Shown here: one piece after another, positions 1 to 38,765 of the stretch
Layout of the letters: each line of letters starts with the position of its first letter
How positions within the stretch are numbered: position 1 is the stretch's first letter
Source of the DNA: Gammaproteobacteria bacterium
GTDB lineage: Bacteria; Pseudomonadota; Gammaproteobacteria; Pseudomonadales; Azotimanducaceae
NCBI GenBank assembly: GCA_026705345.1
Contig: JAPPAV010000065.1
Span: 1 to 38,765, forward strand
Length of the DNA stretch: 38,765 nucleotides
Direction: 5' to 3'
Notes under the pieces: model-generated
Databases searched by the model: none
What the model was told of the DNA's origin: nothing
Seen by the model: only the letters and a program-made list of their open reading frames with translations
Translations under genes and position numbers: made by a program

Positions 1-2
1 TG

Positions 3-1019
3 GCGCCATCCAAAAACTTCACGGCTATCGACGCCGACTCGGACCTGGAACTGGGCGAGTACCTCGCCGTGGAACGTTGGTTGGCCACCGAGGCACCGGA
101 GCCCGGCGAAGTGCACGCCGCCCGCTCGGTCGACTTCGACAGTTTGTCGATTGCCACCGACCGCTGGCGCGTCCTCGCCAGCCACGCAGGCGAGTTCGAG
201 GTCGCCAAGGAGGCCCGGGCGGCCGCCGCTTCCGCCACTAGCCGGATCCACATGGGAAACGACCTCGTGCCATTGCGTATGGACTCCGGCGACCTCATCA
301 GCCTGCATCGGGTCGAGGACGAAGCAACCGCCCGGATCTGGGAGCAGGCCCCACCCCTTTTCGCTTCCGCTCGACACCGGGTCGAAGTGGACCGGCCGAT
401 AGGGAACCCGCGAGGCCTGAAACGCCTGGTGGTTGCCGTCGACGGCGACCACGGTCCGGCCATCGATTGGCCGGGCGCGATGGGCACCGGCACGCTCTCG
501 GCCGAAGCCGACCCGCGCAGACCGGCGACCGACGCCGAACTCGATGCGGCCAGGGCGGCGACGGTCAACTATCCGGCAAATGCACCCGAAGTCCGCGATC
601 TGGCGAATCGCGCAATGGGGCATCTCGAGGACGCGCGACAAAAGGCCAACGCGCTGACCTTGTTCGTGCACCACCACCTGCGCTACAGCGACACCGCCGG
701 AGGACGTACCGTATTCGATACCATCCGCGACAGGAGCGGTGACTGCACCGAGTTTGCAGACCTCTACACGACCTTGGCACGTGCCGCGGGTCTTCCGGCG
801 CGCACGGTCATCGGTCTCGCCTATCTGGGCGACTCGCAGGCTTTCGGGTTGCACGCCTGGAACGAGGTCGCCATCGAAGGAGCCTGGCGCGGCGTGGATC
901 CAACCTGGGGTGAAACCCGAATCGGCGCAACCCACTTCCCACTGCCAAGCCACGGCGCCTTGACCGCGATTGCGCGACTTCCCCAGCTTCGATTCCGAAT
1001 CGTCGAAACGGCGTATTGA
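3..1019 (+). CDS. Transglutaminase-like domain protein (5' partial)
   Basis: The frame is open from the left edge, so the true start lies outside the window; the first start-like codon inside is GTG at 69. The C-terminal half carries a transglutaminase-like (papain-type) core with a visible triad. Numbered from the GTG, these are Cys226 in GDCTEFA, His262 in LHAWNEV and Asp277 in VDPTWGE, in the usual order and spacing. The N-terminal part has no motif I recognise. Members of this superfamily include peptidases, amidases and cross-linking enzymes, so the substrate cannot be named. No signal peptide can be judged because the N-terminus is missing. The next gene begins about 80 bp downstream on the same strand. 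Confidence 0.85.
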   Translation, partial: APSKNFTAIDADSDLELGEYLAVERWLATEAPEPGEVHAARSVDFDSLSIATDRWRVLASHAGEFEVAKEARAAAASATSRIHMGNDLVPLRMDSGDLISLHRVEDEATARIWEQAPPLFASARHRVEVDRPIGNPRGLKRLVVAVDGDHGPAIDWPGAMGTGTLSAEADPRRPATDAELDAARAATVNYPANAPEVRDLANRAMGHLEDARQKANALTLFVHHHLRYSDTAGGRTVFDTIRDRSGDCTEFADLYTTLARAAGLPARTVIGLAYLGDSQAFGLHAWNEVAIEGAWRGVDPTWGETRIGATHFPLPSHGALTAIARLPQLRFRIVETAY

Positions 1020-1100
1020 GCCCGGCGGACCACCGCCCCGACGACGCGCCGGTTCGTTGGAGGCTATGATGGTTGGCTTGCCAGATAGAGGGAAGCGTCA

Positions 1101-2102
1101 ATGAAGTCACGGGAAGTCGTACTCGCCAACCGCCCGGTCGGGATGCCGAGGGTCGAGGATTTCGCAATCCGCGAGGTGGAACTACCGGATCCGAGCGCCG
1201 GCGAAGTGCTCGTGCGGAATGTCTGCATGTCGGTCGATCCCTATATGCGGGGCCGCATGATCGACCGCAAGTCCTACACCTCGCCGTTCGCCGTCGGAGA
1301 GACGCTTACCGGCGGTGCCATCGGTCGCGTGGAACGCTCCAATCACACCGACCTCAAGGAAGGGGAGTACGTCGAGTCCCACCTCGGCTGGCGGGAAGCG
1401 TTCGTCGCGAAGGACGCCGGCGTACGCCGCTTAGGCAATCTCGAAGCGCCCGCCTCCGCCTATCTCGGCATCCTTGGCATGCCGGGCATGACCGCCTACG
1501 TGGGTCTTCTCGAAGTCGCCGAGCTCGCCGAGGGGGAATCCGTATTCGTCTCGGGGGCGGCCGGCGCGGTGGGCAGCGCCGTCGGCCAGATCGCCAAGAT
1601 CAAGGGATGCAGGGTCGTGGGCAGCGCCGGCAGTGCCGAGAAGGTCCGCCACCTTACCGAGGATCTCGGCTTCGACCACGCCTTCGACTACCACGACGGT
1701 CACCTCGAGCGGCAGGTCTTCGAGGGCGCCCAGCAGGGGATCGACGTTTATTTCGACAACGTCGGAGGCGACCACCTGCAGGCCGCGCTGAACTGCATGC
1801 GCCCCAACGGCCGACTCGCCTTGTGCGGGGCCATCGCCCAATACAATGCGACGGCTCTAGTTTCGGGCCCCAACAATCTCGCCATCGCGATCGGCATGGG
1901 GCTCACCCTGCGCGGCTTCATCGTGTCGAACTTCAACCACCTCCGCCAAGACTTCATGCGTGACATGGCCGCGTGGGTAGCCAGCGGGGAAGTGAAGTAC
2001 CGCGAGACCACGTTCGACGGCATCGACAAGGCACCGGAAGCGTTCATCGGCCTGTTCACCGGCGCCAACACCGGGAAGATGGTCGTAAAGCTGGGAGCAT
2101 GA
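1101..2102 (+). CDS. NADP-dependent medium-chain oxidoreductase, CurA/leukotriene B4 dehydrogenase-like
   Basis: This 333-residue protein has the length and layout of the zinc-independent MDR branch that includes CurA and prostaglandin/leukotriene reductases. These enzymes reduce C=C bonds of alpha,beta-unsaturated carbonyls with NADPH. The N-terminal catalytic domain has the family hallmark [10 protein letters not shown] near residue 45. The Rossmann fold has a glycine-rich loop, [13 protein letters not shown], from about residue 151. No zinc-binding cysteine cluster is seen. The ATG at 1101 follows a GAGGGA ribosome site. The downstream GMC flavoprotein starts 13 bp after the stop, which suggests one transcript. 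The exact substrate is unknown. Confidence 0.9.
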
Positions 2103-2115
2103 GAACCGGCTGTCC

Positions 2116-3717
2116 TTGAGGGACTACGACTACATCGTTGTCGGCGCGGGTACGGCCGGTTGCGTACTCGCCAACCGGCTGACTGCGTGTGGCCGTTTCA
2201 ACGTGTTACTCGTGGAGGCAGGCGGCAAGGACGACTATTTCTGGATCGACATACCGGTCGGCTATCTCTACACCATCGGCAATCCCCGCACGGACTGGTG
2301 CTACCGAACCGAGCCCGAAGCCGGTCTGAACGGTCGGTCCATCGGCTATGCCCGCGGAAAGGTGCTCGGCGGCTGCTCGTCCATCAACGCCATGATCTAC
2401 ATGCGCGGCCAGGCGAGCGACTACGACCACTGGGCGCAACTCGGCAACCGCGGCTGGTCCTGGGACGACGTCCTGCCCGTGTTCCGTCAAAGCGAGGACT
2501 ACCAGCACGGGGCCAACGAATACCACGGCGCCGGCGGTGAACTGCGCGTGGAGGAACGTCGGGTCAACTGGGAGATCCTGGATGCCTGGCGCGAGGCCGC
2601 CGCCGAATGCGGGATTCCGAAGATCGACGAGTTCAACCGCGGCGACAACTTCGGCTGTGCGTACTTCCAGGTGAACCAGCGCCGTGGGCGGCGTTGGAGC
2701 GGCACCAAGGCGTTCCTTCGGCCCGCGCTGAGACGAGCGAATCTCGACATCATGACCAACGCCCAGGTTCACCGTATCGAGTTCCATGGACGACGGGCAG
2801 TTGGCGTCGGCCTCGAGGCACGCCCGGACGGCCTACGATCGATCCGAGCGCATCGGGAAGTGTTGCTGGCCGCCGGATCGATCGGTTCCGTTCAGATCCT
2901 CCAACTCTCGGGCGTCGGTCCCGGACAACTGCTCCACGACCGCGGTGTTGGCGTCGTGCACGATCTTCCCGGAGTCGGGCAAAACCTGCAGGACCACCTT
3001 CAGATTCGCACGATCTACCAGGTCGCCAACACGGTGACACTCAATCGCCGCGCCCGGTCATCGCTCGGCAAAGCGGCCATGGGTCTGGAGTACCTGCTGT
3101 TCCGGACTGGCCCGCTCACCATGCCGCCTTCGCAACTCGGTGCTTTCGCCAAGAGCGACGAGCACCAAGGCGCCGCAAACCTCGAATGGCACGTGCAGCC
3201 CCTTTCCCTCGACGCCTTCGGCCAGCCGCTGCATTCCTTCGACGCCATCACGCCATCCGTCTGCAATCTCCGACCCACCAGCTGCGGCAGCGTTGGCATC
3301 GCCAGCAACTGCATCGTGGATCCACCCCGAATCGCACCGAACTACCTCGCCACGGACGAGGATCGTGCCGTGGCGGTCGAAGGGCTCAAGTTCACGCGCC
3401 GCATCATGCGCGGCAAGGCCCTGCGCGCGTTCGATCCCGTGGAGTGGAAACCCGGCGCCGACTGCACCACGGACGATGCGCTGCTTCACGCCGCCGGCGA
3501 CCTCGGTACGACGATCTTCCACCCGGTCGGCACCTGCCGGATGGGCCGCGACCCGTTGGCCGTGGTAAGCGACCGCCTCAAGGTCCACGGCTGCGACGGC
3601 CTCCGCGTGATCGACGCCTCCGTCATGCCGACCATCACGTCCGGCAACACCAATGCGCCGACCGTGATGATCGCCGAGCAGGGGGCGCGATTCGTGCTCG
3701 ACGACGCTGAGACCTGA
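2116..3717 (+). CDS. GMC-family FAD-dependent oxidoreductase (choline/alcohol dehydrogenase-like)
   Basis: This 533-residue protein fits the usual GMC length. It opens with the FAD dinucleotide fold ([17 protein letters not shown], Gly10-x-Gly12-x-x-Gly15). Both GMC signatures are present: [18 protein letters not shown] near residue 80 and [16 protein letters not shown] near residue 255. The catalytic pair appears to be His469 (HPVGTCRMG) and Asn513 (NTNAPT), spaced 44 residues apart as in choline oxidase. Family members oxidise primary alcohols. The start is a TTG directly before the FAD fold; the ATG overlapping the upstream stop is in another frame and closes quickly. It lies 13 bp behind the MDR reductase. 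The substrate is not determinable. Confidence 0.92.
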
Positions 3718-3727
3718 ACTGCGCCGC

Positions 3728-3787
3728 GTAGGGGACGGGCTTGTCCCGTCCCAGCGCGCCCTCCCGGCGCGTTAGGGTCGCCCCTAC
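3728..3787. repeat. REP-like palindromic intergenic element, copy 1 (possible bidirectional terminator)
   Basis: This 60-bp element begins GTAGGGG and ends CCCCTAC, a perfect 7-bp terminal inversion. Inside are two hairpins: GACGGG-cttgt-CCCGTC and CGCGCC-ctccc-GGCGCG. It fills the gap between the converging GMC gene and RND permease gene. Related sequence recurs near 28496 and 34966. A role in ending both transcripts is inferred from position; there is no T-tract. Confidence 0.75.
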
Positions 3788-3796
3788 GATGCGAGG

Positions 3797-6700
3797 TCAA
3801 TTCGCCAGGGATCGTCGACTCGGCGCGAACAACCGTCTGGCGGACTTGGCCAGCGTCGAAGGTGCCCGGCGGATGGCCTGCATGTAGGGCTGATGCGGCA
3901 GCGCCAGCATGGCGGGCGTCGCCACTAGGGTGAGCAGCGTGGCGAAGGTCAGGCCGGAGACGATGGCCTGTGCCAGTGGCACCCAGAACCCCGCCATCTG
4001 ACCCCCGTAGATGATGGTGCGATTGATGAAATCGATGGACAGGTGGCTGGCAAGGGGCAAGAGGCCGCAGACGGTGGTCACCGTGGTCAGCAGCACCGGT
4101 CGGAAGCGCTGCGCCCCGGTGCGGATGATCACGTCGACGGGCCCAAGCTCCGGATGCCGCTCGCGTATGTGGTTGTAGGTGTCGATGAGCACGATGTTGT
4201 TGTTGACGACGATGCCCGCCAGCGCGACCACGCCGACGCCGGTGAGAATCGCGCTGAACGGACTTCCGGTCACCAGGAGGCCGATGAGCACGCCCGCCGT
4301 GGACATGATGACGGCGACGAGGATCAACGCGGCCTGGTAGAGACTGTTGAACTGGGTCACAAGCAGCACGAACATCAGCAACAGGGACATCACCAATGCG
4401 ACGATGATGAAGGCGATGGACTCGGCCTGTTCTTCGTTTGCACCACGGAAGGCGATGTCGACGCGCGAGTCCAACTCCGTCCGCTCGAGCCAGGCCTGGA
4501 TTTCCTCGACCTTGTCGTCGGCGAGCACGCCGGGGGCCACGTTGGCGCGGATGAACATCACCACCCGGCCGTCGATGCGTTCGATGCTGTCGAGGTTGGG
4601 TACCGCCTCGCGCTGCACGAAGTTCGAGATGGGCACGAGGCCCTTGGGCGTGCTGATCTTGAGCTCGTCCAAGGCGCTCAAGCCCCGGGCGCTGGACGGG
4701 TAGCGGACCCGGATGTCCACGGCGTCGTCCGCGGTGTCCGGCCGGTACTCGCCGACCCAGACCCCGTTGGTCACCAACTGAACGGCGACACCCACGAGGG
4801 ATACGTCGGCGTTGTAGAGCGCTGCTTGGGCACGATCGACCCTGAGCTTCCACTCGACGCCCGGCAGGGATCTCGTGTCCTCGATGTCGCGCAAGCCGTC
4901 GACCTCGTTGTCGAGGTAGTCGCGGACCCGGGCCACGACCGGTCCGAGCAGCGCCTTGTCGGACCCGGAAAACTGGATCTGCACCGGTTTGCCGACGGGT
5001 GGCCCGTCTTCGAGTTCCTGCACGTCGACACCGATGCCGGCCAGGTCGGCCGTGCGCGTTCGGACCTCCTCGAGAATCTCCCGACCGCTTAAGCTGCGCT
5101 CGAACTCCTCGTGCATCTCGATGTAGAGCGACCCCACGGTGTCCGAGGCGCTGCTGGAACCGCCCAAGCCCGACATGCCGGCGCCACCACCCGTCTGTGT
5201 CCAGGTGTTGACGCTCTTGATGCCGGGGATGGTGAGCACACGTTGCTCGACCTCCTTCACTAGGGCGAAGGTCTCGAGCGCCGACAGGTTGCCGCGGGCT
5301 CGCACCGACACCTGGGCGTAGGCCGGGTCGGAATCCGAGAAGAAGGTCATGCCGCGCCCAAACTGGCTGTAGGCGAAGAACGACACCGCGAGGATGACGA
5401 GGGTGGCCAGCACCGTTATACCGGCGTGCCGGCAAGTCCTCCGGATGAGCCGGGCGTACATTCCGGTGAAGCCCTTGAGTTCGGTCGGGTCGCCGTCCTC
5501 GAGCTGGCGGAGGGTGTTTCTCAGGCGCTCGTCGCGCGCACTCGCTTTTCCGATCAACGATCCAATGGTCGGTCCGAAAACCAGGGCGTAGAGCAGCGAC
5601 CCCGTCAGCACGAAGAACACGGTGATGGGCAGGTAGCGCATGAACTTGCCGGACACGCCCGGCCAGAAAATGAGCGGCAAAAACGCCGCCAGCGTCGTTG
5701 CCACCGAGGCGGCGACCGGCCAGAACATGCGCGAGGCCGAGGTCGCGTAGGCGTCGCGAGGCGGCATGCCTTCGGCCATCTTGCGGTCGGCGTATTCGGT
5801 GATGACGATCGCGCCGTCGATGAGCATGCCAAGGGCGAGCAGCATGCCGAACATGACCATGAAGTTGAACGAATAGCCGAGCACCCAAACGAAGATCAGT
5901 CCGAACAGGAACGAAACCGGGATCGCGGCACCGACGATCAACCCACTGCGCAGGCCGATGACGGCAACCACCAACACCATGACCAGCGCGAGCGCCGTGA
6001 TGATGTTGCCCTGCAGCTCCGTCACCTGATCGCGCGCGTAGGGCGCCTGGTTCTGGGTGTAGAACAACTCGACGCTGCGCGGTAGCTCTTCGCGATAGGA
6101 CTCTGCGATGGCCACCACCTTGTCGACGGTGTCCACAAGGTTCGCGTTGGCGCGCTTGCCGACGTCGATCGAGATGGTGTCCTTGCCGTTTACCCGGGCG
6201 AAATTGACGCGATCCTTGAAGGTGCGGCGGATTTCCGCAATGTCCGACAGCGTCACCACGGAGTCGCCGTTGGCCTTAACCGGAAGCTCGAAGATGTCGG
6301 CCGCGCGCTCGATGACGCTGGGCACTTTGACGGCCATGCGGCCTGCACCCGTATCGAGGGAGCCGGCGGCGATCAGCCGGTTGTTGCGCACCATCGTGTT
6401 GAGGAGCTCTGCGCTGCCCACTTCGTAGGCCTCCAGCGCGGCGGGGTCGATGACCACCTCGAGCAACTCCTCCCGCTCGCCCTGAAGGTAGGCGTCGAGA
6501 ACCTCGGGAAGCGCTTCGATCTCGTCGCGGAGCTCCTTTGCGATGTTGTAGATGACGCGTTCGTGGACGCCTTCCCCCACCAAGTTGATCTGAACGATGG
6601 AAAACGTGGATGCGCTCACCTCCTCGATGTACGGCTCGTCCGTCGTGGCGGGGAAAGAGGGCCTGGCGCGATCTACCGCGGCGCGCACGTCGTTGAGCGC

Positions 6701-7015
6701 ATCGTCGAGGTCGTAGTCGGCGTCGAATTCCACCGCCAGGCGCGCCATGCCCTGGTAGGCGTAGGCACGAACCTCCTCCACCCCCTCGACCGAACGAAGC
6801 TCCGTTTCCAGGGGCTTGACCAGAAGCCGCGCCGAGTCCTCGGGGGAAATGCCCTCGTGCGGCACGGCGATCAGGAACACGGGCACCTCGATGTTGGGCG
6901 CGGACTCGATGGGAACGGCGATCCGCGCGACGACACCGGCGATGACCACCATCGCCATGAGCAAGAGCGTCGTCCGCGACCGTCGAATCGCGGCTTCGAC
7001 GATCGGATTGGTCAT
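3797..7015 (-). CDS. RND efflux transporter permease (AcrB/HAE family)
   Basis: This 1072-residue protein has the full length of an inner-membrane RND pump. TM1 lies at about residues 13-33 (TLLLMAMVVIAGVVARIAV). A periplasmic porter domain follows (GMARLAVEFDADYDLDDALNDV, family-typical), then a TM bundle with LALGMLIDGAIV, a second porter half and TM10 with GIVVNNNIVLID. In AcrB-type pumps the proton relay has two adjacent aspartates and a lysine. Here the first Asp (D400) is kept, the second position is Gly401, and the TM10 lysine position is Asn, so the relay is non-classical. The ATG overlaps the upstream membrane-fusion gene's stop (ATGA, 7012-7015), which indicates translational coupling. 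No outer-membrane channel gene is in the window. The substrate is unknown. Confidence 0.95.
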   Translation of the reverse strand: MTNPIVEAAIRRSRTTLLLMAMVVIAGVVARIAVPIESAPNIEVPVFLIAVPHEGISPEDSARLLVKPLETELRSVEGVEEVRAYAYQGMARLAVEFDADYDLDDALNDVRAAVDRARPSFPATTDEPYIEEVSASTFSIVQINLVGEGVHERVIYNIAKELRDEIEALPEVLDAYLQGEREELLEVVIDPAALEAYEVGSAELLNTMVRNNRLIAAGSLDTGAGRMAVKVPSVIERAADIFELPVKANGDSVVTLSDIAEIRRTFKDRVNFARVNGKDTISIDVGKRANANLVDTVDKVVAIAESYREELPRSVELFYTQNQAPYARDQVTELQGNIITALALVMVLVVAVIGLRSGLIVGAAIPVSFLFGLIFVWVLGYSFNFMVMFGMLLALGMLIDGAIVITEYADRKMAEGMPPRDAYATSASRMFWPVAASVATTLAAFLPLIFWPGVSGKFMRYLPITVFFVLTGSLLYALVFGPTIGSLIGKASARDERLRNTLRQLEDGDPTELKGFTGMYARLIRRTCRHAGITVLATLVILAVSFFAYSQFGRGMTFFSDSDPAYAQVSVRARGNLSALETFALVKEVEQRVLTIPGIKSVNTWTQTGGGAGMSGLGGSSSASDTVGSLYIEMHEEFERSLSGREILEEVRTRTADLAGIGVDVQELEDGPPVGKPVQIQFSGSDKALLGPVVARVRDYLDNEVDGLRDIEDTRSLPGVEWKLRVDRAQAALYNADVSLVGVAVQLVTNGVWVGEYRPDTADDAVDIRVRYPSSARGLSALDELKISTPKGLVPISNFVQREAVPNLDSIERIDGRVVMFIRANVAPGVLADDKVEEIQAWLERTELDSRVDIAFRGANEEQAESIAFIIVALVMSLLLMFVLLVTQFNSLYQAALILVAVIMSTAGVLIGLLVTGSPFSAILTGVGVVALAGIVVNNNIVLIDTYNHIRERHPELGPVDVIIRTGAQRFRPVLLTTVTTVCGLLPLASHLSIDFINRTIIYGGQMAGFWVPLAQAIVSGLTFATLLTLVATPAMLALPHQPYMQAIRRAPSTLAKSARRLFAPSRRSLAN

Positions 7016-8184
7016 GACGGTTCGGGGGCGCCGGCCTCCCCGCGGGCGAGAGCGGGCGGCGCGTCGGCGCCACCTTCCGCCCCGGCCGCCCCGGGGCCGT
7101 TGGGCATCATCACGGAGACAAGCTCGCCGGCGGAGACGAATTCCTGGCCCACCGTGATCAACGTGGTTTGCCGGGGCAGGCCAGTGACCCAGACGCCGTC
7201 GCGGTCGTCGGCGACGACTTCCACAAGGCGGAACTCAACGCGGTAATCGGCGCCGATGATCCGAACCCCCAACTGGCCCTCGTCATCGAGCGCGAATACC
7301 GCCGGCGTAATCTTGTGCGCAAGCAACTCGCCGACGCGGATGTCGATCTCCGCGGTGACGCCGCTGCGTAGCCGGGAGTCCGCGTTCGGGACCGTGACCT
7401 CGACACGGTATGTCCGAGTTCCCGGATCGGCTTCATAGCCGACGAAACTGATCGTCCCGCTGACCTCGGCACCCGTGGACAGCCGACCCGTGGCCGGCGA
7501 ACCCACCGCGAGGCGGTCCGCGTTCCGCTCGGTGACCTGACCGATGAGCAGCATCGGGTCGAGATCGACGATACGCGCGCATGGCGTGCCCAACTGGGCG
7601 TAGTCGCCCACCTCGAGTTGGACGTCCTCCACGACTCCCTCGAACGGTGCGCGAACGTAGATCCTGTCGAGATCCAGGGTGGCGGCGTCGAATCGCGCCT
7701 CGGCACTCGCGAGCGTCGCCCGGGCCCGCGCGATGGCCGTCTCCGACTGCAGGCCTCGATCCTTGAGCTTGAGGCTGCCGGCATGCTCCAAGCGCGCCTG
7801 GTTGACGTCTTGCTCACCCTCTTCGACGCGGGATCGACGATCCTCTTCGGCGATCTGGCAAAGCAGGTCGCCCGACGCGACCGCATCGCCTCGCTCGACG
7901 GGCCGGGCGACCACGCGGCCGCTCGTCTCCGCGCGGACCACGACGGTGCGTTTGTTCTCCGTGCGCCCACGCAGGGTCAACAGTTCCGGCCGGAGGGTGG
8001 CGTGGATCGTCCGCGCTCGCACGGGCGTTGGGGTTTCCGGGTCCGAGGCCTGGACGGACCGCCCGTTGGCCTCGGCCAGCGGCGGGTGTTCGGAAACCCG
8101 GTCCTGGGCCGTCAGGTAACCGGACAGCAGCCAGATTCCAATGGCCACGGTTATGACTAGGGCGGTGATATAGGTGCCGCGCAT
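7012..8184 (-). CDS. RND efflux periplasmic adaptor (membrane-fusion protein, HlyD/AcrA-like)
   Basis: The protein has about 390 residues. The ATG at 8184 puts one hydrophobic anchor (YITALVITVAIGIWLLSGYL) right at the N-terminus; a GTG at 8223 would add 13 unlikely residues. The following parts are typical of adaptors: a lipoyl-like half (VVVRAETSGRVVARPVERGDAVASGDLLCQI), an alpha-hairpin with coiled-coil character, the second lipoyl half (IYVRAPFEGVVEDVQLEVGDYAQLGTPCARI) and a beta-barrel domain (VGSPATGRLSTGAEVSGTI). It would link the RND permease to an outer-membrane channel encoded elsewhere. It is divergent from the BlaI-type regulator; the shared 162-bp gap holds a BlaI-type dyad, so co-regulation is possible. 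Confidence 0.93.
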   Translation of the reverse strand: MRGTYITALVITVAIGIWLLSGYLTAQDRVSEHPPLAEANGRSVQASDPETPTPVRARTIHATLRPELLTLRGRTENKRTVVVRAETSGRVVARPVERGDAVASGDLLCQIAEEDRRSRVEEGEQDVNQARLEHAGSLKLKDRGLQSETAIARARATLASAEARFDAATLDLDRIYVRAPFEGVVEDVQLEVGDYAQLGTPCARIVDLDPMLLIGQVTERNADRLAVGSPATGRLSTGAEVSGTISFVGYEADPGTRTYRVEVTVPNADSRLRSGVTAEIDIRVGELLAHKITPAVFALDDEGQLGVRIIGADYRVEFRLVEVVADDRDGVWVTGLPRQTTLITVGQEFVSAGELVSVMMPNGPGAAGAEGGADAPPALARGEAGAPEPS

Positions 8185-8283
8185 AGGGAGTAGTGGGGTG
8201 GAGTCGGCGGCGAAAAATACCACATGATCCCGACGAACGCCTCAAGACGATCGGCGCGTCGCCGTAGGTACGTGCCAAGACCG

Positions 8284-8334
8284 TTGACACGGGTGTCGCT
8301 TAATGTCTACAGTTGTAGATTATTTACATCAGTA
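8284..8334 (+). promoter_or_regulatory. Promoter overlapped by BlaI/MecI-type operator dyads
   Basis: A perfect -35 TTGACA (8284-8289) is followed after 18 bp by a -10-like TACAGT (8308-8313). The -10 lies inside the dyad CTACAGTTGTAG (8307-8318, extendable by one pair each side), which fits the TACA-NN-TGTA core bound by BlaI/MecI repressors. A second, one-mismatch copy, TACATCAGTA (8325-8334), is centred 17 bp downstream. Bound repressor would occlude the promoter of the blaI-M56-tlpA operon. It may also affect the divergent adaptor/RND genes. Confidence 0.75.
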
Positions 8335-8346
8335 GAGCTACTCGCC

Positions 8347-8742
8347 GTGAAACTATCTGAATTCGAACTGGACGTGATGCAGCTCTTTTGGCGCAACGAC
8401 GAGTGTTCTGCGCCGGCGGTGCATGAAGCCGTACGCCTAACGCGCAATGTCGCGTACACGACGGTGAAAACGGTCATAGACCGCCTAGAGCGAAAGGGAG
8501 TCCTCAAAAGAGTCCGGCAGAACGGCAGAACCATCTTCTACAGCGCGGCAATCTCGGTCGATGTGGTCCAGCAGTCGATGCTCAAGCGCTTCGTGGCCCA
8601 TGTGTTCGCCGGGGACCGGCGACCGATGATGAACTTCCTGTTGCGTGACGAGGTGTTGAGCGCCGAGGAAATCCGATACCTCGACGACCTTCTGACAGCC
8701 CAACGCCAACAGCAAGACCAGTCTGCCGGAGGAGAAAAGTGA
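8347..8742 (+). CDS. BlaI/MecI/CopY-family transcriptional repressor
   Basis: From a GTG at 8347 the protein has 131 residues, normal for BlaI/MecI. It begins VKLSEFELDVMQLFW, matching the start of the family's winged helix. The recognition region includes NVAYTTVKTVIDRLERKGVLKR, the hallmark of BlaI/MecI DNA-binding domains. The C-terminal part (LLRDEVLSAEEIRYLDDLL) is the dimerisation segment. The frame is open upstream to 8224, but that extension covers the promoter and operator, so 8347 is preferred; AGAG lies about 9 nt upstream. It overlaps the next gene, an M56 peptidase, by one base, the classic repressor/antirepressor pairing. Autoregulation through the dyad at 8307 is likely. Confidence 0.92.
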   Translation: MKLSEFELDVMQLFWRNDECSAPAVHEAVRLTRNVAYTTVKTVIDRLERKGVLKRVRQNGRTIFYSAAISVDVVQQSMLKRFVAHVFAGDRRPMMNFLLRDEVLSAEEIRYLDDLLTAQRQQQDQSAGGEK

Positions 8743-10394
8743 TGGACTATCTGTTGATGAGCGCAGAACTGTCTCTGGTCTCGCTGCTCGCCATCGCATG
8801 CTTCCGGTCGGCACCGGCACGCTGGCGTCTGGGTGTGGCGCTGGCGGCGTTGCCCGTCGCCGTCCTGCCGTGGTCCATGCTGCCAGCAATCGAAATCGTG
8901 CGCCCGGAAGTCACTCCACTCGTTCTCGAAGCGGTGCCGGTGCTGGGATCAGCCGACACGGTCGAGGTAGCCGCACTGAGCGGCCCCACCTCCGCAGGAG
9001 TCCGATTCCCTTGGCTGGCCGTTCTTGCCGCTGCCACCGTGATCGGACTCGTTGGGTTCGTGGTGCTGTCGGCTCGCCATCGGGAGGCAGTCAAGCGGTG
9101 GGCAGTTCGAGCACACGACGGGTCCTACCTGCTGGCTAGATTGCCGGAGGATTGGCGCGCGGCCTGTCGAATCCGGGTCGTACCCGAGTCGGACATCGCC
9201 GTGGCGACGGGATTCCTGCGACCGACCGTGTGGCTCGGCGCGCGCCATCTGGCCAATCGGGATCTCCCGACGGTGCTCGTTCACGAACTGGTCCATGTTC
9301 GGCGGCAGCACACTCGTCTCACGACCGCGGTGACGCTGATGCGTTGCCTACTGTGGTGGCATCCGTTTGCATGGGTCTGGTCGTGGATCGTGAGACGGGA
9401 AGTCGAGCACGACTGCGACGAGGCCTGCGTACGCCTGTTCGGCAAGGAGCCGTACCGGAACACTCTCGCGTCGCTGACCCGTAGCGCAACGCGGCAGCCG
9501 GCTGCGGTCGGATTGACAGGCCACACTTCGTTCAATGTCCGCCGCCTGCAGGTGCTCGAACGGATCCACCCGATCAGAGCCCGGCATGGCATCGCCGGTG
9601 CAGCTTGGGCTTGCGCCTTCGCGGCGCTCGTCGTGGACGTGACGGTGGTGGCAGAAGGTACGCACGAGGGGACCATTGAACGGAGTCCGGGCGGCGAACT
9701 TAAGGACTTGACGCTGTCACAGGACGAGAGCGGGTGGTGGCAGATCCGGTTTGCGCCCAACATGACGGTCCGCTCGCAGCTGGCGTACGCGCCCGACCAA
9801 GGCCGAGAGACGACATTGGCAATCGCCGGACGGGAGCAGCCCGGCAGTGATCGCGGTGGTGCGGATCGCCCACAGCTTCCGCCCGGGCTGGACGGATCCA
9901 GCCGTCGCGCGAGCCCGAGTTTGGAACTATCTTGTTCGTCCGACCTCGAAACGGCCGACGCAACCGTCAACTTCCACAGCCCGTGGATGAAGGTCGCCCC
10001 CGACGACGCGAAGGGACGGGACGGCAGCGTTCTGGAGATTCGGAGCCTCACTGGTTCGTCCGTGTTCTATCGGAAACCCCTGCACGACGGCACGACCGCG
10101 ACGGTCGAATACCGTTTCGACTCGGAATCGGGTCGCATCGCCGCGGTGCCGTTGGCGTCCCGTGTGGACTTGTCGGCCACCGGCGACTGGCAGAGTCGTT
10201 TCACGTTGGACGCGCAGGCGCTCCTCAGGATCGGTGCGACGACGCAGCGGCCAGGCGAACTGACGGTGACGGTGAGCAACCCGACCAACGGCTATCGTAC
10301 CGGCGAGATCAGCTTCGACCTCGCTTCGAAGCGGGCCGAAGTTGACGAATTCCTACGCCGCTGCGAGGGCTTTCGCCGTGCCGCGGCGGCGTAG
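8742..10394 (+). CDS. M56-family membrane metallopeptidase, BlaR1/MecR1-like antirepressor with a non-PBP sensor
   Basis: This 550-residue protein starts at the ATG at 8742 behind a strong GGAGGAGAAAAG. Hydrophobic segments lie near residues 5-50 and about 88-108. The zinc site is HELVH (His181, Glu182, His185) with downstream Glu222 in EHDCDEA. A further TM follows near residue 285 (GIAGAAWACAFAALVVDVTVV). In BlaR1 the next domain is a penicillin-binding sensor. Here the roughly 250-residue extracytoplasmic tail lacks SxxK/KTG motifs and has two cysteines (ELSCSS and the near-terminal RRCEGF). It presumably senses some envelope signal and triggers loss of the BlaI-type repressor. The ligand is unknown; the thioredoxin gene 43 bp downstream hints at redox or envelope stress. 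Confidence 0.9.
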   Translation: MDYLLMSAELSLVSLLAIACFRSAPARWRLGVALAALPVAVLPWSMLPAIEIVRPEVTPLVLEAVPVLGSADTVEVAALSGPTSAGVRFPWLAVLAAATVIGLVGFVVLSARHREAVKRWAVRAHDGSYLLARLPEDWRAACRIRVVPESDIAVATGFLRPTVWLGARHLANRDLPTVLVHELVHVRRQHTRLTTAVTLMRCLLWWHPFAWVWSWIVRREVEHDCDEACVRLFGKEPYRNTLASLTRSATRQPAAVGLTGHTSFNVRRLQVLERIHPIRARHGIAGAAWACAFAALVVDVTVVAEGTHEGTIERSPGGELKDLTLSQDESGWWQIRFAPNMTVRSQLAYAPDQGRETTLAIAGREQPGSDRGGADRPQLPPGLDGSSRRASPSLELSCSSDLETADATVNFHSPWMKVAPDDAKGRDGSVLEIRSLTGSSVFYRKPLHDGTTATVEYRFDSESGRIAAVPLASRVDLSATGDWQSRFTLDAQALLRIGATTQRPGELTVTVSNPTNGYRTGEISFDLASKRAEVDEFLRRCEGFRRAAAA

Positions 10395-10437
10395 CGCTTC
10401 CGAGCACCTGCGACAAGAAGAACCGGGAGTTAGGGAC

Positions 10438-11484
10438 GTGAAGCGAAAGACACGGCTCCTTTGCATGGGGAGCCTCGCAACGATCATGGCAGTCGGGATC
10501 GACGCCGAGGTCCACAGGCTCTCGATTTCGGAGATTGCGTTGATGGTCGATAGGCAGGAAGAGGCCGACGGGGAACTCGGACGTTGGTCCTTCTCCTCGG
10601 GCGAGATTGCCGCCAAGCTGCCGGACATGGCACGAATCGTGTTGACCGACGGTTCGGATGCCGAGTCGTCAACCGTTACGGCCGTTTTCGCCGTCAAGAG
10701 CGGCGCGGTCGAGATCCGGGAGTCGATCGAAGTCGAGATGGAACGGGTCGGTCATGGCAGCTTCGGCGTTTCACCAAGGTCGGTTGCCCCACTCCAGGCG
10801 TGGCTTGGACCGAGATTCACCGAGCTGATTCGGGGCGATCTCGCCCTCGAGAGCGTCGACGGATTGCAGGGGCCGTTGGCTTTCCAACTCGCCTCTGCCC
10901 CGGCAGGCACCCTCAAGCCGGGAGACGACGGCATAGTCAAAGTCCTCGACCGGCTCCAGCGCAATTTGGTCGGGTTGCAGGACCCGGTGGGGCGTTCGCT
11001 CGGCAACGTGGGCTTCGCAGACATGCAAGGCAAAGCCCGGCAGCTTTCGGATTTTCGCGGAAGAGTCGTGCTGCTCCATGTCTGGGCGACGTGGTGCGGG
11101 CCTTGCATCGCGGCAATGCCTGGACTCGAAGCCTTGGAGGAACACTACCGCGATCAGGGCCTCACCGTGGTCAACCTCTCGGACGAATCAGCCGATGTCA
11201 TCCAGGATTGGCTGGCGACGAATCCGACGGACATGGTGCACGGACGCGTTGACGACTTCGGCTTTCTGGGGATGAGCGGAACCCACGCGAACGAGGACGG
11301 CATGCTTCGCGTACGGCCGGTGTACGTGATTCTCGATCGCCAAGGGTATGCACGAGCACACCGCGTGGGCGGCGGCAAATCCCAGTTGAGGATAGTGAAC
11401 GGCCCGGAGGGGGAAACCCGCTCAACAACTACGGACACCCGCTACCTATGGGAGTGGGTGCGGCCCCACCTTGCAGTCCGGTGA
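10438..11484 (+). CDS. Periplasmic TlpA-like thioredoxin with an extra N-terminal domain
   Basis: From the GTG at 10438, preceded by a GGGAG/AGGGA region, the protein has 348 residues. The start KRKTR plus a hydrophobic stretch (LLCMGSLATIMAVGI) looks like a signal peptide or anchor. Residues about 25-185 form a domain I do not recognise. The C-terminal 160 residues are a TlpA/ResA-like thioredoxin fold with WCGPC (Cys220, Cys223) after VVLLHVWAT. It likely reduces or isomerises disulfides outside the cytoplasm. The frame is open to 10342, but that would overlap the M56 gene and lose the signal peptide. Third gene of the BlaI/M56 operon, it may be an effector of that response. Confidence 0.88.
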   Translation: MKRKTRLLCMGSLATIMAVGIDAEVHRLSISEIALMVDRQEEADGELGRWSFSSGEIAAKLPDMARIVLTDGSDAESSTVTAVFAVKSGAVEIRESIEVEMERVGHGSFGVSPRSVAPLQAWLGPRFTELIRGDLALESVDGLQGPLAFQLASAPAGTLKPGDDGIVKVLDRLQRNLVGLQDPVGRSLGNVGFADMQGKARQLSDFRGRVVLLHVWATWCGPCIAAMPGLEALEEHYRDQGLTVVNLSDESADVIQDWLATNPTDMVHGRVDDFGFLGMSGTHANEDGMLRVRPVYVILDRQGYARAHRVGGGKSQLRIVNGPEGETRSTTTDTRYLWEWVRPHLAVR

Positions 11485-11490
11485 CGACTG

Positions 11491-11512
11491 GGCGCGGCCG
11501 GCGACCCGCGCC
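11491..11512. terminator. Hairpin between converging genes
   Basis: GGCGCGG (11491-11497) pairs with CCGCGCC (11506-11512) around an 8-nt loop, in the 29-bp gap between the stops of the TlpA-like gene and the PEP-utilising enzyme gene. There is no U-tract, so a terminator role rests on position and stem stability. Confidence 0.4.
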
Positions 11513-11513
11513 A

Positions 11514-14231
11514 TTAGGAGTCCAGGATCGTGACCGTCCCCCGGTTCCCGTCGACGGCGATTTTCTGACCTGATCTAACGCGTTGCGTCACATCGCCGAT
11601 GCCGAGGACGGCAGGGATGCCGTATTCCCGGGCAACGATGGAGCCGTGGGCCAGGATGCTCCCGATGTTCGTCGCCAAGCCAGTAGCCTGGGGGAACAAC
11701 TGGGTCCAAGCCGGTGTGGTCAGTGGACAGACGAGGATCGTCCCCGGCTTCATCTTGTCGAAATCGTTGGGTGTCATCACCACGCTCGCGATGCCCGTCA
11801 CCGTTCCCGGCGACACCGCGAAGCCGCGCAGCACGTCCTCGCCTTCGGGATTGCTGACAACCGAGGAGAACGGCCCCTTCTTTTCGGCGGGTGGAATCGC
11901 CGCCGGCTGGTCCATCCGGAACCGCAATGCCCTTAGGCCGCGCTGCTCCTCGGCCCTGTCGGCGAGTTCGGACATCGGCCGAGGCGCCGATTTCGCCTCG
12001 ATGGCCAGCGCGAGGTCTTCGCTGGTCACGTAGAAGACGTCGTCGGGTCGGCGGAACATGCCGGTATCGACCAGGCGGCGTCCGAGTTCGAGGGCCAGCG
12101 GCCGAAACGTGGACCATGCCAAGCCCATGTGGAACAGGGCTTCCTCGCGGGACGGGTAGTTGATGCGTGCGGTCCAATAGAAACGCAGGAACTCGAGGCG
12201 TTGCCGGCCTTTGAAGAATCGCAACGCCGCTGCGAACGTTCGCCGCCGGGTACGCGCAACCTCCTTCTGCCGGGTCGCGAGATCGTAGCCGGGATCGCGC
12301 ACCAGCATTTTCAAGCTCATGGCGAAAGGCACCGGGTCTTCGGCCAGTGCCGGCTCGACGAAGTCGAGGTTGAACACCTGCCGGCCGAAATCGTGCAGAT
12401 ACGCGTCTATCGCTTCGCATACGGCCCCGCCGCTCCGGTGTTTGTGCAAAGCGTCCAGAACACGAGGCGGTGGGTTGACGATCACCAACTCGGTCAACGC
12501 CGGATCCGACCGGATCCTGTCCGCAATGCGGCGCAAGGCGAACTCGGCCTCGAGCGTCTTCGACGGGAAGCCCGACAGGAAACTGCCGCTGATGAATCGG
12601 CCCTCGGGACCGTTCTCTTCGAGATACCGCTGAAAGCCGCCGTCGGTGAGCTTCGCCGTGCCGATCACGCTGCGCAGGGCGAGCCAATATCGCGCCTCGG
12701 CCACGGTCAACGACTTCATGCCGGCAAGCAGCTCGGAGTCCGTGAGGGAAGCATACCTGCGGTCTTCCCACTCTCCGATGGCGGCGAGATACGCCGGCAA
12801 CTGTTCGCTTTCCCAACGGACGATCGCCGGGTATTTCCTGAACGTGCGGAGCGTGCGGGCGAATAGGTACATCCAGTGCGGCATTGGCGATGTCTTCATC
12901 TCCGCGATCATGAACTCGGGCATGGCGAAGGTTGCCTTGAGGTTCGCCCACCAGGATCGCTCTGACTGCGCCGCGTGAGTCTTGGCCACGTGCTTGTCCC
13001 AGTCACCCGCGCCCACGTGATAGATCGGCTGGTAGGCATAGCCGTTGACGGTGATGATCACGAAATTCTTCATCCAGTTCCGGGTCTCGTTGCCCTTCCA
13101 CTCCCAGCCCTCGGGCCACTTCTGCACGTCGAAAAGTGCACGCAGGTAGAGGTTCTCGAAAAGCCGCGACAAGGGATCGGGCATGTTCTCCGCCACCTGG
13201 CGCTTCAGGAGCTGGGCACCGGGAATCTCCGGCCATGTCACGTTTTCCGGGGGCGGTGGGGGAAGGTTCGTGATCGGGCGCGACTGCAGGATCCAGAACC
13301 GGGCGGTCGAATTCCCGGCGGCCCCGCAATAGGCCCACTCGATATCCTGGGGTACGCCATCGAACGTGCGCTCTACCTCGACGGCGAGGGCAGCCAGTTC
13401 CGACGCCCGGTCCCCGTCGAGGGAGGCCGCTGTTTGCCGTTCCGCGGCTACGGACTGTATACGGGTTCCCCCATCAGCCACCGGAACGACCATCAGGACC
13501 TTGGCACCGACAACGGTGTCCCTCGGCGCCAAGGTCCCCCGGTCGATCACCAAGGTGTCCGGAGTCACTTGGCCACCGACCACCGCCTCGCCCAGGCCGA
13601 AGCTCGCATTGACGATCAGCTCGCCGCGTTCGCCCGTGGCCGGATTCGCCGTGAAGAGAATGCCTGAGACCTCGGCCGGCACCATGACCTGCACCACCAC
13701 GGCCATGGCCACGCGACCGGAGTCGATGCCCATTTCGTGACGGTAGTTCATGGCCTGGGGCGTCCACAGCGATGCCCAGCAATCCTTGACGGCAGCGATC
13801 ACGGCTTGCGCACCGCGAACATTCAGGTAGGTCTCCTGCTGTCCGGCGAAGGACGCCTCGGGAAGATCCTCGGCATTTGCCGACGAGCGCACGGCAACAG
13901 CCGGATCGATCGCGGACGAGAGTCGGGCGTAGGCGCGAGAGATGTCGGCGATCAAGTCTGCAGGAAGGCCAGCGTCGAACAGCTGCCTGATGTCCGTTGA
14001 AGCCGCTTCGAACGACGCGGTCCCGTCCACCACCGCGGGTCGCGCGAGTTCGAGGATTCGGTTCTCGAGTCCGTGGTCCGCCACGAATCGGCGATAGGCG
14101 CCGCTTGCCACCACGAAACCTGGTGGTACCGGATAGCCTGCCCCGACGAGGCGCACCAGTGAGTGTCCCTTTCCGCCGACGGTCTCAAGGTCGGCGTCGC
14201 CGGCTTCCAAGGGAACGATGTGCCCGGTCAT
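11514..14231 (-). CDS. PEP/pyruvate-binding phosphotransferase, rifampin phosphotransferase/PEP-synthase-like
   Basis: The protein has 905 residues from the ATG at 14231 (the frame is open to a TTG at 14270). The N-terminal ATP-grasp-like PPDK domain (about 5-330) has VGGKGHSLVRLVGAGYPVPPGF and AVRSSANAEDLPEASFAGQQ. The middle, about 330-790, is a long mostly helical domain with YLHDFGRQVFNLDFVEPALAEDP, resembling the drug-binding region of rifampin phosphotransferases. The C-terminal swivelling PEP-utiliser domain carries the phospho-histidine His862 in ILAHGSIVAREYGIPAV. This order matches rifampin phosphotransferase rather than classic PEP synthase, which ends in a TIM-barrel that is absent here. 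Enzymes of this type move a phosphoryl group from ATP to a small molecule through the histidine. The target is unknown; the neighbouring ABC exporters make a toxic or secreted compound plausible. Confidence 0.85.
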   Translation of the reverse strand: MTGHIVPLEAGDADLETVGGKGHSLVRLVGAGYPVPPGFVVASGAYRRFVADHGLENRILELARPAVVDGTASFEAASTDIRQLFDAGLPADLIADISRAYARLSSAIDPAVAVRSSANAEDLPEASFAGQQETYLNVRGAQAVIAAVKDCWASLWTPQAMNYRHEMGIDSGRVAMAVVVQVMVPAEVSGILFTANPATGERGELIVNASFGLGEAVVGGQVTPDTLVIDRGTLAPRDTVVGAKVLMVVPVADGGTRIQSVAAERQTAASLDGDRASELAALAVEVERTFDGVPQDIEWAYCGAAGNSTARFWILQSRPITNLPPPPPENVTWPEIPGAQLLKRQVAENMPDPLSRLFENLYLRALFDVQKWPEGWEWKGNETRNWMKNFVIITVNGYAYQPIYHVGAGDWDKHVAKTHAAQSERSWWANLKATFAMPEFMIAEMKTSPMPHWMYLFARTLRTFRKYPAIVRWESEQLPAYLAAIGEWEDRRYASLTDSELLAGMKSLTVAEARYWLALRSVIGTAKLTDGGFQRYLEENGPEGRFISGSFLSGFPSKTLEAEFALRRIADRIRSDPALTELVIVNPPPRVLDALHKHRSGGAVCEAIDAYLHDFGRQVFNLDFVEPALAEDPVPFAMSLKMLVRDPGYDLATRQKEVARTRRRTFAAALRFFKGRQRLEFLRFYWTARINYPSREEALFHMGLAWSTFRPLALELGRRLVDTGMFRRPDDVFYVTSEDLALAIEAKSAPRPMSELADRAEEQRGLRALRFRMDQPAAIPPAEKKGPFSSVVSNPEGEDVLRGFAVSPGTVTGIASVVMTPNDFDKMKPGTILVCPLTTPAWTQLFPQATGLATNIGSILAHGSIVAREYGIPAVLGIGDVTQRVRSGQKIAVDGNRGTVTILDS

Positions 14232-14283
14232 GTCAGCGTCACGCCGAGACGCCACCGCCCTGCAGTTCAACGAATCTCACGGT
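14232..14283. repeat. Direct repeat A: duplicated 3' end of the ABC exporter gene
   Basis: Compared with 15020-15070, the core 14245-14283 matches at 34 of 39 positions (4 mismatches, 1 gap) by hand alignment. Read on the minus strand it spells VRFVELQGGGVSA-stop, against YREFVELQGGDVSPGR-stop at the real end of the ABC gene. It abuts the start codon of the PEP-utilising enzyme. The two copies flank the DUF433/DUF5615 pair. Confidence 0.75.
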
Positions 14284-14643
14284 TTATCTTGAGAGTAACT
14301 TTGCGAGATGCGAACAAGCCCGCCGCGTACCGTAACAACAGCCGCCGAGTCCAAGGCTTCCCGATGCTGATCGATGAGCTGAGCCATCAGTGCAATTCGC
14401 TTCTCGGAGGGCCTGGTCCGGCAGTCGGACCAAACCGGCATGCGAAACGTCGTGTAGGTAGATCAGTTCGCCGAAGTCGGCGTCAAGTGTTACGAGGACT
14501 CGACGCTCTGCATTGGCGCGCTCAAGCAGAGCGCGGTCGCCGGGATCAGCTCCAAGCTCCGGGGCATCGACAACATCGTGTCCCTCGGCCCGCAGCCATC
14601 GCGCAACCCGTCTTCCGACGCACCGATCAACGAGAAATCTCAC
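14277..14643 (-). pseudogene. DUF5615 PIN-like toxin, frameshifted near its C-terminus
   Basis: The GTG at 14643 overlaps the DUF433 stop (GTGA). The N-terminal 80 residues read as a clear DUF5615 protein: MRFLVDRCVGRRVARWLRAE, then RVLVTLDADFGELIYLHD and HAGLVRLPD. After this the frame runs into Cys/Ser-rich sequence ending at 14284. Skipping one base in the C/G run near 14406-14413 gives EKRIALMAQLIDQHREAL and then VVTVRGGLVRIS, ending at 14277. That is the normal family ending. The gene is therefore frameshifted by about +1 base, by real mutation or sequencing error. Intact members have a PIN-like nuclease fold and pair with DUF433 antitoxins. If the shift is real, the toxin lacks its last helix and strand. 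Confidence 0.8.
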
Positions 14644-14891
14644 GCCTCCCCGACCTTCACGGCCGCCAAGGTGTCTCCAGCAACGACCGCGTGAGCGTAT
14701 GCCGTGCAGGCCAGGATGTCCTCCCGCTCCAGTTCAGGGTAGTCGTCCAGGAGTTCATCCTGCGAGACCCCTTGTGCAAGCAGACTGAGTATCGACTCGA
14801 CGGATATCCGCATATCGCGGACGATGGGTTTCCCTCCGAAGACATCAGGACGAGCCGTGATGCGTCCAAGAAGCCTGCTGCGTTCCGTCAT
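14640..14891 (-). CDS. DUF433 antitoxin
   Basis: From the ATG at 14891, placed 6 nt after AAGGGAGA, the protein has 83 residues. It is a typical DUF433 protein: LLGRITARPDVFGGKPIVRDMRISVESILSLL-type start and DELLDDYPELEREDILACTAYA end. The GGKP(I/V)xxxR(I/M) signature is clear. The family has a small winged-helix-like fold and acts as the antitoxin of DUF5615 toxins. The frame is open to 14975, but the extra residues look non-coding. The toxin gene overlaps its stop. The pair sits between an ABC exporter gene and the PEP-utilising enzyme gene, all on the minus strand, and is bounded by duplicated sequence. Confidence 0.9.
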   Translation of the reverse strand: MTERSRLLGRITARPDVFGGKPIVRDMRISVESILSLLAQGVSQDELLDDYPELEREDILACTAYAHAVVAGDTLAAVKVGEA

Positions 14892-15019
14892 GTTGATCTC
14901 CCTTGCCTGCCACCATCGGCATAGTCGCACATTTGCCGAACAAGGAGCCGACTCGAACGTATCCCGCACGATCAAGCGTTCCTTCGCTCATTCCACCGCG
15001 CAAGCGAACGATATGTTCG

Positions 15020-15070
15020 GTCAGCGACCCGGCGAGACGTCACCGCCCTGCAACTCAACGAATTCGCGGT
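15020..15070. repeat. Direct repeat B: native 3' end of the ABC exporter gene
   Basis: This is the partner of 14232-14283 and covers the last codons and stop of the ABC exporter (FVELQGGDVSPGR). The two copies lie 736 bp apart and enclose only the DUF433/DUF5615 module and its upstream region. Confidence 0.75.
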
Positions 15071-17087
15071 ACGGGCTCGCCGGATTCGCCATCAATGCGT
15101 CGTGGCTGCCGACGTCGCGGATGCGTCCGCCGTCGAGGAACACGATGCGGTCCGCATTCCTGATCGTCGACAGGCGATGCGCGATCACCACGACCAAGCG
15201 ATCTTGTGCCGCCGCGTGCAGCGACGCCACGAGGTGGTTCTCCGTCTGCGTGTCGAGAGCCGCCGTGGGTTCGTCGAGAATCAGCACGCTGGCATCGCGA
15301 ACCAGCCCACGGGCGATGGACAGGCGTTGTTGCTGTCCCACCGAGAGGGTGTCTCCGGAACGGCCGAGTACCGTGTCGATGCCCTCCGGCAACTCGTCGA
15401 TGAAGTCCATGCAGCCAGCGGTGGCGAGCGCCGCGAGCATCCGTTCCTCCGACGCTTGGCGGTTGGCCAGCAGCAGGTTCTCCCGGATGGACTCCGGTAG
15501 CAGCAGGTGCTCCTGGAAGACGTAGGTGACTTCGCGCCTCAAGCTATCGAGATCGATGTCGTTCGCATCGACGCCGTCGACAAGCACCCTGCCCTTCGTC
15601 GGTCGAAGCAATGCCGGGATCAGGTAGGCGAGCGTCGTCTTGCCCGCACCCGTTGGTCCGACCAGGGCCACGAGTTCGCCTCGCCGTAGATCGAGGTTGA
15701 TACCAAGCAGCGCACGGTGGCCGTTCGGATACGCGAACTCGACATCCATCATTCGAATGCCGGTGCGTACGGCGGCGAGCGTCCGCCCGCCTTGGCGGGT
15801 TTCCTCGGATTCGTAGTCCGCGAAGAAGAACACCCGGCGCGCCGCCGCGATGGCCTCCTGCAGCTTGATCCAGATCGCCCCGAAATACCCGGCGGGAACA
15901 GCGATGCCCCAGTAGATCCCGATCAGCACGGCGAAGTCGCCTGCCGACATGACGCCGTCGATGATCCCGTCGGTAACCAGGAAGGTGACATATAGCGCAG
16001 CAATGCCGCCGATGGCGCCGGCAACCATTCCGGCGGCGATGATGACGGCGAACGAGTAGCGCTCGCGCAGGAACGACTGGTGACTGCGGCCGGCGAAGCG
16101 CTCCTTTTCCTGCTCCCCCGCGCCCAAGCTCTGTACCGCGGCAATGCTGCCCATGGACTCCTCCATGGCGTTGGTCGTTGCGGAGCCGGCCGCACGCTTG
16201 TTCTGGTTGGTTCGGCGCAGCGCCCCCGAAAACGGAAACGTCGTGACGAAGGCGATCGGAACCGCGGCCCAGGCCACCCAGATCAGCTCCGGCGACACCT
16301 CGCCGTAGGAGTACTGCAGGATGTAGAGGTTCAGGCCGGCGCCCACCGCCATGAGGAAGGGCCCGGAGGTCACCCGGTACGCAAGGTCCGGCGCCATCGG
16401 CGTGTCGTAGAGCACCCGGTAGACGCCGTCCCCGGTTCGCTGGTCGTCGAGTACCGTCATCGGCAGATGCGTCAGGCGGTTGAAGAGCCGCGACCGCAGG
16501 CGATTGGAGAGCGTCTGGGTGAGACGAACGTTGACCATGAATTCGACTAGGCCCCACAAGCCTCCCGCCCTGCTGCCACCTTCGCTGATCTGGTTTTCCG
16601 CCTGGGTGGCGGCATCGCGCCCCTGCAGGAGTCCCGCACCGGTACCACCCGAACGACTGCCGAACAGGAACAGCAGGCCGAAGTAGATGAACACCAGAAC
16701 CAGGGCGATTCCAAGCGGGTCCCGGCCCTGCACGACACCGAGTATGGGATCCATGAACGGCGGAAAGGCGACCTCGGTGGTCCCGAACGGTCGCTCGAGC
16801 ATCGCGTTGTCGATGAGGATCTTCCCCATCCACGGCAGCAAGAGGCCCGGAAGCAAGGCCACGAAGGCGAGCAGCACCTTGGCCGTGAAGAGTCCCGGGG
16901 CCTCGCCGATGAGCCGGATGCTGCGCCCGATGACGCCGAGGGCCTCGACCGTCGTAATGTCCGGCTGGGTATCGATGCGGTCATCGAACTGGTTCCTGCC
17001 GGCAACCTCCTTGAGCAGGACGAGGGTCTTGCTTCGCGGCGAATCCCCCGGCTGCGCTCCCTTGGGTGGAACAGTGGTCTCGGTCAT
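15021..17087 (-). CDS. ABC exporter half-transporter (TMD-NBD), second gene of the minus-strand pair
   Basis: The 688-residue protein starts at the ATG at 17087, overlapping the upstream ABC gene's stop (ATGA); the frame is open further upstream but inside that gene. The N-terminal membrane domain has TM1 near residue 55-75 and TM2 (IALVLVFIYFGLLFLFG). An unusual Gly/Gln-rich insert (RSGGTGAG to SRAGG) follows TM2. The nucleotide-binding domain has Walker A GPTGAGKTT from Gly477, signature LSVGQQQR, Walker B VLILDEP with catalytic Glu606, and H-loop IAHR. All are intact, so it should hydrolyse ATP. It probably forms a heterodimer with the product of the overlapping upstream gene. The substrate is unknown. 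Confidence 0.92.
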   Translation of the reverse strand: MTETTVPPKGAQPGDSPRSKTLVLLKEVAGRNQFDDRIDTQPDITTVEALGVIGRSIRLIGEAPGLFTAKVLLAFVALLPGLLLPWMGKILIDNAMLERPFGTTEVAFPPFMDPILGVVQGRDPLGIALVLVFIYFGLLFLFGSRSGGTGAGLLQGRDAATQAENQISEGGSRAGGLWGLVEFMVNVRLTQTLSNRLRSRLFNRLTHLPMTVLDDQRTGDGVYRVLYDTPMAPDLAYRVTSGPFLMAVGAGLNLYILQYSYGEVSPELIWVAWAAVPIAFVTTFPFSGALRRTNQNKRAAGSATTNAMEESMGSIAAVQSLGAGEQEKERFAGRSHQSFLRERYSFAVIIAAGMVAGAIGGIAALYVTFLVTDGIIDGVMSAGDFAVLIGIYWGIAVPAGYFGAIWIKLQEAIAAARRVFFFADYESEETRQGGRTLAAVRTGIRMMDVEFAYPNGHRALLGINLDLRRGELVALVGPTGAGKTTLAYLIPALLRPTKGRVLVDGVDANDIDLDSLRREVTYVFQEHLLLPESIRENLLLANRQASEERMLAALATAGCMDFIDELPEGIDTVLGRSGDTLSVGQQQRLSIARGLVRDASVLILDEPTAALDTQTENHLVASLHAAAQDRLVVVIAHRLSTIRNADRIVFLDGGRIRDVGSHDALMANPASPYREFVELQGGDVSPGR

Positions 17088-19228
17088 CCGGTACCGCTCC
17101 CGACGGTTTCGGCGTCCACGAATGCCCGATACCGGCCGTCGGCGGCGATCAGTTGATCGTGCGTACCGTGTTCGACGATGCGACCGTCTTCGACGAGGGC
17201 GATGCGGTCGGCGTTCCGGATCGTCGACAGTCGATGGGTGATCAGGAAGATGACCCGATCCCGACCCCATTCGGCCAGGTTCGCGAGAACCCTCTGCTCG
17301 GTGCGGGCATCCAGCGACGCCGTCGGTTCGTCGAGAATGAGCACCGGCGTATCGCGCACCACGGCCCGGGCAATCGAGAGCCGCTGACGCTGACCCGAGG
17401 AGAGCTTGCCGCCTCGCTCGCCGAGTTCGGTGTCGTAGCCGTTCGCCATCTCGAAGATGAAGTCCTCCGCACAGGCGACCTTGGCCGCCGTCTCGATGGC
17501 AGCTCGATTCGCTTTCGGCGTACCGAACGCGATGTTGTTCGCGACGGTCGCCGCGAACAGGACGTTTTTCTGCAGCGCGATACCGACATGTGCTCTGAGA
17601 TCCGAGACGGCCATATCCCTGATATCCACGTCGTTGATGGACACAGTGCCCTGGTCGGGGTCGTAGAGGCGAAGCAAGAGGTTCATCAGCGTCGACTTTC
17701 CGGCGCCGGTCCCGCCGACGATGGCCGTGACCGTGCCTGCGGAGGCGGCGAGATCGATACCAGCCAACACGTCCTTGCCCGCTTCGTAGCCGAACCGCAC
17801 CGATCGCCATGCAACGGTTTCGATGGGTGCGGGAAACGGCACGGGGTCGGCCGGGTCGGTGACATCCGGCTCGAGATCGAGCAGGAAGAACGCGCGTTCA
17901 AGCGCCAGGAAGAGATCCTGCATGCGCATCCAGATGCCGAGCAGGCCGCGGGCGCGTCCGGCGACGCCGCCGAGGCGCCCCCGTGCGATCTCGACGGCGC
18001 CTAGGTTCCAGATGACGAAGCCGATGATGCCGGCCACAAGTGCGCCCAGGAACGTCTCCCGTTGCTGGATGACCCACGACACCATGAGGTATTCGCCGAC
18101 GATCACGAGGCTCGCGCCCAGCACCGCCACCACCAGCGTGACGAGGACCATGTCGAGGCGCAGGAAGTAGGCCGCGCTCAACGCTTCCCGCGAGTCCTCG
18201 TCGAACTGCTTGAAGATGCGCGCCTCGGCCCGGTTCGCCTTGACGACCTTGACGGCCGTGAACGCTTCCTGGATGCGCGACGTGAGACGGCTGTTGGCAA
18301 CCCGGTTGACCAGTGCGCGACGGCGGATTCGCGGCGTTGACTTGACGATCGTCCAGCCGACGGGGACCGCGACAAGCACGACCATCAAGGCGAACCAGGG
18401 ATCGAAGGCCGCAACGATCCCGACGCCGCCCAGCAGTGCGTAAATGGCCATCAGGGGTGCGATGATCGCGCTCTGGATGAGATTCACGATCATCGCGCTA
18501 TCTTGGTAGACGCGGAAGATGGCGTCCCCCACGCGACTGTTGTCGTGGTACTTGAGCGACAGCGACTCGGCGCGTTCGATCATCGCGACGCGGAGGTTCT
18601 GGTTAACGCACTGCCAGACCCACATGCTGTAGTACCCGAACACGGCGCCGAGGAGACCGCCGAAAACGCCACCCACGACGGTCCACATCAGCAGGCGATT
18701 TCGGACCGTGCGGCGCTGATCCTGCGTCAGCTCCGGTTCGACCGCCGTTGCCGCCTTGTCCTCCCCCTTGGCCGCGGCACCGGTCGCCACGCCTGTTTTC
18801 TTGCCACCGGCACCCTTGGCTTTGCCTCGCCGGATCTTGCCGAGTTTCTGCGGGTCCGTGGTCACGTACTCGTCGTCGACAAACAGCACCGTTGCCTGGA
18901 TCGGTTGCAGCCCCTCGCCGAGAAGCACCTTGTTGTGCATCAGGTCCACGCCGACGAAGAAGCCGACGAGTGCCGCGACACTGCCGGAGAAGGTGAACAC
19001 CAGGACCACCACGATGTGCACGAGCATCGGCCGCATGTAGGGCCAGGTGCGCAAGGCGAGTCCGAACATCCGGCGGAAACTCATTTCCGGCGGGGCCTCA
19101 ACGAGCCGCATGTCGCTGTAGCCCGCGATCAGGGAGAGGGAATCGTGTTCGCCGTCCGGCATCCTCGAACGGTCACGCCCCGTCGCCCGGATGTCGAGTT
19201 CGCTCGCCACGGCCTCCCCTGTTCGCAC
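17084..19228 (-). CDS. ABC exporter half-transporter (TMD-NBD), first gene of the minus-strand pair
   Basis: The protein has 714 residues from a GTG at 19228; an ATG at 19162 (692 residues) directly behind GAGG is a good alternative. After TM1 (MLVHIVVVLVFTFSGSVAALVGFF) comes an unusually long loop of about 80 residues, rich in Lys, Gly and Ala (RRGKAKGAGGKKTGVATGAA), before TM2. By topology this loop should be periplasmic. The NBD has Walker A GGTGAGKST, signature LSSGQRQR, Walker B VLILDEPTAS with catalytic Glu (residue 634 from the GTG) and H-loop ITHR, all functional. It is translationally coupled to the next ABC gene. It diverges from a second ABC pair across a 443-bp gap. Confidence 0.92.
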   Translation of the reverse strand: MRTGEAVASELDIRATGRDRSRMPDGEHDSLSLIAGYSDMRLVEAPPEMSFRRMFGLALRTWPYMRPMLVHIVVVLVFTFSGSVAALVGFFVGVDLMHNKVLLGEGLQPIQATVLFVDDEYVTTDPQKLGKIRRGKAKGAGGKKTGVATGAAAKGEDKAATAVEPELTQDQRRTVRNRLLMWTVVGGVFGGLLGAVFGYYSMWVWQCVNQNLRVAMIERAESLSLKYHDNSRVGDAIFRVYQDSAMIVNLIQSAIIAPLMAIYALLGGVGIVAAFDPWFALMVVLVAVPVGWTIVKSTPRIRRRALVNRVANSRLTSRIQEAFTAVKVVKANRAEARIFKQFDEDSREALSAAYFLRLDMVLVTLVVAVLGASLVIVGEYLMVSWVIQQRETFLGALVAGIIGFVIWNLGAVEIARGRLGGVAGRARGLLGIWMRMQDLFLALERAFFLLDLEPDVTDPADPVPFPAPIETVAWRSVRFGYEAGKDVLAGIDLAASAGTVTAIVGGTGAGKSTLMNLLLRLYDPDQGTVSINDVDIRDMAVSDLRAHVGIALQKNVLFAATVANNIAFGTPKANRAAIETAAKVACAEDFIFEMANGYDTELGERGGKLSSGQRQRLSIARAVVRDTPVLILDEPTASLDARTEQRVLANLAEWGRDRVIFLITHRLSTIRNADRIALVEDGRIVEHGTHDQLIAADGRYRAFVDAETVGSGTG

Positions 19229-19377
19229 GGCCTACGCGACCGTTCCCGTCCACAGCCCGCGCGAGAGTTCGTGGTACGGCAGGCCGAAGGTGTCGATAGT
19301 TACCCATCGACCCACCAAAGGCAAAGCGGTTGTATCCCGTTTTCGCCAAGAAGCCGCCGCGGGTTGTCAGAATCCTC

Positions 19378-19671
19378 TTTGCATCGATCCGGAACGGGCG
19401 TATGATCGCGCTCCTTTTCGCGGCCGACTCAAGGGAGCGCTATCCGATGAAGCATCATCTGCACCCGCTGACCCTCGTGACGAGAGGGGACTAGCTCCTT
19501 CGGCCACGCCCGCTCCGCGCGGGATCACCACTAAAGCGGAGGTTTCCTCCGCCCTCCCCCAGGGGGCTAATCACCAGACGCATCCGCTCGTCGAAGGGCC
19601 TCGCGGCGCGTCCGTCCCGTATTCGGGATGGTGGCGTCAAATGTTCAATCTGAAGCTGTTGGCTTGAACAC
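19378..19671 (+). promoter_or_regulatory. Promoter and structured leader of the plus-strand ABC exporter pair
   Basis: The 443-bp gap between the divergent ABC pairs holds no full gene. A promoter-like TTTGCA (19378-19383), 17-bp spacer and TATGAT (19401-19406) precedes a leader of about 260 nt rich in hairpins. GCGCTCC/GGAGCGC (19408-19414 with 19434-19440) overlaps the ribosome site of a 15-codon frame. CCCTCG-tga-CGAG(A)GGG follows at 19472-19488, then CCCGC/GCGGG (19509-19523), GCGGAGG-ttt-CCTCCGC (19536-19552) and CCCCC-a-GGGGG just after. Such an arrangement suggests attenuation control, but this is inference. Confidence 0.45.
19447..19494 (+). CDS. Possible leader peptide MKHHLHPLTLVTRGD
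   Basis: This short frame has an ATG at 19447, a stop TAG ending at 19494 and AAGGGAG 9 nt upstream. It encodes 15 residues with three His near the start. Its 3' end forms a strong hairpin (19472-19488). It lies in the leader of an ABC exporter pair. In Bacillus subtilis the asymmetric exporter genes bmrC-bmrD follow leader peptide bmrB and are controlled by ribosome-dependent attenuation. The analogy is suggestive only. Confidence 0.35.
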   Translation: MKHHLHPLTLVTRGD

Positions 19672-21507
19672 GTGAATCAAAAGACATCCAGAAACTTGTG
19701 GCGAATCACCGCCGGCCAGCGGGTGCGCTACGCATCGGCCATCGCGGTGACGGGCCTTGCGAGTGCGTTCATGCTTACCGTCCCGCTGGTCGGCGGCTAC
19801 GTCCTCGACGTGGTGGACACCCAGGACCTGTCGCGGGGCGCCGCCGTACTCGTGAACGCCGCCCAGGCGCTGGCCGTTTTCTGGGACGGGCAACCTTACA
19901 TCGCCTATCTCGTTCTCTCCGCCGTCGCGGGCGTCGGCCTCACGGCGCTGGGCGCAGTCTGCCAATACCTGCAGGGCCGATGGGCCGCCATCGCGTCCGA
20001 AGCGCTGGCTCGGCGACTGCGCGAAACGATGTACGCCCGGCTACAGCATCTGCCCGCGTCCTTCTTCGACGAGGCGGACACCGGGGACCTCGTGCAGCGC
20101 TGCAGTTCGGACGTCGAGACGGTGCGCGTCTTCCTGTCCTCCCAGGTGGTGCAGATCGGCCGCTCGGTGCTGCTGCTCAGCGTTCTGACGCCCATACTCT
20201 TCGTCCGCGACCCCCGGCTTGCGGGCCTCGCGCTCGTGCTCATGCCGTTCATCATCACGGGCGCGTACTACTTCTTCGCGAAGGTGCGGGCGCAGTTCAA
20301 GATCACCGACGAGTCGGAGGGCGCCCTTACCGCCCGACTCCAGGAGAACCTCACCGGCATCCGCGTGGTTCGCGCCTTCGCGCGCCAGGAGTACGAAGTC
20401 AGCCACTTCGGCGCCAAGAGCATCGCGCTGCGCGACAACCGTGAACGGCTGAACCGCCTGAGCGGCGCGTACTGGGCGATCAGCGACTTCCTGTGTACGG
20501 CGCAGGTCTGCATCGTGCTCATCGCCGGCGGCATCTTCCTCGCGGGCGGCACACTGACGGTCGGCGAACTGTTCGCCTTCATGATGCAGGTGACGATGGT
20601 CATCTGGCCGGTGAGGCATCTCGGCCAGGTCCTCAACGAGTCCGGCAAGGCGATGGTGTCGCTGGGACGCATCAACCATGTTCTCCAGGCGGACGAGGAA
20701 AGCCGAGGCCCGGCACCGAGTAACGGGCAGACCCGCGGCGAACTGGTACTGGAAGACGTAAGCGTCGAGTACGAACCGGGCAGACCGGTACTCAACGGCC
20801 TTTCGATCCACATCCCCGCCGGTGAAACGGTCGGTATCGTGGGGCCGCCGGGCGCCGGGAAGACCACGCTGATCCGGCTCCTGACCCGGCTCTACGAGCC
20901 ACAGCATGGACGCATTTTGATCGACGGGCTCGAGGTCCGCGACGTTGATCGCCATTGGCTCCGACGCCAATTCGGCATCGTCATGCAGGATCCCTTCCTC
21001 TACTCGCGCACCGTCGCCGACAACCTGCGCGTTGCTCGCGCGGACGTGAACGACGACGAGATGACGGCGGCGGCCCGCGAGGCCGCCGTGCACGACGCCA
21101 TCGTGGGCTTTCCCGCCGGTTACCGGTCACGGGTGGGCGAACGCGGGGTGACCTTGTCGGGCGGTCAACGACAACGTTTGGCATTGGCACGCGCGCTGCT
21201 TGTCGAGCCGCCGATCCTCGTCCTAGACGATGCCCTCTCCGCCGTCGACACCGGTACCGAACGCGAGATCATGGCGGCGCTCAACCGTCGTCGTGGACGC
21301 CATACGACGATCATCATCGCCCACCGGCTGTCTTCCGTTCGCAACGCGGACCGGATCCTGGTGCTGGAACGGGGTCGTCTCATCCAGGAGGGCACGCACG
21401 CCACGTTGGCCGCTGCGTCGGGCCCCTACCGGCGGTTGTGCGAGATCCAGGGTGCGCTGGACGAAGCCATCGAACAGGATCTGAAGGAGGCGTCCGATGT
21501 CGTTTGA
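19672..21507 (+). CDS. ABC exporter half-transporter with a degenerate catalytic site
   Basis: The protein has 611 residues from a GTG at 19672; no strong ribosome site is visible. The membrane domain begins with TM1 (ASAIAVTGLASAFMLTVPLVGGYVL) and runs to about residue 320. The NBD has Walker A GPPGAGKTT from Gly391, canonical signature LSGGQ (495-499) and H-loop IAHR. Walker B reads LVLDDALSAVD, with Asp520 where the catalytic glutamate should be. This Glu-to-Asp change is the hallmark of the degenerate half of heterodimeric exporters such as TM287/288 and BmrC/BmrD. Its partner is the next gene, which overlaps it by 11 bp and has the catalytic Glu. Drug or lipid export is the family role; the cargo is unknown. 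Confidence 0.93.
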   Translation: MNQKTSRNLWRITAGQRVRYASAIAVTGLASAFMLTVPLVGGYVLDVVDTQDLSRGAAVLVNAAQALAVFWDGQPYIAYLVLSAVAGVGLTALGAVCQYLQGRWAAIASEALARRLRETMYARLQHLPASFFDEADTGDLVQRCSSDVETVRVFLSSQVVQIGRSVLLLSVLTPILFVRDPRLAGLALVLMPFIITGAYYFFAKVRAQFKITDESEGALTARLQENLTGIRVVRAFARQEYEVSHFGAKSIALRDNRERLNRLSGAYWAISDFLCTAQVCIVLIAGGIFLAGGTLTVGELFAFMMQVTMVIWPVRHLGQVLNESGKAMVSLGRINHVLQADEESRGPAPSNGQTRGELVLEDVSVEYEPGRPVLNGLSIHIPAGETVGIVGPPGAGKTTLIRLLTRLYEPQHGRILIDGLEVRDVDRHWLRRQFGIVMQDPFLYSRTVADNLRVARADVNDDEMTAAAREAAVHDAIVGFPAGYRSRVGERGVTLSGGQRQRLALARALLVEPPILVLDDALSAVDTGTEREIMAALNRRRGRHTTIIIAHRLSSVRNADRILVLERGRLIQEGTHATLAAASGPYRRLCEIQGALDEAIEQDLKEASDVV

Positions 21508-23392
21508 AGACGAACAATTCGACGACGGCGTGAGCGACGACGCCGCAAGGGTCCAACTCGATCTGTGGAAGCGGCTGTTCGGCTACGCACTGGCCTACAA
21601 GAGGGAACTGGCGTTCCTGATCGTCGCGGCCATCGCAACCGCCGCCGTGGAGGTCTCCTACTCGCTGTTCGCCAAGTGGGTGGTCGACGACGTCCAGGCG
21701 AATGGCATGGACGCGTCGTTCGGGCTCTGGGCCGGGCTATACCTGCTCTGCAACCTAGTGGTCGCGGTGTCCGTCGGCGGATTCGAGTGGATTGCCGGCA
21801 GAGTCAGCTGCTACGTCAGCCACGACATCCGCTTCGACGCCTTCGTGAATCTCCAGAAGCTGTCGTTCTCGTACTACGACCGGCGTCCGGTGGGCTGGCT
21901 CATGGCGCGCCTGACCGCCGACTGCGACCGCCTGACGGGCATCCTGTCCTGGGGGTTCGTGGACATGATCTGGGGGCTGACCATCATGGTCGGCCTCACC
22001 GGGGCCATGCTGGTGATGGATTGGCGGCTGGCGCTGCTCGTGATGACGGTGCTGCCCGTGGTCTGGTGGGTGTCGATCAAGTTCCACCGCCGCATCTTGA
22101 AGAGCGCCCGCCTGGTGCGCAGCACCAACTCGGAGATAACGGGATCGTTCAACGAGTCCATCATGGGGGTGGTGACGAGCAAGACCTTCGTCAGCCAAGA
22201 CGCCAACGCCAAACAGTTCGGCACGTTGACGAACCGGATGTACCAGGCCTCGGTGCGCAACCTCGTACTCGCCGCGGTGTACCTGCCGCTCGTCCTGGTT
22301 ATCGCTTCGGTGGCCGTCAACCTGACGCTCACGGTGGGTGGATCGTTCGTCTATCTGGGACTCATCGGCGCTGGCACGGTGGTTGCCTTCACGATGCTCG
22401 CCCGCAATTTCTTCTGGCCGGCCGAGATCATGTCCTCCTGGTTCATCGAACTGCAGATGGCCCAGGCTGCCGCCGAGCGGGTGCTCTCGGTGATCGACGA
22501 GGATCCGGAAATACAAGACTCGTCAAGCGTTCTTCGGGCTCTTGCAGCCGCCGAGGGGTCCAGCGCAGCGCCCCTCGGCCGGTTCGCGGCGGACGGCGGC
22601 CACGCTCGCATTCAACGAATCGAACTCAAGGGCGTCGGCTTCGCCTACGATCCCGACCAGCCCGTGCTCCGGGACATCGACCTCGCCGCCCGACGCGGCG
22701 ACACCATCGCCATCGTCGGGCCCACCGGCGGCGGCAAAAGCACGCTCGTCAACGTGATCTGCCGGTTCTACGAACCAACGGCCGGGCAGGTATTGATCGA
22801 CGGAACCGACTATCGCAACCGAAGCCTGCATTGGCTGCAATCGAACCTCGGCATGGTCCTGCAGGACGCCCACGTGTTCAGCGGTTCGATCCGCGAGAAC
22901 ATCCGCTACGGCCAATTGAGCGCCACCGACGCGCAGGTGGAGCAAGCCGCGCGACTTGCCGATGCCCACGGTTTCATTTCGGCGTTGGACCAAGGCTACG
23001 ACACGCCGGCGGGCGAAGGCGGCAGTCGGCTCTCGGCGGGCCAAAAGCAACTGATTTCGCTGGCCCGCGCGATCCTCGCCGACCCGCAACTCCTGGTCAT
23101 GGACGAGGCGACGTCGTCGGTGGACACCGAAACGGAACTCGCAATTCAGCACGCCCTGGCCGAGATATTCAAAGGCCGAATCAGCTTCGTGATCGCACAC
23201 CGGTTGTCGACGATCCGGAACGCGACACGCATCCTGGTGGTCGACGAGGGACGCATCGTCGAATCCGGCGACCACCGCGAACTGATGGCTGCCAACGGTC
23301 GCTACGCAGCGCTTTACCGGCAGCAGGGGCTCAACGAAGCCACGCGTGAATGGCGCCGGGTCACCAACACGGAGCGATCAACCACCACTTGA
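21497..23392 (+). CDS. ABC exporter half-transporter, catalytic partner
   Basis: This 631-residue protein starts at the ATG at 21497 behind GGAGG, inside the end of the preceding ABC gene. TM1 is ELAFLIVAAIATAAVEVSYSLF. The NBD has Walker A GPTGGGKST from Gly408, Walker B LLVMDEATSSVD with catalytic Glu537 and H-loop IAHR. Its signature is LSAGQ (from 512), a departure from LSGGQ. In asymmetric exporters that altered signature completes the non-hydrolysing site with the partner's degenerate Walker B. The two genes thus fit the TM287/TM288 pattern. A poorly conserved linker of about 40 residues separates membrane and nucleotide domains. Confidence 0.93.
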   Translation: MSFEDEQFDDGVSDDAARVQLDLWKRLFGYALAYKRELAFLIVAAIATAAVEVSYSLFAKWVVDDVQANGMDASFGLWAGLYLLCNLVVAVSVGGFEWIAGRVSCYVSHDIRFDAFVNLQKLSFSYYDRRPVGWLMARLTADCDRLTGILSWGFVDMIWGLTIMVGLTGAMLVMDWRLALLVMTVLPVVWWVSIKFHRRILKSARLVRSTNSEITGSFNESIMGVVTSKTFVSQDANAKQFGTLTNRMYQASVRNLVLAAVYLPLVLVIASVAVNLTLTVGGSFVYLGLIGAGTVVAFTMLARNFFWPAEIMSSWFIELQMAQAAAERVLSVIDEDPEIQDSSSVLRALAAAEGSSAAPLGRFAADGGHARIQRIELKGVGFAYDPDQPVLRDIDLAARRGDTIAIVGPTGGGKSTLVNVICRFYEPTAGQVLIDGTDYRNRSLHWLQSNLGMVLQDAHVFSGSIRENIRYGQLSATDAQVEQAARLADAHGFISALDQGYDTPAGEGGSRLSAGQKQLISLARAILADPQLLVMDEATSSVDTETELAIQHALAEIFKGRISFVIAHRLSTIRNATRILVVDEGRIVESGDHRELMAANGRYAALYRQQGLNEATREWRRVTNTERSTTT

Positions 23393-23720
23393 TCGTCCGG
23401 AGAGAGTCGTTTCAATCGAGAGTCGGAAACTCGAAAGCGCTGTTCGATCTCGTCCTCGACGACGCCGGTAACACAACCTCGCGTCGTCTAAGTCAACCTG
23501 TAGCCGGCGATAGTCCGGAGGGACTCCCGAGAGCAAAGACGATACCAAAAGGCCACGTGAGAGACTTTCACCCTTATCCGACCAAAGTGAAACGACATCG
23601 TTTTACCGAATGACCTCAGTGGAAGCATAAAGATAGTCGTAAGTCGTGTCGAGATTCGCGAACCAAACGAGGGTTCAGCGACCGACTGGGCACCGCGCCA
23701 ACTTGATAGGAGATTCAGCA
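23393..23720. other. 328-bp intergenic stretch, less GC-rich
   Basis: No gene is supported here. Base composition falls visibly compared with the ABC genes. A weak promoter-like TTTACC (23602-23607), 18-bp spacer and CATAAA (23626-23631) precedes the exported-protein gene. TTTCAC (23566-23571) and GTGAAA (23587-23592) form a short dyad of uncertain meaning. I see no clear terminator for the ABC operon. Confidence 0.4.
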
Positions 23721-24479
23721 ATGAGAGTCATTTGTACTGCGTGGCTATCTGCTTTCGCAATAGTCGTGACAGCGGCATCAGCCAGCGAGTCCGAGGAACC
23801 ATCGAGGGATGCCTCCCCAGTCGCCCACTCCGTCGGCCTGACCGAGGAGGTGCGAGAGCACATCGGCCGATCAATCCGCGAGGGCAAGAAAAACGCTGGC
23901 CTCACGTTCGCGAGGCCATTGGCGATAGACGACCTTCTCGGATTGAGCTACGAGCCGCTGGCCGGTCGCCTAGTCGACGAGTTCCTCGGCGACCTCGCCG
24001 CTTCCGGCGAGAGCGACATTGGTGCCGGAATGGTGTCAATCCTCAATCTGGAGGTCGCGACACCAGGCAGAGAGGTCTCGCTTCCCGCAGAGGCGGCCTT
24101 GCATGTAAGGCTGCATGCCCAATTGACGACTACACCAGACAAAGTCGACTTCCGACTGGTTGTCCCCGTCTACCAAAAGGAGCCGGGACGTTATTTCCTT
24201 CTCAATCCGATGGACTTCCTCCAGAACGTGCAGTTCAAATTCGCCAGCATTCTGGAGCGCGACGACGAAACACAACTAGCTGCGAAACCGACCTTGACGA
24301 TATCGCACTTGGAGGGCTTCAAATTCAACGACCAGACGGTCGAGGACTTCATGCCAACAGGAGTTCCACTCGTTTACAAGATCGGGTTCGGGTCCGTGAC
24401 CGTCGAGTCGGGCAACCAATGGGCAGGGAGGCCAACCGGCCTTTACGGTTTCGATCCGGTAGAGGAGTTCGTACGATGA
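23721..24479 (+). CDS. Exported protein of unknown function
   Basis: The protein has 252 residues from the ATG at 23721, 8 nt behind GGAGA. It begins with a clear Sec signal peptide (MRVICTAWLSAFAIVVTAASA, cleavage near residue 21). The mature part is mixed alpha/beta, without cysteines or a motif I recognise. I can name no family. Stretches such as LHVRLHAQLTTTPDKVDFRL and KPTLTISHLEGFKFNDQ look like beta-strands of a soluble periplasmic domain. The stop overlaps the ATG of the following lipoprotein gene (ATGA), so the two products are probably made together and may interact. Codon use is less GC-rich than in the flanking operons. Confidence 0.75.
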   Translation: MRVICTAWLSAFAIVVTAASASESEEPSRDASPVAHSVGLTEEVREHIGRSIREGKKNAGLTFARPLAIDDLLGLSYEPLAGRLVDEFLGDLAASGESDIGAGMVSILNLEVATPGREVSLPAEAALHVRLHAQLTTTPDKVDFRLVVPVYQKEPGRYFLLNPMDFLQNVQFKFASILERDDETQLAAKPTLTISHLEGFKFNDQTVEDFMPTGVPLVYKIGFGSVTVESGNQWAGRPTGLYGFDPVEEFVR

Positions 24480-24853
24480 AAGCGAGAACGAATGCACTGA
24501 ACTCATTGCGCACCATTGTTTTTCTGGCGCTTACTGTTCCGCTAACAGGATGCCTATCCGGACAAATCGGCGGCAATCTGTCGGTCACCTTCTGCGGCTC
24601 TCCGAGCGAGGACTGCTACCAATGTGAGATGCAGTTCAAGAGGTCGTTCTTGGGTCAGACCTTGGTGGAGTTCACGGACACCATGGACAGTTGTGCAGAA
24701 AACGGAAAGTGGGATCAAGACATCTACGACCAGCACCAGCAGTGCCAGGGGTCGGAACGGTCAGCCTACTCGAATGCCACCTACGACTTCACGGTTGAAA
24801 ACGGGGAGATCGACTACGACCGATCAGTCTCGCGGCTACGGTGCCGACGCTGA
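24476..24853 (+). CDS. Cysteine-rich lipoprotein of unknown function
   Basis: The protein has 125 residues. Its signal peptide ends in a lipobox, VPLTGC, with lipidation at Cys26. Residue 27 is Ser, which favours outer-membrane sorting under the Lol +2 rule. The mature part has six further cysteines (TFC, EDC, YQC, DSC, HQQC, LRC), enough for three disulfides, and is rich in acidic and polar residues. I recognise no family. The ATG overlaps the preceding exported-protein stop. The next gene encodes a redox-type protein in the same direction, so a small envelope operon is likely. Confidence 0.75.
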   Translation: MKARTNALNSLRTIVFLALTVPLTGCLSGQIGGNLSVTFCGSPSEDCYQCEMQFKRSFLGQTLVEFTDTMDSCAENGKWDQDIYDQHQQCQGSERSAYSNATYDFTVENGEIDYDRSVSRLRCRR

Positions 24854-24946
24854 ATGCGGCGCGGGATCCAGGAGGGGATTCACCCCGCCTGAAAACCCGG
24901 AGAAGGTTCTGGTCTGGAGCAAGCGAAACATGGGAACGCATAGACT

Positions 24947-26604
24947 GTGATCGCCCAGCAATGTCTCGCCAGCGTGTGGATTCTCGTCTTAACATTCTGG
25001 TTCATGGAGGTCGAGGGCCGTGTCGTAGCTGGGGATCCGGTCGAGAATTTCAGGTTTTTGGACACGACGGCAGATCTCATGAAATCCATTATCACAGCGA
25101 TGCCCAAGCCATCGTGATTGTCGCCCACGCGACGAAGTGCGAATCATTCCTTCCGGACCTGCGGAGGATCGCCACTGCAGCGGCGGAGTGGGCGGATATC
25201 CGCTTCATGGTTTTGTTGTCGGACTCCGCCGACGCCGGGAACAGAGAGTCCCTTGCGGATGATATCGGGAACGACTGGTCGTTCCCCATTCTCATCGACC
25301 GTTCGCAGATCATTGGCGCCTCTTTGGGGTTTGAGCAAGCCGGTGAAGCAGTCGTAGCCGACCCGCTGACTTGGCGGGCTAGTTACGTTGGCACGCGCTT
25401 CCTCTCGTTCCTGGCAGAGGCGCTGCGAGACGACCCCACCGCGACGGGAACGGATTGCTATTTGGATGTGCCTGGTGTTCCGGAGATTTCGTACAGGAAG
25501 GACATTGTTCCGCTATTGGCGAACAAATGCGTGACCTGCCACAGACTTGGAGGAGCTGGGCCTTGGGCAATGACCGACTACACGGTCATTCGAGGTTTTG
25601 CGCCGATGATCCGCGAGGTGGTACGCACGAAACGCATGCCACCTTGGCGCGCGGATCCATTGTTCGGAGAGTTTGCCAACGATAGGTCGCTGTCGCCCCA
25701 CGAGGCGCGTCGTCTCGTGCAATGGATCGAGGCTGGAGCGCCCCACAACGGAAACGGGGAAGATGCCTTGCAGGGTGACCAGGTGGCCGTGTCGGAGTGG
25801 TCGTTGGGCACGCCGGATCTGGTAGTTGACATTCCCGAGTACGAGGTCCCAGCGAGGGGAATAGTGGCGTATCGCTATCCGACCGTGAAAAACCCGCTAG
25901 ATCGCGACGTTTGGGTGCGAGGTATCGAGATAGCTCCGGGGGACCGTCTGGCTTTGCACCACGCTTTAGTCGCGGTCGACGGGTCCGGAGACGGGGGCCC
26001 AGCCAGTGTGAGTTCGATTGGGAGTCTGGGCGGTTACGCCCCCGGCGATCCGGTTCTGCAGTATCCCCGCAACGCTGGCGTCTTGCTGCCCGCAGGCGCC
26101 GTGCTGACCTTTCAAATGCACTATACCCCCTATGGTCGGGCAGTCACGGACAGGTCGCGGGTCGCGTTCTATTCTCACGACGAGCCACCTGCTCGGGTTA
26201 TGCGCGTCGCCATGCTTGCGAATACAGGAATACGCATACCTGCCTACGCAAAGTCCCACCGCGAAACGATCAGCAGAGCGTTCCATCGGAGTGTGCTGAT
26301 CTATTCGCTGCTGCCGCATGCGCACTATCGGGGCAAGGCGTCAGAGTTCAGGGCAATCTATCCAGACGGGTCGGAGGAGGTGTTGCTGTCGGTGCCGAAA
26401 TACGACTTTAACTGGCAGACGAACTACGTTCTGCGGGAGCCCAAAGTCCTGTCTGCAGGCACGAGGATCGTCCACACAACCTGGTGGGACAATTCCTCCG
26501 AGAACCTCGGCAACCCAGACCCCGGCACGGAAGTTAGATGGGGGTTTCAGTCCTCGGACGAAATGATGATTGGGTGGATCACGTTTAGTTACATCAACGA
26601 ATAG
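24947..26604 (+). pseudogene. Redoxin - cytochrome c - Cu monooxygenase-like exported protein, frameshifted near the N-terminus
   Basis: From a GTG at 24947 one frame gives a signal peptide (CLASVWILVLTFWFMEVEG) and the redoxin start VVAGDPVENFRFLD. The rest of the family sequence (HDGRSHEIHYHSDAQAIVIV onward) lies in the other frame. Adding one base near 25061-25064 (GGACAC to GGACCAC) joins them, so a one-base deletion or a read error is likely. The body then has a thioredoxin-like domain, a haem-binding CVTCH (25528-25542) in a cytochrome-like segment with MPPWRADP, and a C-terminal copper type II monooxygenase-like domain with LHHALV, FQMHYTPYG and PHAHYRG. Homologues are periplasmic. The substrate is unknown. 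Without correction the long frame has no credible start. Confidence 0.7.
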
Positions 26605-26618
26605 GCAACTGCGGGACC

Positions 26619-27554
26619 TTAGGTTGACCCGCCGGTCGGTACACCAATCGATGTCAACGTTCGGAAAGCCGTCTCCTTTGCCATCTTGATGAACGCGTTG
26701 ATATGCGTTGTTCTTCGGCAGTCGGGTCGCGTGGCTACATGCACGCAGCAGCGCAAGCCTCCGTTGCCCAACGGTTTCAACAATACGTCCTCCGGGAGTT
26801 CTTCGAGCACGCAACTCGGGAGGCAGCAGACACCCCGGCGTTGGGCCGCAAGGCGGACCATAATCGTTGGAAGCTCAGTTGCAAGGACATGGGCCGGCTC
26901 GATATTGGCCGGCTGAAGAAACCGAGTGAAGACCTGGAGGCGCGAACGTCGAACTGGGTAGGAGATGACGGTCTCTCCGGCGAAGTCGGCCGGCGACACC
27001 CAATCCAAGGCAGCGCACCGATGGCTGGGTGCGACTGCGACCTTCAGCTCTGTGGTGAACAACGGCTCATAGGTCAACGCGGGATCCTCGATTGGATCGG
27101 TTGTGAACACGACATCCAGATCGCCACGTGCCAAGGCGGGAAGGGGATCGAGGCTTAAACCCATCGGCACATCGACTCCCACTGTGCTCCATGACCGGTG
27201 ATATTCGTCAATCGCGGCAAGAAGCCATTCGGTGGGGCCGTGTTGTTCCACGGCTACGAAGAGGCGGTCGACCGGGCCCTTGGAAAGGCCTTCGAGATCG
27301 GCCAGCGCCCTTCGCACATCGGGTATCACATCGTCGGCCAACGCAAGCAGGCGCGTTCCAGCCGGAGTGAATCTGACTGGATGGGTCTTGCGGTAGAACA
27401 ACCGGCAGCCTAAAAGGTCTTCGAGATCGTTCAATTGGTGAGACACCGCAGACGGCGTGACGGCGATACGCTCGGCGGCATGTCGCAAGCTCTCGGTGTC
27501 CCGCAACGCGGCCAGCGTCCGCAGGTGCTGTATGTCCAAGCGCATGGCAGTCAT
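26619..27554 (-). CDS. LysR-family transcriptional regulator, MetR-like
   Basis: The protein has 311 residues from the ATG at 27554 (27545 is also possible; no clear ribosome site decides). The N-terminal winged helix (LDIQHLRTLAALRDTESLRHAAERIAVTPSAVSHQL) and following FYRKTHPVRFTPAGTRLL closely resemble E. coli MetR. The effector domain keeps MetR-like stretches (SLDPLPALARGDLDVVFTTD and YPVRRSRLQVF). MetR responds to homocysteine and controls methionine genes, but no methionine gene is nearby. It diverges from the Cu/Zn SOD gene across 300 bp, so the SOD gene is a possible target. It converges on the frameshifted redoxin gene. Confidence 0.9.
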   Translation of the reverse strand: MTAMRLDIQHLRTLAALRDTESLRHAAERIAVTPSAVSHQLNDLEDLLGCRLFYRKTHPVRFTPAGTRLLALADDVIPDVRRALADLEGLSKGPVDRLFVAVEQHGPTEWLLAAIDEYHRSWSTVGVDVPMGLSLDPLPALARGDLDVVFTTDPIEDPALTYEPLFTTELKVAVAPSHRCAALDWVSPADFAGETVISYPVRRSRLQVFTRFLQPANIEPAHVLATELPTIMVRLAAQRRGVCCLPSCVLEELPEDVLLKPLGNGGLRCCVHVATRPDCRRTTHINAFIKMAKETAFRTLTSIGVPTGGST

Positions 27555-27854
27555 ACAACATCGCGACTGCGGCCACACTATGCTGTTGATTTGTCCGAGT
27601 CAATGATCGATGGCCACCCCCTTTGCTTGCAGTTCCAAGTCCCGTTGTCACAGGCGGCCTAGAGAACACCGTACTCGCAAGTCCTTCGCGCCTGGGTCCG
27701 GGAACGATTCAACTTCGGGCCGTAGAAGGGGACATCTTCAATCCACGCGCGTTCTGAAACACCGAACCCAAGGATCCTGCGTGAGGTACAGCGTTCCATC
27801 AGGCCGCGTGCGGTGTTAGCGTACTAGGCAAGTTATCCCGCAAAGGACAGACTC
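27555..27854. other. 300-bp divergent intergenic region
   Basis: This gap separates the start codons of the MetR-like regulator and the Cu/Zn SOD gene. I find no coding frame that looks real. LysR regulators often bind T-N11-A sites in such gaps, but I could not single out a convincing one. AAAGGA upstream of 27855 serves as the SOD ribosome site. Confidence 0.4.
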
Positions 27855-28499
27855 ATGCACAACGGTCAATTCCCCCGCCTGCAAGGGCTCGCGACGTGCG
27901 CTATGGCCTTTGCGATTCTCGCCGCGCAAGTAGGCGGTGCCGAAGCCGCCCAATCAAACACGAAAGGCGAAAGCCAGAATGTCACGGCCTCTGCGGTCAT
28001 CAAGCGCTGCGACTCGCAGCAGCCGATCGGTCGAGCTCGACTGATCGAGCGCGCCTCCGAGGAGGGGGTCAAGGTCGTCGAAGTGGAAATCGGTATCCGC
28101 AACGGGCTAACCGAAGGCAAGCACGCCGTCCATATCCACGAGACCGGCGCCTGCGAGCCGTGTTCGGCCGCCAAGGGACACTTCGACCCCGGCCCCAACA
28201 GCAATACGAGTCCGGACGGCAATCATCCGTTTCACGCGGGCGATCTCGTGAACATCGACATCACCCACATGTCGGACAACGTGACGCAGGAAGACGGAAC
28301 CCCGTTGGGGAGCGGCAGACTTCAGACACTCACGACCCGAATCACGCTTTCCGACGGCCCGCTGTCCATCTTCGATGCGGACGGCAGCGCGTTCATCATT
28401 CACGTCGACCCGGACTCGTACTGCCCGGGCGGCGAGGAGGCAGGGTGTGCCGGCGGCGCTAGGGCCGCCTGCGGCGTGATCGTCAAGGACGCGCCGTAG
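27855..28499 (+). CDS. sodC: Cu/Zn superoxide dismutase, periplasmic (SodC-like)
   Basis: The protein has 214 residues, with a signal peptide ending near AEA (residue 31). Metal ligands are visible in order: His93 and His95 (VHIHETG), bridging His109 (GHFDP), His124, His127 and Asp130 (NHPFHAGD), and His183 (FIIHVDPD). The active-site Arg region (GGARAACGVI) and cysteines for the structural disulfide are present. It converts superoxide to peroxide and oxygen in the periplasm. An extra Cys (CEPC, 100-103) and an enlarged loop before the last ligand (CPGGEEAGC) differ from short SodC proteins. Its TAG stop lies inside a palindromic repeat. Confidence 0.93.
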   Translation: MHNGQFPRLQGLATCAMAFAILAAQVGGAEAAQSNTKGESQNVTASAVIKRCDSQQPIGRARLIERASEEGVKVVEVEIGIRNGLTEGKHAVHIHETGACEPCSAAKGHFDPGPNSNTSPDGNHPFHAGDLVNIDITHMSDNVTQEDGTPLGSGRLQTLTTRITLSDGPLSIFDADGSAFIIHVDPDSYCPGGEEAGCAGGARAACGVIVKDAP

Positions 28500-28520
28500 G
28501 GGACGGGCTCGTCCCGTCCC
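28496..28520. repeat. REP-like element, copy 2 (half element)
   Basis: GTAGGGGACGGGCTCGTCCC and following bases repeat the left half of the element at 3728-3787, including the GACGGG/CCCGTC hairpin. The right half is missing. The SOD stop codon TAG (28497-28499) is part of the repeat, which lies between the converging SOD and DUF523 genes. Confidence 0.75.
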
Positions 28521-28533
28521 GCTCCTGATCCCA

Positions 28534-29124
28534 CTACGGATTCAGCAACCCTCCGACCAAGTTCCGAACGCCTGCGGTCCCATCGGCAACGCCGTAGCTG
28601 GCCAAGACCGCAAGCACGAAGTCGAGGAGCCGTTCCTCGTCGCTAAGCGTCTCCCCATCCACGACCGGCAGGTCCGGGTGGTTGGCGAGTACCGCTGCGG
28701 CATACACGCCCCGGCCGACGCGCTCGAACGAGCCGTCCTCCGCGAATACCTTGACGCCCGCCAAACCGCAGCTTGGCGAACGGTCGGCGAAGATGTAGCC
28801 GTGCACATCGTCCAGCGCCGCCGCGACTTCCGAGGCGTATCCCTTGAGGCGATCCGTGTAGTCGCGGGTGGGATCGTCCACCGCCACCACGCGCGGCGTG
28901 GCTGCCTCGCCGACAAGCTGGATCGGATCCCGGGGTACGCCCATGCCGACGCCCACCTCCGGACAGATGCCAACCAACGTGAAAAGACTCTCAAGCCGAT
29001 GCCGCGGCCACGAATCGCCATTGTGTTCGCCGTTCCAACGCACCGGACGCCCGAGCAGGCATTCGCTGGCCGCGACTCGGATCGATCGGCCCGTCAACAA
29101 CGAACGGAGATCATCCGACCCCAA
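28534..29124 (-). CDS. DUF523 family protein
   Basis: About 196 residues if started at the TTG at 29124, which follows GGGAG by 7 nt; a TTG at 29100 is also possible. The DUF523 core is clear: IRVAASECLLGRPVRWNG, ICPEVGVGMGVPRDPIQLV and ADRSPSCGL. The conserved cysteines suggest metal or Fe-S binding; the biochemical role of the family is not established to my knowledge. It overlaps the 3' end of the upstream acyl-CoA dehydrogenase gene by 14 bp, so it is probably the last gene of that operon. The frame stays open to 29277, but those residues are antiparallel to coding sequence of the neighbour. Confidence 0.8.
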   Translation of the reverse strand: MGSDDLRSLLTGRSIRVAASECLLGRPVRWNGEHNGDSWPRHRLESLFTLVGICPEVGVGMGVPRDPIQLVGEAATPRVVAVDDPTRDYTDRLKGYASEVAAALDDVHGYIFADRSPSCGLAGVKVFAEDGSFERVGRGVYAAAVLANHPDLPVVDGETLSDEERLLDFVLAVLASYGVADGTAGVRNLVGGLLNP

Positions 29125-30022
29125 CGACGAACTCCCACACCGAATCCGCGCCGCGGCTCGCCACCTGCCTGCCGAGTCTTTCCTGCCAATCCGTCTCGCG
29201 CCCGCATTCGTCGCGCCACGCCCAGAGGCGGCGGGTGAAGTGGTGCAGGCTGTGCTCGTGGGTAAAGCCCATGGCACCGTGCACCTGGTGAGCGATCTCG
29301 GCCGCGATTCCGGCCGCTTCGCCGACGCGCGCCTTCGCCGCGCCGACCACGACGGCGAAGTTCGGTGACCTCGCGGACATCACGGCGCCATCGCAGGCGC
29401 AACGCGCCGCCGCCACCTCCCCTGCCAGGATCGCCAGGTTGTGCTGCACGGCTTGGAATTTGGCAATCGGGCGACCGAACTGCTCGCGTTCAGTCGCGTA
29501 GTCGATGGCCATCGCAAGGATCCGATCGAGCGCCCCCGCCATGAGGGCCACGCGGGACAGCGCCATGCGTTCGTAGAACTGCGCAGGCAGATCGACTCGA
29601 CAGGCGTTGCGCAACGTGATCCGGTCACGGCTTTCGCCGGCGAGATTGGCACCCTCGGAGACGTCGAAGTCAGCACTGACGTCACCATCGACGGTCAAAA
29701 CCCGGTCGGCCACGCGGCCCCACGGCGCAACACCGTCGACGGCGACGGTGGTCATGCCGTTCTCTTCCAGGAACGAGTTCGCCGCCAGGACCTCCGCTAG
29801 CGGCACCGGCAGGGCGTGTCGCCCGGCGATTGTCAGCAATCCGTAGAGGTCGGCGTCAGCGGTACCGGATCCGGGGCTGCCGACGAGGTGCAGGCCCGCC
29901 GCGCGAATGACATCCCAGAGTGCCACGGGGAACTCGCCGCCCTCCGCCGCATCCAGAACCCCCCGATCGACGTGATCCGAGAACATTCGCTCGGCCGTGT
30001 CGGCAATCAAGCCGTTCATCAT
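29111..30022 (-). CDS. Acyl-CoA dehydrogenase family protein (short second subunit type)
   Basis: The protein has 303 residues from the ATG at 30022, overlapping the preceding dehydrogenase stop. It is shorter than the usual 380. The C-terminal four-helix domain is well kept (YATEREQFGRPIAKFQAVQHNLA and HQVHGAMGFTHEHSLHHFTRRLW). The middle beta domain is short and lacks the usual FAD-binding SEP-GSD motif. Such shortened proteins commonly form heteromers with a full-length dehydrogenase encoded next to them, as in steroid side-chain FadE pairs. The overlapping full-length gene fits this. A role in CoA-thioester desaturation follows, probably of a bulky acyl chain; the substrate is inferred only by analogy. 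Confidence 0.87.
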   Translation of the reverse strand: MMNGLIADTAERMFSDHVDRGVLDAAEGGEFPVALWDVIRAAGLHLVGSPGSGTADADLYGLLTIAGRHALPVPLAEVLAANSFLEENGMTTVAVDGVAPWGRVADRVLTVDGDVSADFDVSEGANLAGESRDRITLRNACRVDLPAQFYERMALSRVALMAGALDRILAMAIDYATEREQFGRPIAKFQAVQHNLAILAGEVAAARCACDGAVMSARSPNFAVVVGAAKARVGEAAGIAAEIAHQVHGAMGFTHEHSLHHFTRRLWAWRDECGRETDWQERLGRQVASRGADSVWEFVVGVG

Positions 30023-31158
30023 CGCAACCCCAGGCCGCGGGCGATCACGCCGCGGAGGATCTCCCGTGTTCCCCCGCGCAGCGTGAACGACGGCGAGTGC
30101 AACAAGGTCTGGCGCAGGCATTTCTCGAGGCCCGCGTGGCCCGGCGGAGCTTGCAGGCGCACCAGCTCGCCAAGCAGCTTCTCGAAGTCGTTGCCGAGCG
30201 ACTTGACCAGCGCGGACTCGACCACGGGACTACCGCCTTTCTGCAACATGCCGGCCACGGAGATGGACATTCGTCGCAACGTCATCAGGTGACTGGCCAA
30301 TCGGCCGATCAGTGCCGCTTCGGCGGGTGCCGGCTCGTTGCCAACCGCGCGCACGAATTCGACGAATACCCGAAACGCCGACAGGAACCGTTCCGGGCCG
30401 CTGCGTTCGTAGCCCAATTCGCTGGTCACCTGGGTCCAGCCGTTGCCGGGTTCGCCGACCACGTCGTCATCGTCGACGAAACAATCCTCAAAGACGACCT
30501 CGTTGAAATCCTCGCCGCCGGCGAGGTTACGGATCGGTCGAACGGTGACGCCCTTGCCGCGAAGATCGATGAGCAGTTGCGACAACCCCGCATGACGGTT
30601 TTCAGACGGAGGCTCCGTGCGCACAAGCGTGATGATGTAGTGGTTGCGGTGCGCGTCCGTGGTCCAGATCTTGGTGCCGTTCACCACCCAACCATCCGAG
30701 ACTCTCTCGGCGCGGGTCCGAACCGAGGCGAGATCGGAGCCCGAGTTCGGTTCGCTCATGCCGATCGAGAAGAAACATTCACCCCGGGCGATCCGCGGCA
30801 GGTAGCGCTGGCACTGATCTTCGGTGCCGTAGTTCAGCAGCAACGGGCCGCTCTGACGATCGGCGATCCAGTGCGCGCTCACCGGCGCCCCCGCAGCCAG
30901 CAACTCCTCGGTCACGACGTAGCGTTCGAAGAAGGTGCGTTCGCCGCCGCCAAAACGCTTCGGCCAAGTCATGCCGATCCAGCCGCGTTCCCCGAGCTTG
31001 CGCGAAAAATCCGGGCTGTGACCCTCGTTGAAGTCCGAATTCGGCCAGTAGTCCGGCGGGAGTTCCCGGACGACGAAGTCGCGGACCTCGGCCCTTAGCA
31101 CTTCGGCCTCGCCCGGCAAGCGGGTGGGTTCGAACAGCAGTCCGGCGAACATCGTCAT
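30019..31158 (-). CDS. Acyl-CoA dehydrogenase (full-length subunit)
   Basis: The protein has 379 residues from the ATG at 31158, which overlaps the stop of the ATPase gene upstream (ATGA). Visible features are the helical N-domain with WPKRFGGGERTFFERYVVTEEL, FAD/substrate segment FFSIGMSEPNSGSDLASVRTRA, WVVNGTKIWTTDAHRNHYIITLVRT in the beta domain, and the C-terminal TREILRGVIARGLGLR. It catalyses alpha,beta-desaturation of an acyl-CoA and passes electrons to ETF. The normal glutamate base is not obvious, as in the FadE26-29 type where it comes from one subunit. The translational link to the shorter dehydrogenase supports a heteromer. Confidence 0.92.
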   Translation of the reverse strand: MTMFAGLLFEPTRLPGEAEVLRAEVRDFVVRELPPDYWPNSDFNEGHSPDFSRKLGERGWIGMTWPKRFGGGERTFFERYVVTEELLAAGAPVSAHWIADRQSGPLLLNYGTEDQCQRYLPRIARGECFFSIGMSEPNSGSDLASVRTRAERVSDGWVVNGTKIWTTDAHRNHYIITLVRTEPPSENRHAGLSQLLIDLRGKGVTVRPIRNLAGGEDFNEVVFEDCFVDDDDVVGEPGNGWTQVTSELGYERSGPERFLSAFRVFVEFVRAVGNEPAPAEAALIGRLASHLMTLRRMSISVAGMLQKGGSPVVESALVKSLGNDFEKLLGELVRLQAPPGHAGLEKCLRQTLLHSPSFTLRGGTREILRGVIARGLGLR

Positions 31159-32348
31159 AGGCGGGGCCACTGTCCCAGACCGAGGTCGCTACCCATCCGA
31201 TTCGCCGACACCGCGCGGATGTTGCGTGCGAGCCGGAACGAATCGCGACCCGCGTGGATCACGATTAGTTCGGCGAGGTCGAGAAGCTCCAGGGCCGCGT
31301 GCATGGACCGAGTGACCCTTGGCGCCGACGTTCGCTTGACCTCGACTCCGACATGCTTGGTACCGCGCATGAACACCAAATCCAGTTCGCCACCCGCATG
31401 GGCGCCCCAGAAGTGGGCATGCTCCTGCGGCAGCCCCAGTTGGCTGATGATGGTCTCCAGGACGAGCCCCTCCCACGACGAGCCAACCTTCGGATGCGAG
31501 TCCAGGGATCGCACATCGCTGATGCCAAGAAGAGCGTGGAGCACACCCGTGTCACGCAGGTAGACCTTCGGTGCCTTCACCTGTCTTTTGGCAACGTTGG
31601 CGTGCCACGGTTGCAACTGGCGAACCACCAACGCCCCGGTCAGGATGTCCAGGTAGCGTCGCACCGTGGTGTCGGCGACCCCGAACGACCGGGCAAACTC
31701 CGACGCATTCCACACCTGGCCGTGACGGTGCGCCAGCATCGTCCAGAATCGACGCAGTGCAGGTCCCGGAATGCGGATCCCGAGTTCCGGCAAGTCGCGT
31801 TCCAGGAACGTACGGATGAAGCTCTCGATCCAGACCGTCGCGGCCGCATTCGACCGAGCAAGCCAAGCTGGCGGGAACCCACCCCGGAGCCACCGACGGC
31901 TCAAACGGTGATAGCCGACTTCATCCAGACCCAGTCCGCCCAGATCGTGGTAGGCGATGCGTCCGGCAAGGGACTCCGAAGATTGTCGAATCAGGTCCGG
32001 CGACGCGCTGCCGAGTACGAGGAACCGGGCCGGCAGCGGACGCCGATCGGCCAGAACGCGGAGAATAGGAAACAGGTCTGGCCGCCGTTGTATTTCGTCG
32101 ATGACGACCAGACCACGCAACTCGTCCAGTGCGAGCCCGGGATCTTCGAGCAGTCGATTGAGATCGGCGGGGTCTTCCAAGTCCAGACGATGTACCGAAC
32201 CGGGATGCGATCGCGCGACCTGACGCGCCAATGTCGTCTTGCCGATCTGACGTGGACCGAGAATGGCAACGACCGGGAACGAACCGAGGCGTTCCGTGAT
32301 CGCATCCGCGTGGGCTGTTCTGGGAATCACGATGAAACACGATAACAT
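31155..32348 (-). CDS. AAA-type ATPase with DUF4143 C-terminal domain
   Basis: The protein has 397 residues. Walker A is GPRQIGKTT (31-39), Walker B VVIDEIQ (Asp84, Glu85), and FLVLGSASPDLIRQSSESLAGR is the family-typical sensor segment. The second half has the winged-helix and nuclease-like DUF4143 region (FARSFGVADTTVRRYLDIL, HFWGAHAGGELDLVF, VGVEVKRTS); GELD and VEVK recall the PD-(D/E)XK metal site. These proteins are common, variable accessory genes of unclear role. It starts at the ATG at 32348 (a GTG at 32330 is possible). Its stop overlaps the acyl-CoA dehydrogenase start, odd company for a metabolic operon. Confidence 0.9.
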   Translation of the reverse strand: MLSCFIVIPRTAHADAITERLGSFPVVAILGPRQIGKTTLARQVARSHPGSVHRLDLEDPADLNRLLEDPGLALDELRGLVVIDEIQRRPDLFPILRVLADRRPLPARFLVLGSASPDLIRQSSESLAGRIAYHDLGGLGLDEVGYHRLSRRWLRGGFPPAWLARSNAAATVWIESFIRTFLERDLPELGIRIPGPALRRFWTMLAHRHGQVWNASEFARSFGVADTTVRRYLDILTGALVVRQLQPWHANVAKRQVKAPKVYLRDTGVLHALLGISDVRSLDSHPKVGSSWEGLVLETIISQLGLPQEHAHFWGAHAGGELDLVFMRGTKHVGVEVKRTSAPRVTRSMHAALELLDLAELIVIHAGRDSFRLARNIRAVSANRMGSDLGLGQWPRL

Positions 32349-32381
32349 GAAAATTCAGCGGCAGGCACCGAGTTTTCAAGG

Positions 32382-33770
32382 TCACGGTCGGGGTGCCAAC
32401 GCGCGTTGGATTTCGTGCGCCACGAGCCACAGTCGGTCCTGGCCCCAGACCCGAAGGCGTGTCTCTCCGCCGGCATCGAGCAATCGGAAACTCGGTACGC
32501 CCCAAAGTCCCAGATCGTACATCGTCCGACGATTCGCCTCGATTTCGTCCCGCCAAGCGCAGTCGTTCCACGCATCCTTCCCGACGATGGCTCGGGCCTC
32601 TGCCCAAGACAGTCCAGCCGCCTCGACAACATGGCATAGCCCGGCGTCGGTGTTGGTGTTGATCCCCTCCCGGAACGACGCACGCATGAAAGCGCTCAAC
32701 AGTTCGATGCCGCGACCCTCGGCGACGGCCCAGGGGTAGAGCGAATAGCACCGTTCGACCGGTCTGCCGACGGGTTCGTAGTAGCAGCCCCAGTCGGTCA
32801 GGCCGTGTGAACGCGCCTCCCGTGCGGCGTCCATGAAGATGTAGACCCCCTTGGTGCGAGTCACGGGCACGCCGCGCATCACCATGGGCAGCACCGGTCG
32901 GACCCGCAGGCGGACGCCGGTGGCGCGGGCCAGGTCCACGGCCGCGTCGAAAGACAACGCCGTATACGGGCTTCGCACCGACGGAAACATCTCCAACGTC
33001 ATCGATCCGTTGTCCTGGCGCGGCCCGTTCTGGATCGCCGGGGGGGTGCTGAGAGTCTCCCCGCCGTCGTGGCCTGCGCCGAGTTCGATCAGCCGCCTCT
33101 CGAGGTGGTGGAGACGGTCGACGCCCCAGTACCACTCCTTGCCGTAGTGAAACATCGCGCCCGAGTAGTGGCCAAGGCCGGTCCGCCGCCTCTCGCCCGA
33201 CGCGAGAACCGATGCCGCGTCGCCAACGGGCCGGTAGCGTTCGAACAAGCCCTGCAACGCCGCCTCGGATCCGGACCAGAGCGCATCGCCGACCCGGGGT
33301 GCCGCGTCGACGAAGGCACCCGAGTCAGTCACGACGCCGGCCAGGATGCGCGTTGCCAGATCCACGAGACCTCGGTCTGGCGGAGCCGAACCCCCGGGAA
33401 ACTCGAGGCCGTAGTGCGGGCCGATCCTAGCCGCGTCGTAGCGGGACAGGTCCAGCAGGAAGTCCGGCTCGGGCGTGTTCGGTCCGCTGGGTGGTGGTAC
33501 GAGGTGACAGACGAGGCGAACGCGGTAGCGCTCGACGAACGCGCCGAGCATCTGGGCGGCAAGGTGGCTGTAGCCGTCGTCCACCTGGTGGAAGTACTCG
33601 ACCACATGCTCAGCCCCCGTCTTGCGGCGCTTCGACTCGACCTTGCGGCGACGGGCGGCAATTCGATGCGGATCCGCAGCCCGGGCAAGTACCTTGGACA
33701 TGACCCACCGCAACGGCGGCGACGGGTTCGCCATCTCGCCGCGGTGAGGTCTCCTGGGATTGGCTGTCAT
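32382..33770 (-). CDS. Tandem DsbA/2-hydroxychromene-2-carboxylate isomerase-like protein
   Basis: The protein has 462 residues from the ATG at 33770, 4 nt after TTGAGA. Two thioredoxin-fold DSBA-type domains follow one another. The first spans about 55-230 (VVEYFHQVDDGYSHLAAQML). The second spans about 258-455 (LEMFPSVRSPYTALSFDAAVDLA, REGINTNTDAGLCHVVEAAGLSWAEAR, LGLWGVPSFRLLDAGG). Neither has CxxC; the second has SPYT at that place, like the SPYSY of glutathione-dependent HCCA isomerases. The product is probably a cytosolic glutathione-linked isomerase or transferase rather than a disulfide oxidase. It lies 33 bp upstream of the DUF4143 ATPase. Confidence 0.85.
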   Translation of the reverse strand: MTANPRRPHRGEMANPSPPLRWVMSKVLARAADPHRIAARRRKVESKRRKTGAEHVVEYFHQVDDGYSHLAAQMLGAFVERYRVRLVCHLVPPPSGPNTPEPDFLLDLSRYDAARIGPHYGLEFPGGSAPPDRGLVDLATRILAGVVTDSGAFVDAAPRVGDALWSGSEAALQGLFERYRPVGDAASVLASGERRRTGLGHYSGAMFHYGKEWYWGVDRLHHLERRLIELGAGHDGGETLSTPPAIQNGPRQDNGSMTLEMFPSVRSPYTALSFDAAVDLARATGVRLRVRPVLPMVMRGVPVTRTKGVYIFMDAAREARSHGLTDWGCYYEPVGRPVERCYSLYPWAVAEGRGIELLSAFMRASFREGINTNTDAGLCHVVEAAGLSWAEARAIVGKDAWNDCAWRDEIEANRRTMYDLGLWGVPSFRLLDAGGETRLRVWGQDRLWLVAHEIQRALAPRP

Positions 33771-33823
33771 TGTCTCAACGGTCAGTCGGGATAGAGGCGA
33801 TCAATGCGGTACGGAACCCAAAC

Positions 33824-34870
33824 TCAGGGATGTGCGACATGGATCGCAGTGCTCTGCGCCGGGAGCCTGAACTCGGTGCCATCCCGCGTCAGGACTGTGC
33901 CGTCCGGCAGATCGTGCCGATAGATCCGCTCCATCAGGTAGTTTCTCGGTGGCGGCACGAAGTGGTAGACGGCGAGCATCCGCACTCCCGTTCGTTCTGC
34001 GAGCGGGCCTAGTTGGACGGCATGCGCATGGTAGGTCGGAATGTCCGAGAAAATCTTGGCCGGGCGGGACGCGCCAACCGCAGTCGCAGCGGCTTCCATG
34101 GTGCCAACGATCCGCATCGACAACACGTCGTGCAGCAGCAGATCAACGCCGCGCGCCGCCGCTTCGAGGGTGTCCGTCACGACGGTGTCGCCGCTGACGA
34201 CCACCGACCGGCCGCGATAGTCGAAACGGTAGCCATACGCCGGCGTGATTGGCTCATGGTTGACGGCAAACGCGGTGATCGTCAGCTCGTTCTCTTCAAC
34301 GACGATCCCTGGTTCGACGGTTTCGGCGTGCATCACACCCAATTCCGGGGCCAGAAGGTGGATACCGTGATGGGCGACCCGGAACCCTCGATCCAGGGCG
34401 AGAACCTCGTTGTACCCGCGGACAACCCTGTCAACGCCTTCCGGGCCAAGGATGCGAAGGGGTTCATTGCGCCCCATGACCCAGGACGCCAGGTTCATGT
34501 CGGGGATTCCGGTGATGTGGTCGGTGTGCAGGTGTGTCAGCAGAAGGACGCGCAGATGCGCCATCGGCTGACCGTGCATCTGCATCGTCGCCTGGGAACC
34601 GGCGCCCGAATCCACGAGGTAGAGCGACTTTCCAGCGGTGATCGCAACGCACGCCTGGGCCCGACCCGGCAGTGGCGAGCCGGTGCCGCACAGGAATACC
34701 CGCAGGCCGTCGTACTCGGCCGGAACCACACTGGCAAAAATGCCCGCGGTCGCTCGTTCGAGGGCAAGATCCTGGCCGTGCCGCGTGCCGAGTACGTAGT
34801 AGGCGGCAACGCCCACGACCAATACCAATCCGATAACCGCGACAATGACGATACGCGCTGCTTTGCCCAC
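33824..34870 (-). CDS. Membrane-anchored metallo-beta-lactamase-fold hydrolase (RNase Z-like branch)
   Basis: The protein has 348 residues from a GTG at 34870 behind GGGGGACC. An N-terminal hydrophobic segment (IVIVAVIGLVLVVGVAAYYVL) anchors it, with the catalytic part probably in the periplasm. The metal-binding motif is THLHTDH (His113, His115, Asp117, His118). Further ligands are likely in VNHEP, SGDTVVTD and the late YHFVPP region. The early CGTGSPLPGRAQACVAI stretch is typical of arylsulfatase/RNase Z-like members. Phosphodiester or sulfate-ester hydrolysis is possible; the substrate is unknown. A promoter lies just upstream. It appears to be a single-gene unit. Confidence 0.9.
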   Translation of the reverse strand: MGKAARIVIVAVIGLVLVVGVAAYYVLGTRHGQDLALERATAGIFASVVPAEYDGLRVFLCGTGSPLPGRAQACVAITAGKSLYLVDSGAGSQATMQMHGQPMAHLRVLLLTHLHTDHITGIPDMNLASWVMGRNEPLRILGPEGVDRVVRGYNEVLALDRGFRVAHHGIHLLAPELGVMHAETVEPGIVVEENELTITAFAVNHEPITPAYGYRFDYRGRSVVVSGDTVVTDTLEAAARGVDLLLHDVLSMRIVGTMEAAATAVGASRPAKIFSDIPTYHAHAVQLGPLAERTGVRMLAVYHFVPPPRNYLMERIYRHDLPDGTVLTRDGTEFRLPAQSTAIHVAHP

Positions 34871-34896
34871 CGGTCCCCCACCAACCTATTGAGCCG

Positions 34897-34925
34897 ATAG
34901 TAAGCGGGCCGCACGGCGGTTGAAA
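34897..34925 (-). promoter_or_regulatory. Promoter of the metallo-hydrolase gene
   Basis: On the minus strand a strong -10 TACTAT (34902-34897) is preceded, after 17 bp, by the weak -35 TTTCAA (34925-34920). It lies about 27 bp before the GTG start. Confidence 0.4.
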
Positions 34926-34965
34926 CAATGACGAGAACCGACTCCCTCAAGTCCGGCAAGCGAAG

Positions 34966-35029
34966 GGGGCGACCGCGCGCCCTTCGGGCGCGTTGGGTGC
35001 GCGCCCTTCGGGCGCGTTAGGGTCGCCCC
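34966..35029. repeat. REP-like element, copy 3, with tandem 24-bp units
   Basis: GGGGCGACC (34966-34974) and GGTCGCCCC (35021-35029) are perfect inverted ends. Between them are two tandem units at 34975-34998 and 34999-35022, differing at two positions. Each forms the hairpin CGCGCCC-ttc-GGGCGCG. The right end GTTAGGGTCGCCCCTACGA is the same as at 3770-3789. Confidence 0.85.
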
Positions 35030-35064
35030 TACGAGTACCTTGGTTCATCGGTCAAGATGGAACC

Positions 35065-35709
35065 CTAGTCCCCACCGATCGACGTCCGCGTCGCCTCGAG
35101 TAGTTCGTCGAAGGGCGGCCGCGTTCGGTAGTCCTCGTGGGCGCGCTTCAACCGCACCACGCCTCCCGCGTCGACGAACAGGATGCCCGGCAGCGCAACA
35201 CCGTAGGCGCCGTGCCCCTCCTCGAATTGCTCGTTGCGAATACCCAGCGCGTTGATGGACTTCGAGCCCTTGTCCGAAAGCAACGCGTAGCCGATCTCAC
35301 GTTCCTCGCCGAATGCCGCCAGATCGTCTGCGGAGTCGTAGGTCATGATGGCAACGTTGACGCCGATGGCTTCGAAGTCGTCCTGCCAATCCCTCAGCTG
35401 AACCAGCTGAGCCTTGCAGAACGGTCACCAGACCGCACTTCGGCTGACTACCAGCACCAGCCCTTCCTCACCGGTCAAGCTGGCCAAATCGCGCACATTG
35501 CCGTCTTGATCCTCGGCAGCGAGCGTCGGGATGGTGTCGCCCACCGCCGGACCCCACCCGTCCTGATACGCGTCCGAGCCACACGCACCTGCCGATGCTT
35601 CGTCGGCGGCAAGACCGTTCGCCGAAGCCAGGAGACCAACTATCGACATTGCGGCCGCCGTCGGGCGTTCAATCCCCATGCGCATCCTCCGCGCCAAAAG
35701 TCGCGTCAT
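35065..35709 (-). CDS. Probable selenocysteine-containing exported redoxin (UPFC motif, UGA read through)
   Basis: The protein has 214 residues if UGA at 35425-35427 is read as selenocysteine (residue 95). From the ATG at 35709 (GAGGGG 7 nt upstream; ATG at 35679 behind GGAGG is an alternative) there is a signal peptide ending near NGLAA. It is followed by VGDTIPTLAAEDQDGNVRDL, a peroxiredoxin-like start, then LVLVVSRSAVW-UGA-PFCKAQLVQLRDW. The same frame continues without a break through the thioredoxin fold (AFGEEREIGYALLSDKGSKSI, YGVALPGILFVDAGGVVRL). Cys homologues read WCPFC at this point. A perfect stem with a GUU loop follows the UGA at SECIS distance. The enzyme is likely a periplasmic thiol/peroxide redox protein. 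A conventional reading would give two broken pieces. Confidence 0.82.
35393..35411 (-). promoter_or_regulatory. Bacterial SECIS-like hairpin
   Basis: On the minus strand CTCAGCTG pairs perfectly with CAGCTGAG around a GUU loop. The stem begins 13 nt after the UGA and the loop G is the 22nd base after it. Bacterial SECIS elements read by SelB have a stem just after UGA and a short apical loop containing G, about 16-37 nt from the codon. All criteria are met. Confidence 0.75.
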
Positions 35710-35774
35710 TATCCGCCCCTCGGTGCGGCCTGTCAGTACCGCACCGACAGCGCGTGGGTCGCCCCCGGACACTT

Positions 35775-35783
35775 TGCTAACAT
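35775..35783 (+). promoter_or_regulatory. Extended -10 promoter for the alpha/beta hydrolase gene
   Basis: TGCTAACAT has the TGn extension and a TAACAT -10. No good -35 is seen. It lies in the 120-bp gap between the divergent redoxin and hydrolase genes. Confidence 0.3.
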
Positions 35784-35829
35784 TCCCGGCCTTTGTACCT
35801 GCGCAGGCTAGGAGGGACAGTACGTTCCC

Positions 35830-36723
35830 ATGGCGAAGTTCAACGGCGGCTGCGGCGAGATCTACTTTGAGCACCGAGGGGCGCGGGCCGACCCGCGCGT
35901 ACTCTTCGTGCACGGCTTGGGATGCCAACTCGTGCAATGGCCGGACTCGCTGATCGACGGCATCGTCGATGCGGGTTTTTGCGCCGTCGTATTCGACAAC
36001 CGCGACGTTGGCCTTTCCGCGGGTCCGGCCGGACCGGCGCCATCAGTGGAATCTCTGCTTGCGGCGCAGGTTGACCCATCGGCGCTAGCGCCTGCCTACA
36101 CGCTCTCCGACATGGCCGGCGACGTGGTCGCACTGCTCGATCATCTCGGGCAGGGCGGCGCACATGTTGTCGGTCTGTCCATGGGAGGCATGATCAGTCA
36201 GAGGCTCGCCATCGAGCATCCCGAGCGGGTCTACAGTCTGACGTCGATCATGTCGACGACCGGCAATCGCGACCTACCCGGTCCCCCCGACGAAGTGGTC
36301 GGCGCCCTGATCTCCACGGTCACCGGCACCGACACCGACACGATCGTCGCGCAGAGCATCCAGGCAGCGAAGGTGTTCGGCGGACCGCACTACGACTCCG
36401 AAATCCACGGCATCGGGCGTTTCGCGCGGATCGCCGTGGAACGTGCCCACCGGCCCGAGGGCGTGATGCGACAACTGGGCGCAATACTCTCGGCCGAGGA
36501 TCGGCGCGGCGCTCTCGCGGAGCTCACCGTGCCGACGCTTGTCATTCACGGGAACGCCGACCCGTTGGTGCCGGTGGACGCGGGCCGCGACACTGCCGCC
36601 GCCGTCCCGGGTGCCCGCTACGTCGAGATAGACAAGCTCGGACACGATCTTCCCGAGCCGGTGATCGGGAGTATCGTCGAGGCCATCACGTCCCACCTCC
36701 GGGCGGTGGAGGTGAGCCGCTGA
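35830..36723 (+). CDS. Alpha/beta hydrolase
   Basis: This 297-residue protein has a complete alpha/beta-hydrolase triad: Ser117 in GLSMGG, Asp244 in HGNADPLVP and His272 in LGHDLPE. The oxyanion strand-loop is VLFVHGLGCQ, followed by FDNRDVGLS. The pattern is that of the aclacinomycin methylesterase/haloperoxidase-like branch, which hydrolyses esters. No signal peptide is seen, so it is cytosolic. AGGAGGG lies upstream (12-nt spacing) of the ATG at 35830. It diverges from the selenocysteine redoxin and converges on the lipoprotein gene. Confidence 0.92.
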   Translation: MAKFNGGCGEIYFEHRGARADPRVLFVHGLGCQLVQWPDSLIDGIVDAGFCAVVFDNRDVGLSAGPAGPAPSVESLLAAQVDPSALAPAYTLSDMAGDVVALLDHLGQGGAHVVGLSMGGMISQRLAIEHPERVYSLTSIMSTTGNRDLPGPPDEVVGALISTVTGTDTDTIVAQSIQAAKVFGGPHYDSEIHGIGRFARIAVERAHRPEGVMRQLGAILSAEDRRGALAELTVPTLVIHGNADPLVPVDAGRDTAAAVPGARYVEIDKLGHDLPEPVIGSIVEAITSHLRAVEVSR

Positions 36724-36853
36724 GCGGCGTGTCGTCCCGGGCGCTGTTTCTCGCAAGCCGGTCGAAACGGTCCACGTACGCGCCTAGCGATCCGGGTTCT
36801 CCGCGCTCGACGATGGCTGGTCTGTCCGCGGCGCTCGTCAGGTAGACGCGCCA

Positions 36854-37396
36854 TCAATCCACGTAGGGCTCGCCATCCGGAAGTTCCTCCGGCGCCAGTT
36901 CCCACGACTCGGCCGCTTCCTCCCACGCCGCCAGCTCGGACTTGAGCGCCCAATCGCCACGCCCATCGCGCCGAAACAGCAGGTAGTAGCCCCGGTCTCC
37001 CGCGCCGAAGATCTCGACACAAAGTAGCGCGTCGTCGCCCGCCACACCGACGCGGGAGAGGGATACGACGGGCATTCCGCGACGGGCGCGGATCGTCTCG
37101 GCATCCGCGTCACTGGTGTCGAGGAGAAGCCTTGCCGCGTAGCGATCGAAGTCGAGCCCGCCGGCATCGTCGGCGTTCGCCGCTCGGTACGCCGTCCACG
37201 CTGCCGGTGGCACGGCCACCTTCGTCCCGCGGCAGTCGCTGGGTCGACTCACCACAACCACCTTGCCCATCCGCTCAATGACCGAGTCCACGAGAACATC
37301 GACCACGTCCTGCTCGCGGGGCGGCGGCAGATCCTGCTGACAGGCTGCCAGGAGCACCACGAACACCCCCCAGCGATGCGACCTGCCGTACCTCAA
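36854..37396 (-). CDS. Lipoprotein of unknown function, frame continues past its UGA
   Basis: The protein has 180 residues from a TTG at 37396 that overlaps the CoA-transferase stop (TTGA). A short signal peptide leads to the lipobox VLLAAC, with Cys19 as lipid anchor. The mature protein has two further cysteines (SDCRG and ALLCVE) and patterns such as VGVAGDDALLCVEIFGAGDRGYYLLFRRD suggesting a beta-rich periplasmic domain; I recognise no family. The frame ends at UGA (36854-36856), but the next roughly 43 codons up to the neighbouring hydrolase gene remain open, look protein-like (WRVYLTSAADRPAIVERGEP) and have about 79% GC at third positions. A nonsense mutation or longer original protein is possible. 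Confidence 0.75.
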   Translation of the reverse strand: MRYGRSHRWGVFVVLLAACQQDLPPPREQDVVDVLVDSVIERMGKVVVVSRPSDCRGTKVAVPPAAWTAYRAANADDAGGLDFDRYAARLLLDTSDADAETIRARRGMPVVSLSRVGVAGDDALLCVEIFGAGDRGYYLLFRRDGRGDWALKSELAAWEEAAESWELAPEELPDGEPYVD

Positions 37397-38765
37397 GCCG
37401 GTGCTCGTACCCCGACGGCACCGTCGGCAATCAGGGTCTCGATCTCGGCGGGCGAATAGCCGAGTTCATTGAGGAGCGCCCTGGTGGCACCGCCCATCGC
37501 GCCGGTTCCCGGGTAGTCGTCGCCCTTCGAGAAGCGAACCATCGGACCGTTGCGGAAGTAGTCGCCCCAGTCCGGGTGCACGGCCGGCACGCGCAACTCC
37601 TCAAGCCCGCAATGTTCGTCTTCGAGCAAGAAGGCCGGCGGCTGAAGGCCATCCGCTCGAACACAGCCGATGCCTTTCGTCGCGAGGCGAGCTTCGAAGT
37701 CATCGGCATCGCCCGCCGCGAAGGCGTCCCCGAGCACAGTCTCCAAGTCGGCGGCATCGCGGTCGACCTCGAGACGCAATTCGTCCCGTAGGACCGTCCA
37801 TTCGTCGTCGGTCGCGACCATCAGGAATACCCAGCCGTCGGCGCATCGATAGAGCCGATGCAACGGTCCGAGTCCGTAGCCGTCCTGGTCCACCTCGGGT
37901 CGTTCGGGCTTGCCCTCGTAGCTTAGGAAATCGTCCCAGTTGGCATACGCGTTGGCACCGAACATGTCGACGAAGACCTTCTGGCCCCGGTCGTGGGCAC
38001 GCCTTGCGGCGAGACCCAGCAAAGCCGTCGTCGCGACCACCATGGACATGTTGGGATCGGGGTTCACCTCGTTGGCCCGCAACAGCTTGCGCGCTGTCTC
38101 CCGCAGTTGGGCATTGTCCGGAACCTCATCCTCCGGCGGCAGGCCACCGAGTTGCCAGACCACGCCGCCGAGCGCTGCGCCGGGGATGGGGTGCGTCGAA
38201 GGCCGCTTGGCCCCCGGACCATTCGGACCGTAGCCGTTGGCGGACACGTAGACGAGATCGGGATTCACCGCCGAGAGTTGCTCGTAGCCGATGCCGAGTC
38301 GCTCGGGAACGCCCATCCGGTAGTTGTGGATCCAGACGTCGGCCTTCTTCGCCAACGACTGCGCGACGCGCTGGCCTTCGGCGGACTTGAGATCGAGGCA
38401 GATGCACTCCTTGCCGGCGTTGCATTTGGACGCACCAAAGCCGTGGAACATGGACCGGAACGGGTCACCCGCGAGCGGCTCGATCTTGATCACCCTCGCG
38501 CCCAAGTCGGCAAGCGTCGCGGCGGCGAGGGGAGCAGCGATGATGGTCGCACTTTCCACGACGGTCACGCCAGCCAGCGGCTTGGCGGGTCTCTCCCCTC
38601 CAACCGACATGGTCGCGACGGGCCGCGACTCGATAGCGTCGAACGTCGTCTCGACCGCCGCACCGCCAACTTCGCCGGGCGATTCCGTGAGGTTGGCCAA
38701 CACGCCGAGCTGGGTCACGCCATCGCGATCGACCGCATGGCCATTCGCCGTGACATCCGGGTCGG
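37393..38765 (-). CDS. CaiB/BaiF-type CoA-transferase, double-domain, 5' part beyond the window
   Basis: The frame is open to the right edge. The visible start (DPDVTANGHAVDRDGVTQLG, LTESPGEVGG) matches the C-terminal end of a class III CoA-transferase domain. After a linker a complete second domain begins at KPLAGVTVVESATIIAAPLAAATLADLGARVIKIEP. It contains CNAGKECICLDLKS, DVWIHNYRMGVPERLGIGYE and VYVSANGYGPNGPGAKRP. The gene therefore encodes two tandem CaiB domains, about 800 residues in full. In single-domain enzymes the catalytic Asp forms acyl-CoA anhydrides; here the segment after DLVYVSANGYGP lacks an obvious Asp, so this half may be structural. Another GTG at 38718 should not be taken as the start. 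Confidence 0.88.
   Translation of the reverse strand, partial: DPDVTANGHAVDRDGVTQLGVLANLTESPGEVGGAAVETTFDAIESRPVATMSVGGERPAKPLAGVTVVESATIIAAPLAAATLADLGARVIKIEPLAGDPFRSMFHGFGASKCNAGKECICLDLKSAEGQRVAQSLAKKADVWIHNYRMGVPERLGIGYEQLSAVNPDLVYVSANGYGPNGPGAKRPSTHPIPGAALGGVVWQLGGLPPEDEVPDNAQLRETARKLLRANEVNPDPNMSMVVATTALLGLAARRAHDRGQKVFVDMFGANAYANWDDFLSYEGKPERPEVDQDGYGLGPLHRLYRCADGWVFLMVATDDEWTVLRDELRLEVDRDAADLETVLGDAFAAGDADDFEARLATKGIGCVRADGLQPPAFLLEDEHCGLEELRVPAVHPDWGDYFRNGPMVRFSKGDDYPGTGAMGGATRALLNELGYSPAEIETLIADGAVGVRAPA

Follow-up and report, generated by a model that had tools for sequence, protein, structure and literature searches.

The redoxin gene and its surroundings

The window, i.e. the whole stretch of DNA that was analysed (38,765 nucleotides of contig JAPPAV010000065.1 from a gammaproteobacterial genome), carries on its minus strand a gene that starts with an ATG at 35709 and ends with a TAG at 35065-35067. 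Its reading frame contains a single in-frame TGA. The initial annotation had located the gene correctly and left its strand unsaid. The features of the locus are as follows.

35065..35709, minus strand: gene most likely encoding a selenoprotein, 214 codons read through one UGA (translation with TGA as U; Pfam; AlphaFold2)
35425..35427, minus strand: UGA codon most likely read as selenocysteine (Sec), residue 95 (TGA at 117 and Cys codons at 19 of 138 homologous places)
35393..35411, minus strand: apical hairpin of a putative bacterial SECIS element (bSECIS), 8-bp stem, GUU loop at 35403-35401 (fold; pair counts; codon-shuffle null)
35379..35423, minus strand: longer stem around the apical hairpin in the window copy, 8 further pairs (minimum-energy structure)
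35716..35721, minus strand: possible Shine-Dalgarno sequence GAGGGG, 6 nt before the ATG (read from the sequence)

When TGA was translated as U, a product of 214 residues was obtained, in which Sec is residue 95 counted from the ATG and stands in the context ...SRSAVW-U-PFCKAQLVQL.... The motif is thus W-UGA-P-F-C, or WUPFC, which contains a UxxC pair. The TGA lies within a conserved domain that was recognized by two Pfam models, both of whose matches span the codon: PF00578 (AhpC-TSA) with 78.6 bits for a cut-off of 26, over residues 57-187 of a translation with one extra leading residue, and PF08534 (Redoxin) with a lower score of 50.1 bits for a cut-off of 26.6. None of the NCBIfam models exceeded its own cut-off on the window protein, the best one being NF006960 (45.9 bits vs 140). 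Downstream of the TGA the frame stays open for 119 codons and the rest of the AhpC-TSA domain is in place, in agreement with the earlier proposal that the frame runs on through the remainder of the fold. Furthermore, when the window gene was compared with 12 relatives, third codon positions accounted for the most differences both before the TGA (424/906) and after it (614/1169). As this bias persists 3' of the TGA, the downstream part is under selection as protein.

A hydrophobic stretch precedes the domain in 98 of 102 relatives, for 10 of 105 in a control made of 75-residue pieces taken after the Sec site; the latter replaced an earlier control of 21-residue pieces (0/117), which was unmatched in length. 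An exported redoxin cut by one UGA at 35425-35427 had been proposed at the outset. The UGA was confirmed by translation, and export is plausible in view of this N-terminal hydrophobic stretch.

An alpha/beta hydrolase gene adjoins the redoxin gene in four loci of the same genus (L016-L019), where it is 74-91% identical to that of the window and divergently oriented as in the window. A metallo-hydrolase gene follows the redoxin gene within 200 bp in the window and is found about 4 kb further on in L016, L017 and L018 (86, 89 and 65%, respectively). No operon partner of the redoxin was suggested by the neighbourhoods in the window and in these four loci. In addition, a GC-rich palindromic repeat, GCGCGCCCTTCGGGCGCGTTAGGGTCGCCCCTACGA, partly doubled, occurs in the window at 3754-3789 and at 34975-35034, the second copy being located just downstream of the redoxin gene. 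Another repeat family was noticed at 3722-3752 and 28490-28520.

The codon at the site and the downstream hairpin

The codon present at the site in homologues was read after 80 stretches of DNA at further places had been added, the 151 loci found at E <=1e-6 corresponding to 138 places. TGA was found at 117 of them, TGC at 15, TGT at four, and TGG and ACG at one each; ACG belongs to an unrelated peroxiredoxin and TGG to a decayed copy of the redoxin gene in a relative, G016 (loci L153 and L091; contig C49:36048-36572), which in addition carries a TAG and a TAA. The TGA pieces comprise 105 distinct sequences and the 19 Cys places 18. The DNA of loci L016-L019 (Pseudomonadales or Gammaproteobacteria records) is also present in four genomes from the genus of the window, so that the 138 places are not all independent. 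All 117 TGA places have a Cys three residues after the site, and in 102 of them the motif is UPFC or UPYC, with a Q-[LF]-V-x-L stretch usually coming next. The 19 Cys places (TGC or TGT) come from SAR86, other Gammaproteobacteria, Sphingomonadales and their kin, Hyphomonadaceae, Hirschia and an Acidobacteriaceae. Together with the alignment and 12 more genomes of the order (see below), they bear out the expectation that Cys homologues exist at the UGA position. Neither TAA nor TAG was found at the site among the 138 places and the homologues fetched from the order.

Folding of the RNA confirmed the perfect 8-bp stem with a GUU loop that the initial annotation had described downstream of the UGA (CUCAGCUG/CAGCUGAG, arms at 35411-35404 and 35400-35393), with 21 nt between the UGA and the loop. 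This hairpin lies within all the limits given for bSECIS elements in the Fig. 2 legend of PMC13188914, i.e. a loop of 3-9 nt with a G followed by G or U, a stem of 4-16 bp, a spacing of 16-37 nt and an energy <=-7.5. The z-score of the hairpin was -2.7 when 60 nt were considered and -4.6 for the 46 nt that follow the UGA. As evidence on its own, the stem carried less weight than had been given to it: by local hairpin energy it ranks 12th among the 215 open in-frame TGA sites of the window, and since 11 of these have stronger hairpins, it was not taken as proof.

The hairpin was therefore considered across the homologues. In the codon-shuffle null, synonymous codons were redealt among the sequences having the same amino acid, so that the proteins and the codon use at each position were kept. 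For the 105 distinct TGA sequences, an average of 6.80 of the 8 stem pairs was formed, compared with 5.93 ± 0.064 under the null (largest of 300 shuffles: 6.10), and the mean hairpin energy was -8.48 vs -5.75 ± 0.22 kcal/mol (60 shuffles). Among the Cys sequences (18 distinct), 2.78 pairs were formed vs 3.03 ± 0.10, which means that they have no hairpin.

A 7-pair stem was then analysed in 48 of the 105 sequences. In this set, 92.6% of the cells were paired, compared with 14.6-37.5% when the partner was slid; the covariation score was 0.501, vs 0.198 ± 0.021 for shuffled and at most 0.162 for slid partners, and 72 cells were changed on both sides, vs 29.0 in the shuffles. Three of the five pair measures exceeded all shuffles, and two fell within them (pairs changed on both sides, 4 vs 4.0; further pair types, 9 vs 9.7). 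Two adjacent stem pairs switch from G-C to A-U and from C-G to U-A; arms reading CAGCUG/CAGCUG and CAACUG/CAGUUG, for instance, both occur naturally. The pair closest to the loop is G-C in 16 sequences and C-G in 11, and in 21 it is not formed. Both shuffling nulls ignore the relatedness of the sequences, which makes the distances from the shuffles too large; the slid-pair control keeps it. The existence of a real RNA hairpin is thus supported by the codon-shuffle null and by the slid-pair controls. A scan of the window at the Rfam gathering thresholds gave no match. RF00031 gave none in the window's own genome, but the control was matched in no genome either, so that this search is uninformative on bacterial SECIS elements.

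It is therefore homology and covariation, and not the hairpin alone, that place this UGA site beyond chance. Since the stem is kept by paired changes beyond the codon-shuffle null and is absent from the Cys homologues, the UGA is most likely read as selenocysteine.

Selenocysteine machinery, alternative readings and distribution

The genome from which the window comes (5.07 Mb, 151 contigs, 100% complete) contains all four sel genes; according to the initial annotation, a lack of selA, selB and selC would have spoken against Sec insertion. Within 4.4 kb of contig C68 (49046-53375) were found selA (526.6 bits), selB (374.5 bits) and the tRNA-Sec gene selC (70.5 bits), the last of which was also called by ARAGORN, with anticodon UCA. 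SelD is encoded on contig C128, where it forms the C-terminal region of a fusion of 721 aa with an oxidoreductase. The selD part scored 254.3 bits for a cut-off of 125, the N-terminal part matches TIGR03169, and the whole fusion stays under the cut-off of TIGR04369, 'fusion_not_SelD' (472.4 bits vs 700). PMC2398784 describes fusions of Ndh with SelD that have a CxxC motif.

In two loci (L008:749-1351, 1500-1593 and 1617-2855; L001), selA, selB and the tRNA-Sec gene come in this order on one strand, a small ORF, nucleotidyltransferase-like by eye, separating the tRNA gene from selA-selB. A gene named by eye as integrase-like was also observed directly beside the tRNA-Sec gene on the opposite strand, as if the latter were an integration site.

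Other UGA-containing genes were looked for with a coding-score scan over 798 kb (the window, one locus with a paralogue on contig C7, and 40 stretches of the genome). Of 6200 sites, 31 were retained as candidates, with the C7 paralogue second; the TGA of the window redoxin was missed, which points to a low sensitivity. Filters on redox motifs left 20 of 6187 open TGA sites, the C7 paralogue ranking first and the window redoxin second. Seventeen of the 20 look like chance (judged by eye, three being translated further), so that no claim is made that the genome is selenoprotein-rich. The TGA at 36854-36856 of the window was also tried as a Sec codon and rejected: coding scores are high on both sides of it, but several stops lie beyond it in L017, and the alignment stops in L016 and L019.

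The C7 paralogue (L072/L166; C7:22419-22925) is 51% identical to the window redoxin and represents a second Sec redoxin of that protein family, with a WUPFC motif and the hairpin CAGUUG-GUU-CAACUG. A third selenoprotein gene of this genome, on contig C13 (L213:14816-16495, minus strand), also had its TGA among the 20 filtered sites; it belongs to the UGSC family NF041046 (133.3 bits, cut-off 125). Its UGA lies within the UGSC motif, after which the frame continues into a long second region.

Could the gene be a pseudogene, derived from a Cys redoxin by a nonsense mutation and decaying downstream of it? The decayed copy in G016 indicates that such an event does occur in a relative. For the window gene this explanation is very improbable, as the same codon, TGA, is found in most of the homologous places and in many genera, with neither of the other two stops at the site in the homologues read, the codon-position bias goes on after the TGA, and the hairpin is maintained. 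It is just as improbable that UGA stands for an ordinary amino acid such as Trp throughout the genome, or is generally read through, without Sec being involved. The frame is open whatever the sense given to the codon, and the TGG of G016 would fit Trp. However, close homologues without the TGA have a Cys, and a distant one a Ser; the genome has SelB and a tRNA-Sec with anticodon UCA; and at the TGA 36854-36856, in the one gene examined, relatives do not continue past the stop.

An explanation compatible with a selenoprotein gene is that the product is mostly the truncated 94-residue form, with Sec inserted seldom or in dependence on the selenium supply. It is favoured by the competition between Sec decoding and release factor 2. 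We consider it unlikely as a description of the main product, although less so than the two preceding explanations: the hairpin and the C-terminal half have been kept over the long term, which shows that the full-length product matters.

The preferred reading remains that the gene encodes a selenoprotein, SelB and the hairpin delivering Sec at the UGA and a full-length peroxiredoxin-fold oxidoreductase being made; we give it a probability of about 0.95. From the complete set of sel genes, the Cys counterparts and the conserved hairpin we infer, on genomic rather than chemical grounds, that this organism inserts Sec here, as had been put forward initially.

The distribution of the redoxin was examined in 200 genomes of the window's family, drawn evenly from a larger group. 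A match was found in 173 of them; among the matches listed, each contains one TGA (its position within the match not being given), except for one G016 copy (TAG and TAA), and some genomes have two or more Sec copies. SelA exceeded its cut-off in 163 genomes and gave E <=0.001 in 173, ten being only below the cut-off. A homologue at E <=1e-19 and selA at E <=0.001 occurred together in 142 genomes, the homologue only in 9, selA only in 31 and neither in 18 (Fisher p 5.8e-7); these counts were tallied by hand, with seven genomes per search obtained by elimination, and little weight is put on the test because they are confounded by completeness.

The nine genomes with a homologue and without a selA match (of 151) all have TGA at the site, and selB exceeds its cut-off in none of them. 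Six are less than 90% complete, and the others are 96% (G104 and G187) and 90% (G177) complete. As selA and selB are adjacent in the genome of the window, both could be absent because of a single missing contig; in some of the nine, selA and selB may really have been lost. In G016, which has a weak selA match (E 9e-38) and no selB over the cut-off, a distant homologue still has a TGA.

A second sample comprised 293 genomes of the order, 12 of those listed belonging to the window's family. Outside the family, TGA homologues (E <=6e-22) were present in five genomes of four other families, all five with selA and with the TGA confirmed at the site. Two weaker matches with one TGA lie outside that count, in G412 (E 5e-10, no selA; not refound at E 1e-3) and in G433 (E 1e-7). 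Among the genomes fetched from the order, Cys occupies the site in 12, of which five have selA and seven do not, and the distant homologue of G274, a genome without selA, has a Ser codon. A quick tree of 103 of the 159 distinct sequences (73 with Sec and 30 with Cys, half of the Sec sequences from the family being left out), calculated with the Sec column masked, placed the Cys sequences in three groups and needed three Sec/Cys changes. Many of its forks are weak and, since it is unrooted, gain and loss of Sec are not told apart.

Paired copies were observed as well. In G468, from another family of the order, two Sec redoxins face each other within 1.8 kb (L196:474-2191; contig C22), about 4 kb from selA (C22:174122-175483). 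In one genus (L098, L103 and L111), Sec redoxins lie side by side, one with WUPYC and one with U-G-S-C instead of U-P-Y-C.

Genes matching PF00115 (COX1) were found in 60 of 61 family genomes, including the window's, which suggests that the family respires oxygen. PF00115 also includes nitric oxide reductases. One reading, given somewhat less than even odds, is that the putatively exported Sec redoxin is the mark of a large gammaproteobacterial family that apparently respires oxygen and uses Sec as a rule, with several Sec paralogues and repeated Sec/Cys exchange at its edges.

Fold, proposed mechanism and relation to known selenoproteins

An AlphaFold2 model, built from an 18-row alignment with Cys in place of Sec, had a mean pLDDT of 81.6, residues 1-44 being below 50. 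In this model a helix starts at residue 96, directly after residue 95. The best PDB matches were peroxiredoxins, Bcp4 (3hjp, TM 0.88 by target length) coming first and AhpE being among the others. A profile search by sequence also gave BCP-type peroxiredoxins first, together with ResA and other thiol-disulfide oxidoreductases. When true peroxiredoxins of the relatives were aligned (L161, L173 and L179), their Thr/Ser fell on Sec95 and their peroxidatic Cys on Cys98. This indicates that the active site is a thioredoxin-like UxxC set in a peroxiredoxin fold. Two distant BCP-like peroxiredoxins of the family (L162 and L175; G087 C1 and G104 C3) have a UGA at the peroxidatic position itself (TPGU), so that TxxU peroxiredoxins probably occur in the window's family too.

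The following mechanism can be proposed. SelB, bound to the hairpin that lies 21 nt after the UGA 35425-35427, would deliver Sec-tRNA(Sec) to the ribosome at this codon, and read-through would yield the full-length 214-residue thiol oxidoreductase of peroxiredoxin fold, which is probably exported. Sec95, just before the first long helix and the first residue of the UxxC pair, would most likely attack a peroxide or a disulfide substrate. Cys98 would then resolve the intermediate as a selenenylsulfide, and a thioredoxin- or glutathione-type partner would reduce it. The roles of Sec95 and Cys98 are derived from thioredoxin-type chemistry, and it is by inference that location, substrate and catalytic cycle are assigned here.

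With a standard gene caller, the predicted protein would end at residue 94. Because of this, and because all NCBIfam models stay below their cut-offs, mis-annotation is probably frequent in the group. Moreover, more than 100 distinct natural SECIS elements of broadly one geometry, with hairpin-less Cys counterparts, make a good set for studying the requirements of SelB.

The gene belongs to a kind of selenoprotein that is already known, and the 'hidden' selenoprotein of the initial annotation has to be tempered to that extent. AhpC-TSA selenoproteins with UxxC are listed both in a marine survey of 2008 (PMC2398784) and in a review of 2026 (PMC13188914). Table 2 of the former gives 'Prx-like 1, pfam00578, UxxC' with 225 sequences and 'Prx-like 3, pfam08534 (e-value>0.001), UxxC' with 68; entries of the latter are 'Prx-like thiol:disulfide oxidoreductase, PF00578, UxxC, UxxU' and 'Redoxin family protein, PF08534, UxxC', and PMC9312934 has both the Prx-like PF00578 and the Redoxin PF08534 entries. 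The type proteins given for the nearest described families are WP_010940744.1 and HEU0032618.1. Among titles and the beginnings of abstracts in the open-licence literature, no paper naming this redoxin group was found; the group may still have been reported. Less expected than the kind itself are the breadth of its occurrence in the family, the multiple Sec copies, the three Sec/Cys changes and the absence of a fitting curated NCBIfam model.

The group bears on two statements of PMC13188914, according to which selenoproteins are seldom retained by aerobic bacteria and the change from Sec to Cys is rarely documented in bacteria. The first is disputed by PMC5029168, which found Sec users to be aerobic (40.4%) as well as anaerobic (35.8%). 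If true, an oxygen-respiring family with Sec use as the rule and repeated Sec/Cys exchange would be a counter-example to both views.

With peroxiredoxins proper (BCP/PrxQ and AhpE; Sec form TxxU) the window protein shares the fold. However, these have a Thr or Ser three residues before the peroxidatic Cys or Sec, where the window group has Sec or Cys. SelL-related redox proteins (NF040769) are weakly similar to it over much of the domain (E 4.3e-11), but it scores 42.7 bits for a cut-off of 120 and lacks the SelL motif, which is UxxU. The 'Redoxin family protein' of PMC13188914, compared by its description only, has the Redoxin domain and UxxC in common with the window protein, in which AhpC-TSA nevertheless scores higher. 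Compared likewise by description, the window group differs from Prx-like 1 in its mostly UPFC or UPYC motif, its Q-[LF]-V-x-L stretch, its hydrophobic leader and the absence of an NCBIfam model over cut-off, and it shares with Prx-like 1 and the Prx-like thiol:disulfide oxidoreductase the PF00578 domain, the UxxC motif, a hairpin directly after the UGA and the existence of Cys homologues.
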